A stretch of 64,000 nucleotides of DNA, from NCBI RefSeq assembly GCF_013044135.1, contig NZ_JABEPP010000007.1, forward strand, positions 1 to 64,000. Direction: 5' to 3'. The translations under genes and the position numbers were made by a program. This document shows, piece by piece, positions 1-64,000 of the stretch (positions are counted from its first letter, which is position 1; each line of letters starts with the position of its first letter). The DNA comes from Enterovirga aerilata (lineage in GTDB: Bacteria; Pseudomonadota; Alphaproteobacteria; Rhizobiales; Beijerinckiaceae). Below the pieces are notes generated by a model. That model was not told the DNA's origin. It ran no database searches and saw only the letters and a program-made list of their open reading frames with translations.

Positions 1-948
1 GAAGAGCGAGGGCATGAAGAGCTCGAGCGAGGAGGCGTCGAAGACGATGTAGGCGATCTGGTCCGGCTGGGCGGCGACGAGCCGGCCCCAGATGGCGTAG
101 CGCTTCGGCCAGATGTCCTCGCCCTCGTCGTAGAAGCGCTGCGCATGCTTGTTCACGACGATGCCGAAGACCACGCAGTCGAGCCGGGTGATGATGCCGC
201 CGTCGTATTTCGGCGCCCGGGCGTCGATGGCGACGGCGTGGCACTGGGTCGGATCGCCGACCTCCTGCACCCCGTTGTCGAGGAGGAGGCGCAGGATGGT
301 GCCCTTGTTGTTGCGCGTGCCGCGGATGAGGAAGTTGTCGGCCGCATCGCCCCAGTAGCGCTTCAGCCACGCGATGTTGGATTCGAAGCCGCCCGCCGCC
401 GCCACCAGCGCGCGCGCGGAAACCCGCTCCGTCCCGCCGATCGTGGCCGAGAGGAACATGCCGTCCTCGATGGCGAGGTCGGTGACCTCGGACAGGTAGC
501 GGATCTCGACCCCGAGCCGCCCGGCCGTGGCGTAGAGCGCGTTCAGCATCGCGCGCCCGCCGCCGAGGAAGAAGGAGTTGGTCCGGCCGAGCGAGAGCGT
601 GCCGCCGAGCGAGGGCTGCCAGCGCACGCCCTGGGCCTCGATCCAGGTCAGCATCTCCTTGGATTCCCGGATCATGTGGCGGGCGAGCTCCTCGTCCGTC
701 TGCCCGCCCGTGACGCGCAGCAGGTCGTCGAAGAACTCCTCCTCCGTGTAGGGCCCGGTCAGGATCTCGGTCGCGGCATCATGCGCGCAGCGCATGTTGC
801 GCGTGTGGCGCGTGTTGCCGCCGCGCCAGAACGCGTCCGCCGCCTCCAGCACCAGAACGCGCGCCCCCTCCCGACGCGCCGAGATCGCCGCGCACAGCGC
901 CGCATTCCCGCCCCCGATCACAAGCACGTCGTAGGGCCGATCCGTCAC
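1..948 (-). CDS. tcuA: FAD-dependent tricarballylate dehydrogenase-like flavoprotein (3' end cut by window edge)
   Basis: The first 316 residues are visible; the C-terminus lies left of base 1. A GTG start at 948 is followed at once by a Rossmann FAD-binding motif, VLVIGGGNAALCAA, at residues 8-21, and by the family-typical stretch GGNTRHTRNMRCAHD near residue 45. This resembles the fumarate reductase/succinate dehydrogenase flavoprotein family, TcuA branch, which oxidises tricarballylate to cis-aconitate. No tcuB (iron-sulfur partner) or tcuC (transporter) is seen, so the true substrate may be another polycarboxylate or enoate. It is the last visible gene of the minus-strand catabolic operon, 34 bp after the IclR gene. 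The family call is good; the substrate is inference. Confidence 0.78.
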   Translation of the reverse strand, partial: MTDRPYDVLVIGGGNAALCAAISARREGARVLVLEAADAFWRGGNTRHTRNMRCAHDAATEILTGPYTEEEFFDDLLRVTGGQTDEELARHMIRESKEMLTWIEAQGVRWQPSLGGTLSLGRTNSFFLGGGRAMLNALYATAGRLGVEIRYLSEVTDLAIEDGMFLSATIGGTERVSARALVAAAGGFESNIAWLKRYWGDAADNFLIRGTRNNKGTILRLLLDNGVQEVGDPTQCHAVAIDARAPKYDGGIITRLDCVVFGIVVNKHAQRFYDEGEDIWPKRYAIWGRLVAAQPDQIAYIVFDASSLELFMPSLF

Positions 949-982
949 GCCGCCGGCATCCTGTGATGTCCTGGTCCGCCGC

Positions 983-1720
983 TCATCGGGCCGCGCGGGC
1001 TCGCGGCGGCCTGTCGGCGCCGAGGGAGCGGCTGAGATTCTCGGCGGCTTCCAGCAGGAGACCGCGCATCGCGGCCACGGCCTCGTCCGTGAACCGCTCT
1101 CCCGGTCCGGAGAGGGACAATGCGCCGGCGAGATCGCCGCCCGGGCCGAAGACCGGGGCGGCAAGTCCGGCGCAGCTGGGATCGCGCTCCCCGCGCGAGA
1201 GCGCGTAGCCGGCGCGGCGCAGAGGCTCCTGCTCCGGGCCGCTGTCCGGCGAGAAGGCGACGAGCACGCGTCCCGCGGCACCGCGGCCGAGAGGCAGGAT
1301 GTCGCCGGCCTCGACCCGGTCGAGCGTCGAATGCCGGGAATTCACGCGGAACAGGCACAATCGGGTGCCGGGCCCGTGGAGAACGTGGAACGAGGCGCTC
1401 TCCGTTCCACGCTCCACGAGATCGCTCAACACCGGCACCACATGGAGCCGCAGCGGGTTCTGGCGCTCGTAGGCGAGACCGAGGCGGAAGGCGGACGGCC
1501 CCAAGCCGTAGCGGCCGTCGCGCAGGCGCGTGACGTAGCCGGCGGCCTCGACGGACGAGAGGAGCCGCAGGATCGTCGACTTGTAGAACCCGGTCCGGCG
1601 CGCGAGCTCGGCGAGGGTGCTCGGCTCCGGATCGTCGGCGAGCGCTCCGAGGATCGCGAAGGCCCGATCGACGGCCGCCACGCCGTCCGGAGGGCCGCCG
1701 GGCTGCAGCTTCTCGGTCAC
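983..1720 (-). CDS. IclR-family transcriptional regulator
   Basis: A protein of 245 aa. An N-terminal winged helix-turn-helix (about residues 14-75, with LAELARRTGFYKSTILRLL as the HTH) precedes an IclR effector-binding domain of the GAF-like type (about 90-240). The GTG start at 1720 is preferred over upstream in-frame starts because it gives the normal IclR N-terminus and begins next to the stop of the upstream dehydrogenase gene. It is embedded in the operon it probably controls. IclR proteins usually sense a pathway metabolite and bind palindromes in the promoter; the palindrome at 6641-6659 is a candidate target. Confidence 0.9.
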   Translation of the reverse strand: MTEKLQPGGPPDGVAAVDRAFAILGALADDPEPSTLAELARRTGFYKSTILRLLSSVEAAGYVTRLRDGRYGLGPSAFRLGLAYERQNPLRLHVVPVLSDLVERGTESASFHVLHGPGTRLCLFRVNSRHSTLDRVEAGDILPLGRGAAGRVLVAFSPDSGPEQEPLRRAGYALSRGERDPSCAGLAAPVFGPGGDLAGALSLSGPGERFTDEAVAAMRGLLLEAAENLSRSLGADRPPRARAAR

Positions 1721-1721
1721 G

Positions 1722-2636
1722 TCAAGCTCCGGGCCCGCCCTCGTTCGGCTTCGGGTCCAGGATCCGACTGACCACGGGCCAATACAGGTCGCCGTACCCG
1801 GCCTCGGACGCCTGCCGCAAGAGATCGTCGGCCGTCCTCGCACCGCGCAGGTCCAGGCCGAGATCGCTGCCCAGGCTGAGCGCATAGGACAGGTCCTTGC
1901 GGGCGTAGTCGGTCGAGAACGCCCTTTCCGGGAAACGGCCCGGCAGGATCGCCTTCATGCCGTGGTTCCGGAGCGCGAAACTGTCCGCCGATCCCTTCTG
2001 CAGGGTCTCGAACAGGACCTGTCCGTCGAGCCCCGCGCGGCGCGCGACCGCGATGGCCTCCGACAGCGCGACCACCGTCTCCACGAGCACCATGTTGTTG
2101 AGGATCTTCACGATCTGGCCGGACCCGACCGGCCCGCAATGCGTGATGTCGGTCGCGAGGGTGGCGAGCAGCGGATGGAGTTCGGCGAAGTCGGCGGGCT
2201 CCGCCCCGACCATGATGCTGAGCGTCCCGTCCTCGGCGGCCTGCCGCGTCCGCGCAATCGGCGCGTCTGCGTAGCGGGCGCCGCGCTCCCGAAAGTGGTC
2301 CGCAAGATCCCGGGTCAGGTCGACCGGCGACGTGCCGAGATCCACCACGAGCGTGCCCGGCCGTATCGCCGCGAGCAGGCCGTCCGGTCCTTCGCAGACC
2401 GCCTGCACGTGGCGGCCGCTCGGCAGTGCCATGAAAATCACCCCGCAATCCTGCGCGAGGGCGGCGATGCCCGGTGCCGGCTCGACGCCGTGCTCGTGCA
2501 GGCGCCGGAGCGGCTCGGCCGCGCGATCGAAGCCGAGCACCTCCCGTCCGCTCTTTCGGGCGAGGTTCCGGCACATCGGCTCGCCCATGACCCCGAGGCC
2601 GACGAATCCGAGCTTGGCTGGGGGGCGGTCGGCCAT
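1722..2636 (-). CDS. NAD(P)-dependent beta-hydroxyacid dehydrogenase (HIBADH family)
   Basis: A protein of 304 aa, the usual length for 3-hydroxyisobutyrate/tartronate semialdehyde reductases. The dinucleotide-binding motif FVGLGVMGEPM is at residues 10-20. The substrate-binding stretch GTSPVD is near 105, and GSGQIVKILNN near residue 170 carries the catalytic lysine. The ATG at 2636 follows the aldehyde dehydrogenase stop by 8 bp. In this operon it would interconvert a beta-hydroxyacid and a semialdehyde, and the neighbouring aldehyde dehydrogenase could oxidise the aldehyde. The exact substrate cannot be read from the sequence. Confidence 0.88.
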   Translation of the reverse strand: MADRPPAKLGFVGLGVMGEPMCRNLARKSGREVLGFDRAAEPLRRLHEHGVEPAPGIAALAQDCGVIFMALPSGRHVQAVCEGPDGLLAAIRPGTLVVDLGTSPVDLTRDLADHFRERGARYADAPIARTRQAAEDGTLSIMVGAEPADFAELHPLLATLATDITHCGPVGSGQIVKILNNMVLVETVVALSEAIAVARRAGLDGQVLFETLQKGSADSFALRNHGMKAILPGRFPERAFSTDYARKDLSYALSLGSDLGLDLRGARTADDLLRQASEAGYGDLYWPVVSRILDPKPNEGGPGA

Positions 2637-2644
2637 GGCCGCGC

Positions 2645-4129
2645 TCAATGCCTGCCCGCCGCGGCGGGCCCGCCGCCCAGGCCGAGATAGATGCTCTTGG
2701 CCTGCTGGTAGAGGCGCATGCCGGAAATTCCCTTCTCGCGGCCGATGCCGCTGTCCTTGAACCCGCCGAACGGCGTGGAGATGCTGAGCTGCTTGTAGGT
2801 ATTGACCCACACGGTCCCGGCCTCGACCGCGCCGGCCACCCGCAGCGCACGCCGGTAATCGGCCGTCCAGATCCCGCAGGCGAGCCCGTAGGCGCTGTCG
2901 TTCGCCTGTTCGATCAGGTCGTCCTCGTCGTCGAAGGGCAGAACGCACAGCACGGGACCGAAGATCTCCTCGCGGCAGGCCCGGGCCGAGTTGGACAGGC
3001 CCGTGATGACGGTCGGCAGGTAATAGGCCCCGCCATCGAGGGCGCCGCCGTTCGGGCGGCGGCCGCCCACCAGGATCTCGCCTCCCTCGCCGATCGCCGA
3101 GGCGACGTAGCCCTCGACCCGCTCACGATGCGGGAACGAGGCGAGAGGCCCCATTTGGCTCGCGGGATCGGTCGGCATCCCGACGCGCAGCGCCGCAGTC
3201 CGCTCCTTGAGGAGGCTCAGGACCCGGTCGGCGACCTCGCGCTGCACGAACAGGCGGGAGCCCGCCACGCAGGATTGCCCGCTTCCTTCGAAGATGCCCC
3301 CGATCACGCCGTCGACCGCCGCCTCGAGATCCGCGTCGCCGAAGACGATGTTGGGCGACTTGCCGCCGAGCTCGAGCGCGACGGGAATGAGCCGCTCGGC
3401 GGCGAGCTTCGCGATCGCGCGGCCGGTCTCCGTGCCGCCTGTGAAGGAGATCATCCGCACGCCCGGATGGCGGACCAGCGGCATGCCCGTGTCGCGGCCG
3501 GTGCCCGTCAGCACGTTGAGGAGCCCCGGCGGCAGCCCGGCCTCCAGCGCGATCGCGGCGACCTCGATCGCGGCCGTCGGGGTGACCTCCGAGGGCTTCA
3601 CGATCACGGCGTTTCCCGCGGCGAGCGCGGGGGCGACCTTCTGCGCCTCCATGGTGAGCGGGGAGTTCCACGGCGTGATCGCCGCCACCACGCCGACCGG
3701 CTCGTACATCGTCAGGGACAAGTAGTCGCCGCGGGGAGGGGTCACGTCCGAGCCGAGCGTCTCGCAGACGCCCGCATAGTACCGGAACGTCGCCGCCGCG
3801 CTCGCGACCTGGGCCCGGCACTCGGCCATCACCTTCCCGTTCTCGCGCATCTGGATCTCGGCCAGGCGCTCGGCCCGACGCGTCATCCCGTCGGCGATCC
3901 CGGCGAGGATGCGCGCCCGCTCGTGCGGGCGCATCCGCCTCCAGGCGGGGGCGCGGGCAGCCTCCTGCGCGGCGGCCACGCAGCGCTCGACGTCCCGGGG
4001 CCCGGCGGCGCTCACCTCGTAGTTGAGCGCGCCGGTTGCGGGATTGACCGACGCGAAGGTTCCCGCGTCGCCGCGGACGCGCTCGCCCGCGACCAGGAAC
4101 GGAACAGGATCCATCGGGGAAGCCGTCAC
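2645..4129 (-). CDS. NAD(P)-dependent aldehyde dehydrogenase
   Basis: A protein of 494 aa, standard for the ALDH superfamily. The catalytic glutamate is E253 in ALELGGKSPN and the catalytic cysteine is C287 in GSGQSCVAG; the NAD-binding loop FTGGTETG is at 229-236. The GTG at 4129 gives a 4-bp GTGA overlap with the stop of the upstream binding-protein gene, the coupling style seen throughout this window. An ATG at 4114 is the alternative start. It is likely to oxidise an aldehyde intermediate of the operon's pathway to the acid. Confidence 0.9.
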   Translation of the reverse strand: MTASPMDPVPFLVAGERVRGDAGTFASVNPATGALNYEVSAAGPRDVERCVAAAQEAARAPAWRRMRPHERARILAGIADGMTRRAERLAEIQMRENGKVMAECRAQVASAAATFRYYAGVCETLGSDVTPPRGDYLSLTMYEPVGVVAAITPWNSPLTMEAQKVAPALAAGNAVIVKPSEVTPTAAIEVAAIALEAGLPPGLLNVLTGTGRDTGMPLVRHPGVRMISFTGGTETGRAIAKLAAERLIPVALELGGKSPNIVFGDADLEAAVDGVIGGIFEGSGQSCVAGSRLFVQREVADRVLSLLKERTAALRVGMPTDPASQMGPLASFPHRERVEGYVASAIGEGGEILVGGRRPNGGALDGGAYYLPTVITGLSNSARACREEIFGPVLCVLPFDDEDDLIEQANDSAYGLACGIWTADYRRALRVAGAVEAGTVWVNTYKQLSISTPFGGFKDSGIGREKGISGMRLYQQAKSIYLGLGGGPAAAGRH

Positions 4130-5334
4130 TTCTTGACCAGGGGGCATTCGCTCTCGGACAGCGGCCGGAACGCCTCCTCGCCGGCCACCTTCTGCAGGAT
4201 CTTGTAGTAATCGTACTGGTACTTGGACTCGCCCGGGTCCTTCACCTGGACGAGGAACATGTCGTGCAGGACGCGGCCGTCGGCCCTGATCTTCACGTCC
4301 TTGTTGTACATGTCGCTGACCGGCATCTCGCGCATCTTCGCCGCGACCACCTTGGGGTCGTCGGTGCCGGCCGCCTTCATCGCCGCGAGATAGTGGCGGA
4401 CGCCGCTATAGACGCCCGCATGGATCATGCTGGGCACGCGGCCGTTATGGGCGGCCATGAAGCGCTTGGTCCAGGCGCGCGTCTCGTCGGTGACGTCCCA
4501 GTAGAACGACGTCGTGATCTGGAGCCCGTGCGCCGCCTTCAGCCCGAGCGCATGCACGTCGGTGATGAAGACGAGCAGCCCGGCAAGCTTCTGGCCGCCC
4601 TCCACCAGGCCGAACTCGCCTGCCTGCTTGATGGCGGTCTGGACGTCCTTGCCCGAGGTCGCGAGCCCGACGACGTCGGCCTTCGAGGCCTGGGCCTGGA
4701 GGAGGAAGGACGAGAAGTCCATCGTGTTCAGCGGGTGCCGGGCCGATCCGACCACCTTGCCGCCCGCGGCCTGGATGAACTTGGCCGCGTCGCGCTCCAG
4801 CGCATGCCCGAAGGCGTAATCGGCCGTGACGAAATACCAGTTCTTGCCGCCCGCCTCCGTGATCGCCTTGCCGGTGATCTTCGAGAGCGCATAGGTGTCG
4901 TAGTTGAAATGGAAGCTCTGGGGCGAGCAGGCCTTGCCCGTGAAGTCGGACGCGCCCGGCCCGGAAACGATGAAGATCTTCCCCTTCTCGTTCACGACGC
5001 CGAGTATCGCAAATCCCGCCGAGGACGCGGCGCCGTCGGCGATGAGATCGACGCCCTGCTGGTCGATCCACTCGCGGGCGACCGTGGAGGCGACGTCCGG
5101 CTTGTTCTGGTGATCGGCCGCGATGATCTCGATCCGCTTGCCGAGGATCGTGTTGCCGAAATCCTCCGCGGCCAGGCGAGCGGCCACCACCGATCCGACG
5201 CCGCCGTTGTCGGCGAAGACGCCGGACTGATCGTTCAGGACGCCGATCCGGATGACGTCGCCCGCGGCATCGGCCGCGCTCGCGCCGGCGAGGATTGTCG
5301 AGGCGAGCACCGCCCCCAAAAGCTTGAGCCTCAT
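4126..5334 (-). CDS. ABC transporter substrate-binding protein, LivK/amino-acid type
   Basis: A protein of 402 aa with a cleavable signal peptide (MRLKLLGAVLASTILAGASA). A periplasmic type I binding fold starts with IRIGVLNDQSGVFADNGGVGS, as in Leu/Ile/Val and aromatic or amide-type solute receptors. It ends with a conserved C-terminal segment that commonly reads KSKYPWDYYK in related proteins (here GESKYQYDYYK). No LivH/M permease or LivG/F ATPase genes accompany it in this window, so it must use a transporter encoded elsewhere or act as an orphan receptor. It lies 16 bp downstream of the alpha/beta hydrolase gene. Confidence 0.9.
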   Translation of the reverse strand: MRLKLLGAVLASTILAGASAADAAGDVIRIGVLNDQSGVFADNGGVGSVVAARLAAEDFGNTILGKRIEIIAADHQNKPDVASTVAREWIDQQGVDLIADGAASSAGFAILGVVNEKGKIFIVSGPGASDFTGKACSPQSFHFNYDTYALSKITGKAITEAGGKNWYFVTADYAFGHALERDAAKFIQAAGGKVVGSARHPLNTMDFSSFLLQAQASKADVVGLATSGKDVQTAIKQAGEFGLVEGGQKLAGLLVFITDVHALGLKAAHGLQITTSFYWDVTDETRAWTKRFMAAHNGRVPSMIHAGVYSGVRHYLAAMKAAGTDDPKVVAAKMREMPVSDMYNKDVKIRADGRVLHDMFLVQVKDPGESKYQYDYYKILQKVAGEEAFRPLSESECPLVKK

Positions 5335-5350
5335 CGTTCTCTCCCTCTGG

Positions 5351-6199
5351 TTATACGGTCTTGATCTTCTCCAGGACCGGCATGATGTAGCTTCGGAACT
5401 GCTCGGGATTTTCCGACATCGGAAAATGACCGAGCCGCTCCATCACCTGCACGTCCGCGCCGGGGATGCTTTTGGCCGTGCGGATCGTGTCCTCGGGCGA
5501 GCAGGAGAAGTCGTATTCGCCGGTGAGCAGGAAGAGCGGGCAGGCGGAGGTATCGATCTCGCCGGTGCGCGGCCGCAGGTCCCCGTCGACGCGATAGAAA
5601 TACAGGTCGCCTTTGAAGACGCCGGGCCCGCCCTGCATGTAGTGCCAGAGCGTTTCGCGACGCCGGGCCTCGGGGCCGCCCGGCGCGATCAGGCCGGAGA
5701 CGAGCGCCGCGCAGACCTCGCCGCCATGCACGTCGGGGCGATGGAGCCAGGAGGTGTCGTACCACGGCTGCTGAAAATCAGCGGCTTCGAGCCCGATCAG
5801 GGCGCGGAATTCGCGCGCATGCTCGATCGCGAGATTGAGCACGATACGGCCGCCGATCGAGCAGCCCATCACGACCGGACGGTCGAGGAAAAGGGCGCGG
5901 CACACGGCGCGGATCGCCTCGGTGTAGGACCGCGTCGTGAGCCGGTACTCCTCGCCTCGCCAGGTCTCGGGAGGATTGGACTTGCCGTGAAAGGGCAGGT
6001 CGAACGCGATGACGCGGAAATCGCGCGTCACCTCCTCATCGTTGAGGAGATGCCGCCACTGCCGCCCGTCGGAGCCCGCCGTGTGGAGGCAGACGAGGGG
6101 GATGCCCCGCCCGGCCTCCTCGACATAGACGCGGTGCGGAACGCCCTCGATCTCGCAGCGGAGATACCGCCCGAGGATCGGCTCGAAATCCGGGCTCAT
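5351..6199 (-). CDS. alpha/beta hydrolase
   Basis: A protein of 282 aa with a typical alpha/beta hydrolase layout. The oxyanion region is LVCLHTAGSDGRQW (35-48) and the nucleophile elbow is GCSIGG with S114. The acid lies in LTGEYDFSCSPE and the catalytic histidine in ERLGHFPMSENPEQF near the C-terminus. The ATG at 6199 overlaps the stop of the upstream small gene by 4 bp (ATGA). It probably cleaves an ester, amide or C-C bond in the substrate taken up by this operon's system; the substrate is unknown. Confidence 0.88.
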   Translation of the reverse strand: MSPDFEPILGRYLRCEIEGVPHRVYVEEAGRGIPLVCLHTAGSDGRQWRHLLNDEEVTRDFRVIAFDLPFHGKSNPPETWRGEEYRLTTRSYTEAIRAVCRALFLDRPVVMGCSIGGRIVLNLAIEHAREFRALIGLEAADFQQPWYDTSWLHRPDVHGGEVCAALVSGLIAPGGPEARRRETLWHYMQGGPGVFKGDLYFYRVDGDLRPRTGEIDTSACPLFLLTGEYDFSCSPEDTIRTAKSIPGADVQVMERLGHFPMSENPEQFRSYIMPVLEKIKTV

Positions 6200-6621
6200 G
6201 CCGCGCCTCCCGGGCGCTCGGCACGCGGCAGCGCGAGCAGGTCCTTGAAGAACTGCAGGTTGGCCAGGAAGGGGTGCAGGTCTCCTTCGAGGGTCGCGAC
6301 GCGGCGCTTCGTCATCGCGAGAAGGTCGTGGAAGCCCGCGCGCGGCACGCTCCGCCAATGCTCCTGCCAGGCTTCCGGGGTGGCCCGATAGGCGAAGCGC
6401 CAGGAGCGCATCAGGATCGGGCCGGGCTCGGCCGCAACGACCTCGCCGGAGCGGATGGACAGATGCACTCCGGCCCGGAACGTGCCGACGAGGCATTCCA
6501 CGTCGACGAAACGCCGCATGGGCGTCTCGCGCATGGCCGCGCGGGAGAGCTCCGGCACGTCCAGCAACCGCTCGAGGATGTCCGCTTCGCTCGGCTCCGG
6601 CCGCGTCTCGCCAGGCGACAT
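6196..6621 (-). CDS. small protein, probable SCP2-like sterol/acyl-binding domain
   Basis: A protein of 141 aa with no signal peptide or membrane segment. The central part (about 40-125) runs as a beta-rich stretch, then RATPEAWQEHWRSVP, then FHDLLAMTKRRVATLEGD and HPFLANLQFFKDLLAL. This is the pattern of the short SCP2-like proteins found beside alpha/beta hydrolases. It is the first gene of the operon, with its start 19 bp downstream (on the minus strand) of the palindrome at 6641-6659. The domain call is from remembered family patterns and is moderate; a role as a carrier or partner of the adjacent hydrolase is inference from the 4-bp overlap. Confidence 0.6.
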   Translation of the reverse strand: MSPGETRPEPSEADILERLLDVPELSRAAMRETPMRRFVDVECLVGTFRAGVHLSIRSGEVVAAEPGPILMRSWRFAYRATPEAWQEHWRSVPRAGFHDLLAMTKRRVATLEGDLHPFLANLQFFKDLLALPRAERPGGAA

Positions 6622-6640
6622 TCCTTCCTCCCGCCAGTGT

Positions 6641-8910
<2,270 letters not shown>

Positions 8911-8936
8911 CGAGCGGCAATAGTCGCGAAGGTCAT

Positions 8937-9075
8937 GGCCGGGCTTGTCCCGGCCACCTCGGCCCGCTGCTCAGCGCCCCGCCTCTCTCCCCTTGCGGGA
9001 AGAGCCTGCCCTCGGGCCCTACCCGAGGGGCCGCGTCGCCTGCGGCAGCAGGCGACCGGGTGAGGGGGCTGTTCC
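8937..9075. repeat. intergenic hairpin-rich repeat after thiC
   Basis: Three hairpins follow each other. GGCCGGG (8937-8943) pairs with CCCGGCC (8949-8955). CCCTCGGG (9009-9016) pairs with CCCGAGGG (9022-9029). GTCGCCTGC (9035-9043) pairs with GCAGGCGAC (9048-9056). Segments such as CTCTCCCCTTGCGGG and GGGTGAGGGGGCT resemble dispersed intergenic repeats of Rhizobiales. The first hairpin could end thiC transcription but has no T-run. No gene was seen from 8911 to 9143. Confidence 0.6.
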
Positions 9076-9143
9076 CTCTCCGGCCGACGCGCCGGATTGG
9101 GATAAGATCACCTTCCAAAAGCCGGCTATTATGCCGCGAACTA

Positions 9144-9323
9144 CTAGTCTAAGTGACTATCGGTCTCACGGCTGAATTGCCGGCGCGCGAAGGCCCGATA
9201 TGCCCTCGAAGTCCGGAGCAATAGGTTTGCCACAAACTCTGCGCTGATGTTCGAACCATCAATCCGAAAGTTTAGGACAGCGTCGCAGGGGCCGCCCTCT
9301 TGCGGGGCGGGAGGTTGTGGCAC
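9144..9323 (-). CDS. possible small protein downstream of the HEPN gene
   Basis: A 59-aa frame from GTG at 9323 to TAG at 9144, in the same AT-richer insert and on the same strand as the HEPN gene, 42 bp after its stop. The middle looks protein-like rather than random: DAVLNFRIDGSNISAEFVAN, then a basic Arg-rich tail (about 37-52). An AAGAGG lies close upstream of the GTG. I do not recognise a family. It could be a third member of the DUF5343-HEPN unit, the remnant of a longer gene, or chance. Confidence 0.33.
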   Translation of the reverse strand: MPQPPAPQEGGPCDAVLNFRIDGSNISAEFVANLLLRTSRAYRAFARRQFSRETDSHLD

Positions 9324-9365
9324 TTACCTCTTCTTCGAGGTTGTTCTGGAGCTTAGAGGCTGAAA

Positions 9366-9959
9366 TCACGACATAATCGTAAACCAGCTCCGTACCGCAA
9401 GATTGAGACGCTCCTGCTCTAGCTCTCCTGTCGGATTGCAATGGGCAATCGGCCCGCGAAGCAGATTGAGCTGATTCGAAACGTTGCTGACCGCGCTCTT
9501 AGATTGAAACACCGGATCAAAGAGGTCCCAGTTATCGGTGATCAGCTGCGACAGCTCGCCAAATGTGGTGTAGTCGATCAATCGGTCAGAACGTGTGGTG
9601 ATCCCGCTATCTACCTCCCTTTTTCTCCGTTGCGTGGCAGGCTTTCGGATTCGGTCCTCGTCGACCCTCTTGCTTTCCCACCAGTCTGCGCCCTCCGCGT
9701 CGATCAGAATGTCAGCAACGAGTTTGCGGATAGAATTTTCTAAGCAGTAGAAGACTTCGTAGAATTCTGACATCCGAGCCGCTTCAGATCGAAGCGCCGC
9801 TTCGAACTGATCGTAATCCGACGACTTTCTTCCTCGCCGATTATCTACCTGAAAAGCTAGATCGATGCTGAACGTTCGCTCAATGTGCGACATGCTAGAC
9901 GCGATCTGAAGGCCTGACATTCCGAAGGCTCGGACAAAACCGTCTGGTCGCTTAGGCAT
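9366..9959 (-). CDS. Swt1-type HEPN domain protein (putative RNase)
   Basis: A protein of 197 aa. The C-terminal half (about 70-195) matches the Swt1-like HEPN domain: a helical stretch FYEVFYCLENSIRKLVADIL, then WWESKRVDEDRI, then a region around YTTFGELSQLITDNWDLF. The Rx4H active-site motif is R168-GPIA-H173. HEPN proteins with an intact Rx4-6H motif are usually metal-independent RNases in toxin-antitoxin, abortive infection or RNA-processing systems. Residues 1-65 are not recognised. The ATG overlaps the DUF5343 stop by 8 bp, so the two are probably co-translated. Base composition is clearly AT-richer than the flanks. Confidence 0.8.
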   Translation of the reverse strand: MPKRPDGFVRAFGMSGLQIASSMSHIERTFSIDLAFQVDNRRGRKSSDYDQFEAALRSEAARMSEFYEVFYCLENSIRKLVADILIDAEGADWWESKRVDEDRIRKPATQRRKREVDSGITTRSDRLIDYTTFGELSQLITDNWDLFDPVFQSKSAVSNVSNQLNLLRGPIAHCNPTGELEQERLNLAVRSWFTIMS

Positions 9960-10590
9960 CGTCTTCTCGCAGAAGGTGAGTCTTCAAACTCTTGAAGATC
10001 GCGTCGAAGACAGCGGCGTCCGACGTTGCGGGCAGATTCAGGTTGATCGTGTAGCCGAGTCTGAACTCGAAGTTCCTGTCAGAATGCGCAGCCCTCTGCC
10101 GTTGGTTTCCTTGAGGAGCATCGTCCTCCGGAAGGATCACCGTGGGAGCTCGCGCCTCTGTAGGCATGTTGAAATCCGCGAAATTCTTCAGGTGCTTGAT
10201 GCAGCTCACCGTCAGCTTCACGGGATTGGAGTCATGCGCTTCTCCGGTTTCCTCAACCACGAGCCCAAGAAGTTCGGAGTCGTTCAGCTCATGCATGTAC
10301 TCGTTTCGTACGTACAGCGGTGCATACGCTCGGCGTATCGCGGCTGCAACTGCTGATCCGGAAGATGCCGGATTTCGGAATTTGCGGTAGGCCTCAGAGG
10401 GTGTTCCGTCGCTGTTGGCAAAGCCGAGCTTTTTGAGGAACGCTGTCATTTGATCCCCGGAGCCGCCCGGGATTTTCAGGATAGTTTTCACGAAGTCCTG
10501 GCTGACGCGCTCGGGAACAGCTGCGGCCTTGATGCCAAGAAGCGCCTTCTGGATGTTCCCGGGTGAGGTCACATACGGCAAAGATGTCAA
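9952..10590 (-). CDS. DUF5343 family protein
   Basis: A protein of 212 aa from a TTG start at 10590. That TTG has GGAG eight bases upstream, while the longer GTG start at 10623 has no ribosome site. The family signature begins at once (LPYVTSPGNIQKALLGIKAA), followed by SQDFVKTIL, FLKKLGFANSDGTPSEAYRK and NEYMHELNDSELLGLVVEE. The C-terminal 70 residues are more variable. Function is unknown. It is the upstream partner of the HEPN protein, overlapping by 8 bp, in an AT-richer insert. A role as regulator, antitoxin or sensor for the HEPN effector is inference. A weak TTGACG at 10638-10643 (minus strand) may be part of its promoter. Confidence 0.8.
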   Translation of the reverse strand: MTSLPYVTSPGNIQKALLGIKAAAVPERVSQDFVKTILKIPGGSGDQMTAFLKKLGFANSDGTPSEAYRKFRNPASSGSAVAAAIRRAYAPLYVRNEYMHELNDSELLGLVVEETGEAHDSNPVKLTVSCIKHLKNFADFNMPTEARAPTVILPEDDAPQGNQRQRAAHSDRNFEFRLGYTINLNLPATSDAAVFDAIFKSLKTHLLREDDA

Positions 10591-10699
10591 TTGGTTTGCT
10601 CCACGGCGGGAGCAAACGATCACGTTAGTGTCGATCGCGTCAATGGCTGAACGAGCAAGTCAGTCGTCACAAAGCCCGGAGTCCATAGGTCTCGCGGGC

Positions 10700-10917
10700 C
10701 ACCTAGGTGTCTGGAAAAGCCGCTCCCGTGACCGCGCCCGCGCCTTCTCGGCCTCGACGGCCCGGTCCCGCGGCGGGGCGCTCGTGTGAAGCGAGGCGAG
10801 GAGGTGGCGGGCGGCGTGGGTGATCTTGTCGACGACCCCGTCGAAGGCCTCCGCATTGGCCTTCGACGGGTGCGTCGTGCCGGAGAGCCTTGCGCCGAAT
10901 TGCAGCGCCGCGGCTCT
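10700..10917 (-). pseudogene. DUF2277 family gene, 5' part missing
   Basis: Reading the minus strand from 10917 gives RAAALQFGARLSGTTHPSK, then an alpha-helical stretch, then TSAPPRDRAVEAEKARARS. This is the C-terminal two thirds of the short DUF2277 proteins (about 90 aa). Those normally begin near MCRNIKTLFNF and have PPATDDEIRAAALQF just before this point. The expected N-terminus is absent: the frame runs instead into the repeat that begins at about 10919. The 3' end is also extended and degraded. The gene appears to have been broken at the repeat boundary. Confidence 0.65.
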
Positions 10918-10918
10918 C

Positions 10919-11040
10919 TCCACTGTCATTCCCGGCCGGAGGCGGCGGAGCCGCCGGAGGGGAAGGGAATCCCGAGGCGGCTGCGGACTGTGAGGTTGGC
11001 TGGATCCCCTTCCGCCTGCTGCGCAGACGCCGGGTTTGAC
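10919..11040. repeat. dispersed repeat A, copy 1
   Basis: The block opens with TCCACTGTCATTCCCGGCCG, has the inner hairpin GGCGGCGGAGCCGCC, then GGAGGGGAAGGGAATCC. It closes with CTGGATCCCCTTCC, which is inverse to the GGAAGGGGAT-type opening arm. The same opening and closing segments recur at 11809-11936. It abuts the truncated DUF2277 gene on one side and lies 23 bp from the vapBC control region on the other. Confidence 0.65.
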
Positions 11041-11062
11041 GAGCGGGTCCTCCGCGTGACAA

Positions 11063-11082
11063 CGTATATACGCGGATTGACA
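11063..11082 (+). promoter_or_regulatory. candidate vapBC operator and -35 region
   Basis: A perfect palindrome, CGTATATACG (11063-11072), is followed by TTGACA (11077-11082), 42 bp before vapB. VapBC complexes commonly autorepress through short AT-containing palindromes at their promoter. No convincing -10 hexamer stands at the ideal distance, so the assignment is tentative. Confidence 0.45.
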
Positions 11083-11123
11083 CATGTCGCCCAGTGCCTA
11101 CTCTCTCCTGAGAGGAGCCCCCC

Positions 11124-11363
11124 ATGCCCCGTACGCGTGTGTTCAAGTCCGGCAACAGCCAGGCGGTCCGCATACCGGCGGAGCTGGCCTATGAGGATGC
11201 TGCGGCGGAGCTGACGATCAGCCGGCATGGCGACGTCATCACGCTCTATCCGGCGCGCACCGGCCTCAAGGACGCAGTGGCGCGGCTGCGCGGTATGCCT
11301 AAGCCGCCCGATGTCGAGCGGCGCGAGCCGATCGAGATGCCCGAGCGCGAACAAGTGGGTTGA
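11124..11363 (+). CDS. vapB: VapB-type antitoxin (AbrB/MazE fold)
   Basis: A protein of 79 aa. The N-terminal swapped-hairpin DNA-binding domain is clear: RVFKSGNSQAVRIPAELAY, then ISRHGDVITLYP. The C-terminal third, rich in charged residues and proline, is the usual toxin-binding tail. GAGAGGAG lies 6 bp upstream of the ATG. It pairs with the PIN toxin gene downstream; the two are separated by a palindromic repeat that begins inside the vapB stop codon. Confidence 0.92.
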   Translation: MPRTRVFKSGNSQAVRIPAELAYEDAAAELTISRHGDVITLYPARTGLKDAVARLRGMPKPPDVERREPIEMPEREQVG

Positions 11364-11408
11364 GCATGATCTCACCGGAAAACCGGTTCCCACTTTTCCG
11401 GATCATGC
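11362..11408. repeat. 47-bp palindromic repeat between vapB and vapC
   Basis: The element runs GAGCATGATC ... CCGGAAAACCGGTTCCCAC ... TCCGGATCATGC. Both ends carry GCATGATC/GATCATGC, and the centre CCGGAAAACCGGTT is near-symmetric. It matches a small repeat I know to be abundant in Bradyrhizobium and related Rhizobiales. The vapB TGA (11361-11363) overlaps its left end, and the vapC ATG is 1 bp past its right end. A diverged copy lies at 55896-55942. Confidence 0.75.
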
Positions 11409-11409
11409 G

Positions 11410-11805
11410 ATGGCCTTTCTCATCGACACCAACATCGCGATCCATGCGCGGGACGGGACCGAGCGCGTGCTCGACGCCTTGGCCGAGCATGACGGTCAGG
11501 TGCTGCTCTCTGCGCTGAGCCTCGCCGAACTGCAGCGCGGGCTCCACCGCGATCCGGCCGTAACCGCGCTCCGGAGGGAGCGGCTTGCGATCCTGCTCGA
11601 GGCGATCCCCGTAATCCCGTTCGATGCCGCCGCGGCCGAGGCTTATGGGACGATCATCGCTCAATGCGGCTGGGTGCGCGGCCGCGACTACGATCGCATG
11701 ATCGCAGCGCACGCGATCGCCACAAGCTCGACCCTCGTCACGAACAACGAGGCGGATTTCCGCGACATTCACGGGCTGACGCTTGTGAACTGGACGAGCG
11801 GCTGA
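11410..11805 (+). CDS. vapC: VapC-type PIN-domain toxin (RNase)
   Basis: A protein of 131 aa, standard for VapC. PIN acidic residues are present: D6 in FLIDTN, E40 in SLAELQRG, D95 in RDYDRMIAAHA and D116 in NNEADFRDI. Type II VapC toxins are Mg-dependent RNases that inhibit translation. The ATG at 11410 gives the normal N-terminus MAFLIDTN; the ribosome site would fall inside the palindromic repeat just upstream, which may affect expression relative to vapB. Confidence 0.93.
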   Translation: MAFLIDTNIAIHARDGTERVLDALAEHDGQVLLSALSLAELQRGLHRDPAVTALRRERLAILLEAIPVIPFDAAAAEAYGTIIAQCGWVRGRDYDRMIAAHAIATSSTLVTNNEADFRDIHGLTLVNWTSG

Positions 11806-11808
11806 GCG

Positions 11809-11979
11809 CTCCACTGTCATTCCCGGCCGGAGCAGTGCGGCAGCACTGCGGAGGGGAAGGGAATCCAGGGACGTCGTCCGCGGTGGGAGGTGTGCTGGAT
11901 CCCCTTCCCGGCCCTGCGGGCCGCCGGGGATGACAAGGAGCCCTTCCCGGGCGCTGCGCGCCCGCCGGGGATGATAGGC
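11809..11979. repeat. dispersed repeat A, copy 2, with partial duplication
   Basis: It starts CTCCACTGTCATTCCCGGCC four bases after the vapC stop. An inner hairpin GCAGTGCGGCAGCACTGC and GGAGGGGAAGGGAATCC follow, and it closes with CTGGATCCCCTTCCCGG. A second closing-type block, CCCTTCCCGGGCGCTGCGCG at 11941, repeats the end (compare 11906). It is the sister of the copy at 10919-11040, so vapBC lies between two copies in the same orientation. Confidence 0.65.
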
Positions 11980-12488
11980 GGCTTGACAATCATAGGAATA
12001 TAGTCTAGATCGGCTTCGTCCTCTTCGCCGAGGGGCGCTCTCGCGAGGCGTCAACAGAGCGGAAGAGCTTGAATGGGCCGGAATGGGCGAGAGCCCAGGC
12101 CGGCTGACGCGGCGCCTGCGGGCGGGTTTCGCGAACCCGCACTCGGGGAGCCGGACCAGCGCCGCCCTCCGGGTAATACGGCCCGGGCGCCAGTGCAGCA
12201 TGGCTAGTGTTCTCTCGTCCGGCAACGGGCGAGGGGGCGGAAGAGCGGCAGGTCCGGTCCAAAATCGCCGCCCGTGCCGGGGAAACCCGGACGCGGTGCT
12301 TGTCGTCTGGATCCTCGGGTCAAGCCCGAGGATGACAGGCGGGCGGGCATCGCGGGGACGCCGCAAGGCTCCTCTATAAAAAATTGATCGAGCGTTTCGG
12401 CGTCCCACGCCCCTCGACCAATTCACCCGCTCTTTGAAGTCGCCCGTCCTGACCGACCCCGCGCCGGGGAAGGACGGCGCGTGGGCGC
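11980..12488. other. intergenic stretch without a recognisable gene
   Basis: Neither strand gives a convincing protein. Two hairpins stand out. GCGGGTT (12122-12128) pairs with AACCCGC (12134-12140). ATCCTCGGG (12311-12319) pairs with CCCGAGGAT (12325-12333), within a common Rhizobiales-type repeat (CTGGATCCTCGGGTCAAGCC). Together with the repeats to the left, this looks like decayed accessory DNA. Confidence 0.6.
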
Positions 12489-12977
12489 TCACTCCCAGCA
12501 GGTCGCCTCGGCGATGCTGGTCGGGCGCACATTCGCGCCCGTTCCCGTCCGGTTGACCGCGACCGCGACGCCGTTGCCGTAGCCGACCGACCTGCAGGCG
12601 TTGACGGCGCAGCTCGCCTCGGCCTCGTTGCCGCAGGCGAAGGGCGCGAAGCGCAGCGTCGCGGCCGGGCGCCGGCCGCTGGTCGCCGCGACGAGGCGCT
12701 CGAGCCCGGCCCGGATCGCGATGATGTCCGTGCGCAGGCCCTCCATGGCGGGCGGCACGGTGCGGGTCGCGGCCTCCAGCCGCTCCAGGCGGTTGGAGAA
12801 GGTCTCCAGGGCCTGGCTGTTCCGCTGCAGCGCGGCCGTGTTCTGGCGCAGGGCCTCGAGCACGGAGCGCGTCAGGACGGTCTGCTCGCTCTCGGGCCCG
12901 GGCGGCTGCTGCGCGGCCGCGGGCGGCGCGAGGCAGAGGCCGGCCAGGAGGGGCCAGAGGAGGCGGGCTTGTCGCAT
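12489..12977 (-). CDS. secreted hypothetical protein with coiled coil
   Basis: A protein of 162 aa. A clear signal peptide (MRQARLLWPLLAGLCLAPPAAA) precedes a heptad-like helical region (about 33-90, rich in Leu, Gln and Ala). A C-terminal part then contains four cysteines (FACGNEAEASCAVNACRSVG ... TCWE), probably disulfide-bonded in the periplasm. I do not recognise a family. It is divergent from the PBP1A gene, so the 154-bp gap at 12978-13131 should hold both promoters. Confidence 0.7.
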   Translation of the reverse strand: MRQARLLWPLLAGLCLAPPAAAQQPPGPESEQTVLTRSVLEALRQNTAALQRNSQALETFSNRLERLEAATRTVPPAMEGLRTDIIAIRAGLERLVAATSGRRPAATLRFAPFACGNEAEASCAVNACRSVGYGNGVAVAVNRTGTGANVRPTSIAEATCWE

Positions 12978-13131
12978 CGGGATCCTCGGGTGCGTTGGTC
13001 GCGCCGGACCAAAGCACGGCCCGGGCTCCCCGGCCAGGGCGGGCGCGCTTTACGCTGCCTTAAAGCGCCCCGATTTAGGCTCTTTGCGTCCGAGCTTGGC
13101 CCGCGGGAAGGCGGGCTCTGCGGGGAACGCG

Positions 13132-15183
13132 ATGCGTCAGGGGCCGGAGCGCCGGCGGGAGAGACGGGAGCCGGTCTTCGACGGCGCCGAGCCCACGGAT
13201 GTGGGGCTGCGGCTGTCGCGCGGGGACCGTGCCGGGGGAGCGATGGCGAGGCCGGGTCGGGACGAGGAACGCGGCCGGCGCCGCAGGAGGCCGCGCCGGC
13301 GCTCGCTCGTCGGCCGGCTGGTCTCCTGGACGCTGGTCGTCGCGATCTGGGGCGCGATCGGCGTCGCGGCGATCCTGGCCTACCATGCGACGCAGCTGCC
13401 GCCGATCGACCAGCTCGCCGTGCCGAAGCGGCCGCCCAACGTGGCGATCCTCGCCTCGGACGGCACGCTCCTCGCCAATCGCGGCGAGACGGGCGGGCGC
13501 ACGGTCTCGCTCCGGGAGCTGCCGCCCTATCTGCCGAATGCCTTCGTGGCGATCGAGGACCGGCGCTTCTACGGCCATTTCGGCATCGACCCGCTCGGCA
13601 TCGCGCGGGCGGCCTTCCGCAACCTCACCTCGCGCGGGGTCGCCCAGGGCGGCTCGACGCTGACCCAGCAGCTCGCCAAGAACCTGTTCCTGACGCAGGA
13701 GCGCACCGCCTCGCGCAAGATCCAGGAGGCGATCCTCGCGCTCTGGCTGGAGCACCGCTACACGAAGGACCAGATCCTCGAGCTCTACCTCAACCGCGTC
13801 TATTTCGGCGCCGGCGCCTATGGCGTGGAGGCCGCCGCGCAGCGCTATTACGGCAAGCCCGCCCGGGAGGTCACGGTGGCGGAGGCCGCGACCCTCGCCG
13901 GGCTTGTGCAGGCGCCCTCGCGGCTCGCGCCGAACCGCAACCCGGAAGCCGCGCGCGCCCGGGCCGAGCTCGTCCTCGCCGCGATGGCGGACGAGGGCTA
14001 CATCCGGCCGGAGCAGCACAAGGCGGCGCTGCTGGAGCCGGCGGAGCCGCGCCGCCGCGCCGGCGCGGGCTCGGCGAACTACGCGGCCGACCTCGTCATG
14101 GACGTGCTGGACGATTTCGTCGGCACGGTCGAGACGGACATCTCGGTGAAGACCACGATCGATCCGGGCCTTCAGGCCGCGGCCGAGCGGGCGCTCACGG
14201 AGGAGCTCGCGCAGAAGGGGACGAAGTTCGGGGTGGGGCAGGGCGCCTTCGTAGCGATGCGGCCGGACGGGGCGCTGCGCGCGCTCGTCGGCGGCCGGAA
14301 CTACGCGGAGAGCCAGTTCAACCGCGCCACGAGCGCCCGGCGCCAGCCGGGCTCCGCCTTCAAGCCCTTCGTGTATCTCGCGGCTCTGGAGGCGGGGCTC
14401 GGGCCGGACACGGTGCGGGAGGACGGCCCGATCTCCGTCCGGGGCTGGAGCCCGGAGAACTATTCGCGCGACTATCGCGGGCCGGTGACGCTGCGCGACG
14501 CGCTGGCGCTCTCGCTCAACACCGTCGCGGTGCGGCTCGGGCTCGAGGTCGGGCCGAAGCGGGTGGTGCAGGTGGCGCGCCGGCTCGGCATCGCCTCGCC
14601 CCTGCAGCCGAACGCCTCCATCGCGCTCGGCACCTCGGAAGTCTCGCCCATCGAGCTCGTCGGCGCCTATGCGGCCTTCGCCAATGGCGGGTTCGGGGTC
14701 GTGCCCTATGTCATCGCCGAGGTCACGGGGCCGGGCGGGAAGGTGATCTACCGGCGCAAGGAGGGCGGGCTCGGCCGCGTGGTCGATTCGGCGGCGGTCG
14801 CCGCGATGAACGGCATGATGAGGGAGACGCTGCTCACAGGCACGGCCCGCAGGGCCGAGATCCCGGGTTTCGAGGCGGCGGGCAAGACCGGCACCAGCCA
14901 GGATTTCCGGGACGCGTGGTTCATCGGCTACACGGGCAACCTGGTCGCGGGCGTCTGGCTCGGCAACGACGACGGCACGCCGACCAAGAAGGTGTCCGGC
15001 GGCAACCTGCCGGTCGAGGTCTGGAGCCGCTTCATGAAGGCGGCGCTGCAGGGCACGCAGCCCGTTCCGCCGCCGAATCTGGGCGCCGCGCGCGTCGCCT
15101 CGGCGTCGGGCGCGCGGGGCCGGACGGCGAACGCACAGCCCGATCCGCTGGGCGAGTTCTTCGGCCGGCTGTTCGGGGACTGA
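13132..15183 (+). CDS. penicillin-binding protein 1A-type bifunctional transglycosylase/transpeptidase
   Basis: A protein of 683 aa that polymerises and crosslinks peptidoglycan at the inner membrane. A basic cytoplasmic head (1-65) is followed by one membrane helix (about 66-87). The GT51 domain has catalytic E142 in AIEDRRFYGHFG and GGSTLTQQLAKNLF at 173-186. The transpeptidase motifs are S408-x-x-K411 (GSAFKPF), S460-L-N462 and K584-T-G586. The ATG at 13132 is one choice; MARPGRDEE (residue 38) is a later alternative. It is shorter than classical PBP1A (about 800 aa) because the tail is short. Confidence 0.93.
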   Translation: MRQGPERRRERREPVFDGAEPTDVGLRLSRGDRAGGAMARPGRDEERGRRRRRPRRRSLVGRLVSWTLVVAIWGAIGVAAILAYHATQLPPIDQLAVPKRPPNVAILASDGTLLANRGETGGRTVSLRELPPYLPNAFVAIEDRRFYGHFGIDPLGIARAAFRNLTSRGVAQGGSTLTQQLAKNLFLTQERTASRKIQEAILALWLEHRYTKDQILELYLNRVYFGAGAYGVEAAAQRYYGKPAREVTVAEAATLAGLVQAPSRLAPNRNPEAARARAELVLAAMADEGYIRPEQHKAALLEPAEPRRRAGAGSANYAADLVMDVLDDFVGTVETDISVKTTIDPGLQAAAERALTEELAQKGTKFGVGQGAFVAMRPDGALRALVGGRNYAESQFNRATSARRQPGSAFKPFVYLAALEAGLGPDTVREDGPISVRGWSPENYSRDYRGPVTLRDALALSLNTVAVRLGLEVGPKRVVQVARRLGIASPLQPNASIALGTSEVSPIELVGAYAAFANGGFGVVPYVIAEVTGPGGKVIYRRKEGGLGRVVDSAAVAAMNGMMRETLLTGTARRAEIPGFEAAGKTGTSQDFRDAWFIGYTGNLVAGVWLGNDDGTPTKKVSGGNLPVEVWSRFMKAALQGTQPVPPPNLGAARVASASGARGRTANAQPDPLGEFFGRLFGD

Positions 15184-16374
15184 TCAGACGCGGTGCAGCG
15201 CGAAGGCCGCGAGGCTCGCGGCGAAGAGCAGCGTCAGCGCCATCGGCAGCGCGCCCGCGCCGTGGAACACCGCGACCGGGATCGTGTAGAGGGCGCCGAA
15301 GCCCATCGCGATGAAGCCGTAGAGGCTCGAGGCCGAGCCCGCCGCGTCGGGATCGACGTTCATCAGGCCGGCGACCGCGTTGGGGCCCATGATGCCGACC
15401 CCGATCGCATAGGCGAAGAGCGGCAGGACCAGCGTCCAGATCGTGAAGGGCGCGGCGAGGACGAGGCCGACCAGCACGATCGCGGCCCCGAGGCAGATCA
15501 GGTTGCCGCGCTGGGCGGCCACGCGCACCTCGTGCCGCCCGGCGACGGTCCGCACGAGTGCGGAGCCGACCGCCATGCCGACCGTGACGAAAAGGCACCA
15601 CAGTCCGACCTCCTGCGAGGAGCGGCCGAGCATCTCGCCGATGAGGAACGGCGCGACCGCCAGGAAGGCGTAGAGGCTCGTCCCTCCGCAGGAGGCCGCG
15701 ACCGTGTAGCGGCGGAACTTCACCGAGCGGGCGAGCCGGGCATAGGCGCCGAAGATGGCCCGGACGCCCGGCAGCGCGACCGGGCGGCGGTTGGTCTCCG
15801 GCAGCGTCAGGAGCACGAGCAGCAGCAGCACGGCGACGAGCCCGGCGAGCGCCACGAAGATCGCGCGCCAGCCGAATGTCCCGTCGATCACGCCCCCGAT
15901 CGCCGGCGCGAGCGCCGGCGTCATCGACATGGCCATGGTCAGCAGCGCGAGCTGGCGTGCGGCGTCCTGGCCGGACGACACGTCGCGGACCATGGCCCGC
16001 CCGATGACGAGCGAGCCGCAGCCCCCGAGCGACTGCAGCACGCGCGCGACGATCAGCCCGCCGATCGACGCCGCCGGAATCGCGAGGAGGAATCCTCCGA
16101 GGTAGATCAGGAGGCTTGCGATGATCACCGGGCGGCGCCCGAACCGGTCCGAGATCGGGCCGTAGACGAGCTGACCCGCCGCGAGCCCGACGAGGTAGAG
16201 CGTGACGGTGAGCTGCATCGCGCCGGGCGAGGCGCCCAGATCCGCGCCGGCCCGCGGCAGCGCCGGCACGAAGATGTGCATCGCAAGCGTACCCGTCATC
16301 GTGATCGCGACGAGGAGGGCGATGCTGGCGGAGGAGGGATTGCCGAAAGGCGGCCTGGTCAGAATTGACCGCAT
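15184..16374 (-). CDS. MFS multidrug exporter, Bcr/CflA family
   Basis: A protein of about 396 aa with twelve predicted membrane helices. The MFS motif A between helices 2 and 3 is YGPISDRFGRRPVIIASL, and the Bcr/CflA N-terminal pattern is DMY-like (LAMHIFVPALPRAGADLG). The stop codon abuts the PBP1A stop (convergent genes, no gap). The start is uncertain: the ATG at 16374 is used; ATGs at 16389 and 16407 are possible. It probably exports drugs or metabolites by proton antiport. Confidence 0.87.
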   Translation of the reverse strand: MRSILTRPPFGNPSSASIALLVAITMTGTLAMHIFVPALPRAGADLGASPGAMQLTVTLYLVGLAAGQLVYGPISDRFGRRPVIIASLLIYLGGFLLAIPAASIGGLIVARVLQSLGGCGSLVIGRAMVRDVSSGQDAARQLALLTMAMSMTPALAPAIGGVIDGTFGWRAIFVALAGLVAVLLLLVLLTLPETNRRPVALPGVRAIFGAYARLARSVKFRRYTVAASCGGTSLYAFLAVAPFLIGEMLGRSSQEVGLWCLFVTVGMAVGSALVRTVAGRHEVRVAAQRGNLICLGAAIVLVGLVLAAPFTIWTLVLPLFAYAIGVGIMGPNAVAGLMNVDPDAAGSASSLYGFIAMGFGALYTIPVAVFHGAGALPMALTLLFAASLAAFALHRV

Positions 16375-16482
16375 GACCCGTCTTACCATCGGGTGCCGGC
16401 CGGGCAAGATGCGCGCCAGCGGCTCCGGGCGGCGTCGATCTCGGTTGAGCGGCTTTGCCGGCCGGAAGCCGGGCGCTGCCGC

Positions 16483-16932
16483 TCAGTGCAGCAGCGACTG
16501 GTCGAGCGTCACGAGGACGAGAACCCGGTCGTCCACGGTGAGCAGACCGCGCACGAAGGTCTTGGACGGGTCGTAGGCGACCTCGGGCGCGGGGTGGAGC
16601 TCGTCCTCGCTCATCGTCATGATGTCGAGGACGGCATCGACCAGGAAGCCGAGCGTCTGGTCGCCGATCTGGGCCACGATGATGGCATGGCGGGCGCTCG
16701 GTTCGGAGACCGGCAGCCCGAGCCGGGCGGCGAGGTCCACCACCGGCAGCGTCGTCCCGCGCAGGTTGATCACGCCGCGCAGGTAATGCGGCGATTGCGG
16801 AAGGGGCGTGGTCTGCGTCCAGCCCCGGATCTCGCGCACCGACATGATGTCGATGCAGAACTCCTGGTCGGCGATCCGGAACGCGATCAGCTCCTCGCGC
16901 TTGGCCGCCCCCGACTTCGTTGCTGCGAGCAT
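16483..16932 (-). CDS. cheW: chemotaxis coupling protein CheW
   Basis: A protein of 149 aa made of a single CheW domain. Typical segments are FRIADQEFCIDIMSVREIRG, then SPHYLRGVINLRGTTLPVVD and GFLVDAVLDIM. It links methyl-accepting receptors to the CheA kinase. No cheA, cheY or mcp genes are in the window, so this is an orphan cheW with its partners elsewhere. No clear promoter was identified in the 94 bp between it and the flanking oxidoreductase gene. Confidence 0.95.
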   Translation of the reverse strand: MLAATKSGAAKREELIAFRIADQEFCIDIMSVREIRGWTQTTPLPQSPHYLRGVINLRGTTLPVVDLAARLGLPVSEPSARHAIIVAQIGDQTLGFLVDAVLDIMTMSEDELHPAPEVAYDPSKTFVRGLLTVDDRVLVLVTLDQSLLH

Positions 16933-17026
16933 GTCTGTTCCAGGTTCGTACCGCCCTCAGTCAAGCACGACATGGGTTAAAGGGACTTTCCCGACCAGGT
17001 CCGGCGCGCCCGTCCGAGGGATCGGT

Positions 17027-18529
17027 TTACGCGACCTTCCGCGGCACGAGCCGCAGGCCTGAGATCGAGTTCTGGGCGCCCTCGGCCCCCGCTTCGGCGT
17101 ATTCGGCGTCCTCGTTCACGCTCCACGTGTCGTAGAGGCGCTCGCCGGCCATGATGTTTCGGGCGGCGAGCATCCCGGTCATCATGGCGTGGTCCTGGTT
17201 GTTGTACTTGTGCATGCCGTTGCGGCCGACGGGGTGCAGGGTCGGGTAGTTCAGATCGAAGTCGAGCCGGATCGCGTCCACATGCGCCCGGTAGGAATCA
17301 TCGTAGACCGGGTAGGCCTTCGGCTGCCGCACGACGGCGGCGTCGACGATGTCGGCCGGGTCGATCAGGCCGATGCGGCCGATCTCGTGCGCCGCGAGCG
17401 CGACGAGCTCCTCGTCCGGCATGGTCCAGAGCCCGTCGCCCTCGAAGCAGAAATACTCGAGCCCGAGACAGGTGTAGCGCTCGTCCGGCACCATCTCGGG
17501 CGACCAGGAGCGGAAGTTCTGCACGCGCCCGACCAGGACGGAAGGATCGTGGATGTAGACCCAGTTGTCCGGGAAGCTCCGGTCGGACCTCGCGATCAGC
17601 GCGACCGTGAGGAAGTCGCGGTACTTCAGCAAACGCGCCTGGAAGAAGCTGATCGGCCTCGGGGTGAGCGCCTCGGCGAGTTCGCGCAGGGGGGCCGACG
17701 AGACCACGTTCCGCGCCGTGAAGGTCTCGCGCGTGCCGTTCGAGCGGATGGCCGTGACGGTCCAGATGCCGCGCTTGGCGTCGTAGGAGAGGCCGTCGAC
17801 CTTGCGGTCCATGAGGATATGGCCGCCGAAGGCGCGGATCTTCGCGGCCGCCGCCTCCCACATCATGCCGGGCCCGCGGCGCGGATATCGGAAGGATTCG
17901 ATGAGCGTCTTGACGACCTCGCCGTCCTTCGCGCGTCCCTTGCCGAGCCCGAGCGACCGCTTCATGCCGTCGAGGATGGCGGTGCGCAGGTCGAGGCCCT
18001 TGATGCGCTGGGACGCCCAATCGGCCGAGATCTCGTCGCAATCCATCCCCCAGACCTTCTCGGTATAGGTCTTGAAGAAGATGGAGAAGAGGCGCTCTCC
18101 GAACTGGTTGCGCACCCATTCGTGGAAGGTCTTCGGGTTCCGGACGGGCCGCAGCCTCGCGGCCGCATAGGAGAGGACGCAGGCGGCGGATTCGAGGACG
18201 CCGAGATTGCGCAGGGCCTCCAGCGCCCGCAGCGGATAGGCGTAGAACCTGCCCTTGTAGTAGATGCGCGAGAGCCGCGGACGCTCGATGAAGTCGTCGG
18301 GCAGGATCTCGTTCCAGAGGTCGACCACCTCCTTCTGCTTCGAGAAGAAGCGGTGGCCGCCGATGTCGAACAGGAAGCCGTTATGCTCGACGGTGCGGCT
18401 GATCCCGCCGACCTGCCTCGGATCGGCTTCGAGGACCAGAACCTCGAAGCCGGATTTCGCGAGCGTATAGGCGGCCGTGAGCCCGGCCGGGCCCGCCCCG
18501 ATGACGATCGTATCGGCGTGGCCGCTCAT
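17027..18529 (-). CDS. FAD-dependent amine oxidase/protoporphyrinogen oxidase-like protein
   Basis: A protein of 500 aa. An N-terminal dinucleotide-binding motif, IVIGAGPAGLTAAYTLAKSG (8-27), is followed by EADPRQVGGISRT and FLFDIGGHRFFSK. This is the branch of NAD(P)/FAD oxidoreductases often found in polysaccharide loci and annotated as UDP-galactopyranose mutase-like. The ATG overlaps the stop of the upstream GtrA gene by 4 bp (ATGA). With GtrA and the GT-C-like protein next door, a role in envelope glycan or polyprenyl-sugar metabolism is likely but inferred. Confidence 0.82.
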   Translation of the reverse strand: MSGHADTIVIGAGPAGLTAAYTLAKSGFEVLVLEADPRQVGGISRTVEHNGFLFDIGGHRFFSKQKEVVDLWNEILPDDFIERPRLSRIYYKGRFYAYPLRALEALRNLGVLESAACVLSYAAARLRPVRNPKTFHEWVRNQFGERLFSIFFKTYTEKVWGMDCDEISADWASQRIKGLDLRTAILDGMKRSLGLGKGRAKDGEVVKTLIESFRYPRRGPGMMWEAAAAKIRAFGGHILMDRKVDGLSYDAKRGIWTVTAIRSNGTRETFTARNVVSSAPLRELAEALTPRPISFFQARLLKYRDFLTVALIARSDRSFPDNWVYIHDPSVLVGRVQNFRSWSPEMVPDERYTCLGLEYFCFEGDGLWTMPDEELVALAAHEIGRIGLIDPADIVDAAVVRQPKAYPVYDDSYRAHVDAIRLDFDLNYPTLHPVGRNGMHKYNNQDHAMMTGMLAARNIMAGERLYDTWSVNEDAEYAEAGAEGAQNSISGLRLVPRKVA

Positions 18530-19110
18530 CGTCCGGCTCCGGCCGGCGGAGCCGCCATCGGGGTTGTGCCACGCGGCCGGAAGGTGACGAGCGCCTGTCC
18601 GGCGAAGGAGAAGCCGGCCGCCGATCCGGCGCTGGCGGCGAGGGCCGCGACGGGCCAGAGGGCCGGCGCAACCGCCCTCAGCGCGAGGAAGAGGCCGTAA
18701 TTCAGCGCCTGCGCGCAGAGCGCTACCCCGGCATAGCGCATCGCCTCCGCCTCGCTGCGGCGGCCGCTCGGCCGGAAGGTGAAGCGCCGGTTGAGGCGCC
18801 AGGTCACGATCGTCGCGACGGCGAGCGAAACCGCTCGGGCGAGCCAGTCCGCCGCGCCTGCGGCCGCGGCGAGCGAGAAGACGAAGGCGTCGACCGAGAA
18901 GCCGATCCCGCCGACTGCGAGGAAGCGCGGCAGCGGGTGCTCGGCCAGCGGTCGGCGCAGAGGAGCGGAGGCGGCTGTTGCGCCCTCCCGAGCGGCGGGG
19001 AGCGGCGCTCCGCGGGGTTCGGTCGCTTCGGGGACGGGCGGCACGCAGAGGCTCCTGAGCGGCCGCAAGGTGAAGGGGAATGGTTGACGCGAGGTTTCGA
19101 TGCCATGCAT
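18526..19110 (-). CDS. GtrA family membrane protein
   Basis: A protein of about 194 aa. The GtrA domain spans roughly 70-185, with four predicted helices and the family motifs FLAVGGIGFSVDAFVFSLAA and TWRLNRRFTF. GtrA proteins are thought to help move polyprenyl-phosphate sugars across the membrane. The N-terminal 65 residues are long and proline/arginine-rich for this family, so the real start may be later (for instance GTG at 19044). It is translationally coupled to the FAD protein gene. It is divergent from the GT-C-like gene at 19174, with 63 bp between. Confidence 0.82.
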   Translation of the reverse strand: MHGIETSRQPFPFTLRPLRSLCVPPVPEATEPRGAPLPAAREGATAASAPLRRPLAEHPLPRFLAVGGIGFSVDAFVFSLAAAAGAADWLARAVSLAVATIVTWRLNRRFTFRPSGRRSEAEAMRYAGVALCAQALNYGLFLALRAVAPALWPVAALAASAGSAAGFSFAGQALVTFRPRGTTPMAAPPAGAGR

Positions 19111-19173
19111 CCGGCGCCCGTCAACCGGCGGGTAAGCGCCACCGGTGATACTCGGCGGGATCAGAGCCCCTCC

Positions 19174-20997
19174 ATGCAATCGACCGTCATCGAGGCCCGG
19201 CCGAGCGGGGCCGCAACCCCGCTTCTCGAGCGCCGCTGGCTCCTCGTCGCGGTCGCGCTCCTCGGCCTTGCGATCTTCCTGCGCGGGCAGAGCGGGATCA
19301 TGGAGGTCGCGCGCCGCCTGCTCCTGCCGGACAGCGACGACGCGATGCGGCTCGTCGCGGTGCGGGACCTGCTGGCCGGGCAGGGCTGGTTCGACAACGT
19401 CCAGCACCGCTACCTGCCGCCCGCCGGCGTCGCCATGCACTGGTCGCGCCTCGTCGACGCCCCGCTCGCCGCGGCGATCCTCGCGCTGACGCCGTTTCTC
19501 GGCGCTACGCGGGCCGAGGGGCTGGTCGCGGCGTTCTGGCCGCCGCTTCTGTTCCTGGCCTATCTCGGCCTGATCTTCAGGGGCACCGGGAGGCTATTCG
19601 GCTTCCGGGCGGCGTGCTTCGCCATCTTCGTCGCCTGCGAGCTCGCGCTGACCGCCCTCTTCGCCCCCGGCCGCGTCGATCACCACAATATCCAGGCGCT
19701 GACGATGACCTTCGTCGTGCTCCAGCTCGCCGGACCAGAGCGTTCCTGGCGGAAGGGCGCTGCGGCCGGGCTCGGCGCCGCCTTCTCCCTCGCGGTGGGG
19801 CTCGAGACGCTTCCCTTCGTGGCCGCTCTCGGGGTCGGGCTCGTCCTGCATACGCTTGCCGAGCGCGGTCCGGGACGGGATCTCGCCGCGTTCGGTGCGG
19901 CCCTCGCGGCGGGGAGCTGCGCCTTCTTCGCTCTGCAGACGTCGCCTGCGCTCTGGACCTCACCCGAATGCGATTCCCTCTCGCCGCCCTGGCTCCTGCT
20001 CGCCGGCGGCGGCGGGATCGGGGCGGTGGCCGTCGCGGCATCGGCGCGCTCGCCCTCCGCCGCGGCGCGGCTCGGCCTGGCGGTTGCGATCGGCGCGGCA
20101 CTCCTCCTGGCCTTCGCGCGGCTCTTCCCGCACTGTCTCGCGGGGCCGTTCGTCGGCCTGCCGGAGGAGGCTCGCGCCGATTGGCTGGGCGAGGTCCTCG
20201 AGGCCGCGAGCCTCGCGCATATCCTTGCGCTCAGCCCCGCCGCGGGCCTCGGGGTCGTGGTGCCGATGGCCGCCGCCTTCGCGGCCGCGCTCGTCGGTCT
20301 CCGGCGGGCGGAGCCGCACCTCCGTCCGGCCTTCTTCATCCTGGCCCTGTTCACCGGCACGGGCCTCGCGATCACCGCCTTCCAGCTGCGCGGGTTCTAT
20401 GTCGGCTCGGCCCTCGTGCCGGTTATCGGCGGGTGGGCCTTCGACCGCGCCATCTCGGCCGTGACGCGGCCCGGGACCGACGGCCGCATCGGAGCGGGGC
20501 CGATCGCGATGCTGGCCGCCGCGACCCTGCTCCTCACCCATACGGCCACCGCGACGGCGGACCTCCTGCAGGGGCTGCTCGGCCGGCCCTCCGCGGGCGC
20601 GGTGCCGATGGTGCGGGTCGGCGATTGCGCAAAGCCGGAGACGCTGCGCCAGCTCGACGCCGCCCCGCCCGGGCTGGTCCTGGCGCCGGTCGATCTCGGT
20701 CCCTCGCTCCTTCTCTTCACCCGCCACTCCGTGATCGCGGCGCCGTACCATCGGCAGGGAGAGGGGATCGTGGCGGGGCTCGCTGTCGCCGGCGGCTCGC
20801 AGGTGGACGTGGAGCGCGCGGTTCGGCGGTTCCGGCCGCGCTATCTCCTCGCCTGCGCGGATTGGGCCAAGCCGGGCAGCTTCGCCGAACGCCTCGCCCA
20901 GGACGAGGCGCCCTCGCCCGGGCTCCGCCTTGCGGCGCGGATCGGCAGGCTGCGGCTGTGGGAGATCGGGCCAGACGCGTTCCGGGCGGGCCCCTGA
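19174..20997 (+). CDS. GT-C-like polytopic membrane protein, paralogue 1
   Basis: A protein of 607 aa with about eleven to twelve hydrophobic segments and a soluble C-terminal domain (about 480-607). After the first helix comes LPDSDDAMRLVAVRDLL (51-67, acidic D53, D55, D56), then WFDNVQHRYLPPAGVAMHWS, LFAPGRVDHHN and CDSLSPPWLLLA. The early acidic loop followed by a PPxG...W segment resembles GT-C glycosyltransferases and oligosaccharyltransferases (Stt3/PglB/AglB type). It shares all these motifs with the protein at 24511-26340. The glycosyl transfer role is inference. The ATG at 19174 lacks a strong ribosome site. Confidence 0.75.
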   Translation: MQSTVIEARPSGAATPLLERRWLLVAVALLGLAIFLRGQSGIMEVARRLLLPDSDDAMRLVAVRDLLAGQGWFDNVQHRYLPPAGVAMHWSRLVDAPLAAAILALTPFLGATRAEGLVAAFWPPLLFLAYLGLIFRGTGRLFGFRAACFAIFVACELALTALFAPGRVDHHNIQALTMTFVVLQLAGPERSWRKGAAAGLGAAFSLAVGLETLPFVAALGVGLVLHTLAERGPGRDLAAFGAALAAGSCAFFALQTSPALWTSPECDSLSPPWLLLAGGGGIGAVAVAASARSPSAAARLGLAVAIGAALLLAFARLFPHCLAGPFVGLPEEARADWLGEVLEAASLAHILALSPAAGLGVVVPMAAAFAAALVGLRRAEPHLRPAFFILALFTGTGLAITAFQLRGFYVGSALVPVIGGWAFDRAISAVTRPGTDGRIGAGPIAMLAAATLLLTHTATATADLLQGLLGRPSAGAVPMVRVGDCAKPETLRQLDAAPPGLVLAPVDLGPSLLLFTRHSVIAAPYHRQGEGIVAGLAVAGGSQVDVERAVRRFRPRYLLACADWAKPGSFAERLAQDEAPSPGLRLAARIGRLRLWEIGPDAFRAGP

Positions 20998-21038
20998 CGA
21001 AGCGCGCCCGCGAGCTGCGCCGGCTCGGGGCCCTGTCC

Positions 21039-21299
21039 TCAGCCGTATCGCAGCTTTGTGGCCACGATGACCGATACGAGCGCGAGGCTCACGGCATTCG
21101 CGGCGATGAGCGGCCAGCTCGCGATCATCAGACCGTAGGTCAGCCAGAGCGCGAGGCCCGTTCCGAAGGCGAGCTGCGCCGGGAGCGAGATCGCGCGGGT
21201 ATCCCGCAGCCGGATCGTCCGGATCGCCTGCGGGACCCAGCAGAAGGTGGTGAGGATCGCGGCTGCGCCGCCGACCGATTCGGCGATGATGGTGCTCAT
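21039..21299 (-). CDS. SemiSWEET family sugar transporter
   Basis: A protein of 86 aa with three membrane helices and a PQ-loop (FCWVPQAIRTIRLRDTRAIS) in helix 1, the size and layout of bacterial SemiSWEETs. These dimerise to pass sugars down their gradient. Its 3' end faces the GT-C-like gene, and its start is 100 bp from the divergent DUF3775 gene. Confidence 0.88.
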   Translation of the reverse strand: MSTIIAESVGGAAAILTTFCWVPQAIRTIRLRDTRAISLPAQLAFGTGLALWLTYGLMIASWPLIAANAVSLALVSVIVATKLRYG

Positions 21300-21399
21300 G
21301 CGGCCAGGGTGCAGGTTCGAGCAGCGCGCGCTACCGGTTGGCCGAATGAACCGGCGCACCGGTAGCGGGTTCTTGTCCGGCCACAGGGAGAAGAGGTCG

Positions 21400-21780
21400 A
21401 TGGACATCGCGTTGGACAAGGTTTGCGAGCTCATCCTGCGGGCGCGGGCGGTCGACGTGAAGGAAGGCGAGACGGATCCCGACTCGGGCTCGAACGCCGT
21501 CGACGACGGGATGGCCGACGTTCTGACCGAAGGCGGCGAGGACCCGAGCGAGGAGGAGATCCGGGAGTTCATCGCCGGGCTCAACGACGACGAGCGGCAC
21601 GACCTCGTAGCCATCGTCTGGATCGGCCGCGGCGATTTCGAGCCGGAGGAATGGTCGGAGGCGCTTCGCACGGCGCGCGAGCGCGAGCAGGGCGACACGG
21701 CCGACTATCTTCTGGGCATCCCGAACCTCGCCGACCTCCTCGACGAGGGGCTCGCGGCGCTCGGCCGCTCCTGCGCCTGA
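21400..21780 (+). CDS. DUF3775 domain protein
   Basis: A protein of 126 aa, very acidic. It opens MDIALDKVCELILRARAVDV, then DDGMADVL, EEEIREFIAGLNDDERHDLV and IWIGRGDF-like (here VWIGRGDFEPEEW), ending GIPNLADLLDEGL. This matches the DUF3775 family, which is common in alphaproteobacteria and of unknown function. AGAAGAGG lies 4 bp upstream of the ATG. It is convergent with oxyR (4 bp between stops). No membrane segment or signal peptide. Confidence 0.75.
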   Translation: MDIALDKVCELILRARAVDVKEGETDPDSGSNAVDDGMADVLTEGGEDPSEEEIREFIAGLNDDERHDLVAIVWIGRGDFEPEEWSEALRTAREREQGDTADYLLGIPNLADLLDEGLAALGRSCA

Positions 21781-21784
21781 GCGA

Positions 21785-22723
21785 TCAGCTCCCCTGTTCC
21801 CCGGGCTGCGATGCGAGCGGGATCGTTCCTTCCGGGGCGTTTTCGCGGAAGAAGGCGGCGAATTGCTCCAGGCTCGCCCGTCTCGGATCGGTGGCGCGCC
21901 AGACGAGCGCGATCGGCCGTGCCGGCCCGCCCTCGGGGAAGGGGCGCGAGACGACAAGGCCCGTTCTGTCGGTTCCTTCCGGCGCGGCGAGACGCGGCAT
22001 GAGGGTGTAGCCCGCTCCCGCCGCAACCATCGAGCGCAGCGTCTCGAGGCTCGTCGCGTGCCGTCCGGCATGCGGGCCGGCAGCGCAGGCGGCGAGCGCC
22101 TGGTCGCGCAGGCAGTTCCCTTCCTCCAGAAGGAGCAGTTCGGGACCGCCCAGCGCATCGGCGCGCAGCTCCGGGCTGCGGGCGAGCGGGTGGTCCGCCG
22201 GGCAGGACAGGAGAAAGGGCTCGCTGAAGAGCGGCGTCACCGTAAGCCCCATCTCGTCGATCGGCGGCGAGAGCAGGACCGCGTCGAGACGCCCCTCCCG
22301 GAGCGCTTCGAGGAGCTCCGCCGTGCGGCCCTCACTGAGCGTAAGGGCGAGGTCGGGGAAAAGCTGCCGCATCTGCCTGAGGACGCGGGGGAAGAGGTAG
22401 GGCCCGAGCGTCTGGATAGCCCCGAGCACGAGCCGGCCCGAGAGGGCGTCTCGCCCCTCCTGCGCGATCACGAGCAGCTTCTGCGCCTCGGCGAGCACCG
22501 CCCGCGCCTGCCGCGCCACCGCCTCTCCCCGGGCCGTCGGCAACACCTTGCGGCTGGTGCGCTCGAACAGCGTCAGGCCGAGCGCCTCCTCCAGCCGGCG
22601 GATCTGGGCGGAGAGCGAAGGCTGGCTCACATTGCAGCGTTCGGCCGCGCGGCCGAAATGGCGCTCCTCGCTGACGGCGACGACGTATTCGAGATCGCGA
22701 AGCGAAAGGGCGGCGATATTCAT
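21785..22723 (-). CDS. oxyR: hydrogen peroxide-sensing LysR-type activator OxyR
   Basis: A protein of 312 aa. The LysR HTH is at 5-65 (EERHFGRAAERCNVSQPSLS), with the effector domain from 90. The redox pair is C204 and C213 in GNCLRDQALAAC, with the same spacing as C199/C208 of E. coli OxyR. It is divergent from the catalase gene 131 bp away, the classical oxyR-katA arrangement. An ATAG-N7-CTAT site overlaps its own start codon, pointing to autoregulation. Confidence 0.94.
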   Translation of the reverse strand: MNIAALSLRDLEYVVAVSEERHFGRAAERCNVSQPSLSAQIRRLEEALGLTLFERTSRKVLPTARGEAVARQARAVLAEAQKLLVIAQEGRDALSGRLVLGAIQTLGPYLFPRVLRQMRQLFPDLALTLSEGRTAELLEALREGRLDAVLLSPPIDEMGLTVTPLFSEPFLLSCPADHPLARSPELRADALGGPELLLLEEGNCLRDQALAACAAGPHAGRHATSLETLRSMVAAGAGYTLMPRLAAPEGTDRTGLVVSRPFPEGGPARPIALVWRATDPRRASLEQFAAFFRENAPEGTIPLASQPGEQGS

Positions 22724-22736
22724 AGGCGGAGCCTAT
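22722..22736. promoter_or_regulatory. OxyR/LysR-type site ATAG-N7-CTAT
   Basis: ATAG (22722-22725) and CTAT (22733-22736) with 7 bases between match half of the OxyR consensus (ATAG-N7-CTAT-N7-ATAG-N7-CTAT). The site includes bases of the oxyR ATG (22721-22723, minus strand) and lies 119 bp upstream of katA. The next half-sites at the expected spacing are degenerate (GGAG, GCAT). Confidence 0.6.
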
Positions 22737-22854
22737 CGAATCCGGAGAAACCTTGCATTTGTCCCGGCGTCGCAGCCGCGCCATAAGGCTCCTGCACATT
22801 GGTCCAGCTCGAAGCTGCAGACCTGCGGGCCCGTCGAACCAGAGGAGGCGCCAG

Positions 22855-24453
22855 ATGGCCGAAGACAACAGGATCCTGACCACGCGCCAGGGTCATCCCG
22901 TCCGCGACAACCAGGCGATGCGCACGGTCGGCGAGCGCGGCCCGGCGACGCTCGAGAACTACCAGTTCATCGAGAAGATCACCCATTTCGACCGCGAGCG
23001 CATTCCGGAGCGCGTCGTCCATGCCCGCGGGGCCGGCGCTCATGGCTGGTTCGAGGCCTACGGCAAGATCGGCAACGAGCCGGCTTCCAAATACACGCGC
23101 GCCCGCGTCCTCAACGAGGTCGGGGTCAAGACCCCCGTCTTCGTGCGCTTCTCGACCGTTGCCGGCGCCAAGGAAAGCCCGGAAACCGAGCGCGACCCGC
23201 GCGGCTTCGCCGTCAAGCTGAAGACGCTCGACGGCAACTGGGACCTCGTCGGGAACAACCTGAAGATCTTCTTCATCCGCGACGCCATCAAGTTCCCGGA
23301 CATGATCCACGCCTTCAAGCCCGATCCGGTCACCAACCGGCAGGAGGCTTGGCGCTTCTACGATTTCATCGCCTGCCACCCCGAGTCGCTGCACATGGTG
23401 ACCTGGCTGAAGTCGCCCTGGGGCATCCCGGCGAACTACCGCGAGATGGAGGGCTCGGGCGTCAACACCTACAAGCTCGTCAATGCCGAGGGCGTCGCGC
23501 ATCTCTGCAAGTTCCACTGGGTGCCCAAGCAGGGCGTGCGCAACCTGACCTCGAAACAGGCCTCCGAGATCCAGGCGAAGGATGTCGGCCACGCCACGCG
23601 CGACCTCTATGACAACATCATGGCCGGCAACTTCCCCGAGTGGGAGTTCTGCGTCCAGATCATGCCGGACGGCCCGAACGATCACCTGACCTTCGATCCG
23701 CTCGACGACACGAAGCGCTGGCCCGAGGACCAGTTCCCGCTGCTGCCGGTCGGCCGCATGGTGCTGGACCGCGTGCCGGACAACTTCTTCGCCGAGGTGG
23801 AGCAGTCGGCCTTCGGCACGGGCGTGCTGGTCGACGGGATCGACTTCTCGGACGACAAGATGCTGCAGGGCCGGACCCTCAGCTACTCCGACACGCAGCG
23901 CTACCGCGTCGGCCCCAACTACCTGCAGCTGCCGATCAACGCGCCGCATCCGGAGGTCCAGGCGCGTACGAACCAGCGCGACGGGCAGATGACCTACTAC
24001 GTGGATCGCGGCGGCGAGTCGAAGCACGTGAACTACGAGCCGAGCTATCTCGGCCGCGGCCTCAAGGAGGCGCCGAAGCCCGAGAAGGACTACCACCAGT
24101 TCGTCGAGGGACATCTCGGCCGCTATCAGCCGACCCGCGTCCAGGACGACTACACGCAGGCCGGCGAACGCTACCGGACCTTCGAGGATTGGGAGCGTGA
24201 GGACCTCATCTCCAACATCTCGGGCGACCTGAAGCAGTGCCCGAAGGAGCTTGCGCTCCGCATGGTCTGGCACTTCTGGCATTGCGACGAGGATTACGGC
24301 CGCCGTGTCGCGGAGGGTGCGGGCCTGGACCTCCAGGAGGCGCTGAAGCTGCCGCCGCTGCCGGGCAAGCCCGCCCCGGGCAAGAACCGCCAGGGCCCGA
24401 CCTACACGGACGGCAAGCCCGAGGAAGGCACGCAGCTCCAGGCTGCCGAGTGA
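22855..24453 (+). CDS. katA: monofunctional heme catalase KatA
   Basis: A protein of 532 aa that breaks H2O2 into water and oxygen. The catalytic histidine is H56 (RVVHARGAG), the active-site asparagine lies in [13 protein letters not shown] (132-144), and the proximal heme ligand is Y344 in [12 protein letters not shown]. There is no large C-terminal flavodoxin-like domain, so it is a small-subunit catalase. AGAGGAGG lies 6 bp upstream of the ATG. It is controlled, most likely, by the divergent OxyR and ends at a strong hairpin terminator. Confidence 0.97.
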
Positions 24454-24480
24454 TTGCCTGGTCCTGTGATCCTGTGACGG

Positions 24481-24505
24481 CGGCCGGGCGAGAGCCCGGC
24501 CGTTT
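24481..24505 (+). terminator. intrinsic terminator after katA
   Basis: CGGCCGGGC (24481-24489), loop GAGA, GCCCGGCCG (24494-24502): a perfect 9-bp stem with a tetraloop, followed by TTT. It ends the katA transcript just before the convergent stop of the GT-C-like paralogue at 24511. Confidence 0.85.
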
Positions 24506-24510
24506 CCGCT

Positions 24511-26340
24511 TCAAGGGCGCCGGACGACGCGCCACGCCATGAGGTCGCCGGGCCCTGCGAGAATAGGCTCCAGCCATGGCACGCCCGCACCACGGGCGAG
24601 GGTGTAGGCGAAGCTGCCCGGATTGCCCTCGGTCCAGGACCTGCAGAGCGCCACGATATCGGCGCCGGTCGAGCGCACGGCGGCGAGCATGGCCTCCTCC
24701 GCGCCGGAGAAAGCCGACAGGGAGGCGGCAATCCCCTCGGCTGCCCGGTGATAGGGCGCCGCCACGATCGCATGCGGCGTGAAGAGCAGGATCCCCGTCC
24801 CGAGGTCGACAGGCGCGAGCAGCGTGCCTGGGGCGAAGCCGTTCAGCTCCTCCAGCCGCTTCCCCTCGGCACAATCGGATATGTGGCGGCTGACCACGGC
24901 GGGCGGGTGCCGGCCGAAGGCGGCCTGCGCAACCGTGAGCGGCAGCGCGGCCGCCTTGCCGAGCATGGCGAGCGCGAGCGCGAGGGAGACCGCCGCCCGG
25001 GCGGGCTCGCCGCCACGAAGCAGCCTGTTCAAGGCCCGGTCGAGCGCGGGGCCGGCGACCAGCGGTAGGGCCGCGGATGCGACATAGATCCCGCGCAGCT
25101 GAAGCGTCGCGATGGCAACGCCGAGCGCGAGCATGCTCGCCAGCACGAGTTCGCGATATGCCGTCTGGTCGGAGGTTGCGGTCCGGGCGCGGACCAGCGC
25201 CACCGCGGCTCCGACTGCGAGCGGCAGGATGCCGCCTACCACCATCTCGGGGCTGAATACCAGGGCGCGCGTCAGCTGCAGCGCTTCCGCCACCATGCCG
25301 AGCCAGTCGTGCCGGACGATCTCCGGGAGGCTGCCGAGCGGGTTCAGGACGCAGCCCGAATAGAGGGCCAGGAAGGGCGTCAGCGCCCCGGCTCCCATGA
25401 ACGCGGCGAGGAGAAGCCGGGGCAGCCCCGGCCGGAAGCGGGCGCCGGCCAGCGCCGCGGCGGCCGCCCCGCCGCCTCCGAGGATCGCGAGCAGCAGCCA
25501 GGGCGGGGAGAGCGCGTCGCAGCGTAGCGTGAGCCATTGCACGCGGGCGGTTTCGGCCGCGAACAGGATCGGCGCTGCCAGAGCGAGCGACGCCCCGAAC
25601 GCGGCAAGGCGCGCCTTTGCGCGCGGCTGACCGAATGCCCAGGTGGCCGTGGCCGCGACACCGGCGGCCGCCACGAAGGGGAGGGACTCGAGCCCGATCG
25701 CCAAGGACATCGCGGACAGGATGCCCGCCGCCGAGCCGCGCAGCACCGCGCCCCGCCGCCCGGCCGGCGGATCGCACACGGCGGCGATCAGGCCGAGGAT
25801 CGCCAGGATCTGCAGGTTGTGATGATCGATCCGGCCCGGCGCGAAAAGGCCGATTGTCGTCATCTGGCTTGCCGCGAGCACGGCGAGCCATGCGGCGCGC
25901 GGGCCATGCCAGCGCAGGGCGACGCACCAGAGCGCGACGAGATAGGCGGCGAGCAGAAGGACGGGCCAGCCTGCCGCGACGAGTCCGGCCGCAAGCCGCT
26001 CGCCCAGGATGGGCCGAAGCGCCACGATCCCGAACGCGATCGGCGCGTCGACTAGCCGCGACCAGTGCATCGCGGTCCCGGCGGGCGGCATCAGGCGATG
26101 CTGGACCTTGTCGAACCAATCCTGGCCGCGAATGAGGTCCAGCACCTGGACAAGGCGCATGGCGTCATCGGTGTCGGGCAGGCTGAGTTCGCGAACGATG
26201 CCGGTCAGCGGCGCGGTGACGACCACCATCGCGGCGCTGAACAGCGCGAGCGCCGGCATAACGACATCGAGCGCGAGCGCCCCCGATCGGCCATCGTCGG
26301 CCCCGGGGCGGCCTCGGCGCTCCGATGCGGCAGGTGTCAT
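24511..26340 (-). CDS. GT-C-like polytopic membrane protein, paralogue 2
   Basis: A protein of 609 aa, a clear paralogue of the protein at 19174-20997. Shared motifs are LPDTDDAMRLVQVLDLI (54-70), WFDKVQHRLMPPAGTAMHWS, LFAPGRIDHHN, GLESLPFVAA, CDALSPPWLLLA and QLRGIYVASAALP. Multiple membrane helices precede a soluble C-terminal segment. The acidic first loop suggests a GT-C-type glycosyltransferase using polyprenyl-linked sugars, but no function is established here. It is convergent with katA. The ATG at 26340 lies 117 bp from a broken Uma2 gene on the other strand. Confidence 0.75.
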   Translation of the reverse strand: MTPAASERRGRPGADDGRSGALALDVVMPALALFSAAMVVVTAPLTGIVRELSLPDTDDAMRLVQVLDLIRGQDWFDKVQHRLMPPAGTAMHWSRLVDAPIAFGIVALRPILGERLAAGLVAAGWPVLLLAAYLVALWCVALRWHGPRAAWLAVLAASQMTTIGLFAPGRIDHHNLQILAILGLIAAVCDPPAGRRGAVLRGSAAGILSAMSLAIGLESLPFVAAAGVAATATWAFGQPRAKARLAAFGASLALAAPILFAAETARVQWLTLRCDALSPPWLLLAILGGGGAAAAALAGARFRPGLPRLLLAAFMGAGALTPFLALYSGCVLNPLGSLPEIVRHDWLGMVAEALQLTRALVFSPEMVVGGILPLAVGAAVALVRARTATSDQTAYRELVLASMLALGVAIATLQLRGIYVASAALPLVAGPALDRALNRLLRGGEPARAAVSLALALAMLGKAAALPLTVAQAAFGRHPPAVVSRHISDCAEGKRLEELNGFAPGTLLAPVDLGTGILLFTPHAIVAAPYHRAAEGIAASLSAFSGAEEAMLAAVRSTGADIVALCRSWTEGNPGSFAYTLARGAGVPWLEPILAGPGDLMAWRVVRRP

Positions 26341-26457
26341 GACGGCTCCGCGGCGAGCGACAGTGCCGGACGGCGCTTAGCGCCGGCTTAAGCCGCGGCC
26401 GTCGAAGCGCCGTTCCGTCCCGCCCGCCTTTCGGCTAGACTGGAGCGAGGAGACCCG

Positions 26458-26914
26458 ATGTCGCACCCGGTCCGCCGCTGGAGCGTGGAGGGGCGGACCT
26501 TGCCGGCCTTTCACGGGCGATGGCAGCGTCGACACCTATTCCGGCCAGATCAGGCGGCCCGACGTCGGCGTGGATTGCGGACGCTTCGATCCGAGCGGGT
26601 TCAAGGCTGCCGAGCCGCGCGTCGTCGCCGAGGTGCCTTCTCCCTCCACGCGGGATTACGACGCGTTCCAGAGGCTGGAGGAGTACAAGGCCGTCCCCAG
26701 CATCGCGCATATCCTGCTGGTCGAGCCGAACGAGGCCGAGGTGGCGATGTGGTCGCGCGACGCGGATGGTTCGTGGCAGGCGAGCCGCGTCAGAGGCATG
26801 GAGGAGAGCCCGTCCCTGCCGGCGCTCGAAGTGACGCTCTCCCTGGCGGAGATATATGACGGGATCGAGTTTCCGGAGATCCGGCCCAGGCTCGTCCTTG
26901 GCGGGCGGCCATAG
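26458..26914 (+). pseudogene. Uma2 family (DUF820) endonuclease-like gene, internally deleted and frameshifted
   Basis: The start MSHPVRR at 26458 is Uma2-like. Within 60 bp the reading frame changes: from 26510 another frame gives FTGDGSVDTYSGQIRRPDVG, then VDCGRFDPSGF, VVAEVPSPSTRDYDAFQRLE and IAHILLVEPNE, ending at 26914. A full Uma2 protein is about 190 aa; roughly residues 8-75 are gone. The remaining part keeps the PDVGV-CG and EV-SPST core. The deletion junction lies near 26480-26510. A restart at GTG 26570 could yield 114 aa, but the fold would be incomplete. Confidence 0.72.
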
Positions 26915-26917
26915 GTC

Positions 26918-28087
26918 TCACCGCTTGCCGGTGGCTCGTATGATGAGGCGTGCGAGCGGCGCGCCGGTCAGGACGACGAGCAGCACGCGGATCGCCTGAA
27001 GCGCCATCACGAAGCCGACATCCACGTCGGATCCGATCGCGATGATCGCGACCGAGTCGATGCCGCCGGGCGTCGTGGCCAGGAAGGCGGTAAGGGGATC
27101 GGTGTGCCGGACCTGGATGAGCAGCCAGGCGGAGACGGCGCCGAGCGCGATCAGCACGAGCGAGCCCCCGATGATTTCGGGCAGGGCGCGCCAGGCGACC
27201 GCAAGCGTCGCCTTGGTGAAGCGCAGGCCCACGAACCAGCCGATCGCCGCATAGGCCAGGGTGAGGAGCGGGGCCGGAATCGTCATCTCGACGAGCCCGG
27301 TCGCATGAAGCACCGCACCGAGCATCATGGGCCCGAGGATCGCGCCGGCGGGCAGGCGCAGCCACCGGCCGAGAGCGGCGCCGGCGACCGCGACCGCGAG
27401 CGTCGCCGCGACCTGGCCCGCATCGTCGAGGAGGCCCGACGGATAGGCCGCGGCCTGCATGCCCGAAGCGGGGGCGGCCGGCAGCATCAGCCGGGCGACG
27501 ACGGAAGCGACCGCAACCACGCAGACCACCCGGACGTATTGCATGATGGCGACGAGGCGCGGGTCGGCGCCGGCGGCATCGGCCATCGCGACCATGGCCG
27601 AGGCGCCGCCCGGCGATGATCCCCAGGCCGCGACCGCGCCCGGCAGCGTGCCGAACCGGCCGAGCAGCCAGCCGACGACTCCGCCGAAGAAAATGGTCGT
27701 GGTCACGACGAGCAGCATGGCGGGCCAGTCGCGCACGACCGAGGCGACGATGGCGCCCGTGATCGAGTGGGCGATGAGGCACCCCACGATGCTCTGCGCC
27801 GCCGTGAAGGCCGGTCGCGGCATCCGAATACGTGCGCCCGCCGCCCCGAATGCGATTCCCGCGACCATCGGGCCGAGCAGCATGGCCGCGGGCAGCCGCG
27901 CCGCCTCGAACAGCCACGATAGCCCGAAGGACGCGGCGACGAGGCCGGCCCATTCCGCTCCCGGACGCAGGCTTGCACCGAAGGCGGGAACCCGGACCGC
28001 CGTTTTCCTTTTGCCAACCGATCGGCTATGGCCGCCTGCCTGTCCGGAGCCTCCGTCGCCAGATGTATCCGAAGCCCCGTCCGTCAC
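26918..28087 (-). CDS. AbrB family membrane transporter
   Basis: A protein of about 389 aa with two homologous halves, as in the AbrB/'ammonia monooxygenase' membrane family. Half 1 has AAMLLGPMVAGIAFGAAG and PGAVAAWGSSPGGASAMVAM. Half 2 has GAILGPMMLGAVLHATG and TTPGGIDSVAIIAIGSDV. The PGG(A/I) segments are the conserved loops. Substrate is unknown. No ATG, GTG or TTG follows in frame for a long way after GTG 28087, so that start is used. It makes the 5' end overlap the divergent phosphohexomutase gene by 25 bp. Confidence 0.82.
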   Translation of the reverse strand: MTDGASDTSGDGGSGQAGGHSRSVGKRKTAVRVPAFGASLRPGAEWAGLVAASFGLSWLFEAARLPAAMLLGPMVAGIAFGAAGARIRMPRPAFTAAQSIVGCLIAHSITGAIVASVVRDWPAMLLVVTTTIFFGGVVGWLLGRFGTLPGAVAAWGSSPGGASAMVAMADAAGADPRLVAIMQYVRVVCVVAVASVVARLMLPAAPASGMQAAAYPSGLLDDAGQVAATLAVAVAGAALGRWLRLPAGAILGPMMLGAVLHATGLVEMTIPAPLLTLAYAAIGWFVGLRFTKATLAVAWRALPEIIGGSLVLIALGAVSAWLLIQVRHTDPLTAFLATTPGGIDSVAIIAIGSDVDVGFVMALQAIRVLLVVLTGAPLARLIIRATGKR

Positions 28088-29583
28088 TGTCGCCGAACAC
28101 CTACGAATTCGAGTCGTTCCCGCTTGTGAAGCCAACGGGATTTCGCGAATACGACGCTCGCTGGTGGTTCGGCCACCCCGGCTCGGACAAGGCTCCCGAG
28201 CTGAACCTGATGGGCGTGCAGGCCCTCGGCATGGGGCTCGGCACCCTGATCGGCCGCATGGGGGTGGCACGCGAGGTCGTGACGGGCCATGATTTCCGCA
28301 GCTATTCGTCGGCGATCAAGTACGCCCTCGTGACAGGGCTGATGGCGGCCGGATGCAAGGTGCATGACATCGGGCTCGCCATGTCCCCGATGGCCTATTT
28401 CGCGCAATTCGCCCTGGATGTCCCGGCGGTCGCGATGGTCACGGCGTCACACAACGACAATGGCTGGACGGGCGTGAAGATGGGCGCCCAGCGTCCGGTG
28501 ACCTTCGGGCCCGACGAGATGGGCCAGCTCCGCGACATCGTTCTCGGCGCCGATTTCGACCTCGCGGGTGGCGGCTCCTACCACTTCGTCGAGAATTTTC
28601 CGGAACGCTACATCCAGGATCTGACCTCTCGCCCCAAGATCAAGCGTAAGCTCAAGGTAGTGGCGGCCTGTGGCAACGGCACGGCCGGCGCCTTCGCGCC
28701 GCGCATCCTCGAGGCGATCGGATGCGAGGTCGTGCCGCTGGACGCGAAGCTCGATTTCACGTTTCCGAACTACAATCCGAACCCCGAGGACATGGAGATG
28801 CTCCATGCCATGGCCGCGGCCGTGAAGGAGCACGGGGCGGATGTCGGGCTCGGTTTCGACGGCGACGGGGACCGTTGCGGCGTCGTGGACGAGAACGGCG
28901 ACGAGATATTCGCCGACAAGATCGGCGCCATGCTGGCGCGCGACCTCGCGCGCGTATACGGGCCGTCGCAATTCGTCGTCGACGTGAAGTCGACTGGCCT
29001 CTTCATGACCGATCCGGTGCTGAAGGAGCTCGGCGCCAAGACGGATTACTGGAAGACGGGCCATTCCTACATCAAGCGCCGCGTGAAGGAGCTGAACGCT
29101 CTCGCAGGGTTCGAGAAATCGGGCCACTTCTTCTTCAACGCCCCCGTCGGGCGGGGCTACGACGATGGGCTCGTGACGGGGATCGCGATCATCGACATGC
29201 TGGACCGCAACCCCGGCAAGACCATGTCGCAGCTCTATGCGGAGCTCCCGAAGACCTGGGGCTCGCCGACCATGTCCCCCCATTGCGCGGACGAGGTGAA
29301 ATACGATGTCGCCGCGCGCGTCGTGAGACGCTTCGAGGAGATGAAGCAGAAGGGCGAGACGGTTGCGGGCCAGCCCATCCGCGACCTCGTCACGGTCAAC
29401 GGCGTGCGCGTCGTCGCCGAGGACGGCACCTGGGGCCTTGTCCGTGCCTCCTCGAACAAGCCCGAGCTCGTCGTCGTGGTCGAGAGCCCGGTCTCCGAGG
29501 CGCGGCTGCGCGAGATGTTCGCCGCTGTCGACAAGATCCTGCGCGAAAATCCCGAGGTCGGCGCCTACAACCAGACGCTCTGA
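28063..29583 (+). CDS. phosphomannomutase/phosphoglucomutase
   Basis: A protein of 506 aa of the alpha-D-phosphohexomutase family. The phosphoserine loop is TASHNDNGWTG with S129, and the metal-binding loop is GFDGDGDRCG (264-273). The sugar-binding segment is FEKSGHFFF and the C-terminal phosphate loop is RASSNKPELVVV. It interconverts mannose- or glucose-6-phosphate and the 1-phosphate for nucleotide sugar and polysaccharide synthesis. This is the ~500-aa form common in alphaproteobacteria. The ATG at 28063 is the plausible start; the gene overlaps the divergent transporter gene. Confidence 0.92.
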   Translation: MYPKPRPSLSPNTYEFESFPLVKPTGFREYDARWWFGHPGSDKAPELNLMGVQALGMGLGTLIGRMGVAREVVTGHDFRSYSSAIKYALVTGLMAAGCKVHDIGLAMSPMAYFAQFALDVPAVAMVTASHNDNGWTGVKMGAQRPVTFGPDEMGQLRDIVLGADFDLAGGGSYHFVENFPERYIQDLTSRPKIKRKLKVVAACGNGTAGAFAPRILEAIGCEVVPLDAKLDFTFPNYNPNPEDMEMLHAMAAAVKEHGADVGLGFDGDGDRCGVVDENGDEIFADKIGAMLARDLARVYGPSQFVVDVKSTGLFMTDPVLKELGAKTDYWKTGHSYIKRRVKELNALAGFEKSGHFFFNAPVGRGYDDGLVTGIAIIDMLDRNPGKTMSQLYAELPKTWGSPTMSPHCADEVKYDVAARVVRRFEEMKQKGETVAGQPIRDLVTVNGVRVVAEDGTWGLVRASSNKPELVVVVESPVSEARLREMFAAVDKILRENPEVGAYNQTL

Positions 29584-29616
29584 CCGGCTTGCCGCACCGG
29601 GCCAGCGCCGGCGCGC

Positions 29617-30249
29617 TCAGGTAGAACTCGGGCAGCCGCCCGACAGCGTGACCTTCGTGTTGTTGCGGATCGGCCAGGGGGTCGACTCGGCGAGCGTGAT
29701 CGTGCCCGTGATCGCCTTGCCGAACATCGGCGTATAGGGCAGGGCGACGTCGATGAGCATGTAGTAGCTCTTGTCGGTCTGGAACCCGCTCGGCACCGTC
29801 GATTCATAGACGTTCAGCGGCTTGGCGGTCGCCCCGGTCCCGCGGGCGCAGCTCCAGTTCACGGACTGCCGGTATACGGTGCCGGAGACCTGCTCGACAT
29901 ACATCTGGCTCACGACCATGCGCAGGCCCGGGACACTGAAGGGCTGAAGCACGATCGAGGACGCCTTGAAGATGTCGTCGAGCTCGGACGTCGTGATCGT
30001 CTGAACCCGGGAGGAGAGGTCCGCGAGGCTGCGCGACAGCAGCGTGAGCTTGCGGTCGACATTCACCGCGAGCGTGACCTCGCTCATGCCGAGCAGCATC
30101 GTCACCATCACGGGCAGGACAAGCGCGAACTCGACCGCCGCAACGCCCGCAACGGAGGAGTGGAGGGCCGCCAGACGCGCCGCGAGCGGACCGGCGGCGC
30201 GCCTGAGACGCGCAGGCGCGAGCCGCACCGGGAGAGCCGGGAGGCTCAT
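29617..30249 (-). CDS. TadG/TadE-like pilus assembly protein
   Basis: A protein of 210 aa. A basic N-terminus precedes a TadE-type hydrophobic segment (AAVEFALVLPVMVTMLLGMS, about 37-56), the pseudopilin-like signature of minor Tad subunits. The rest is periplasmic, with a C-terminal cysteine pair. The ATG overlaps the stop of the upstream TadE-like gene by 4 bp (ATGA). It is the last gene of the minus arm of the Tad locus. Confidence 0.85.
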   Translation of the reverse strand: MSLPALPVRLAPARLRRAAGPLAARLAALHSSVAGVAAVEFALVLPVMVTMLLGMSEVTLAVNVDRKLTLLSRSLADLSSRVQTITTSELDDIFKASSIVLQPFSVPGLRMVVSQMYVEQVSGTVYRQSVNWSCARGTGATAKPLNVYESTVPSGFQTDKSYYMLIDVALPYTPMFGKAITGTITLAESTPWPIRNNTKVTLSGGCPSST

Positions 30250-30827
30250 TGATACGGCTCCGTCCGGAACGTCGAGGAGGCCATGATGAGCCGGTTGCCG
30301 TTCGCCAGCCCCGTCTTGTACCCGAAGATGTTGACGTAGACGGGGTACTCCATCGCAGCCCGCACGACGCAGATCTCGTTCGGCCCGGGCGGGTTGTAGC
30401 CGAAGCCGGACGTGTCGAAGGCGCCGTTCTTCACGGGCACCGTGATCGTGGTCGCCGAGTAGCTCGTGAATTTCTGCACATCGACCCGGACGAGGCTCTT
30501 GCAGTTGAACACCGCAGTAACATTGGCGCAGACGAGATCCTTGAACTTCGCGAGCGCGTCGGTCTGGCTCATGCTGACGGCGCCTTGCTGGAAGCTCCCG
30601 GTGTAGATCTGCCGTGCAGCGTTCGCGACGGCGGTCTCGAGCACCTGGGTCGACCAGAAGGTCAGCGCGACCTCGAGGATCCCGAAGAGCAGGCCGAAGA
30701 AGAAGGGCGCGATCAGCCCGAACTCGACCGCAAGGGCGCCGGATTCCGAGCGCGTGAAGCGGACGAGGAGGCGCGGCCGTCGGGGCCGCCCGGCATCCCG
30801 GCCGCGCCAGGCGAGGCTCAGCGACAT
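30246..30827 (-). CDS. TadE-like minor pilin protein
   Basis: A protein of 193 aa. The TadE signature ESGALAVEFGLIAPFFFGLL (28-47) includes the E/F pair at the start of the transmembrane helix. The ~140-aa periplasmic part carries three cysteines. TadE-type proteins are processed by the same prepilin peptidase as the major pilin and act in pilus assembly. It is coupled to the TadG-like gene by a 4-bp overlap. Confidence 0.88.
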   Translation of the reverse strand: MSLSLAWRGRDAGRPRRPRLLVRFTRSESGALAVEFGLIAPFFFGLLFGILEVALTFWSTQVLETAVANAARQIYTGSFQQGAVSMSQTDALAKFKDLVCANVTAVFNCKSLVRVDVQKFTSYSATTITVPVKNGAFDTSGFGYNPPGPNEICVVRAAMEYPVYVNIFGYKTGLANGNRLIMASSTFRTEPYQ

Positions 30828-30955
30828 GGGGTGGCATCTCCACGGGGCGGCCGGAGAGGCGCCCCACAGCCCGGTCTAGCGAAGAATGATTGCGGGATGG
30901 TTGAGGGGATCGTCGAGCCGGGGAGCGGTCTGGTCGTGTCCGCCTCGCCCTTGCT

Positions 30956-31528
30956 CTACCTGGAGCCGACGAAAGCCGAGTGCTGGTCGACCTGCCCCTT
31001 GGTCTCGGCGAAATAGCCGCCCGCGTCGCCGAGCGCGACGGAGGGCTGGCAGACCGGCGTGCAGGAATAGGTCTGCCGCTCCAGTCCGCGCTGGACGGTG
31101 AGCGTGGCATCGGTCGGCGCTGTCACGCTCACCATGGATTCGCCGATCATCCCCCCGGAGGAGTCGAGCGCGATGAAGTTCGTCACGCCGAAGCTCTTGC
31201 CGGTCAGCACGACCACGCCGTTCTTCTGGATGGAGATGTCCGCGACCGCAGGATTGCCGATGATCACGGTCTGCGTCTTCTCGGGGAGCTTGATGACCTT
31301 GGCGCGGTCCACGGCCACGGTCAGCTCGCCGCGGTTTGGCTGGGCTGTGCTCCTACCAGGCTCGATGGCGGCGGGCCGCGTGTCGGCAATGTTCCGATTG
31401 TCGGCGGGCGCTACGGCTGCAAGCGGGATTGTGCGCACGCCCTCCCGAGCGATCGATCCTGGTGCCGGCAGGGAGAAGGCGAGCGCAACTCCTCCGACGC
31501 CGTACAGCAGCCACTTGCTCGTTCTCAT
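30956..31528 (-). CDS. stand-alone pilus assembly N-terminal domain protein (CpaC N-domain-like)
   Basis: A protein of 190 aa: a membrane or signal segment (about 6-25), then one type II/III secretion 'pil_N' domain (about 68-145; TVAVDRAKVIKLPEKTQTVI, IGNPAVADISIQKNG, VLTGKSFGVTNFIALD). The same domain forms the N-terminus of CpaC in this locus (VVIELTRDAKEIFVANPAVA). There is no secretin domain. The C-terminal tail carries two cysteines. It heads the minus arm and is probably a periplasmic helper of the CpaC secretin. Confidence 0.85.
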   Translation of the reverse strand: MRTSKWLLYGVGGVALAFSLPAPGSIAREGVRTIPLAAVAPADNRNIADTRPAAIEPGRSTAQPNRGELTVAVDRAKVIKLPEKTQTVIIGNPAVADISIQKNGVVVLTGKSFGVTNFIALDSSGGMIGESMVSVTAPTDATLTVQRGLERQTYSCTPVCQPSVALGDAGGYFAETKGQVDQHSAFVGSR

Positions 31529-31742
31529 CCTGGAGAGCCTGTTCAAGATCGCGGCCGCGAGCTTACGCCCGGAATGGTGAAGATTGGGTTGCGCGGACCT
31601 TCCGGATTGACACCGACGTCTCGGGCTTGCTTCCATATTCGGGAACGTATTCATCCGCTTGTCTGTAAGTAGTTTTGCCGGCCTGGATATGAATAGATGG
31701 TGCAGCGCCGGTAAGATCGCTCGCGGCCGTAAGCATCTCCTG

Positions 31743-31750
31743 TTAACCAT
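31743..31750 (+). promoter_or_regulatory. CtrA half-site TTAACCAT upstream of flp
   Basis: TTAACCAT is the known CtrA half-site of Caulobacter-type alphaproteobacteria, where the pilin gene is CtrA-controlled. It lies 146 bp before the flp start in the 367-bp divergent control region 31529-31895. That region has no gene and also carries TTAAGTTAACC at 31787-31797. An identical site occurs before cpaB. Confidence 0.5.
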
Positions 31751-31791
31751 GTTCGGGTTTGCGCGGGACCCGCTCCGATCCGCCGGTTAAG

Positions 31792-31820
31792 TTAACCCTG
31801 TCGAAACGCGGCGCTTATAA
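31792..31820 (+). promoter_or_regulatory. candidate flp promoter TTAACC-N17-TTATAA
   Basis: A -35-like TTAACC (31792-31797) and a -10-like TTATAA (31815-31820) are separated by 17 bp, about 75 bp before the flp ATG. The A/T hexamer is unusual in this GC-rich DNA. The TTAACC is also a partial CtrA half-site, so activator overlap with the -35 is possible. Confidence 0.5.
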
Positions 31821-31895
31821 GGTCGCGGCAGTTCCGAGTGGACCTGGACCAGAGGGCCTTCGGACGTGAAGGGCGACCAGGACAGGAGCTTCGCT

Positions 31896-32066
31896 ATGAC
31901 CACTTTGATGAGCCGCTTCGTCGATGACGAGTCGGGCGCCACCGCGATCGAGTACGGGCTGATCGCCGCGCTCATCGCCGTCGTCATCATCAGCGCGCTG
32001 AAGACGATCGGTACCAACCTCAACACGGCGTTCACGAGCATCGGCACCAACCTGGCCACCCGGTAA
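31896..32066 (+). CDS. flp: Flp-type major pilin
   Basis: A prepilin of 56 aa. The prepilin peptidase site is ESG|ATAIEYGLIAAL with cleavage after G14, leaving the mature protein with Glu at +5 and the Flp motif EY (19-20). One hydrophobic helix (about 18-36) follows, then a short polar tail. AGGAGC lies 8 bp upstream of the ATG; an earlier in-frame start (31866) would add an untypical leader. It is the first gene of the plus arm. Confidence 0.95.
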   Translation: MTTLMSRFVDDESGATAIEYGLIAALIAVVIISALKTIGTNLNTAFTSIGTNLATR

Positions 32067-32088
32067 GCCGGTCGCTGCCCTTCGCACG

Positions 32089-32110
32089 GGCTCCGGCACG
32101 CGCCGGAGCC
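32089..32110 (+). terminator. stem-loop between flp and cpaA
   Basis: GGCTCCGGC (32089-32097), loop ACGC, GCCGGAGCC (32102-32110): a perfect 9-bp stem 22 bp after the flp stop, without a T-run. It may be a weak terminator or an RNA-stabilising element that lets the pilin be made in excess over the assembly proteins. Confidence 0.6.
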
Positions 32111-32141
32111 GTCGGCGTTCGGCCGCGTTCTCCGAGGCAGG

Positions 32142-32657
32142 ATGTTGGGCCCGCTTGAAATCGCGATCCTCGTGGTCTTCCCGATCCTCATGGCCTATGC
32201 GGCCGCGAGCGATCTCCTCACGATGACGATCCCGAACCGGCTCTCCTTGGCGCTGGTCGCGGGATTCGTCGCGCTCGCCTGCATAGGCGGGCTGACCGCA
32301 CAGGCCATTCTCCTTCACGTCCTCGCCGGCGCGTTTGTCCTCGCGGTGACCTTCGCGATGTTCGCGCTCGGCTGGATCGGCGGCGGCGACGCGAAGCTCG
32401 CGGCGGCTACCGCACTCTGGCTCGGCTTCGAGTCGCTCCTCGAATATCTCTTCATTGCGGCGCTCTGCGGCGGCGGGCTGACCCTCGCCATTCTGGTTCT
32501 GCGACACTTTCCCCTGCCGCGTTTCGCGCTCGGCTGGACCTGGCTGTCGCGCATGCACGACCGGCGCTCCGGCGTTCCCTACGGCATCGCGCTGGCGGCC
32601 GCCGCGCTCGCCGTCTATCCGCAATCTCAGATCTGGGCCGTTGCGCTCGGCCACTGA
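32142..32657 (+). CDS. cpaA: prepilin peptidase CpaA/TadV
   Basis: A protein of 171 aa, the short A24 aspartyl peptidase without the methylase domain. The catalytic aspartates are D24 (AASDLLTMTIPNR) and D83 (GWIGGGDAKL). Five to six membrane helices. It cleaves Flp and TadE-type leaders at the inner membrane. It lies 75 bp after flp. Confidence 0.93.
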   Translation: MLGPLEIAILVVFPILMAYAAASDLLTMTIPNRLSLALVAGFVALACIGGLTAQAILLHVLAGAFVLAVTFAMFALGWIGGGDAKLAAATALWLGFESLLEYLFIAALCGGGLTLAILVLRHFPLPRFALGWTWLSRMHDRRSGVPYGIALAAAALAVYPQSQIWAVALGH

Positions 32658-32777
32658 GCCTTTGCACTTCTAGTCGCGGCTCTCGATCGTCGGCATCCCG
32701 GCCAATTGTTCCGCCTCCGCGCCAAGACGTGGCAGCGTGAGCGAAGGGTTAATCGCCGCCCTTTCCGACAGGTTCGA

Positions 32778-32785
32778 TTAACCAT
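32778..32785 (+). promoter_or_regulatory. CtrA half-site TTAACCAT upstream of cpaB
   Basis: Identical to the site before flp, and located 61 bp upstream of cpaB. An extra TTAA is at 32749-32752. The 189-bp gap between cpaA and cpaB therefore probably contains a second promoter for the machinery genes. Confidence 0.5.
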
Positions 32786-32846
32786 GTTTTGACGACTCGC
32801 CCGCCATATTCGCTTCGACCGATTGTTGCGTCCGGAACGTCAAGAC

Positions 32847-33644
32847 ATGAAGCCCGCCCGCCTCATCGTACTCGTCACGGCTCTAGGGGCGGCTGGTCTG
32901 GCCGCCGTCATCATGATGCGATCCGGCGAGCCGGCGCAGGTCGTGGTGCAGACCGAGACCGCACCATCCAAGTCGATCGACGTCCTGGTCGCATCCGCCG
33001 ATCTCCCGATCGGCCAGGTGCTGAAGCCCGGCGACATCCGCTGGCAGCCCTGGCCCGCCGATCTCGCCCCGACGGGCGCGCTGACGCGCGACGCCGCGCC
33101 GAATGCCACGGCCGAGCTGGAAGGGTCGCTCGTCCGCGTGCCGTTCGTCGCCGGCGAACCGATGCGGCGCGAGAAGCTCGTCCGCGCCGACGGCGCCGGC
33201 TTCATGTCGGCGATCCTGCCTTCCGGCATGCGGGCGCTCGCCATCTCGATCGACACCCGCGGCGCAACCTCGGCGGGCGGCTTCATCCTTCCCGGAGACC
33301 GCGTCGACGTGCTGCGGATCTACCGGGACGAGGAGGCGTCGAAGGCAGGCGGCAGCGACGTTCAGGTGGCCGAGACGCTTCTGTCCAATGTCCGCGTCCT
33401 GGCGATCGGCCAGAACGTCCAGGAGCGCCAGGGCGAGCGCGTCGTGACGGGTGAGACCGCGACCCTTGAGCTCAACCCGTCGCAGGCCGAACTCCTCGCG
33501 CTCGCGCAGAGGCAGGGCCAGCTCTCGCTCGCGCTGCGCAGCCTCGCGGACGCCAAGCAGGTGGCGAGCCGCGACGATCGCTCGGACGGGGCCCTTACCG
33601 TGATCCGCGCCGGTGTCGCCCGAGCGGCGCCGAAAGCGCGCTGA
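32847..33644 (+). CDS. cpaB: Flp pilus assembly protein CpaB
   Basis: A protein of 265 aa with an N-terminal membrane anchor (about 5-24). A SAF/beta-clip domain follows (VLVASADLPIGQVLKPGDIR, 50-69), then the RcpC/CpaB domain (ALAISIDTRGATSAGGFILP ... GDRVDVL). It is a periplasmic partner of the secretin. The ATG at 32847 is used; an upstream TTG (32823) is less likely. Confidence 0.92.
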   Translation: MKPARLIVLVTALGAAGLAAVIMMRSGEPAQVVVQTETAPSKSIDVLVASADLPIGQVLKPGDIRWQPWPADLAPTGALTRDAAPNATAELEGSLVRVPFVAGEPMRREKLVRADGAGFMSAILPSGMRALAISIDTRGATSAGGFILPGDRVDVLRIYRDEEASKAGGSDVQVAETLLSNVRVLAIGQNVQERQGERVVTGETATLELNPSQAELLALAQRQGQLSLALRSLADAKQVASRDDRSDGALTVIRAGVARAAPKAR

Positions 33645-33673
33645 CCCCGATGCGAATTGCAGAACGGAATCCG

Positions 33674-35182
33674 ATGACGATGACGAGGTCGATCACTGCG
33701 TCGCTGCCCGCGGTCGCGCTTGCTGCGGGGCTGCTGGCGGCCTCGGCAGCGCCGGGCCTCGCCGCGGAGCCGGGCTACGGTTCGGGTTCGGCTTCGTCGG
33801 GAGCCCTGGAACTGGGCTCCGGCGCAGCGCGCCGGCTCGACCTCTCGATCGGCCGCTCGGTCGTCATCGAGCTGACCCGGGACGCCAAGGAGATCTTCGT
33901 CGCCAACCCGGCCGTCGCGAACGCGGTCGTGCGCTCCACGCGCAAGCTCTTCCTGCTCGGCGTCGCCAACGGCTCGACCTCCGTCTTCGTGATGGATGCC
34001 GAAGGCCGTCAGATCGCGAGTTTGGAGGTGAATGTCGGGCGCGACCTCAACGTCCTGCGCCAGACGCTCCGCACCACAATCCCGAACGGGCGCATCGACG
34101 TGAGGCCCGCGGGCGATTCGATCCTGCTCACCGGAACCGTCAATTCCGCGGGCGACGCGCAGCAGGCCGTCGACATCGCCAAGGCCTTCGTCGGGCAGGG
34201 CGCCGGCGGGGCCGCGGCCGGAACCGGCGCGGCGGCGGGCTTTTCGGGTGCGGTGATCAACGCGCTTACCATCGTCGGCCGGGACCAGGTTATGCTGAAG
34301 GTGAGCGTCGTCGAGATGGCGCGCTCGGTCGCCAAGCAGCTCGGCATCAACGTCACGGGCAACTGGAACCTCCTGTCCACCGCGACGGGCGCGCTGAATC
34401 CCTACGGTCCCGCGATCGGCGCAGCCTCCCAGATCACGACCGGCGTCATCGGCGGGCTGACCGGCTCGGGAGGCACGGTGACGGGCCAGGCCGGCTTCGG
34501 AAACGGCAATGCAGGCGTCGGCGGCACGCTCTCGGCCTTCGAGCGGGCCGGCGTCGCGCGCGTCCTCGCCGAGCCGACCCTCGTCGCCGTCTCGGGCGAG
34601 TCGGCGACCTTCCTGGTCGGCGGCGAGATCCCGATCACGATCGGCTGCGGCAGCGCCGTCTGCACGCCGACGGTCACCTACAAGCAGTACGGCGTGTCGC
34701 TCGCCTTCACGCCGATCGTCCTCTCCGAGGGGCGTATCAGCCTGAAGGTCTTCACGGAGGTCTCGGAGATCGACCGGGAGAATGCGGACACCGTCACGGG
34801 CACGCCCGGCTTCCGCACCCGCAAGACCTCGACCTCGATCGAGTTGCCGTCCGGAGGCACGATCATGACCGCCGGGCTGATCAGCGTGCAGTCGAACCAG
34901 ACCATCTCGGGCGTGCCGGGCCTGATCAACCTGCCCATCCTGGGTACGCTGTTCCGCTCCCGCGACTTCCAGCGCCGCGAAAGCGAGCTCATGATCATGG
35001 TGACGCCCTTTATCGCCAAGCCGATGGAAGCCGCGCAGGTGAAGCGGCCGGACGACGGCTTCGTGGATGCCAGCGATCCGCAATCGGTGCTGATGGGCCG
35101 CCTGAACAAGCTCTACGGCGCCGCCGGCCCGGGCGCTCCCGTACCGCCGCGCGCCGGGCGCTTCGGCTTCATCACCGACTGA
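33674..35182 (+). CDS. cpaC: outer membrane secretin CpaC/RcpA
   Basis: A protein of 502 aa. Signal peptide (ASLPAVALAAGLLAASAAPG), pil_N domain (about 50-125), BON-like segment, then the secretin domain (about 270-460) with VLAEPTLVAVSGESATFLVG, GEIPI and VPGLINLPILGTLFRS. It forms the outer-membrane channel for Flp pili. An ATG at 33650 would add 8 residues. It lies 29 bp after cpaB. Confidence 0.93.
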   Translation: MTMTRSITASLPAVALAAGLLAASAAPGLAAEPGYGSGSASSGALELGSGAARRLDLSIGRSVVIELTRDAKEIFVANPAVANAVVRSTRKLFLLGVANGSTSVFVMDAEGRQIASLEVNVGRDLNVLRQTLRTTIPNGRIDVRPAGDSILLTGTVNSAGDAQQAVDIAKAFVGQGAGGAAAGTGAAAGFSGAVINALTIVGRDQVMLKVSVVEMARSVAKQLGINVTGNWNLLSTATGALNPYGPAIGAASQITTGVIGGLTGSGGTVTGQAGFGNGNAGVGGTLSAFERAGVARVLAEPTLVAVSGESATFLVGGEIPITIGCGSAVCTPTVTYKQYGVSLAFTPIVLSEGRISLKVFTEVSEIDRENADTVTGTPGFRTRKTSTSIELPSGGTIMTAGLISVQSNQTISGVPGLINLPILGTLFRSRDFQRRESELMIMVTPFIAKPMEAAQVKRPDDGFVDASDPQSVLMGRLNKLYGAAGPGAPVPPRAGRFGFITD

Positions 35183-35231
35183 TCCGCACCACCGCTCCCC
35201 GACAGCCGCACGGAACGCGAGACGCAAGCAC

Positions 35232-35942
35232 ATGGCTCAGACAGGCAAGTTCGGCAGGCGGATCGGCGCGCTTGCCGCCTTCGGGGCGATTTCGGCCGCG
35301 CTCGCGGGATGCCACACCGCCGGCGAGGTCACGGGCTCGACCTATCCGGTCGACCTGCGCGATCGGCATCCGATCGTGCTGGCGAACGGGCCGCGCGTGC
35401 TCGACGTCTTCGTGGACGCCCCGCGCGGCGTCAGCGAGCGCGAGCGTGCCGACCTTGCCGCCTTCCTGGCGGAGTACCGCCGCTACGGCCAGGGCCCGCT
35501 TCTCGCGCAGGTGCCCAAGGGCGTGCGGAACGCAGCCGCCACCCGTGCCGCCGTCGAGCGCATCAGAGCTACGGCGGGGGTCCGCATCGCGCTGTCGACC
35601 TACGAGCCCGCCGATCCGGCACTGGCGTCGCCGATCCGCCTGAGCTTCACGAGGCTCCAGGCGAAAGTCGGCTCGACCTGCGGGCTCTGGCCGCAGGATC
35701 TCGGCGTGGCCGATCCCGAGTTCTCGATGGCGAACCAGCCCTACTGGAATCTCGGCTGCGCCACCCAGTCGAATTTCGCCGCGCAGGTTGCCGACCCGGT
35801 CGATCTCGTCCGCGGACGCCAGCCGACGGCACCCGATACCGGGCGCCGGATGTACAACATCGAGAAGCTTCGCCAGGGCCAGGATCCCTCGACGAATTAC
35901 AGGACGGACGAGCGGACGGTCCGCCAGGGAGTGTCGGAGTGA
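35232..35942 (+). CDS. cpaD: pilus assembly lipoprotein CpaD
   Basis: A protein of 236 aa with a lipobox, SAALAGC (about 21-27), so it is predicted to be lipidated at the cysteine. The CpaD domain shows FTRLQAKVGSTCGLWPQDLG and NQPYWNLGCATQSNFAAQVA. It is thought to guide the secretin to the outer membrane. Its stop overlaps the cpaE GTG start by 4 bp (GTGA). Confidence 0.93.
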   Translation: MAQTGKFGRRIGALAAFGAISAALAGCHTAGEVTGSTYPVDLRDRHPIVLANGPRVLDVFVDAPRGVSERERADLAAFLAEYRRYGQGPLLAQVPKGVRNAAATRAAVERIRATAGVRIALSTYEPADPALASPIRLSFTRLQAKVGSTCGLWPQDLGVADPEFSMANQPYWNLGCATQSNFAAQVADPVDLVRGRQPTAPDTGRRMYNIEKLRQGQDPSTNYRTDERTVRQGVSE

Positions 35943-37213
35943 GCGCGCCCGTCGAGCCCCGCAACCTCCCGGACGTCGTCGAGCCGCAGGGCGAGCGCAT
36001 CATTGCCCCGCTGCCGCGGATCACGATCCAGGCTTTCTGCGAGACCCCGGGCGTCGTGGAGGCGATCTCCGCCGCCGCCTCCGACCGTCGCATGCAGAAG
36101 GCGCATCTCAAGGTGCAGATGGGCGGCGCCCCCGCGGCCGTCGAGGCCTATCGGCACAACCCCACCCCGAACGTGATCGTGCTCGAGTTCCAGGGCGATC
36201 GCACCGGGATCCTGTCCTCGCTCGATCAGCTCTCGACCGTCTGCGACGCCGGCACGAAGGTACTCGTGATCGGCCACGTCAACGACGTCGTGCTCTACCG
36301 CGAGCTGATGCGGCGCGGCGTCAGCGAGTACCTGATCGCTCCCATCCAGGTGCTGGACTTCATCCAGGCGGCCTCCGAGCTCTTCGCAATGCCCGGCGCC
36401 GAGCCGCTCGGCCGCACGATCGCGGTCGCGGGAGCGAAGGGCGGCGTCGGCTCCTCGACGATCGCGCACAACCTCGCCTGGGCCGTCGCGAAGTCCCTCT
36501 CGACACAGACGGTGGTCGTCGATCTCGACATCGCCTTCGGGACGGCGGGTCTCGACTTCAACCAGGACCCGCCGCAGGGCGTGTCCGAGGCGGTCTTCGC
36601 CCCCGACCGGCTGGACGCGAACCTCGTCGACCGGCTCCTGTCGCGCTGCAGCGACAACCTGAGCCTGCTCGCCGCCCCCGCCATGCTCGACCGCACGACC
36701 GATCTCAGCGAGACGGCGGTCGACGGACTCGTCGACATCCTGCGCAACTCGATCCCGACGATCGTGCTCGACATACCCCACACCTGGAACGCCTGGGCGC
36801 GGCGGCTGCTCGTCTCGTCCGACGAGATCGTGCTGGTGGCGACGCCGGACCTCGCCTCGCTCCGCAACGTCAAGAACCTCTACGACCTGCTCAAGTCCGC
36901 ACGGCCGAACGACCAGAAGCCGCGCGTGATCCTGAACCAGGTCGGGCTGCCCAAACGGCCGGAGATCGGCGCGGCCGATTTCGCCAAGGCGATCGGGGCG
37001 GACCTCGCGGCCATCCTGCCCTTCGACGCCGCGCTGTTCGGCACGGCGTCGAATAACGGGCAGATGATCGCGGAGGTGCAGCCCTCCAGCAAGACCGCCG
37101 AAATCTTCACGAGCCTTGCGGCCGCGGTCACCGGCCGCATGGAGCCGAGGCGGCCGCGGGGTGGCCTCCTCGACCCGTTCATCTCGAAGCTTGCGCGCCG
37201 CAAGGTCTCCTGA
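35939..37213 (+). CDS. cpaE: pilus assembly ATPase-like protein CpaE/TadZ
   Basis: A protein of 424 aa. An N-terminal receiver-like domain (about 30-150; NVIVLEFQGDRTGILSSLDQL) is followed by a ParA/MinD-type domain with a deviant Walker A, AVAGAKGGVGSSTIAHN (about 161-177). TadZ/CpaE proteins place the pilus machine at the cell pole. The GTG at 35939 overlaps the cpaD stop. Confidence 0.93.
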   Translation: MSAPVEPRNLPDVVEPQGERIIAPLPRITIQAFCETPGVVEAISAAASDRRMQKAHLKVQMGGAPAAVEAYRHNPTPNVIVLEFQGDRTGILSSLDQLSTVCDAGTKVLVIGHVNDVVLYRELMRRGVSEYLIAPIQVLDFIQAASELFAMPGAEPLGRTIAVAGAKGGVGSSTIAHNLAWAVAKSLSTQTVVVDLDIAFGTAGLDFNQDPPQGVSEAVFAPDRLDANLVDRLLSRCSDNLSLLAAPAMLDRTTDLSETAVDGLVDILRNSIPTIVLDIPHTWNAWARRLLVSSDEIVLVATPDLASLRNVKNLYDLLKSARPNDQKPRVILNQVGLPKRPEIGAADFAKAIGADLAAILPFDAALFGTASNNGQMIAEVQPSSKTAEIFTSLAAAVTGRMEPRRPRGGLLDPFISKLARRKVS

Positions 37214-37239
37214 GGCCCGTGCGGAAGTAGGAGTAGCGT

Positions 37240-38697
37240 ATGTTCGGCAAGCGATCCGCGCCAACCAGCCCCGTCGCGGTTCCGGCCGCCCGGCCGGGTT
37301 CGCGCGACCTTGCGCCGTCACCGTCCATTCCGCCGGTCCTGGCGGAGCCCGAAATCCCGCAGCGCCCTGTGGAGATCCACGTCCCGACGATCTCGGAGAC
37401 GCGGAAGTCGGACGAGTACTACCAGACGAAGAGCATGATCTTCGGGGCGCTGATCGAGGCCATCGATCTCGCTCAGCTCTCCCGTCTCGATCAGGATTCC
37501 GCGCGGGACGAGATCCGCGACATCGTCAACGAGATCATCGCGCTCAAGAACGTCGTGATGTCCATCGCCGAGCAGGAGGAGCTGCTCGACGACATCTGCA
37601 ACGACGTGCTCGGCTACGGCCCGCTCGAGCCGCTTCTCGCGCGCGACGACATCGCCGACATCATGGTGAACGGCGCCGACAAGTGCTACATAGAGGTCGG
37701 CGGCAAGATCCAGCTGACGAATGTCCGCTTCCGCGACAACCAGCAGCTGATGAACATCTGCCAGCGGATCGTGAGCCAGGTCGGCCGCCGGGTCGACGAG
37801 AGCTCGCCGATCTGCGACGCGCGCCTGCCGGACGGCTCGCGCGTCAACGTCATCGGGCCGCCGCTCGCGATCGACGGGCCGTCGCTCACCATCCGCAAGT
37901 TCAAGAAGGACAAGCTGACGCTCGACCAGCTCGTGCGCTTCGGGGCGATCTCGCCGGAAGGCGCGCGCATCCTGGAGATCATCGGCCGGGTGCGCTGCAA
38001 CGTCGTGATCTCCGGCGGCACGGGTTCCGGCAAGACGACGCTGCTCAACTGCCTGACGCGCTACATCGACGCCGATGAGCGGGTCATCACCTGCGAGGAC
38101 GCGGCGGAGCTGCAGCTCCAGCAGCCGCATGTGGTGCGGCTCGAGACGCGGCCCCCGAACCTGGAAGGGCAGGGGCAGGTCACGATGCGCGACCTCGTCC
38201 GCAACTGCCTGCGCATGCGGCCCGAGCGCATCATCGTGGGCGAGGTGCGCGGACCGGAAGCCTTCGACCTGCTCCAGGCCATGAATACGGGCCACGACGG
38301 CTCGATGGGCACGATCCACGCGAACTCGCCGCGCGAATGCCTGTCGCGCGTCGAATCGCTCATCACCATGGGCGGCTTCTCGCTGCCCTCGCGGACGATC
38401 AAGGAGATGATCGCGACCTCGATCGACGTCATCATCCAGGCCGCCCGCCTGCGCGACGGCTCGCGCCGCATCACCCACATCACCGAGGTGGTGGGGATGG
38501 AGGGCGACGTCATCACCACCCAGGACATCGTCGTTTACGACATCCTCGGCGAGGACGCGACGGGCCGACTCTCGGGCCGCCACCGCTCGACCGGGATCGG
38601 GCGGCCCAAATTCTGGGAGCGCGCGCGCTACTTCGGGGAGGAGGGGAACCTCGCCGCGGCGCTCGACGCCATGGAAGCCCGGGAAGAGGCAGCGTGA
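37240..38697 (+). CDS. cpaF: pilus assembly ATPase CpaF/TadA
   Basis: A protein of 485 aa, a type II/IV secretion hexameric ATPase. Walker [10 protein letters not shown] is at 259-267, the Asp box follows with [14 protein letters not shown], and the Walker B/His boxes are [13 protein letters not shown] and [13 protein letters not shown]. It powers Flp pilus assembly from the cytoplasmic face of the inner membrane. Confidence 0.96.
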
Positions 38698-38734
38698 CGA
38701 CCGCCTCGCTGGCGCCCCGAGCGGAGGCTTCGGC

Positions 38735-39709
38735 ATGGATATGAGCATCGTCGCGGCGATCGTGCTTGCGGCCGCGGCCGCGGGCGGGCTCGCCTATGTC
38801 TTCGTCTACCCGCTGCTGTCGGGCGAGGCACGGGCCGAGAAGCGCCAGCGCGCGCTCGTCGGCGAGGGCGAGCGGCGCCCCGAGCGGGCCGGCCGCGGGG
38901 CGGACCGGCGGGAGCAGATCGCCCAGAGTCTGAAGGAGCTCGAGGAACGCGAGAAGAACCGGCACAAGATCAGCCTCGAGCAGCGCATCGCCCATGCGGG
39001 CCTGAACTGGACGCGCAGCCGCTTCTACCTCATCAGCGCCGGGGTCGGGTTTACGGTCGCGCTGGTGCTTTTCTCGATGACCGGCAATCTCGTCCTGGCG
39101 GCCGTCGGCGCCTTCGCAGGCGGGCTGGGAGCGCCGCGCTGGTTCCTCGGCTTCATGAAGAAGCGGCGGCTCAACCGCTACCTGGAAGAGCTGCCGAACG
39201 CGATCGACGTGATCGTCCGCGGCATCCGGTCCGGCCTGCCGCTCGGCGACTGCCTGCGCATCATCGCGAGCGAGGCGCAGGAGCCGGTGAGGTCCGAGTT
39301 CCGCTATCTCGTCGAGCAGCAGACGCTCGGGCTGTCCGTCGGCGAGGCCGTAGCCAAGCTCTACGAGCGCGTCCCGGTGGCGGAATCGAACTTCTTCGCC
39401 ATCGTGATCGGCATCCAGCAGAAATCCGGCGGCAATCTCGCCGAGACGCTCGGCAACCTGTCCCGGGTCCTGCGCGAGCGCCGCAAGATGAAGCAGAAGA
39501 TCATCGCGATGAGCATGGAGGCCAAGGCCTCGGCCGGCATCATCGCGGCACTGCCCTTCGTGGTCGCCCTCCTCACCTACATCACGAGCCCGACCTATAT
39601 CGAGCTCCTCTGGATCACCTTCATGGGCAAGATCATGCTTGCCGTGTCGGCGATCTGGATGACCTTCGGCATCCTGGTGATGCGGAAGATGATCAACTTC
39701 GACTTCTGA
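38735..39709 (+). CDS. tadB: Tad inner-membrane platform protein TadB
   Basis: A protein of 324 aa with an N-terminal helix, a cytoplasmic charged stretch (about 35-80) and a T2SSF domain (about 150-285; NAIDVIVRGIRSGLPLGDCL, ESNFFAIVIGIQQKSGGNLA). It forms the inner-membrane platform with TadC. It lies 37 bp after cpaF. Confidence 0.94.
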   Translation: MDMSIVAAIVLAAAAAGGLAYVFVYPLLSGEARAEKRQRALVGEGERRPERAGRGADRREQIAQSLKELEEREKNRHKISLEQRIAHAGLNWTRSRFYLISAGVGFTVALVLFSMTGNLVLAAVGAFAGGLGAPRWFLGFMKKRRLNRYLEELPNAIDVIVRGIRSGLPLGDCLRIIASEAQEPVRSEFRYLVEQQTLGLSVGEAVAKLYERVPVAESNFFAIVIGIQQKSGGNLAETLGNLSRVLRERRKMKQKIIAMSMEAKASAGIIAALPFVVALLTYITSPTYIELLWITFMGKIMLAVSAIWMTFGILVMRKMINFDF

Positions 39710-39721
39710 GGAGGAGCAGCC

Positions 39722-40699
39722 ATGTTCTCCTTCCTCCTCGCCAAGCTTGCCGAGCCGCAGGCGATCGCGGCCCTGCTTGCGGCCTTCGCGGCCGGCGCCA
39801 CCGTCATCACGCTCGCCCTGCCGCTCGTGGAGGGCAACACGCTCAACAGGCGCATGAAGGCCGTCGCCTATGAGCGCGAGCGCATCCGGGCGCGCGAGCG
39901 CGAGCGGATGCTGAAAGGCCAGCAGAAGGTCTCGCTCCGCCAGGAGCCGAAGGCCTACATGAAACAGATCGTTGACCGCTTCAAGCTCGGCGACTGGCTC
40001 GGAACCGAAACTGCCAAGGAAAAACTCGTCAAGGCGGGTTTCCGCGGCCAGCAGGCTGAGATCACCTTCCTGTTCTTCAGGCTTGTTGCGCCGATCGGCT
40101 TTCTGATCGTATCGCTCTTCTACTTGTTCGTCGTGAACGATTTCGGACTGCCGGTGTTGATCCGGCTCGGGATCGCGATAGGCGCCACATTCATCGGCAT
40201 CAAAAGCCCGGAAATCTTCCTCTCCAACGCCACGACCAAGCGCCAGCAATCGATCCGGCGCGCCTGGCCCGACGCGCTCGACCTCCTGCTGATCTGCGTC
40301 GAGGCGGGCATGTCGATCGAGCAGGCCTTCCGGCGGGTCAGCCAGGAGGTCGGGACGCAATCGGTCGCGCTTGCCGAAGAGCTGACGCTGACTACGGCCG
40401 AGCTCTCCTATCTACAGGAGCGGCGCGCCGCCTACGAGAACCTCGCCAACCGCACCGGGCTCGACAGCGTGAAGGCCGTGACCACGGCGCTCATCCAGGC
40501 GGAGCGCTACGGCACCCCGCTCGGCACAGCGCTGCGCGTCCTCGCGCAGGAAAGCCGCGACATGCGCATGGCCGATGCCGAGAAGAAGGCTGCGGCACTG
40601 CCGCCGAAGCTCACCGTACCGATGATCCTGTTCTTCCTCCCGGTGCTCTTCGTCGTCATCATGACGCCGGCCCTCATCCAGGTCTTCGGCTGGCAGTAG
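39722..40699 (+). CDS. tadC: Tad inner-membrane platform protein TadC
   Basis: A protein of 325 aa with the T2SSF domain (about 175-310; [39 protein letters not shown]) and four membrane helices. GAGGAG lies 5-10 bp upstream of the ATG. It is the last gene of the plus arm. Its last 26 bp overlap the 3' end of the EamA gene on the other strand, an unusual convergent overlap. Confidence 0.94.
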   Translation: MFSFLLAKLAEPQAIAALLAAFAAGATVITLALPLVEGNTLNRRMKAVAYERERIRARERERMLKGQQKVSLRQEPKAYMKQIVDRFKLGDWLGTETAKEKLVKAGFRGQQAEITFLFFRLVAPIGFLIVSLFYLFVVNDFGLPVLIRLGIAIGATFIGIKSPEIFLSNATTKRQQSIRRAWPDALDLLLICVEAGMSIEQAFRRVSQEVGTQSVALAEELTLTTAELSYLQERRAAYENLANRTGLDSVKAVTTALIQAERYGTPLGTALRVLAQESRDMRMADAEKKAAALPPKLTVPMILFFLPVLFVVIMTPALIQVFGWQ

Positions 40700-41603
40700 G
40701 CGACGGGGAGGCGATTGCCGCTGCCGCGCCGGCGGGCTCGCGCTTCTTCGCCTCGGCGGAGAGGTTCCACAGGATGCCGCCGATGATGAGTGCCGCGCCC
40801 AGGAACACCAGCGGGTCGAGCCCCTCGCCGTAGAAGTACCAGCCGACCACCGCGATCATTGGGATGCGCAGGAAATCGAGCGGCATCACCACGAGCGCGT
40901 CGCCGTGCCGGTATGCCTGCGTCAGGCAGAGATGCGAGGCGAGGCCGGTGACCGACAGCATCAGGGCGCCAACGATCTGCGGTGTCTCCATGCGGGCCGG
41001 GAAGCCGGGATCGGATGCTGCAAAACTGAGCGGGAGCTGCAGCAGGTTCATCCAGAACAGGATCGTGAAGGTCGAGACCCTGCGGGTCAACGCCTTCGTG
41101 GTCACCCCCGTGAGCGCGAAGAAGAAGGCCGAGGCGAGCAGCACGAGCGCTGCCGGCTGCAGCGCCTCCTGGCCGGGCCGCAGGATCACGAGAACGCCGA
41201 CAAGCCCGAGCACGATCGCGCCGGCCCGGCTCCAGGTCATGCGTTCGCCCAGGATCGGGACGGCGAGCGCCGCAAGCCAGACGGGCGCCGTGAACTCGAG
41301 CGCGAACACGGTCGCGAGCGGCAGGATCGCGACGGCGTAGTTCCAGCCGAACTGCCCGGCATAGTGCGAGGCGTTGCGCAGGAGCTGGAGGGGGAGAGGA
41401 CCTGGATGGAGCCGGCTCCTGAGATCGCGCCTCGCGGCGAGCAGCGCGAGCAGGATCAGAAGCCCGCCGCCGTTCCGGATCGTCAGGATCTCGAAGCCGC
41501 TCAGACGCGGAGCGAGGAGCCGCACCGCGATCGCCGTCGCCGAGAAGCAGAAGACCGCCCCGGCCATCCAGGCCAGGACGAGCGCGATGTTGCGCCGGCT
41601 CAC
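40674..41603 (-). CDS. EamA-family (DMT) transporter
   Basis: A protein of 309 aa with ten predicted helices in two EamA repeats (FCFSATAIAVRLL ... PVWLAALAVPILGERMTWSR; then FFFALTGVTTKAL ... FFYGEGLDPLVFLGAALIIG). The PxLGERM and YGE segments are the typical repeat ends. It probably exports amino acids or other metabolites. The GTG at 41603 overlaps the ilvA stop by 4 bp (GTGA), so the pair is co-expressed; an amino-acid substrate would fit. Confidence 0.87.
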   Translation of the reverse strand: MSRRNIALVLAWMAGAVFCFSATAIAVRLLAPRLSGFEILTIRNGGGLLILLALLAARRDLRSRLHPGPLPLQLLRNASHYAGQFGWNYAVAILPLATVFALEFTAPVWLAALAVPILGERMTWSRAGAIVLGLVGVLVILRPGQEALQPAALVLLASAFFFALTGVTTKALTRRVSTFTILFWMNLLQLPLSFAASDPGFPARMETPQIVGALMLSVTGLASHLCLTQAYRHGDALVVMPLDFLRIPMIAVVGWYFYGEGLDPLVFLGAALIIGGILWNLSAEAKKREPAGAAAAIASPSPTASRRPG

Positions 41604-43135
41604 GAAGCGGCGGCGCCGTTGCCGCCGGCGAGGAAGAGCCGGTAGGCGGGGTTGTCCGTCTCGTCGGTATAGGGATAGCCGAGCTCGTCGAGCGCCTTGG
41701 CGAAGTCCGGCCTCTGGGTGTGGGGAATCTGGATGCCGGCGAGCACGCGGCCGAAATCGGCACCGTGATTGCGGTAGTGGAACAGGGTGATGTTCCAGTC
41801 CGGGCGCAGGCTTTCCAGGAAGCGCAGCAGCGCGCCGGGGCGCTCGGGGAACTGGAAGCGGTACAGCACCTCGTCGGGCAGGCCCTCCACCCGACCGCCG
41901 ACCATGTAGCGCACATGGAGCTTCGCCATCTCGTTGTCGGACATGTCGACGACGGGGAAGCCTTCGGCCTGCAGGCGCTCGATGATCTGGCGCTTCTCGC
42001 GCCCGCCGTCCCTGAGCTCCACGCCGACGAAGATGTGCGCGGCCTCGCGGTCGGCGTAGCGGTAGTTGAACTCCGTGACGGAACGGTTGCCGAGAAGCTG
42101 GATGAACCGGCGGTAGCTGCCGGGCCGCTCGGGGATGGTGACCGCGATCAGCGCCTCGCGGCCCTCGCCGATCTCGGCGCGCTCGGCCACGTGCCGGAGC
42201 CGGTCGAAATTGAGGTTGGCGCCCGAGTTGATGGCGACGAGAGCGCCCCGGCCTTCGAGTCCGCGCTCCGCATAGGCCTTGAGCCCGGCGAGCGCGAGCG
42301 CGCCCGCGGGCTCCGCGATGGCGCGCGTGTCGTCGAAGATGTCCTTCATGGCCGCGCAGATCGCGTCGGTATCGACCGTGATCACCTCGTCCAGGAGATC
42401 GCGGCAGAGCCGGAACGTCTCCTCGCCCACCTGCCGGACCGCGACCCCGTCCGCGAAGAGGCCGACGCGGTTGAGGATGACGCGGTCGCCGGCCTCGATG
42501 GCCGCCTTCATGGAGGCGGCGTCCTCCGGTTCCACGCCGACGATCCGGGTCTCGGGCCTGAGGAACCGCACGATGGCCGCGACGCCCGCCGCGAGCCCGC
42601 CGCCACCGATCGGCACGAACACGGCCTCGATCGGGTCCGCGTGCTGGCGCAGGATCTCGAGCCCGACCGTGCCCTGGCCGGCGATGATGGCCGGATCGTC
42701 GAAGGGGTGGATGAACACCGCCCCGGTCTCCGTCTCGAGACGCCGGGCATGCGCATAGGCCTCGTCGAACCCCTCTCCGTGCAGGACGGCATGGCCGCCG
42801 CGCGCCCGCACGGCCTCCACCTTGATGTCGGGCGTCGTGGTCGGCATCACGATCGTGGCCTTCACGCCCCGGCGCGCGGCGGCGAGCGCCACGCCTTGGG
42901 CGTGATTGCCGGCCGAGGCGCAGATCACGCCGCCGGACAGCGCCTCCGCCGACATGCCGGCGATCTTGTTGTAGGCGCCGCGGATCTTGAAGGAGAATAC
43001 CGGCTGCAGGTCCTCGCGCTTCAACAGCACGGGCGCGCCGACCCGGGCGGAGAGGCGGGGCATCGGGTCGAGCGGGCTCTCGACCGCGACATCGTAGACC
43101 CGCGCGGTCAGGATCATCCGGACTGTGTCGTGCAT
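41600..43135 (-). CDS. ilvA: threonine ammonia-lyase, biosynthetic (long form)
   Basis: A protein of 511 aa that deaminates threonine to 2-oxobutanoate, the first step to isoleucine. PLP lysine K50 lies in [10 protein letters not shown], and the phosphate loop SAGNHAQG and GGGGLAAG segment are present. Two C-terminal ACT-like regulatory domains (about 335-500; [14 protein letters not shown] and [15 protein letters not shown]) bind isoleucine and valine. The ATG at 43135 is used; the start of the divergent esterase is only 8 bp away. Confidence 0.96.
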
Positions 43136-43143
43136 TTGGGGGC

Positions 43144-44139
43144 TTGTGGTGCAATCGCCGTCGGCCGGCAAGCGGCGGCGCAACCGGATGGAGCGGACCT
43201 ATCGCCAGTTTCAGGGCTCACCTCGCGGCCTGGCTCCTGCGCCGCTTCGTCAAGCCACGCACGCGGCGCCCCCTCGACATATCGCGCATGCGGTCGCGCG
43301 AGGCGTGGCTCGAGACGGCGCCGCCCGCGGGCGTGCGGGTCCGCGCAGCGCATGTCGGCGGTGTCGAGGGCGAATGGCTGGAGCCCCGGGACGCGCGGGC
43401 GGATCTGCTCTACCTTCATGGCGGCGCCTATGTGGTCGGCTCGCCCGCGACCCACCGGATGCTCGCCGGCGCGTTCTGCAGCCACGGCTTCCGCGTCTTC
43501 GTGCCCCATTACCGGCGCGCGCCCGAACATCCCTTCCCGGCCGCGCTCGAGGATGCCGAATCCGCCTATCGGGGCCTCCTCGGAGCCGGGCTGGATCCGC
43601 GCGCACCCGCAATCGCCGGCGAGTCGGCCGGCGGCGGGCTCGCGCTCTCGCTCCTACTGCGCCTGCGCGAGGCGGGCGGTCCCCTGCCGCCCTCCGCCGC
43701 GCTCTTCTCGCCCTGGACCGACCTGGCGCTGAGCGGCCGGTCGATCCAGGCCAACGACGAGGCGGAAGCCCTCTTCTTCAAGGACAACCTGCCCGGGATC
43801 GCCCGGCTCTATCTCGGCGGCGCGGAACCGCGGACGCCGCTCGCCTCGCCGCTCTACGCGGATTTGGCCGGGCTGCCGCCGCTCCTCATCCATGTCGGGG
43901 AGCGCGAGATCCTGCTCGACGACGCGCTACGCCTCGCCGAGCGGGCGCGCGATGCCGGCGTCGAGGTCACGCTCAAGCGCTGGCCGGTCGTGCCGCATGG
44001 CTGGCAGCTCCTGCAGCGCATTGTGCCGGAGGCGGCGCAGTCAGTCGCCGAGGCGGCGGAATTCCTGCGCGCCGCCGCCGGCCGGCGCGCGCCGGGAGGG
44101 CGACCGGCGGGCATGCCGGCCCCCGAGACGGCGGAGTGA
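43144..44139 (+). CDS. alpha/beta hydrolase, HSL-type esterase/lipase
   Basis: A protein of about 331 aa. The HGG oxyanion motif ([13 protein letters not shown], about 88-100), the nucleophile in GESAGGG (near 160), and the C-terminal acid and histidine (VPHGWQLL) identify the hormone-sensitive lipase family. The 5' end is unclear: no ATG or GTG exists in frame before HSL homology begins, so TTG at 43144 is used. It is coupled to the next gene by a GTGA overlap. Confidence 0.85.
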
Positions 44140-44621
44140 TCGTGCCAGAGCCGATCGAGATCCTGGTCGATGCCGATGCCTGCCCGGTGAAGGACGAGGT
44201 ATTCCGCGTCGCCGCCCGGCACGGCGTGAAGACCTATGTCGTGTCGAACTCCTTCATGATGCTCCCGAAGGACCCGATGATCGAGCGGGTGGTCGTCGGA
44301 TCGGGGCTCGACGTTGCCGACGACTGGATCGCGGAACGGGCGCGGCGGGGCGTGATCGTGATCACGGCCGACATCCCGCTCGCGCACCGGGCCGTGAAAG
44401 CGGGAGCCGACGTGATCGCCCCGAATGGCCGCGCCTATACCGAATCGACCATCGGGGCGGCGCTCGCGACGCGCAACCTGATGGCCGAGCTGCGCGAGGC
44501 GGGTGCCGTCACCGGCGGGCCGCGCCCCTTCTCGAAGAGCGATCGCTCCGCCTTTCTCCAGGCGCTCGATCTCTCTATCGTCAGGCTCAGGCGGGCCGGC
44601 TTCAGCGCCGTCCCGGGCTGA
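44136..44621 (+). CDS. YaiI/YqxD family protein (DUF188)
   Basis: A protein of 161 aa. The N-terminus reads [20 protein letters not shown], with the acidic triad typical of this PIN-like fold family, then [20 protein letters not shown] and [13 protein letters not shown]. The family is widespread and its biochemical role is not settled. Two GTG codons (44136 and 44142) can start it; the first overlaps the esterase stop as GTGA and is preferred. Confidence 0.92.
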
Positions 44622-44655
44622 CGGCGTGTCTCCGGCCCGCCTCGATCGGTCAAGG

Positions 44656-44684
44656 TTGACGCTTGCTGAACGCGCCGTTTAGCT
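44656..44684 (+). promoter_or_regulatory. candidate promoter of the recombinase-like gene
   Basis: TTGACG (44656-44661), 17 bp, then TTAGCT (44679-44684), 60 bp before the start at 44745. The -35 is near consensus; the -10 is weak. Confidence 0.4.
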
Positions 44685-44744
44685 TCCGTTCATCTGCGAC
44701 GCAGGGCCGGGCTCCCCGTCCGGCGCCACGCCGAAGACGGATGG

Positions 44745-45485
44745 ATGAGAGTTTACGGGTACTTACTGGCATATTTTCCGGCAGATGGGCGGGGCAGCGA
44801 CCTGGTCGAGCGCCAGCGCGGCGAGGTCTTCCGCTACGCCGACCGGAGCGGGCTGCGGCTCGCGGAGGTGCTGGTCGAGGCGCCGCGCCGCGGAACCCTG
44901 CCCCTGGCCAGCCGCGATCAGGGCCGGCGGCTTCTTCGATCTCTGTCTCCGGGGGACGCTGTCATCACTCCGGGGCTGGACAGCATGTTCCCGTCCGCCC
45001 GGGACGCGCTGGCGACCGTCGCCGCGCTGAAGGCCGACAGCGTCGGCCTCCACATGATCGAGCTCGGCTGCGACGTCTGCCGGGAGCCGAATTCCCGGCT
45101 CGTGCTCGGGCTTCTTACGGCGCTCGCGCGGGCGGAGCGGAGCCTTGAAGCCGAGGAGAACCGGGCGCTGAAGCGCCATCTCGCCTCCCAGGGACCGCAT
45201 CGTGGCGGCCCCGTCCCCTTCGGCTTCGATGTCGTGAAGGGAGGTCTCGTGCCGAAGCCGGACGAGCATGAGGTCCTCCGCCGCATGATCGGGCTGCGGA
45301 ACCAGGGGCTCGGCTACGGCCGGATCGCACAGGAGGTCGGGCTTCCGGAAAGCCGGGTCCGTGCCATCTTCGACCGCTCCGACCGTCTTCTCGGAGCGAA
45401 TCCGCTGCGTGCCCAGCGGCTGCGCGATCGGAGAGCGTCGCCGCGCTCGCCGTCCCTTTCATGCTCCGTTAACCAAGCCGGGTAA
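44745..45485 (+). CDS. serine recombinase-like protein lacking catalytic residues
   Basis: A protein of 246 aa with a resolvase N-terminal fold (1-135) and a recombinase-type region (about 140-215; GPHRGGPVPFGFDVVKGGLV, LRRMIGLRNQGLGYGRIAQE). Normal enzymes start YxRVSTxxQ with the nucleophile serine and have a conserved LDRLxRSxRD segment. Here the first reads YGYLLAYFPADG and the second LDSMFPSARD, so the serine and two arginines are missing. The HTH tail ends early. It is probably a DNA-binding protein without recombinase activity. Confidence 0.75.
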   Translation: MRVYGYLLAYFPADGRGSDLVERQRGEVFRYADRSGLRLAEVLVEAPRRGTLPLASRDQGRRLLRSLSPGDAVITPGLDSMFPSARDALATVAALKADSVGLHMIELGCDVCREPNSRLVLGLLTALARAERSLEAEENRALKRHLASQGPHRGGPVPFGFDVVKGGLVPKPDEHEVLRRMIGLRNQGLGYGRIAQEVGLPESRVRAIFDRSDRLLGANPLRAQRLRDRRASPRSPSLSCSVNQAG

Positions 45486-45562
45486 GCTTGGCCGTATCGC
45501 GAAACATGGGAGATCCGATGCCGGGACGATGGCTGCGGCAGCCGCATCGAATTGAAATCGAC

Positions 45563-45709
45563 ATGGTGAAGCCGCTGGCCTTGCTGGCTGCTGCGTTCAT
45601 CCTTCTCTGGGCAGTGGTCCTTCAGCCGGTCTGGGAGACGTCCCGCGGCGTGGAGGGGCCGATCGGCGGCCGGCCTTCGGTCGCCTCCCGCACCACCAGA
45701 CCGACCTGA
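45563..45709 (+). CDS. small single-span membrane protein (tentative)
   Basis: A 48-aa frame from ATG 45563 (or 63 aa from ATG 45518): MVKPLALLAAAFILLWAVVL is a clear membrane helix, followed by a short polar tail. No family recognised. No strong ribosome site is visible. It sits between the recombinase-like gene and the IalB-like gene on the same strand. Confidence 0.4.
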   Translation: MVKPLALLAAAFILLWAVVLQPVWETSRGVEGPIGGRPSVASRTTRPT

Positions 45710-45777
45710 GAGCCGTCCGCTCCCGCGAGCGGGCATCCGCGCGTTCCCGAGGCGCACCTCACCATGGGAGACATGCC

Positions 45778-46278
45778 ATGAACCGACTCCGTCCTTTTGC
45801 CTTCGCGAGCCTGGCGATCTTCGCGAGCGCCGCGGCCTCGGCGGCCACGGGCCAGCCGCAGCTTCTCGCGGAGAGCGGCGCCTGGCAGGCCTACAAGTCC
45901 CCGTCCGGAGGACCCGGCTCCTGCTATATCCTGTCCTCGCCGACCGAGCGCCTGCCTGCCGGCCTGAAGCGCGGGCCCGCCTACATGTTCGTGTCGCGGC
46001 GGCCGCGGGACGAGATCGCGCTCGAGCTCGGCTTCCCGCTCGATTCCGACGCGCGCTCGACGCTGACGATCGGGTCGCAGGAATTCGAGCTTGGGGAGCA
46101 GAACGAGCAGGCTTGGCTTCTCAACGCCGAGGAGCAGCGCCGCGCGGTCGCGGCCATGAAGCGGGGCGCCACGGCCAAGGTGCAGACGACCTCCCGGCGC
46201 CAGAACGTCACCGAGGACACCTACTCGCTGGAGGGGTTCACGCGCGCCTACGACATCATGATGAGCGGCTGCAAATAG
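45778..46278 (+). CDS. invasion-associated locus B (IalB)-like periplasmic protein
   Basis: A protein of 166 aa with a signal peptide (to about residue 23, AASAATG). The IalB-like domain shows WQAYKSPSGGPGSCYILSSP, AYMFVSRRPRDEIALELGFP and the ending YSLEGFTRAYDIMMSGCK. IalB proteins are common in alphaproteobacteria and linked to envelope function; the exact role is unknown. The ATG is supported by the signal peptide. Confidence 0.85.
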   Translation: MNRLRPFAFASLAIFASAAASAATGQPQLLAESGAWQAYKSPSGGPGSCYILSSPTERLPAGLKRGPAYMFVSRRPRDEIALELGFPLDSDARSTLTIGSQEFELGEQNEQAWLLNAEEQRRAVAAMKRGATAKVQTTSRRQNVTEDTYSLEGFTRAYDIMMSGCK

Positions 46279-46297
46279 CCGCGCTGCCGGCTCGGGC

Positions 46298-46933
46298 TCA
46301 GCCGAGCGCGACCCGCATCGCCCGGCTCAGCCGGACATAACCCTCCCGGCTGATGTGGAGGCGGTCGGGCATGAGGCTCGGCTCCTCGTCCCGGGTGGCC
46401 GCGAGAGCCGCGTCGGCGTCGACGATGGCAGCCTCCGCAAGCCCGGCCAGCCCGGCCGCGAGGGCGGCGTTCAGCGCGAGCCGATCCGCCTCGCGGAAGC
46501 CCGGCGGCTCGCCCCTTCGGGGCACCGTCACGACCAGCGGTCTTGCTCCTGTCCATAGCGAGAGCGCCCGGCGCAGCACCGCGGCGAGCCCGGCCGCGAT
46601 CGCGTCGGGCGGATCGCCGTCGCCCAGATTGTTGGTGCCGAGGAGCAGGACCAGCTCGCGCGGCCGGAGATGGGCGGTCTCCCCGCCGCGCAGCCGCCAC
46701 AGGGTGTTCTGGATCCGGTCACCCGGGAGCCCGAGGTTTAGAACGCGCCGCCCGGGAAAGGCCTCCCCCTGGAGGTGGGACGGCCAGGCGGCCGCAAGCG
46801 AATCGCCCAGCAGGATGAGGTCGACGTAGTCCGGAATGCGCGCGCCGAGTTCCGCCAGGCGCCTGGCGGAGGAGGGTTTCGCTGGCGGCACGGGCGTCAG
46901 CACGCGAGCGACGGCATCGGGAGACGCGGTCAT
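46298..46933 (-). CDS. SGNH/GDSL hydrolase family protein
   Basis: A protein of 211 aa. Block I LILLGDSLAAAWPSH holds the catalytic serine, block III is LLLGTNNLGDGDPPD, and block V PDRLHISREGY holds the D-x-x-H pair. It has no signal peptide, so a cytoplasmic or unclassical location is likely. The ATG at 46933 overlaps the upstream gene's stop by 4 bp (ATGA). It is the last gene of the MBOAT operon and probably an esterase or acetyltransferase-type partner. Confidence 0.85.
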   Translation of the reverse strand: MTASPDAVARVLTPVPPAKPSSARRLAELGARIPDYVDLILLGDSLAAAWPSHLQGEAFPGRRVLNLGLPGDRIQNTLWRLRGGETAHLRPRELVLLLGTNNLGDGDPPDAIAAGLAAVLRRALSLWTGARPLVVTVPRRGEPPGFREADRLALNAALAAGLAGLAEAAIVDADAALAATRDEEPSLMPDRLHISREGYVRLSRAMRVALG

Positions 46934-47934
46934 TCCGGCTGTCCCGGGCCGCGCAGACCGACCCGCTCCAGGATCTGCCGTCCGAGGACCGGCGTGTAGT
47001 GCAGGTTGTCGAGCCAGACCTCGTTCGAGCCCTCGCGCGGATCGAACGGATGGTCGGCGCCGAGATCGGCGAGATCGAGGAAGCGGGCGCCATGCGCGCC
47101 CGCGGCTTGCGCCGTGTCGGTGCGCCAGCGGGCGAAGTCGTCGAGCAGATCGAGCTCCGCCATCAGCCGGCGCTGCGCCGGGCTGACCGGCGCGAGATAG
47201 ACCGTGAGGCTCCGTCCGCGAAGAGCGGCAAGCGCCTCGTCCAGGCGCGCGAGCGTCTCCGGCCGGTACGGCGCGGTGGTGCGCCGGCGCGTCTCGTCGT
47301 TCCTGAGCGTCAGCTCGGGCGGGAGCGGAGGCGTGATGCGGAACCCGTCCCGGGTCCAGGCGCCCGGATCCTCCGCGCCGGCAACCCGATGGAGGAAGCT
47401 GTCCCGGATGGCGTATTCGCTGACCAGGCTCCCGAGGAGCGCGTTCCAGCGCCCGCTCGCCGTGAGGAGCGAGCGGCTGAGCCGCACCGCCGGCAGCTCC
47501 CGCCGTGAGAACATGAAGTAGTCGAGCCCGAGCACCACGCGCTCGACTCCGCGTCGCGAGCGGACCACGCTCGCCACGACGGGCAGTTCGTCGGCGACCA
47601 GGGCCGAGATGCCGGCATTGAACACGCGGCCCTTCAGGTCCGGCGCGACGTCGCGCGGATCGAGCCCGTGGTAGACCGTGGAGCTGCCGACGAGGGCGAC
47701 CTCGTAGTCGCGCGTCATTGCCTGGAGGACCTTGGCGCGCCGCGTCTGGCGGTCGAGCAGGCGGTTCCCGCCGCCGGTCTGGGCGAGCCAGGGCGGGCTC
47801 TCGCGGAAGAGCCAGTAGGCGTCGAACCAGACGACCCGGCCGACGATCGCCGCGAGGGCGAGGAGGAGCGCGCCGGCTGCCGCCGCCAGGGCGCGGCGCC
47901 ACCGCCTGCCGGCCGCGGCGTCAGAACTGGGCAT
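46930..47934 (-). CDS. membrane-anchored SGNH-like protein, AlgX/AlgJ-like role
   Basis: A protein of about 334 aa. One N-terminal membrane helix (about 14-34) is followed by a periplasmic SGNH-like domain: VALVGSSTVYHGLDP (serine block), VVLGLDYFMFSRRE, and the late VWLDNLHYTP (D-x-x-H block). This matches proteins that accompany MBOAT acyltransferases and carry acetyl groups onto polysaccharide. The ATG at 47934 gives a 14-bp overlap with the MBOAT stop; the ATG at 47949 would make it 29 bp. Confidence 0.75.
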   Translation of the reverse strand: MPSSDAAAGRRWRRALAAAAGALLLALAAIVGRVVWFDAYWLFRESPPWLAQTGGGNRLLDRQTRRAKVLQAMTRDYEVALVGSSTVYHGLDPRDVAPDLKGRVFNAGISALVADELPVVASVVRSRRGVERVVLGLDYFMFSRRELPAVRLSRSLLTASGRWNALLGSLVSEYAIRDSFLHRVAGAEDPGAWTRDGFRITPPLPPELTLRNDETRRRTTAPYRPETLARLDEALAALRGRSLTVYLAPVSPAQRRLMAELDLLDDFARWRTDTAQAAGAHGARFLDLADLGADHPFDPREGSNEVWLDNLHYTPVLGRQILERVGLRGPGQPE

Positions 47935-49300
47935 AGATGAAGTCGGCATTGGCGTCGTCGCCGACCTTGAGCAGCACCGCGACCAGGACGAGCCCCAGGG
48001 CGGCGGCCGCCCAGCGGAGCGGCGGCAGCTTCCGGCTCAGGCTCCAGGCGGTCGGCCCGAGCGTGGCGAGCGCAGCGGCGATCGCCGCGAGCTGCCAGAA
48101 GTCGGAGGACGGCTGGCCGAGGCCGCCGGCGCTCAGCCCCGCGAGCCCGGCATAGATCGCGGTCGCGGCCGCGAAGTCCGGGGCGCGGAACAGCACCCAG
48201 GCGAGCGACACAAAGGCGAAAGTGCAGGCCCAGCCGAGCGCGTCCGGCATGGCGCGTCCCGCCTTCCGCCAGATGAGATGGGTCCCGAGCGCGATCCCGT
48301 GCAGGGCCCCCCAGGCCACGAAGGTCCAGCCCGCCCCGTGCCACAGCCCGCCGAGCGCCATGGTGGCGAACAGCGCCAGGACCTGGCGCGGCACCCCGTG
48401 CCGGTTCCCGCCGAACGGGATGTAGAGGTAGTCGCGGAGGAACAGCGACAGCGTGATGTGCCAGCGCCGCCAGAAATCCTGGATGGAGACGGCCCGGTAG
48501 GGTGCGTCGAAGTTCTGCGGCAGCACGATCCCGAACAGGAGCGCGAGCCCGAGCGCCATGTCGGTATAGCCCGAGAAGTCGAAATAGAGCTGGAACGTGT
48601 AGCCGAGCGTCGCCTGCCAGGCCTCGGCGATGGTCGGGATCGCGCCGGTTGCGACCCGTGCGTAGATCGGGTCGACGAAGGCCCCGAGCGGATCGCCGAC
48701 GAAGACCTTCTTGGCGAGGCCGAGGACGAGGAGCGCGAGCCCGCGCGCGACCGTCTCGGCGGCCGGGAGGGCGGCCCGCTCCGCGAGCTGGGGCAGGAGA
48801 TCGGCCGGGCGGACCAGCGGGCCGGCGATCACGCGCGGGAAGAACGCGACATAGAGGGCGTAGTCGAGAAGCCCGGCATGGCGCGTGCGACCGGAGCGGA
48901 GGTCGCTCAGATACATCACGTGCTGGAAGGTGAAGAAGGAGATGCCGAGCGGGAGCGCGAGGTCGTAGCGCGGCGGCGTCACGCCGGGGATCAGCGCGAG
49001 GAGGCCGCCGAAGAAGTCGAGATACTTGAAGATGCCGAGCAGGAGCAGGTTCGCGGCGATCCCGATGGTGATCAACGGCCCCCGGCCGGAGCGGACGAAG
49101 ACGGCGGCGAGGAGCCAGTTCAGGAGAATGGAGGCCGCGAGGACCGGGACGAAGCGGAGATCGAAGGAGGCGTAGAAGACGAAGGAGACGAGGACGAGAT
49201 AGGCGGTGCGGCCGCGCGGCAAGGTCCGCACGACGGCCGCATATCCCGCCCATGCCGCCGGCAGGAACAGCAGGAGGAACACGAGCGAGTTGAACAGCAT
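47921..49300 (-). CDS. MBOAT family O-acyltransferase (AlgI-like)
   Basis: A protein of 459 aa with about eleven to twelve helices. The AlgI/DltB-type motif is [18 protein letters not shown], followed by [20 protein letters not shown] and the catalytic histidine in [11 protein letters not shown]. It moves acyl (acetyl) groups across the inner membrane for transfer to a surface polysaccharide. The ATG at 49300 starts [14 protein letters not shown], the usual AlgI N-terminus. It is the first gene of the three-gene operon. Confidence 0.93.
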
Positions 49301-49415
49301 GGGCGCCGCCGGACGGATTGCTTTAGACTCGTGCCCGCGCGGTGGCCAGGGCGCCCGGTTCACACGGCCGTCACGCGCCCGCCCTAGCCATGCTCCGGAC
49401 GCGACGGGAGGGACC

Positions 49416-50663
49416 ATGTCGAGCTTCTGCCGGTTCGGAGGGATGCTGCTGGCCATGCTCGCGGCGGGGCAGGGGAGCGCCGCCGCGGAGGGCGGAGCCG
49501 CGGCCCAGCTCGGGCCGCGGCCGTTCTATCTCGTCGATTCCATGAAGCCGGGCCCGCTTCAGGACCGGCTCAGGCAATGCGGAGCCGACCGCGCCTACAC
49601 GACGCGCAATTTCTCCATCTCGCATCGCGGCGCGCCGCTGCAGTTCCCGGAACATACCCGCGAGGGCGTGCTGGCCGCCGCCCGCATGGGCGCCGGCATC
49701 ATCGAATGCGACGTGGCCTTCACGAAGGACCGCCAGCTCGTCTGCCGGCACGCGCAATGCGACCTGCACACCACGACGGACATCCTGGCCCGGCCGGATC
49801 TCGCCGCGAAATGCTCGCAGCCGTTCTCGCCGGCCGACCCGGCAACGGGCCGCAAGGCGTCCGCGAAATGCTGCACGAGCGACCTCACCGTGGCCGAATT
49901 CAAGTCGCTCAACGGCAAGATGGACGCCTTCGATCCGAACGCCGTGACGGTCGAGGCCTACATGAACGCGACCCCGCGCTGGCGCACCGACCTGTACGCC
50001 ACCACCGGCACGCTGATGACGCACAAGGAATACATCGCGCTGGTGAAGTCGCTGGGGCGCAGGTTCACGCCCGAGCTCAAGGCGCCCGAGGTGCCGATGC
50101 CCTTCCAGGGCTCCTACACGCAGGACCGCTACGCGCAGCAGGTCATCGACGAGTACAAGGAGGCCGGCGTCCCGGCCGCGGACGTGTATCCGCAGAGCTT
50201 CCAGCTCCGCGACGTCCTCTACTGGATCGCCAGGGAGCCCGAATTCGGCAGGCAGGCCGTGTTCCTGGACGAGCGGGACGACACCGAGGCCGGCTTCGAC
50301 AACATGCGCCCCGAGACCTGGACGCCGAGCATGGCCGAGCTCGCCGGCCGGGGCGTGCGGATCCTCGCTCCGGCGCTTTCCATGCTGGTCACCGTCGGGG
50401 AGGGCGGCCGGATCGTGCCATCCGCCTATGCGCTCGAGGCGAAAAAGGCCGGGCTCGGGCTCATCGCCTGGTCGCTCGAGCGTTCCGGTCCGCTCAAGGC
50501 CGGCGGCGGCTACTATTACCGGACGATCAGGCCGGTGGTGGACCGCGACGGCGACATGCTGGCGCTGCTCGACGTGCTCCATCGCGACGTCGGGGTGATC
50601 GGCGTCTTCTCCGACTGGCCGGCCACCACGACCTTCTACGCGAACTGCGTCGGGGCGGAGTAG
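49416..50663 (+). CDS. periplasmic glycerophosphodiester phosphodiesterase
   Basis: A protein of 415 aa with a signal peptide ([14 protein letters not shown]). The GDPD signature is [20 protein letters not shown] with the catalytic HRG and PEHT pair, then [20 protein letters not shown] (catalytic E/D, second histidine). It hydrolyses glycerophosphodiesters from phospholipid breakdown. It is long for the family because of insertions around 115-145 with paired cysteines. Its start is 115 bp from the divergent MBOAT gene. Confidence 0.93.
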
Positions 50664-50778
50664 GGCGCGCAAGGCGGCCCGTCACACCGTCGGCGCCGGA
50701 CGACATCCGCAGCCGCCTGCTCGATGAAGACGCCGGCGACGGAACGGGCTGAGCGCGCGCGGCGCTCGGCGGCCCGCC

Positions 50779-51432
50779 TCAGAGGACGCCGCGTCGCCGG
50801 AAGACCTCGGCGAGCGTCGCGCCGGCCGCGAGCTCGTCGCGCGTGTCGGTCTCGGCATCGACCTTGGCGAGGGCGGCCTCGAACGTCTCGCCGGCGACGG
50901 CCGCGGGGATGACCACGACACCGTCCGCGTCGCCGAACACGTAGTCGCCGGGATTGACCAGGACGCCGCCGCAGGCGACCGGCATGTCGGCCTCCATCAT
51001 CCTGCCGCGGCCCTTGGAATCGAGCGGGCCGATGCCGCCGTGGAAGACCGGGAAGCCCATGGCGCGGATCGCCCGGACGTCGCGGACCAGCCCGTCCGTG
51101 ACGCAGCCGGCGGCGCCGCGCGCCCGGGCGGCCGTCGACAGGAGCTCGCCCCAGGGCGCGATCCGGTCCGTCGGGCCGCCGCAAGCCAAGACCGCCACCT
51201 CCCCCGGCTTCAGGTCGTCCACCAGGGCGATCTCGACCTCGTAGGGGTTCTCGCCCTCCCGCACCGTATAGACCGGCATGTAGAGGCCGGTCCTGGCGCG
51301 CCCGAACAGCAGGCTCGCCTCGTCGAGCGGCCGCACGAAGGGCCGCATCGCCTGCTCGCGGAGCCCCATGCCGTCGAGGACATCCGAGAGGACGGCGGCG
51401 TAGAGGCGGCGGTGGACGTCGTAGGGCAGCAA
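50779..51432 (-). CDS. RraA-like / HMG aldolase family protein
   Basis: A protein of 217 aa from TTG 51432, which has GGAGG 5 bp upstream. A longer ATG start at 51498 (239 aa) has no ribosome site and would crowd the divergent gene. Family motifs are LSDVLDGMG, GCVTDGLVRDVRAIRAMGFP (with the R-D pair) and GDYVFGDADGVVVIP. Members include 4-hydroxy-4-methyl-2-oxoglutarate aldolase and oxaloacetate decarboxylases. The specific substrate is unknown. Confidence 0.85.
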   Translation of the reverse strand: MLPYDVHRRLYAAVLSDVLDGMGLREQAMRPFVRPLDEASLLFGRARTGLYMPVYTVREGENPYEVEIALVDDLKPGEVAVLACGGPTDRIAPWGELLSTAARARGAAGCVTDGLVRDVRAIRAMGFPVFHGGIGPLDSKGRGRMMEADMPVACGGVLVNPGDYVFGDADGVVVIPAAVAGETFEAALAKVDAETDTRDELAAGATLAEVFRRRGVL

Positions 51433-51509
51433 TGCGGCCTCCGCTCGCCCCGGCAGGAACCCTCCCGCGCGCGTCCGGTTGTTACCGGCGAATGACATCG
51501 GAGGGTAGC

Positions 51510-51719
51510 ATGAAACGCCTGATCGCCGCGGCCCTTGTCGCCGGCACGGCAATGGCCGGGGCGGCGGCCGCGCAGGAGCGCACGAGCGACGCCGCGGTGA
51601 CGCGGCAGGGCGAGGTCGTGCGGACCGTTCAGAACCGCGACGCCCGGCCCCTTGCGCAGCGTCGCTGCTCAGGGATCGGCTGCCTGCAAAGCGTGCCGTC
51701 GCTCGGGGTCGGCTTCTAG
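51510..51719 (+). CDS. small secreted hypothetical protein
   Basis: A protein of 69 aa with a signal peptide (MKRLIAAALVAGTAMAGAAA, cleavage near AAA-QE). The mature part is about 47 aa with two cysteines near the end (RRCSGIGCLQS). GGAGGG lies just upstream of the ATG, and a hairpin terminator follows the stop. These signals support a real gene; the function is unknown. Confidence 0.68.
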   Translation: MKRLIAAALVAGTAMAGAAAAQERTSDAAVTRQGEVVRTVQNRDARPLAQRRCSGIGCLQSVPSLGVGF

Positions 51720-51765
51720 GCTCGCAAACGCCGGCCTGACCGGCCAGGCTTTCGATGATGATTGC

Positions 51766-51792
51766 GCCGCGGCCCCCGGGCCGTGGCGTTTT
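51766..51792 (+). terminator. intrinsic terminator of the small secreted protein gene
   Basis: GCCGCGGCC (51766-51774), loop CCCG, GGCCGTGGC (51779-51787; one G-U pair), then G and TTTT. It lies 47 bp after the stop at 51719. The rest of the 160-bp gap to the SDR gene holds nothing recognised. Confidence 0.75.
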
Positions 51793-51879
51793 CGGCGTTG
51801 CGCTCTTCGTCTCGGCAGCCCCAGCCGGCGCATGGGCATTGCCAGCGCGAGCTGGCAGCCCGTGAGCCGAACGCCAGGG

Positions 51880-52899
51880 TCAGGGGCCGCCGCGACCACC
51901 CACGGCGCCGAAGACCTGACCGGTCGAGAAGGTCGCCTCGTCGGAGGCGAGCAGGACGAAGAGCGGCGCCAGCTCGGCCGGCTGGCCCGGTCGGCCCATC
52001 GGGCTCGTCGCGCCGAAATCCGGGAGATCCTCGGGGAACTGCCCACCGGAGGGCTGGAGGGGCGTCCAGACGGGACCGGGCGCGACCGCGTTCACCCGGA
52101 TGCCCTTCGGCGCGAGCTGCTTGGCGAGCGACTTCGTGAAGTTCATGTTCACGGCCTTGGTCGACGCATAGGCCAGGAGGTTCTCGCCCGGATCGTAGGC
52201 GTTCACCGAGCTCGTCGTGATGATGGCCGAGCCGGGCTTGAGGTGAGGAAGGGCGGCCTTCGTGATCCAGAAGGGCGCGTAGACATTCGTCTTGAAGGTC
52301 TGGTCGAACTCCTCCGACGAGATGTCGAGGATCGACTTGCGCGGGCGCTGGAAGGCCGCGTTGTTCACCAGGATGTCGAGACCGCCGAGTTCCCGGACGG
52401 CATCGGCCACGAGCTTCTGGCAGAACGCCTCCTCGCGGATGTCTCCCGGCAGGGCGACTCCCTTTCCGCCGGCCTGGCGGATGAGCTCGACGACCTCGCG
52501 CGCATCTTCCTCCTCGGCCGGCAGGTAGTTGATCGCCACATCGGCGCCCTCCCGCGCGAAGGCGATCACGGCGGCTCGGCCGATCCCGGAATCGCCGCCG
52601 GTCACCAGCGCCTTGCGCCCGGCGAGCCGGCCGGAGCCCCGGTAGCTCGTCTCGCCGTGGTCGGGGCGCGGATTCATCCGCGAGGCGAGTCCCGGCCAGG
52701 GCTGCTCCTGCTTGGGGAAGGGCGGTTTCGGGTATTTCGCCGTTGGGTCGACGAGCCGCTGGGACGACGCACCGCCGGCCGGGCTCGGCGGAGAAGCCGG
52801 CGCCTGGGCCAGGGCGGGGGAGGCAAGCGCGGCAGCGGCGCCCGTCGCCAGCCCGCCGACGAGCAGGCGGCGGGTGGAATCGAATTCGTCGGAAGCCAT
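51880..52899 (-). CDS. SDR-family oxidoreductase with Tat-like signal
   Basis: A protein of 339 aa. The N-terminus STRRLLVGGLATGAAAALAS looks like a twin-arginine signal. The short-chain dehydrogenase domain (about 90-335) has TGGDSGIGRAAV, NNAAF and the YASTK catalytic pair. The closest known group is the YhdN/GsiB-adjacent YhxC/YghA-type SDRs, which are usually cytoplasmic; the Tat-like leader is a variation. The ATG at 52899 precedes the RR motif directly. Confidence 0.88.
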   Translation of the reverse strand: MASDEFDSTRRLLVGGLATGAAAALASPALAQAPASPPSPAGGASSQRLVDPTAKYPKPPFPKQEQPWPGLASRMNPRPDHGETSYRGSGRLAGRKALVTGGDSGIGRAAVIAFAREGADVAINYLPAEEEDAREVVELIRQAGGKGVALPGDIREEAFCQKLVADAVRELGGLDILVNNAAFQRPRKSILDISSEEFDQTFKTNVYAPFWITKAALPHLKPGSAIITTSSVNAYDPGENLLAYASTKAVNMNFTKSLAKQLAPKGIRVNAVAPGPVWTPLQPSGGQFPEDLPDFGATSPMGRPGQPAELAPLFVLLASDEATFSTGQVFGAVGGRGGP

Positions 52900-53085
52900 C
52901 TGATCTCCGCTGTCCCGGCCCGCCCGTGCGGCCATCGCGCAACCAACGCCTCCCCGCGCCGCCTCGTTGCGCGGGCACAAGGCCGCAGACGGGAGCCCGC
53001 TTCACAGCCGCGCGACCTGCGCTAGGATCGGCCGCAGAGGGCCGAACGCGGCGCATGATCGCGGCGGCCCCCGGGGAGGACGGAC

Positions 53086-54435
53086 ATGGCGAAGAAGCTG
53101 GAGCGGTCGCTCGCGGAACTCTATGCGCGCGATCCCGAGCGTGCGGACGCCGTCGTTTTCGGGCGCCGCGCCCTGAACCGGCGCGGGCTCCTGGAGGCGA
53201 CGAGCCTCGGCGGGCTCGGCGTCGCCCTCGGGGCGGCGATCCCGTTCGGGGCGAGCCTGCCCGCGGGGGTGCTGCCGGCGGCCTTCGCGCAGGGGAGCAC
53301 GGCGCCGTCCGGCGGCGGCAAGACCGCGGGTCCGCAGATCCTGGATTTCCCGGGCAAGGAGAAGGGCCTCGTGGTGCTCGGGGAACGGCCGCTCGTCGCC
53401 GAGACGCCCGAGCATATGCTCGACGACGAGACGACGCCGACGGCCAGGTTCTTCATCCGCAACAACGGGCAGATCCCCGAGCCGCCGGCGAACCCGGATT
53501 CCTGGAAGATCGTCGTCGACGGCGAGGTGAACAGCCGCCTTGAACTGACGCTCGGGGAGCTGAAGTCGCGCTTCGCCCCGCGCACCTACCGCATGGTGCT
53601 CGAATGCGGCGGCAACGGCCGCTCTGCCTTCCAGCCAGAGGCGCGGGGAAACCCGTGGACGAATGGCGGCGCGGGCTGCGCGGAATGGACCGGGGTCCCG
53701 CTCGCCGATCTTCTCAGGGCCGCCGGCGTGAAGGACAGCGCGACATACACGGCCCATTACGGCGCGGACCCGCATCTCTCGGGTGATCCGAGCAAGGATT
53801 CGCTCTCGCGCGGCATGCGCCTGCCGAAGGCCATGGACGAGCACACCCTCGTCGTCTTCGCCATGAACGGCGAGCCTCTGCCGAACATCCATGGCGGGCC
53901 GGTGCGGCTCCTCGTTCCCGGCTGGCCCGGCTCGCTCTCGCACAAATGGCTGACCCGGGTCACCCTGCGCGACCGGGAGCATGACGGCCAGGGCATGACG
54001 GGCACCTCCTACCGGGTGCCCAACCGGCCGATGGTGCCGGGCGCCAGGGCGGACGAGAAGGATTTCCGCATTCTCGAATCGATGCCGGTGCGTTCCATCA
54101 CGACCTCCCCGACGAACGGCACGCGGTTGCCGGCCGGCACGCGCGAGATTGCCGTCCGGGGCGCCGCCTGGGCGGGCGACCTCGCGGTCTCGCGCGTCGA
54201 CCTCTCGGTCGATTTCGGCCAGACCTGGAGCCCGGCGGCGCTCGCGCCGCCGCGCAACCCCTACGACTGGCACCGCTGGACCGCGACCTTGGCCCTGCCC
54301 TCGGACGGCTATTTCGAGATCTGGACCCGCGGCACGGATGCCAACGGGAAGATGCAGCCGCCCGTCGCGGCGGGCTGGAACCCGCAGGGCTACGGCGGCA
54401 ACGCCATGCACCGGGTCGCGCTCCTCGTCGGCTGA
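53086..54435 (+). CDS. sulfite dehydrogenase molybdenum subunit, SorA-like
   Basis: A protein of 449 aa. A Tat signal around R32-R33 (NRRGLLEATSLGG) leads to a sulfite oxidase-type molybdopterin domain (about 95-310). The Mo-ligating cysteine is C174 in LECGGNGRSAF. A Mo-co dimerisation domain follows (about 330-445). Typical later motifs are GGPVRLLVPGWPG and KWLTRVTLRD. It oxidises sulfite in the periplasm and passes electrons to the cytochrome encoded 8 bp downstream. Confidence 0.88.
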   Translation: MAKKLERSLAELYARDPERADAVVFGRRALNRRGLLEATSLGGLGVALGAAIPFGASLPAGVLPAAFAQGSTAPSGGGKTAGPQILDFPGKEKGLVVLGERPLVAETPEHMLDDETTPTARFFIRNNGQIPEPPANPDSWKIVVDGEVNSRLELTLGELKSRFAPRTYRMVLECGGNGRSAFQPEARGNPWTNGGAGCAEWTGVPLADLLRAAGVKDSATYTAHYGADPHLSGDPSKDSLSRGMRLPKAMDEHTLVVFAMNGEPLPNIHGGPVRLLVPGWPGSLSHKWLTRVTLRDREHDGQGMTGTSYRVPNRPMVPGARADEKDFRILESMPVRSITTSPTNGTRLPAGTREIAVRGAAWAGDLAVSRVDLSVDFGQTWSPAALAPPRNPYDWHRWTATLALPSDGYFEIWTRGTDANGKMQPPVAAGWNPQGYGGNAMHRVALLVG

Positions 54436-54443
54436 TCCGGCGC

Positions 54444-54815
54444 ATGGCGAACAGGTTCCGGGTCGGGGCCGCGTTCCTGTCCGGCGCGGCCGCTCTCGCA
54501 TCCGTCGCGGCCGCCCAGGCGCCGCGTCCCGCCTTCACGCCGCAGGACGAACGCATCGAGGACCTGCCGGACACGCCGGGGCGGGAGGAGACCTTCGGCC
54601 TCTGCTCGGCCTGCCACGGCTACAGGCTCGTCTCGAACCAGGGCATGACGCGCGAGCGCTGGGACGACACCCTGACATGGATGGTGCAGCGGCACGGCAT
54701 GGCGGACATCCAGGGCGCTGACCGGGACGTCGTCCTCGACTATCTCGCCCGCCACCATCCGCCGAGGGCGCCCTCCCGCGCCGGCGGCTTCCGCAATCCG
54801 TTCGCCCCGGAATAG
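54444..54815 (+). CDS. c-type cytochrome, SorB-like subunit
   Basis: A protein of 123 aa with a signal peptide and one heme-binding C54-S-A-C57-H58. The axial methionine is probably in GMTRERWDDTLTWMVQRHGM. Its place 8 bp behind the molybdenum subunit gene matches SorAB sulfite dehydrogenases, where the cytochrome accepts electrons. Confidence 0.87.
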   Translation: MANRFRVGAAFLSGAAALASVAAAQAPRPAFTPQDERIEDLPDTPGREETFGLCSACHGYRLVSNQGMTRERWDDTLTWMVQRHGMADIQGADRDVVLDYLARHHPPRAPSRAGGFRNPFAPE

Positions 54816-54934
54816 CGGAGAGCGTCCGGGCGTCGCCGGAACGGCGATCCGCCTGTTCAGGCTGCGTTCAAGCGCTCCAACCGACCATCCGTCCCAGAGG
54901 CAGAACTGCCCGTTCCTTTGGGGCGACTTCAAGG

Positions 54935-55792
54935 ATGAAGAAACAGGCCGGATCGGTCCGGAGAGGAAGCTTGCGCCTCCTCGCAGCCGCATGTGCCGCG
55001 GCGCCGGCGCTCGTTGCCGCCATCGGGACGGCGCCGGCGCGGGCCTCGGACGAAGCCTGCGGGGCCGAGCGGGCGGCGCTGTCCAGGCCGGCCTCCTTTC
55101 GCTCGCTCACCGAGGGGCTTGCCTCGGACAAGCCCGTCCGGCTTCTCGCCATCGGCTCCTCCTCCACGGAGGGGGTGGGCGCGAGCGCCCCGGCGCGCAG
55201 CTATCCCGCCCAGCTCGAGCGCGAGCTGCGCGCCGCCTGGTCCGGCCGCCGCGTCGAGGTGGTGAATGCCGGGATCGGCGGCGAGACGGCGGACCAGACC
55301 CTTGCCCGGCTTGAGCGCCTGATGGCCGAACCCGCCAAGCCCGCCCTCGTGCTGTGGCAGGTCGGCACGAACGATGCGCTCGCCGGCGGCGACGAGGCGC
55401 GCTTCCGCTCCCTCCTGGAGCGCGGGATCTCGCTGGTCCGCGCGGCCGGATCCGACCTCGTCATCGTCGACCAGCAGTTCTTCCCCCGGATCGCCGATCC
55501 CGGGCGCTACGAGCGCTATGTGGCGATGGTCAACGCGGTGGCGGGCGAGCATGGCATACCCGTCTTCTCGCGCTACCGCCTCATGAAGCTCTGGGCGGAG
55601 CGCGATCCGGCACTGCTCGACCGCATGCTGTCCGCGGACGGCTTCCACATGGGCGATCTCGGCTATCGCTGCATGGCGGATGCTCTCGGCCGCAACGTCG
55701 CCGAGAGCGTCGCCCGGACGGTCCAGACCCGCGGCATCGTCGTCGAGCCCCGCCCGGCATCGGCCACAACCGTCGCGCAGATCCGCGGCTGA
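54935..55792 (+). CDS. periplasmic SGNH/GDSL hydrolase
   Basis: A protein of 285 aa with a signal peptide (AACAAAPALVAAIGTAPARA). Block I is LAIGSSSTEGVGASAP (catalytic serine), block II VNAGIGGETADQTL, block III WQVGTNDALAGGDE, and block V DGFHMGDLGY (catalytic D and H). It is similar to acyl-hydrolases acting on envelope esters. It stands alone, 119 bp after the SorB-like gene. Confidence 0.88.
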   Translation: MKKQAGSVRRGSLRLLAAACAAAPALVAAIGTAPARASDEACGAERAALSRPASFRSLTEGLASDKPVRLLAIGSSSTEGVGASAPARSYPAQLERELRAAWSGRRVEVVNAGIGGETADQTLARLERLMAEPAKPALVLWQVGTNDALAGGDEARFRSLLERGISLVRAAGSDLVIVDQQFFPRIADPGRYERYVAMVNAVAGEHGIPVFSRYRLMKLWAERDPALLDRMLSADGFHMGDLGYRCMADALGRNVAESVARTVQTRGIVVEPRPASATTVAQIRG

Positions 55793-55895
55793 GCCCTTCC
55801 GTTCGTAGCCGGCACAGTCAACGCGCCCCTGCATCTCCCGCCGGGACAAGCGCACGCTCTGTCCGTAAAGAGGAGCCCGCGCCTTCGCGCAGCGA

Positions 55896-55942
55896 GCGCA
55901 TGATCCTGCCGCGGGACCGGTTTCCACGTCCGCGGACGGTGC
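55896..55942. repeat. diverged copy of the 47-bp palindromic repeat
   Basis: GCGCATGATCCTGCCGCGGG, then ACCGGTTTCCACGTCCGCGG and ACGGTGC, aligns over its full length with the element at 11362-11408 (shared GCATGATC and ACCGGTT-CCAC core). It ends 13 bp before the ATG of the aminotransferase gene, in place of a normal leader. Confidence 0.6.
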
Positions 55943-55955
55943 TTTGGGAGACGGC

Positions 55956-57131
55956 ATGAGCGGCCACGAGTTTCTCCATTCCCCGGGGCCGACGCATATT
56001 CCCGACCGGGTGCTGGCGGCGATGCACCGCCAGCCCTTCGACCTCGTCGACCGGCGGCTGAAGGAGATCGCGCATTCCTGCTTCGCCGATCTCGCCGGCG
56101 TGTTTCGCACGAAGGGGCGGATCTTCATCTACGCGGCGAACGGGCATGGCGGCTGGGAGGCCGCGCTCGCCAATATCTGCGCGCCGGGAGATGCCGTGCT
56201 CATCCCCGAGGTCGGGCATTTCTCCAATAACTGGGCCGACCATGCGCGCGCGCTCGGGCTCGATGTAGCCTCGCTCGAAGGCGACTGGCGACATGCGATC
56301 GATCCGAACGACATCGAGCGGACGCTCCGCCGTGACACCGGACGGCGCATCAAGGCGGTCCTCGCCGTCCAGGTCGATACCGGGACGGGGGTGGCGAGCG
56401 ACGTGAAGGCGGTGCGCGAGGCAATCGACGCGGCGGGACATCCGGCGCTCCTCGTCGCCGACACGATCGCCTCGCTCGCCGCCATGCCCTTCGACATGGA
56501 CGCATGGGGCGTCGACGTCGCGATCGCGGCCTCGCAGAAGGCGCTGATGTGCCCGCCGGGCCTCGCGATCCTGGCCGCGAACGACAAGGCGATCCGGACG
56601 GCCGCCTCCGTGCCTCGCCAGCACCGCTATTGGGACTGGAAGACCCGGATGGCTGAGGAGAACTACCGCGCCTTCTGCGGCACGATGCCGGAGCAACTCG
56701 TCTTCGGGCTGCGTGCGGCGCTCGACATGATCGGCGAGGAGGGTCTGCCGGCGATCTTCGCCCGCCATCGCCGGCTCGCCGGCGCCGTCCACCGGGCGCT
56801 CGAGGTGTGGTCGGAGGCGGGCGCGCTGTCCTTCAACGCCGCCCTGCCGGAGCAGCGCGCCGTCACGGTCACGGCCGTGCGGACGGGGGAGGGGATCGAC
56901 GCCGACCTGATCCGGAAGCATACGCGCGAGACGCTGGGCGTCGCGGTCGCGGGCGGGCTCGGCCGTCTCTCTGGCCATGCCTTCCGGATCGGGCATCTCG
57001 GCGATCTGAACGAGCCGATGGTGCTCGGCTGTCTCGCGGGGCTCGAGGTCGCCTTCCTCCAGCTCGGCGTTCCGCATGCGCCGGGCGGGGTCAGGGCCGC
57101 GATCGAGTTCCTGGCCCGGGAAGCGGGCTAG
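55956..57131 (+). CDS. class V aminotransferase, serine/alanine-glyoxylate type
   Basis: A protein of 391 aa, matching serine-glyoxylate/alanine-glyoxylate aminotransferases. The N-terminus HSPGPTHIPDRVL is the family mark, and the PLP lysine is K195 in AASQKALMCPPG. In serine-cycle methylotrophs and glycine metabolism this enzyme makes hydroxypyruvate or glycine. The ATG at 55956 is preferred; an earlier in-frame ATG (55944) has less support. Confidence 0.9.
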   Translation: MSGHEFLHSPGPTHIPDRVLAAMHRQPFDLVDRRLKEIAHSCFADLAGVFRTKGRIFIYAANGHGGWEAALANICAPGDAVLIPEVGHFSNNWADHARALGLDVASLEGDWRHAIDPNDIERTLRRDTGRRIKAVLAVQVDTGTGVASDVKAVREAIDAAGHPALLVADTIASLAAMPFDMDAWGVDVAIAASQKALMCPPGLAILAANDKAIRTAASVPRQHRYWDWKTRMAEENYRAFCGTMPEQLVFGLRAALDMIGEEGLPAIFARHRRLAGAVHRALEVWSEAGALSFNAALPEQRAVTVTAVRTGEGIDADLIRKHTRETLGVAVAGGLGRLSGHAFRIGHLGDLNEPMVLGCLAGLEVAFLQLGVPHAPGGVRAAIEFLAREAG

Positions 57132-57142
57132 GCTCTACCGTT

Positions 57143-57616
57143 ATGCCGTCCGGCCCGGATATCGAGCTCTCGCCGGAGGATCCGGAGAGCCCGGACGCGC
57201 TCCGCTGCCTGGAGCGCTATTTCGCCGAACTCGCCGCGCGGTTCGAGGGCGGCTTCGATCCCGGCCTTGGCGGCGCGGCTGCGGACCGCGACATGGCCCC
57301 GCCCACCGGCCTGTTTCTCGTCGCCCGGCGCTCCGGCGAGCCGGTCGGCTGCGCGGGCCTGAAGCTGCACCGGGACGGGATCGCCGAGATCAAGCGGATG
57401 TGGGTCGCACCCGCCGCCCGCGGTCTCGGCCTCGCGCGCCGCATGCTGCGCGAACTCGAAGCGCATGCGCGCCGCGCCGGAGCCTCGGCGCTCCGCCTCG
57501 ATACCAACGGCGCGCTCAAGGAGGCCCAGGCCTTCTATCGTCGCGAGGGCTTCTCCGAGGTCCCCCGCTTCAACGACAATCCCTACGCCCACCACTGGTT
57601 CGAGAAGGGGCTGTGA
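57143..57616 (+). CDS. GNAT family N-acetyltransferase
   Basis: A protein of 157 aa. The GNAT domain (about 20-150) has the acetyl-CoA loop RGLGLARRMLRELE with the preceding beta strand EIKRMWVAP and the C-terminal FYRREGFSEV. The substrate is unknown. It follows the aminotransferase by 11 bp and is likely co-transcribed. Confidence 0.88.
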   Translation: MPSGPDIELSPEDPESPDALRCLERYFAELAARFEGGFDPGLGGAAADRDMAPPTGLFLVARRSGEPVGCAGLKLHRDGIAEIKRMWVAPAARGLGLARRMLRELEAHARRAGASALRLDTNGALKEAQAFYRREGFSEVPRFNDNPYAHHWFEKGL

Positions 57617-57636
57617 CGAGGGTTGCAGGCTACCGC

Positions 57637-58911
57637 TCAGCCCTGTTCCGCCTCCACGACGTCCTCGAACGTCCTCAGGCCGGGCCGCGACGAGTTGACG
57701 AGCACGGCCATGTTGCCGGGCTTGTGCTGGTTCTTCCACATCAGGGTGTGCGCCTTCGGGATCTCGGCCCAGGGCAGAACCTCGCTCATGCAGGGATCGA
57801 CCCTGCGGTCGATGACGAATTCGTTCGCGGCCATCGCCTGCTTGAGGTGGGCGAAGTGGGAGCCCTGGATGCGCTTCTGCCGCATCCAGACGTAGCGGGC
57901 GTCGAAGGTGATGTTGAAGCCCGTGGTGCCGGCGCAGAACACGACCATGCCGCCCCGCTTCACGACGAGCGTCGAGACAGGAAAGGTCTGCTCGCCCGGA
58001 TGCTCGAAGACGATGTCGACGTCGCGCTTGCCGGTGATGTCCCAGATCGCCTTGCCGAATTTCCGCGCTTCCTTGGTCCAGTCCGCATATTCAGGCGAGT
58101 TCACCTTCGGCAGCTGGCCCCAGCAATTGAAGTCCTTGCGGTTGATGACGCCCTTCGCGCCGAGCCCGAGGACGTAGTCGCGCTTCGTCTCATCGGAGAT
58201 CACCCCGATGGGGTTCGCCCCGGCGGCCGCGCAGAGCTGGATGCCGAACACCCCGAGTCCGCCGGAGGCGCCCCACACGAGGACGTTGTGGCCGGGCCGC
58301 AGCCGGTGGCCCTGGTGGCCGAAGAGCATGCGGTAGGCCGTCGCGAGGGTGAGCGTGTAGCAGGCGCTCTCCTCCCAGGTGAGGTGCCTGGGGCGCGGCA
58401 TGAGCTGGCGCGACTGCACGCGGCAGAACTGGGCGAAGGAGCCGTCCGGCGTCTCGTAGCCCCAGATGCGCTGGGACGGCGACAGCATCGGGTCGCCGCC
58501 GTTGCACTCTTCGTCGTCCCCGTCGTCCTGGTTGCAGTGGACGACGACCTCGTCCCCCACCTTCCAGCGCTTCACCTTGGCGCCGACAGCCCAGACGATG
58601 CCGGACGCGTCGGAGCCGGCGATGTGGAAGGGCGCCTTGTGGACGTCGAAAGGCGAGATCGGCTCGCCGAGCCCGGCCCAGACGCCGTTGTAGTTCACCC
58701 CCGCGGCCATCACGAGGACGAGCACCTCGTCGTCCGCGATGGTCCAGGTCGGGACCACCTCGAGCTGCATGGATTGCTCGGGCGGGCCGTGCCGCTCGCG
58801 CCGGATGGCCCAGGCATACATCTTCTCGGGCACATGCCCGAGCGGCGGTATCTCGCCGAGCTCGTAGAGCGCCTTCGGCCTTCCGGCCTTGAGTTGCACA
58901 GCCGCCGCCAT
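57637..58911 (-). CDS. ccrA: crotonyl-CoA carboxylase/reductase
   Basis: A protein of 424 aa, an MDR-family enzyme that reductively carboxylates crotonyl-CoA to ethylmalonyl-CoA with NADPH and CO2. Typical segments are HIAGSDASGIVWAVGAKVKR, HCNQDDGDDEECNGGDPMLS, VWGASGGLGVFGIQLC and FEHPGEQTFPVSTLVVK. It indicates a functioning ethylmalonyl-CoA pathway for C1/C2 carbon or polyhydroxybutyrate turnover. The ATG at 58911 starts MAAAVQLKAG. Confidence 0.96.
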   Translation of the reverse strand: MAAAVQLKAGRPKALYELGEIPPLGHVPEKMYAWAIRRERHGPPEQSMQLEVVPTWTIADDEVLVLVMAAGVNYNGVWAGLGEPISPFDVHKAPFHIAGSDASGIVWAVGAKVKRWKVGDEVVVHCNQDDGDDEECNGGDPMLSPSQRIWGYETPDGSFAQFCRVQSRQLMPRPRHLTWEESACYTLTLATAYRMLFGHQGHRLRPGHNVLVWGASGGLGVFGIQLCAAAGANPIGVISDETKRDYVLGLGAKGVINRKDFNCWGQLPKVNSPEYADWTKEARKFGKAIWDITGKRDVDIVFEHPGEQTFPVSTLVVKRGGMVVFCAGTTGFNITFDARYVWMRQKRIQGSHFAHLKQAMAANEFVIDRRVDPCMSEVLPWAEIPKAHTLMWKNQHKPGNMAVLVNSSRPGLRTFEDVVEAEQG

Positions 58912-59010
58912 GGCTTCCCCGCCTGTTCTGGTGCTTGAGGCAGGTACGATATGGCGGCCCTTGCTGCGCTGCAACGCCGGCCGGCTCCGACGAAGGATTG
59001 AAGCGGGGCC

Positions 59011-59190
59011 TCAGAGAGCGAAGAAGATGTTCTCTCCACCGAAGGCCATGTAGGCGAGCGGAAATGCCGCGCAGAACCCGACCGCGACGCCGCGCCAGAA
59101 AGGCCAGCCCTCGGCTCTCGCCTTCTCGCGGAATTCGGCGATCGTGAAGTCGTTCGTGGGCGTCGTGAGCCGTGCGAGTGCGGCGGTCAT
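59011..59190 (-). CDS. small single-span membrane protein
   Basis: A protein of 59 aa: a soluble head (TTPTNDFTIAEFREKARAEG) followed by one helix, WRGVAVGFCAAFPLAYMAFG, and a short end. GGAGGAG lies 7 bp upstream of the ATG, strong support for translation. It sits 99 bp upstream of ccr on the same strand. Function unknown. Confidence 0.65.
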   Translation of the reverse strand: MTAALARLTTPTNDFTIAEFREKARAEGWPFWRGVAVGFCAAFPLAYMAFGGENIFFAL

Positions 59191-59320
59191 GGTCGGCTCC
59201 TCCGTTGGACGGAAGGAGCTTGCCGCGTCGCCCGCGAGCCGGGAAGCGTTGCCTGAGAATGACCTGAACAGAGCGTTTACGAGCCGCGGCCGTAAGATTC
59301 CCTTAGCATGTCGCGAAGGG

Positions 59321-60088
59321 TCAATCCTCCTCGGGGAATCCGACCAGCAGCTTCTTCCGCGTGAGCGCCAGCGCGCCATTCAGCAGGAGCCCGATCGCCG
59401 AGATCGCGATGAGTGGCACGAACATGTCGACGGTTTGAAAGTTGCGCGCCGCGCGCACGAGCAGGTAGCCGAGCCCGTCCGTCGAGGTGATCATCTCGGC
59501 GAGGAACACCACGATGCAGGCGACGACGAGCGCGATCCGGCTGCCCGTCAGAATGGACGGAAGGGTGGCGGGCAGGATCACCTTCAGCAGCGTGCCTGCG
59601 GGCGAGGTGCCGGCCGCGCGCGCCGACCAGACGAGCTTTGGCTCCACCATCGCGGCGCCCTGGAAGGTCGCGAGCAGGATCGGGAAGAGCGCATCCGCGG
59701 TCACGAGCACGATCTTGGAGGCGTCGTCGAAGCCGAGCGACAGGATCAGGGCCGGGTAGAGCGCGATCTTGGGCACGGGCGCGAGCACGCGCACCAGCGG
59801 CTTCAGGGCCGCCCCGGCGATCCGGTTCGTGGCGCCGGCGAGGCCGAGCGGAACGCCGATCGCCAGCGCGATCAGGAAGCCGACGAAGAGTCGGTAGAGC
59901 GTCACGGCCGTGTGGCCCAGGAAATCGGGATCGCCGAGATTTTGGGCCACGCGGCCGAAGACGGCGACCGGCGAGGGGAGGAGCGCGGACGGCGCGACGC
60001 CGGCCGAGACCGCCGCCTGCCAGCCGAGGAGGAGGCCGAGGATCGGTATGGCGCCGATCAGCGCCTCGTTGCGGGCGAGCGCGGTCAC
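59321..60088 (-). CDS. ABC transporter permease, SsuC/TauC type (second)
   Basis: A protein of 255 aa with six helices and the binding-protein-dependent permease loop (about 165-190; SARAAGTSPAGTLLKVILPA) that contacts the ATPase. It belongs to the nitrate/sulfonate/taurine group. The GTG at 60088 overlaps the stop of the first permease gene by 4 bp (GTGA). Two different permeases imply a heterodimeric channel. Confidence 0.9.
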   Translation of the reverse strand: MTALARNEALIGAIPILGLLLGWQAAVSAGVAPSALLPSPVAVFGRVAQNLGDPDFLGHTAVTLYRLFVGFLIALAIGVPLGLAGATNRIAGAALKPLVRVLAPVPKIALYPALILSLGFDDASKIVLVTADALFPILLATFQGAAMVEPKLVWSARAAGTSPAGTLLKVILPATLPSILTGSRIALVVACIVVFLAEMITSTDGLGYLLVRAARNFQTVDMFVPLIAISAIGLLLNGALALTRKKLLVGFPEED

Positions 60089-60891
60089 AGCGACGGCGCC
60101 AAGAGATCGTGCCGCGGCTCGGCCCAGCCGGTGAGGAGCCCGCGGACATACTCGAACAGCATGTCCAGCACGATGCCGAGCGCGGAGATGACCAGGATCA
60201 TGGCATAGACCGTCTCGTATTGCGCCATGTCGAGGGCGTTGAAGAGGATGTTCCCGGCCCCGGTCTGGCGGGCGATCATCTCGCTCGTGATCATGGTGAT
60301 GAGCGCGAGCACGATCCCGGTACGGCAGCCGACGAGAATCTCGGGCAGCGACGCCGGCAGGACGATCCGGGCGAGCCGCGCGGGTCCGGACATGCCCATG
60401 GCGCGCGCCGACCAGAGCATCTTCTCCTCCACGGCCCGGGCGCCCTGGTAGGCGTGGTAGATGACGGGAAGGCTCACGCCCAGCACGATGACGAGGAGCT
60501 TCGAGGCGTCGCCCACGCCGAACCACAGCATGATGATCGGCATCAGCGCGGCCTTCGGCACCGGGTAGGTGATCATGAGGAGCGGGTTGACCATCGCCGC
60601 GACGGTCCGGCTCCGTCCCATGAAGAGCCCGAGCGGGACCGAGAAGGCCAACGCGATGGCGAAGCCGATCGCCATCCGGCGGATGGAATCGAGAATGTCG
60701 GCGAGCGACTCCCGGTCGCCCAGGATCGCGGGCAGCTCACGGATGGTCGACAGCGCGTCCGGGATGCCCCCCATTGACAGGGTCCTGGCATAGAGCTGCC
60801 AGGCGAGGAGCAGGGCGAGGCAGGCCAGGAGGGGCGGCAGCCCCGGCAGCAGGGTCGCCCGGGTCCGCGTGGCGAGCGCGGCGGCGGTCAC
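60085..60891 (-). CDS. ABC transporter permease, SsuC/TauC type (first)
   Basis: A protein of 268 aa with six helices and the coupling loop SARAMGMSGPARLARIVLPA. Same group as the following permease, about equally long, clearly a paralogue. The GTG start overlaps the ATPase stop by 4 bp (GTGA). No substrate-binding protein gene is nearby. Confidence 0.9.
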   Translation of the reverse strand: MTAAALATRTRATLLPGLPPLLACLALLLAWQLYARTLSMGGIPDALSTIRELPAILGDRESLADILDSIRRMAIGFAIALAFSVPLGLFMGRSRTVAAMVNPLLMITYPVPKAALMPIIMLWFGVGDASKLLVIVLGVSLPVIYHAYQGARAVEEKMLWSARAMGMSGPARLARIVLPASLPEILVGCRTGIVLALITMITSEMIARQTGAGNILFNALDMAQYETVYAMILVISALGIVLDMLFEYVRGLLTGWAEPRHDLLAPSL

Positions 60892-61661
60892 GGCCGGATC
60901 TCCTCGGGCGGATCCTCGATCATGCGCTCGAGCTCGATCACGAGATGCTGGTAGCGCGATTGCAGGAGGAGCTCGTCGCGATGCCGGGGCCGCGGCAGAT
61001 CGATGTCGACGATCGCTTTGATGCGCCCCGGCTGACGGCTCATCACGACCACGCGGTCGGACAGGAAGACGGCCTCGTCCACCGCATGCGTGACGAAGAG
61101 CACCGTCTTGCGGTCGCGCTCCCAGAGCTCGAGGAGCTCGTTCTGCAGCCGCACGCGGGTATGCGCATCGAGCGCCCCGAAAGGCTCGTCCATGAGGAGG
61201 ATGGCGGGGTTGTACGCGAGCGTGCGGGCGATCGCGACGCGCTGCTTCATGCCGCCCGACAGCTCCTTCGGGTAGAAGCTCTCGTAGCCCTTCAGCCCGA
61301 CGCGGGCGATCAGCGCCTCGGCCTGCCTCTCGGCCTCGCGCTTGCGCATCCCGGCTTCGCGCAGGCCGTAGGCGACATTGCCGAGCACGGTCTTCCAGGG
61401 GAAGAGCGCGAATTCCTGGAAGACAGGGCCACGATCCGGCCCCGGGCCGGTGACCGGCCGTCCGGATACCGTGATCGAGCCGCGCGAGGGCGGCACGAAG
61501 CCGCCCACGATGTAGAGGAGGGTCGACTTCCCGCAGCCGGACGGCCCCAGGATCGAGACGAACTCTCCTTCCGCGACCTGAAGGTCGATGGAATCGATGG
61601 CGAGATGCGTGCCCCCGCCGCGGCGCTGGAACGTCTTGGTGACGCCCGAAATGGCGATCAT
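60888..61661 (-). CDS. ABC transporter ATPase, SsuB/TauB type
   Basis: A protein of 257 aa. Walker A GPSGCGKST (39-47), Q-loop in VFQEFALFPWKTV, signature LSGGMKQR (134-141), Walker B ILLMDEP (154-160) and the switch histidine in FVTHAVDEA. It drives import through the two permeases. Its context beside aryl-CoA genes suggests uptake of an aromatic acid or sulfonate; this is inference. Confidence 0.94.
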   Translation of the reverse strand: MIAISGVTKTFQRRGGGTHLAIDSIDLQVAEGEFVSILGPSGCGKSTLLYIVGGFVPPSRGSITVSGRPVTGPGPDRGPVFQEFALFPWKTVLGNVAYGLREAGMRKREAERQAEALIARVGLKGYESFYPKELSGGMKQRVAIARTLAYNPAILLMDEPFGALDAHTRVRLQNELLELWERDRKTVLFVTHAVDEAVFLSDRVVVMSRQPGRIKAIVDIDLPRPRHRDELLLQSRYQHLVIELERMIEDPPEEIRP

Positions 61662-61700
61662 GGGATCGAACCTAGCACGTCGTCGCGGCCCTTGAAGGAG

Positions 61701-61719
61701 ATAGTTTAGGCTTCAAACA
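61701..61719. promoter_or_regulatory. candidate operator, imperfect palindrome ATAGTTTAGGCTTCAAACA
   Basis: TAGTTT and AAACAA form near-complementary arms around a 7-bp centre, and TTGAAG (61692-61697) pairs with CTTCAA (61711-61716). It lies in the 76-bp gap between ridA and the ABC ATPase gene. AT-rich GTTT/AAAC palindromes are typical of MarR regulators of aromatic acid pathways. No regulator gene is in view. Confidence 0.35.
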
Positions 61720-61737
61720 ACTCCCTCTGCCGCGATC

Positions 61738-62208
61738 TCATGCAACATGCGCGGCCGATCCAGCCGCATTGGCAGTGGGCACGACCGCCGTCGCTTCGAT
61801 CTCGACCTTCGCGTCACGCTCCACCAGACGCACCACCTGGACGACCGCCATGGCGGGGTAATGCGCGCCGACCACCTCCCGATAGGCGCGGCCGAGATCC
61901 TTTCCGGAGGCGAGATATTCCTCGATATCCGTCACGTACCAGGTGAGCCGGACGATGTGGCGCGGCTCGGCGCCGCCCTCGGCGAGGATCGACCGGATAT
62001 TGGCGAGGGTCTGCCGCGCCTGCTCGGCGAAGGTCTCGGGGAAGCGGCCCGCCGTATCCCACCCGACGATGCCGCCGGTCACCAGCACACGGCCCTCGGC
62101 CATCATGCCGTTGGAATAGCCGCGCGGCTTCGGCCAGCCTGGCGGCTGCAGGATCGTCGGCCCGTCATCCTCCGCCTCGGCGGCGGCGCGCTGCGGTGCA
62201 GCGGTCAT
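61738..62208 (-). CDS. RidA family protein
   Basis: A protein of 156 aa with the YjgF/RidA fold: PRGYSNGMMAEGRVLVTGG, then QARQTLANIRSILAEGGAEP, VRLTWYVTDIEEY and VVQVVRLVERDAKVEIEATA. RidA-type enzymes hydrolyse reactive enamines/imines; homologues occur in 2-aminobenzoate and 2-aminophenol pathways. The ATG overlaps the thioesterase stop by 4 bp (ATGA). Confidence 0.9.
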   Translation of the reverse strand: MTAAPQRAAAEAEDDGPTILQPPGWPKPRGYSNGMMAEGRVLVTGGIVGWDTAGRFPETFAEQARQTLANIRSILAEGGAEPRHIVRLTWYVTDIEEYLASGKDLGRAYREVVGAHYPAMAVVQVVRLVERDAKVEIEATAVVPTANAAGSAAHVA

Positions 62209-62678
62209 TGCGTTTCTCCCTGGTATCGCTCGAGGGCAGAACGCAGATCGCCGGGGATCGGGATCGCGCGATGCTCGACAAGCGACGTCGTGACGATGGT
62301 GAGCCGGGCGGACAGGACGGGGTCCCGTTTCCGGTAGGCGTGGATGCGGAGCGTCAGCGAGGCGCCGCCGATCCGCTCGACCAGCACCGCGAAGGTGATC
62401 CGGTCACCCATGAAGCCGGGCGCGGCGAAATCCGCCTCGCAGGAGGCGTAGCCGAGCCCGATCCGTCGCGGCCCGATGAATTCCGCATAGTCGAGCCCGA
62501 GCGCACCGGAGAACCAGTCCTCCACGACCCCGTTCATGAGGTCGAAGTAGCGCGCGAAATAGACGATTCCGGCCGGGTCGCAATGCGAGAAGCGGATCCG
62601 GGTCTCGGTCCGCCAGACGCCGGCCGGAAGGCTGTCCGGCGGGGGCGGCCCACGCCGGGCAGCGGCGGGGGCGCTCAT
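62205..62678 (-). CDS. acyl-CoA thioesterase, 4HBT hotdog family
   Basis: A protein of 157 aa. The 4HBT-type signature is RIRFSHCDPAGIVYFARYFD, with the catalytic aspartate in CDPAGIVY. Hotdog thioesterases of this type release CoA from aryl- or acyl-CoA esters. It is coupled at both ends: its ATG overlaps the ligase stop and its stop overlaps the ridA start, each by 4 bp. Confidence 0.9.
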   Translation of the reverse strand: MSAPAAARRGPPPPDSLPAGVWRTETRIRFSHCDPAGIVYFARYFDLMNGVVEDWFSGALGLDYAEFIGPRRIGLGYASCEADFAAPGFMGDRITFAVLVERIGGASLTLRIHAYRKRDPVLSARLTIVTTSLVEHRAIPIPGDLRSALERYQGETQ

Positions 62679-64000
62679 GCGGCTGCCGGGGCCTGCTTGC
62701 CTTCCGCCTGGGCGCGTTGGCGCAAAGCTACACGCTGCAGCTTGCCCGAGGGCGTCTTCGGAAGCTCGGAGACGAACTCGACCGCGCGCGGATACTTGTA
62801 GGGCGCGATCTCGGCCTTGACGTGGTCCTGCAGCTCCCTGACGAGCGCGGCATCGCCCGTGTAGCCCGGCGCCAGCACGACGTAGGCCTTGACGATATGG
62901 CCGCGATCGGCGTCGGGCGCACCGACGACGCCGCATTCGACGACGGCCGGGTGGGTGATCAGGGCCGCCTCTACCTCCGGGCCGGCGATGTTGTAGCCAG
63001 CGGAGATGATCATGTCGTCGGACCGCGCCTGGTACCAGAAGTAGCCGTCCTCATCCATGATGAAGCTGTCACCCGGCAGGTTCCAGCCATTCTGGACGTA
63101 GCGGGTCTGGCGCGGGTCATCGAGATAGCGGCAGCCGATCGGGCCGCGCAGCGCGAGCTTGCCGACCGTGCCGGGCGGCAGGTCGCGGCCCTCGTCGTCG
63201 ACGATCTTCGCCTGGTAGCCCGGGATGACGCGGCCCGTGGAGCCCGGCCTGATCTCGTCCTCGGGGGAGGAAATGTAGATGTGCAGGACCTCCGTCCCGC
63301 CGATCCCGTCGATGAGCTTGATCCCGGTCGCCTTCAGCCAAGCCTCGAAGGTGCCGCGCGGCAGCGACTCCCCCGCGGAGACGCATTTGCGGAGCGAGGA
63401 CATGTCGTATTCGGTGAGCTTCGGGATCATCGCCCGGTACGCGGTCGGCGCCGTGAAGCAGATGGTGGCCTTGAAGCGCTCGATGGCGGGCGGCAGGTCG
63501 TCCGGCCCGGCCTTCTCGACCACGACGAAGGATGCGCCGATCCGCATGGGAAAGAGTACGATCCCAAGCCCGAACGTGAAGGCGAAGGGTGCCGATCCGA
63601 TGAAACGGTCCGACGGGTCGGGCCGCAGGATCATCTGCGAGAAGCCGTCGCAGATCGCGAGCATGTCGCGATGGAAATGCATGCAGCCCTTCGGCTCGCC
63701 GGTCGTGCCCGACGTGAAGGCGATCAGGCAGACGTCGTCGGCCGCCGTGTCGACCGCCCTGAACTCGGGTGATGCTTTCGCGGCGAGCGCTTCCAGCGAA
63801 TCCGGTCCTCCGCCGCCCCAATAGACGACGTGTTCGAGCCCCGGGGTCATCGGCCGGGCCCTTTCCATCTCGTCGGCGAGCTTGTGGTCGCAGAGCGCGA
63901 CGGCGATCCTCGCCTTGTTGATCGGGAAGGCGATCTCCTTCGCGCGCAGCAGCGGCATGGTCGCGACGACGACCATCCCGGCCTTCAGCCCAGCGAGATA
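62675..64000 (-). CDS. AMP-dependent aryl-CoA ligase, benzoate/2-aminobenzoate type (5' end beyond window)
   Basis: The last 441 residues of an ANL-superfamily enzyme; the start lies right of base 64000. The P-loop is AFTSGTTGEPKGCMHFHRD, the A5 motif IDGIGGTEVLHIYIS, and the hinge and catalytic lysine region SDDMIISAGYNIAGPEVEAA and KTPSGKLQR. The MHFHRDMLA and GGTEVLHIF-like segments are typical of benzoate-CoA and 2-aminobenzoate-CoA ligases. With the thioesterase and RidA it forms an aromatic acid cluster. Confidence 0.88.
   Translation of the reverse strand, partial: YLAGLKAGMVVVATMPLLRAKEIAFPINKARIAVALCDHKLADEMERARPMTPGLEHVVYWGGGGPDSLEALAAKASPEFRAVDTAADDVCLIAFTSGTTGEPKGCMHFHRDMLAICDGFSQMILRPDPSDRFIGSAPFAFTFGLGIVLFPMRIGASFVVVEKAGPDDLPPAIERFKATICFTAPTAYRAMIPKLTEYDMSSLRKCVSAGESLPRGTFEAWLKATGIKLIDGIGGTEVLHIYISSPEDEIRPGSTGRVIPGYQAKIVDDEGRDLPPGTVGKLALRGPIGCRYLDDPRQTRYVQNGWNLPGDSFIMDEDGYFWYQARSDDMIISAGYNIAGPEVEAALITHPAVVECGVVGAPDADRGHIVKAYVVLAPGYTGDAALVRELQDHVKAEIAPYKYPRAVEFVSELPKTPSGKLQRVALRQRAQAEGKQAPAAA

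Follow-up and report, generated by a model that had tools for sequence, protein, structure and literature searches.

Two overlapping genes on the minus strand of Enterovirga aerilata encode a DUF5343 protein and a HEPN protein. With a probability that we put at about one half, they constitute a compact immune module of the sensor-effector type that moves horizontally (the PADLOC candidate PDC-M34). The DUF5343 protein would be the sensor, comprising a double helix-turn-helix (HTH) DNA-binding domain, then a flexible linker and, last, a conserved tail for docking on the HEPN protein; the latter would be the effector, an R-x4-H ribonuclease. On meeting foreign or phage-altered DNA the DUF5343 protein would release or activate its partner, and the activated HEPN protein would cut host and/or phage RNA, so that the infected cell is stopped. 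The copy studied here is intact and adds a new member to a candidate system that is already listed but apparently lacks a published study. Our analysis adds a conservation test, a case against a third gene and an RNA partner, a lead on the DNA-binding fold, and the combination of several HEPN families with DUF5343.

Gene organization and limits of the module

The window (i.e. the whole 64,000-nucleotide stretch of DNA that was analysed) carries the DUF5343 gene at 9952-10590 on the minus strand. It has a TTG start and encodes 212 amino acids, matching PF17278 (E 2.2e-36) and PDC-M34A (PDLC04589, E 9.2e-39, positions 6-207 of the 208 in the profile). The Swt1-type HEPN gene (9366-9959, minus strand, 197 amino acids) matches PF18731, HEPN_Swt1, at 35.0 bits, above the Pfam cut-off of 27.5, and PDC-M34B (PDLC04592, E 2.1e-35, positions 7-188 of 192). 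The genes overlap by 8 bp (9952-9959, minus strand), suggesting translational coupling. The active-site stretch of the HEPN protein (9441-9458, minus strand) reads R168-G-P-I-A-H173.

The gene pair, its overlap and the R168-x4-H173 motif are thus as described in an earlier note on this DNA, made from the sequence alone. That note also described the block as AT-richer than both sides, and the G+C content is indeed 54.4% in 9366-10590, compared with 66.7% and 67.5% in the 2-kb flanks. It placed the site among repeats and beside a vapBC pair, and this too holds; a MazE-like antitoxin gene and a PIN toxin gene lie at 11124-11805, between imperfect repeat copies at 10907-11013 and 11798-11908. No evidence was found that this vapBC-type pair belongs with the DUF5343-HEPN module. 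The suggestion that the system is undescribed has to be given up, because PADLOC-DB (2023) already holds both genes as the candidate PDC-M34. Both proteins are matched and the genes are adjacent on one strand, which places the pair within a candidate defence system already on record. NCBIfam and PHROGs gave only insignificant matches for either protein. A search of the open-licence PMC literature (excluding bioRxiv) found no paper naming DUF5343 or PDC-M34, and the accessible portions of PMC12548924 and PMC12839542 contain nothing on the pair. PMC12988326, in its accessible portion, cites the Payne 2024 preprint for the PDC candidates.

The limits of the module were defined by comparing the window pair with 12 close relatives (L040-L051) whose HEPN proteins are 71-77% identical to that of the window. 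DNA similarity extends at most from window position 10589 to 9364, ending at the HEPN stop codon; the sole further DNA match, in L041, involves a short repeat around 8932-8962. The similarity sets in at 10503-10589, and in nine of the 12 at 10578-10589. Since it begins at or just after the TTG at 10590, this is likely to be the start codon of DUF5343. At the other end the earlier note had seen a small third frame of 59 amino acids (GTG start, 9144-9323). Its position, starting 42 bp past the HEPN stop, is correct, but its status as a gene is not supported. With DNA similarity ending at the HEPN stop it falls outside the conserved module. It has no family match in Pfam, PADLOC, NCBIfam or PHROGs and no plasmid match, and a tblastn search against 152 loci matched solely three loci from the same genome. 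We therefore reject it as a third gene.

Directly upstream of the TTG at 10590 there is a 9-bp inverted repeat with a 6-nt loop (GTTTGCTCC / GGAGCAAAC, 10594-10617). Its right arm includes GGAG, the likely ribosome-binding site of DUF5343, which the inverted repeat would mask. It was rejected as a conserved operator, as in the relatives such repeats do not rise above the frequency seen in shuffled sequence. Within 100 bases upstream of DUF5343, arms of at least 8 occur in one of 73 relatives (1.2% of shuffles), and arms of at least 7 in 9.6% of the 73 (5.9% of shuffles).

Conservation of the pairing and spread of the module

Genome contigs were scanned with a HEPN alignment, and the best 80 of 161 relatives were taken. 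DUF5343 lies directly upstream on the same strand in 76 of these 80 loci, so that the pairing is conserved in other genomes beyond chance. In the 76 paired loci DUF5343 is a separate open frame in 71 (one of which, L084, has a DUF5343 fragment at a contig end), is fused to the Swt1-type HEPN in a single chain in one (L080), and is split over several frames in four (L049, L082, L105 and L112). Among the unpaired loci L087 and L103 are cut by the contig end, L099 has a HEPN truncated behind what we read from the translation as a transposase-like frame, and L118 retains just the tail of DUF5343. The 8-bp overlap of the window is the commonest arrangement, found in 34 of 71 relatives; this count used the HEPN start codon nearest to the DUF5343 stop, and favours short gaps. 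Eight loci from IMG/VR include seven with the pair; the remaining one starts at a contig end.

All 81 aligned HEPN sequences (the window and the best 80 of 161 relatives) carry R168 and H173. The R-x4-H motif was not among the scan patterns. The distance matrices of DUF5343 and HEPN proteins correlate with r = 0.78 (at most 0.11 in 2000 permutations) for 71 sequences that are non-independent through kinship, as expected if both genes travel together. Comparison of the window with five relatives shows codon differences in both genes of 0.58-0.67 at third positions and 0.12-0.23 at second positions, indicating purifying selection on both DUF5343 and HEPN.

The pairing was also analysed from the side of DUF5343. 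PF17278 proved rare in the three overlapping genome samples searched, which covered the family (10 of 199 genomes), the phylum (11 of 398) and the class (10 of 385). In the genus none of the eight other genomes in the family sample, several of them incomplete, has DUF5343. Altogether 25 distinct genomes matched, 23 of them above the Pfam cut-off (G198 and G466 fall below), and partners were judged within about 1.5 kb on each side. A HEPN-class partner is adjacent or fused in 19 of the 25 (18 of the 23 above the cut-off). New in this analysis are the gene fusions at two loci (L080 and L142) and the division of the partners into three groups; 13 partners are Swt1-type, three are Ymh and three are weakly DUF4145-like. 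Both DUF4145 and Ymh are classed as HEPN families in the accessible part of PMC3710099.

The Hypoth_Ymh partners match with E 3.5e-26 (G198), 1.8e-27 (G706) and 2.9e-30 (G624), and in G624 DUF5343 and Ymh make up one 325-aa protein. In PADLOC the Ymh partner of G198 matches PD-Lambda-3_B (E 6.5e-9) and Aga_HEPN (E 1.4e-8). The DUF5343-Ymh fusion at L142:943-1917, a single 325-aa protein, has RNPRAH in its Ymh-type HEPN. The DUF4145-like partners (G522, G230 and G393) have 170-171 amino acids and score 18.1-21.0 bits, below the cut-off of 23.1; the two examined are without R-x4-6-H. We note a separate two-gene variant at L026:962-2115 and L030:780-2019, in which DUF5343 stands with a 170-171 aa DUF4145-like partner lacking R-x4-6-H; this partner has no PADLOC model at E 0.01. 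No HEPN was found within about 1.5 kb on each side in six of the 25 genomes. Three of these (G095, G154 and G193) belong to one genus, G016 is a fragment, G466 is probably a false match, and the sixth is G860. Stand-alone DUF5343 genes with a different tail, and with no HEPN neighbour in the stretch examined, were seen at L006, L007 and L008, all from one genus.

The 12 copies with 71-77% identity to the window HEPN come from varied Alphaproteobacteria, from Bradyrhizobium to Caulobacter, and from a Rickettsiales MAG. In each of the 46 loci of more than 20 kb with both genes the pair exceeds the DNA beyond 5 kb in A+T content, on average by 14 points, so AT-richness is a trait of the module and not a peculiarity of this genome. 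The best reading is that the DUF5343-HEPN pair moves horizontally between distant taxa as a self-contained module. A tblastn search with the window DUF5343 matched no phage or plasmid record. For the window HEPN, four plasmids gave partial matches covering 53-68% of the query, and the one inspected is a longer HEPN protein with no adjoining DUF5343. DUF5343 proteins of the other partner groups gave no plasmid matches, and E. coli has no DNA-level match to the Citrobacter copy.

In the window the pair adjoins thiC (6703-8910). The same is seen at L064:7378-9045 (Sphingomonas Leaf9) and L068:11322-12998 (Erythrobacter NAP1), in differing orientations, and insertions may favour the end of thiC as a hotspot. 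Beyond thiC the congener G041 has about 1 kb of different sequence, after which comes a 166-bp match to window 12029-12191, a 163-bp block that is single-copy in the window. The 4.2 kb examined in G041 have no match to DUF5343, HEPN, vapBC or the next gene of the window (PBP); lacking PBP, the right-hand side is not demonstrably the same place, and the locus cannot count as a clean empty site. The 1.2 kb after thiC in G145 lack any match to the pair, and other same-genus loci end too early. A tRNA-Ser gene at L050:9269-9341 (Maricaulis MAG), which precedes the DUF5343 start by about 30 bp, is a further possible insertion site.

Predicted structures of the two proteins

The AlphaFold model of the DUF5343 protein has a mean pLDDT of 78.9. 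Residues 1-141 (10168-10590, minus strand) form a domain with a predicted double-HTH-like fold and a pLDDT of 85-95 over residues 1-140. This is followed by a linker at about residues 146-176 (10063-10155, minus strand) of low confidence and poor conservation, with pLDDT below 50 at 146-178 and a mean column conservation of 0.25 over residues 141-178 (71 sequences). The C-terminal tail, residues 177-208 (9967-10062, minus strand), contains a helix at 192-206 in the model. In the same 71 sequences the mean column conservation of residues 179-208 is 0.81, the highest of five stretches compared, whereas that of the domain is 0.55-0.64. The tail may therefore be a docking element for HEPN. Its profile reaches significance in the Swt1-partnered group and, beyond that, in L144 alone. 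It is retained in the L080 fusion, and is missing by eye from the L142 fusion and from the HEPN-less DUF5343 proteins of L006-L008 and L141. A tail common to all DUF5343 proteins was considered and rejected; L010, L026 and L030 show a resemblance by eye, but score like shuffled sequence.

Comparison of the DUF5343 model with known structures by VIA-align ranked 3bhw first (Z 5.5, rmsd 4.1, 136 aligned), followed by SspB (6juf; Z 5.4, rmsd 4.6, 140 aligned), FokI (2fok; Z 5.2, rmsd 3.5, 128 aligned) and BrxA (7zge; Z 4.9, rmsd 4.0, 133 aligned), with many winged-helix regulators ranking under BrxA at Z 2-4. According to the accessible part of PMC9240713, 3BHW is homologous to BrxA, DALI gives SspB as the next match of BrxA, the HTH motifs of FokI match BrxA with a poor overall rmsd of 9.1, and BrxA binds dsDNA. 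VIA-align Z values below 8 (here about 5) may reflect a mere common arrangement, and a DNA-binding fold of DUF5343 is therefore only a lead. Foldseek found nothing significant for the model (best E 0.88), and a sequence search of solved structures gave no convincing match. The model thus points weakly to a double-HTH fold of DNA-binding type, and DUF5343 is possibly a DNA-binding sensor. The earlier note had proposed DUF5343 as the control or sensor partner of HEPN. The partnership is conserved (76 of the best 80 of 161 HEPN loci, and 19 of 25 DUF5343 genomes), while for the role of sensor the predicted fold is compatible but weak.

The HEPN model has a mean pLDDT of 80.4. Its best structural match is the PbAbiF dimer bound to ncRNA (8vz6; Z 7.6, rmsd 4.3, 140 aligned); HEPN-MNT (Z 5.5) and Csm6 (Z 5.2) follow, intermixed with unrelated helical bundles. 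Foldseek found nothing significant (best E 1.5). The accessible text of PMC3710099 describes R-x4-6-H as partly conserved across the Swt1-like HEPN family, and that of PMC12165695 describes the HEPN domains of Cas13an as structurally similar to Swt1 and AbiD/F. The HEPN protein is probably an RNA-cutting enzyme, the proposed R-x4-H RNase effector.

Function and relationship to known systems

The arrangement of two small overlapping genes led by the putative controller, the HTH-like predicted fold of DUF5343 and the presence of HEPN-MNT (8xeh) among the structural matches of HEPN could also fit a type II-like toxin-antitoxin system. HEPN would be the toxic RNase, and DUF5343 an antitoxin that binds HEPN by its tail and represses the operon by its HTH. 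HEPN toxins with protein antitoxins exist, HEPN-MNT being such a case. We nevertheless consider this reading unlikely, though a serious competitor. The isolate genomes L049 and L118 have a broken DUF5343 next to an open HEPN frame, which argues that DUF5343 is an activator rather than an inhibitor; the same is found in the MAGs L082, L105 and L112, where sequencing error is possible. The partners can be joined in a single chain (L080 and L142), no operator-like inverted repeat is conserved in the 100 bases upstream (73 relatives compared with shuffles), and the nearest folds of the DUF5343 model, at weak Z, are those of defence DNA-recognition proteins. All of these favour sensor and effector over toxin and antitoxin. 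The preference is just moderate, because the broken loci were drawn from a HEPN-based scan that is biased towards intact HEPNs and would miss the reverse case; in the DUF5343-based sample the copies of G073 and G800 have a HEPN frame that is split or cut by the contig end.

The match of the HEPN model to PbAbiF with its ncRNA raises another alternative, in which HEPN is restrained by a non-coding RNA and DUF5343 is an accessory. There is a precedent in C. difficile AbiF, which is neutralised by RNA (PMC12373285, accessible part). We regard such a system here as very improbable. An Rfam search of the locus gave no family near threshold and one far sub-threshold match within the vapBC region, and no DNA outside the two genes is conserved in the 12 close relatives, so that no AbiF-like RNA was found beside HEPN by these two approaches, which a short or fast-diverging RNA could escape. 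Lastly, the pair might serve regulation or stress, or be an accessory function of a mobile element, and not act in defence at all. The Pfam families adjoining the pair (the first 25 of 134 listed) are mostly metabolic or housekeeping, with a few TIR, helicase or restriction-type domains. Defence genes show no clear excess next to the pair over positions 8-10 kb away, with 69 PADLOC families compared with 46 in 148 proteins each (families being counted, not proteins); the 148 were taken in list order from 174 near and 177 far proteins, so the last loci are omitted, proteins of more than 900 aa were dropped, and genes were called by a greedy longest-ORF rule. Moreover the window DUF5343 is unmatched in phage and plasmid records. 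Against this stand the patchy distribution (10 of 199 family genomes and none of the eight others in the genus), the copies in distant taxa and in eight IMG/VR contigs, the fully conserved HEPN motif and the PADLOC candidate status, and we judge a role outside defence to be improbable.

We therefore prefer the sensor-effector immune module. If this is true, it would provide a function for DUF5343 and for the PADLOC candidate, and show how a single DNA-binding module, recombined with different HEPN RNases, yields a minimal sensor-effector system. More broadly, and tentatively, DUF5343 could be a general DNA sensor of bacterial immunity, whose double-HTH domain, as a rule accompanied by a docking tail, would control exchangeable HEPN RNases from three or more families (Swt1, Ymh and DUF4145-like) and so link the recognition of foreign DNA to the destruction of RNA. 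The pair is small, self-contained and present in many bacterial groups, and should thus be transferable to laboratory strains for direct testing.

The pair in the window conforms to PDC-M34, both proteins matching its models and the genes being adjacent, with no difference found. To BrxA (of BREX), SspB (of Ssp) and the recognition domain of FokI there is a possible resemblance, at weak Z, in the double-HTH-like fold predicted for DUF5343 residues 1-141. The pair differs from these in that the DUF5343 protein matches solely DUF5343 in Pfam (up to E 10 no family other than PF17278, the BrxA/DUF1819 profile being unmatched) and has a HEPN partner. The HEPN-MNT toxin-antitoxin systems are likewise two-gene HEPN modules, but the partner in the window is DUF5343, and no nucleotidyltransferase family was matched in Pfam. 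AbiF/Abi2 falls in the same Abi2/Swt1 HEPN group in the 2013 classification (PMC3710099, accessible part), and PbAbiF is the best structural match of the window HEPN; by contrast the window pair has a protein partner with no ncRNA found, and matches only HEPN_Swt1 in Pfam. The same source describes AbiJ-NTD1, a mostly helical domain of about 140 amino acids that is fused to the AbiJ, DUF4145 and Ymh HEPN families. Kinship to DUF5343 is not implied, but the logic is the same, i.e. one domain combined with several HEPN families.
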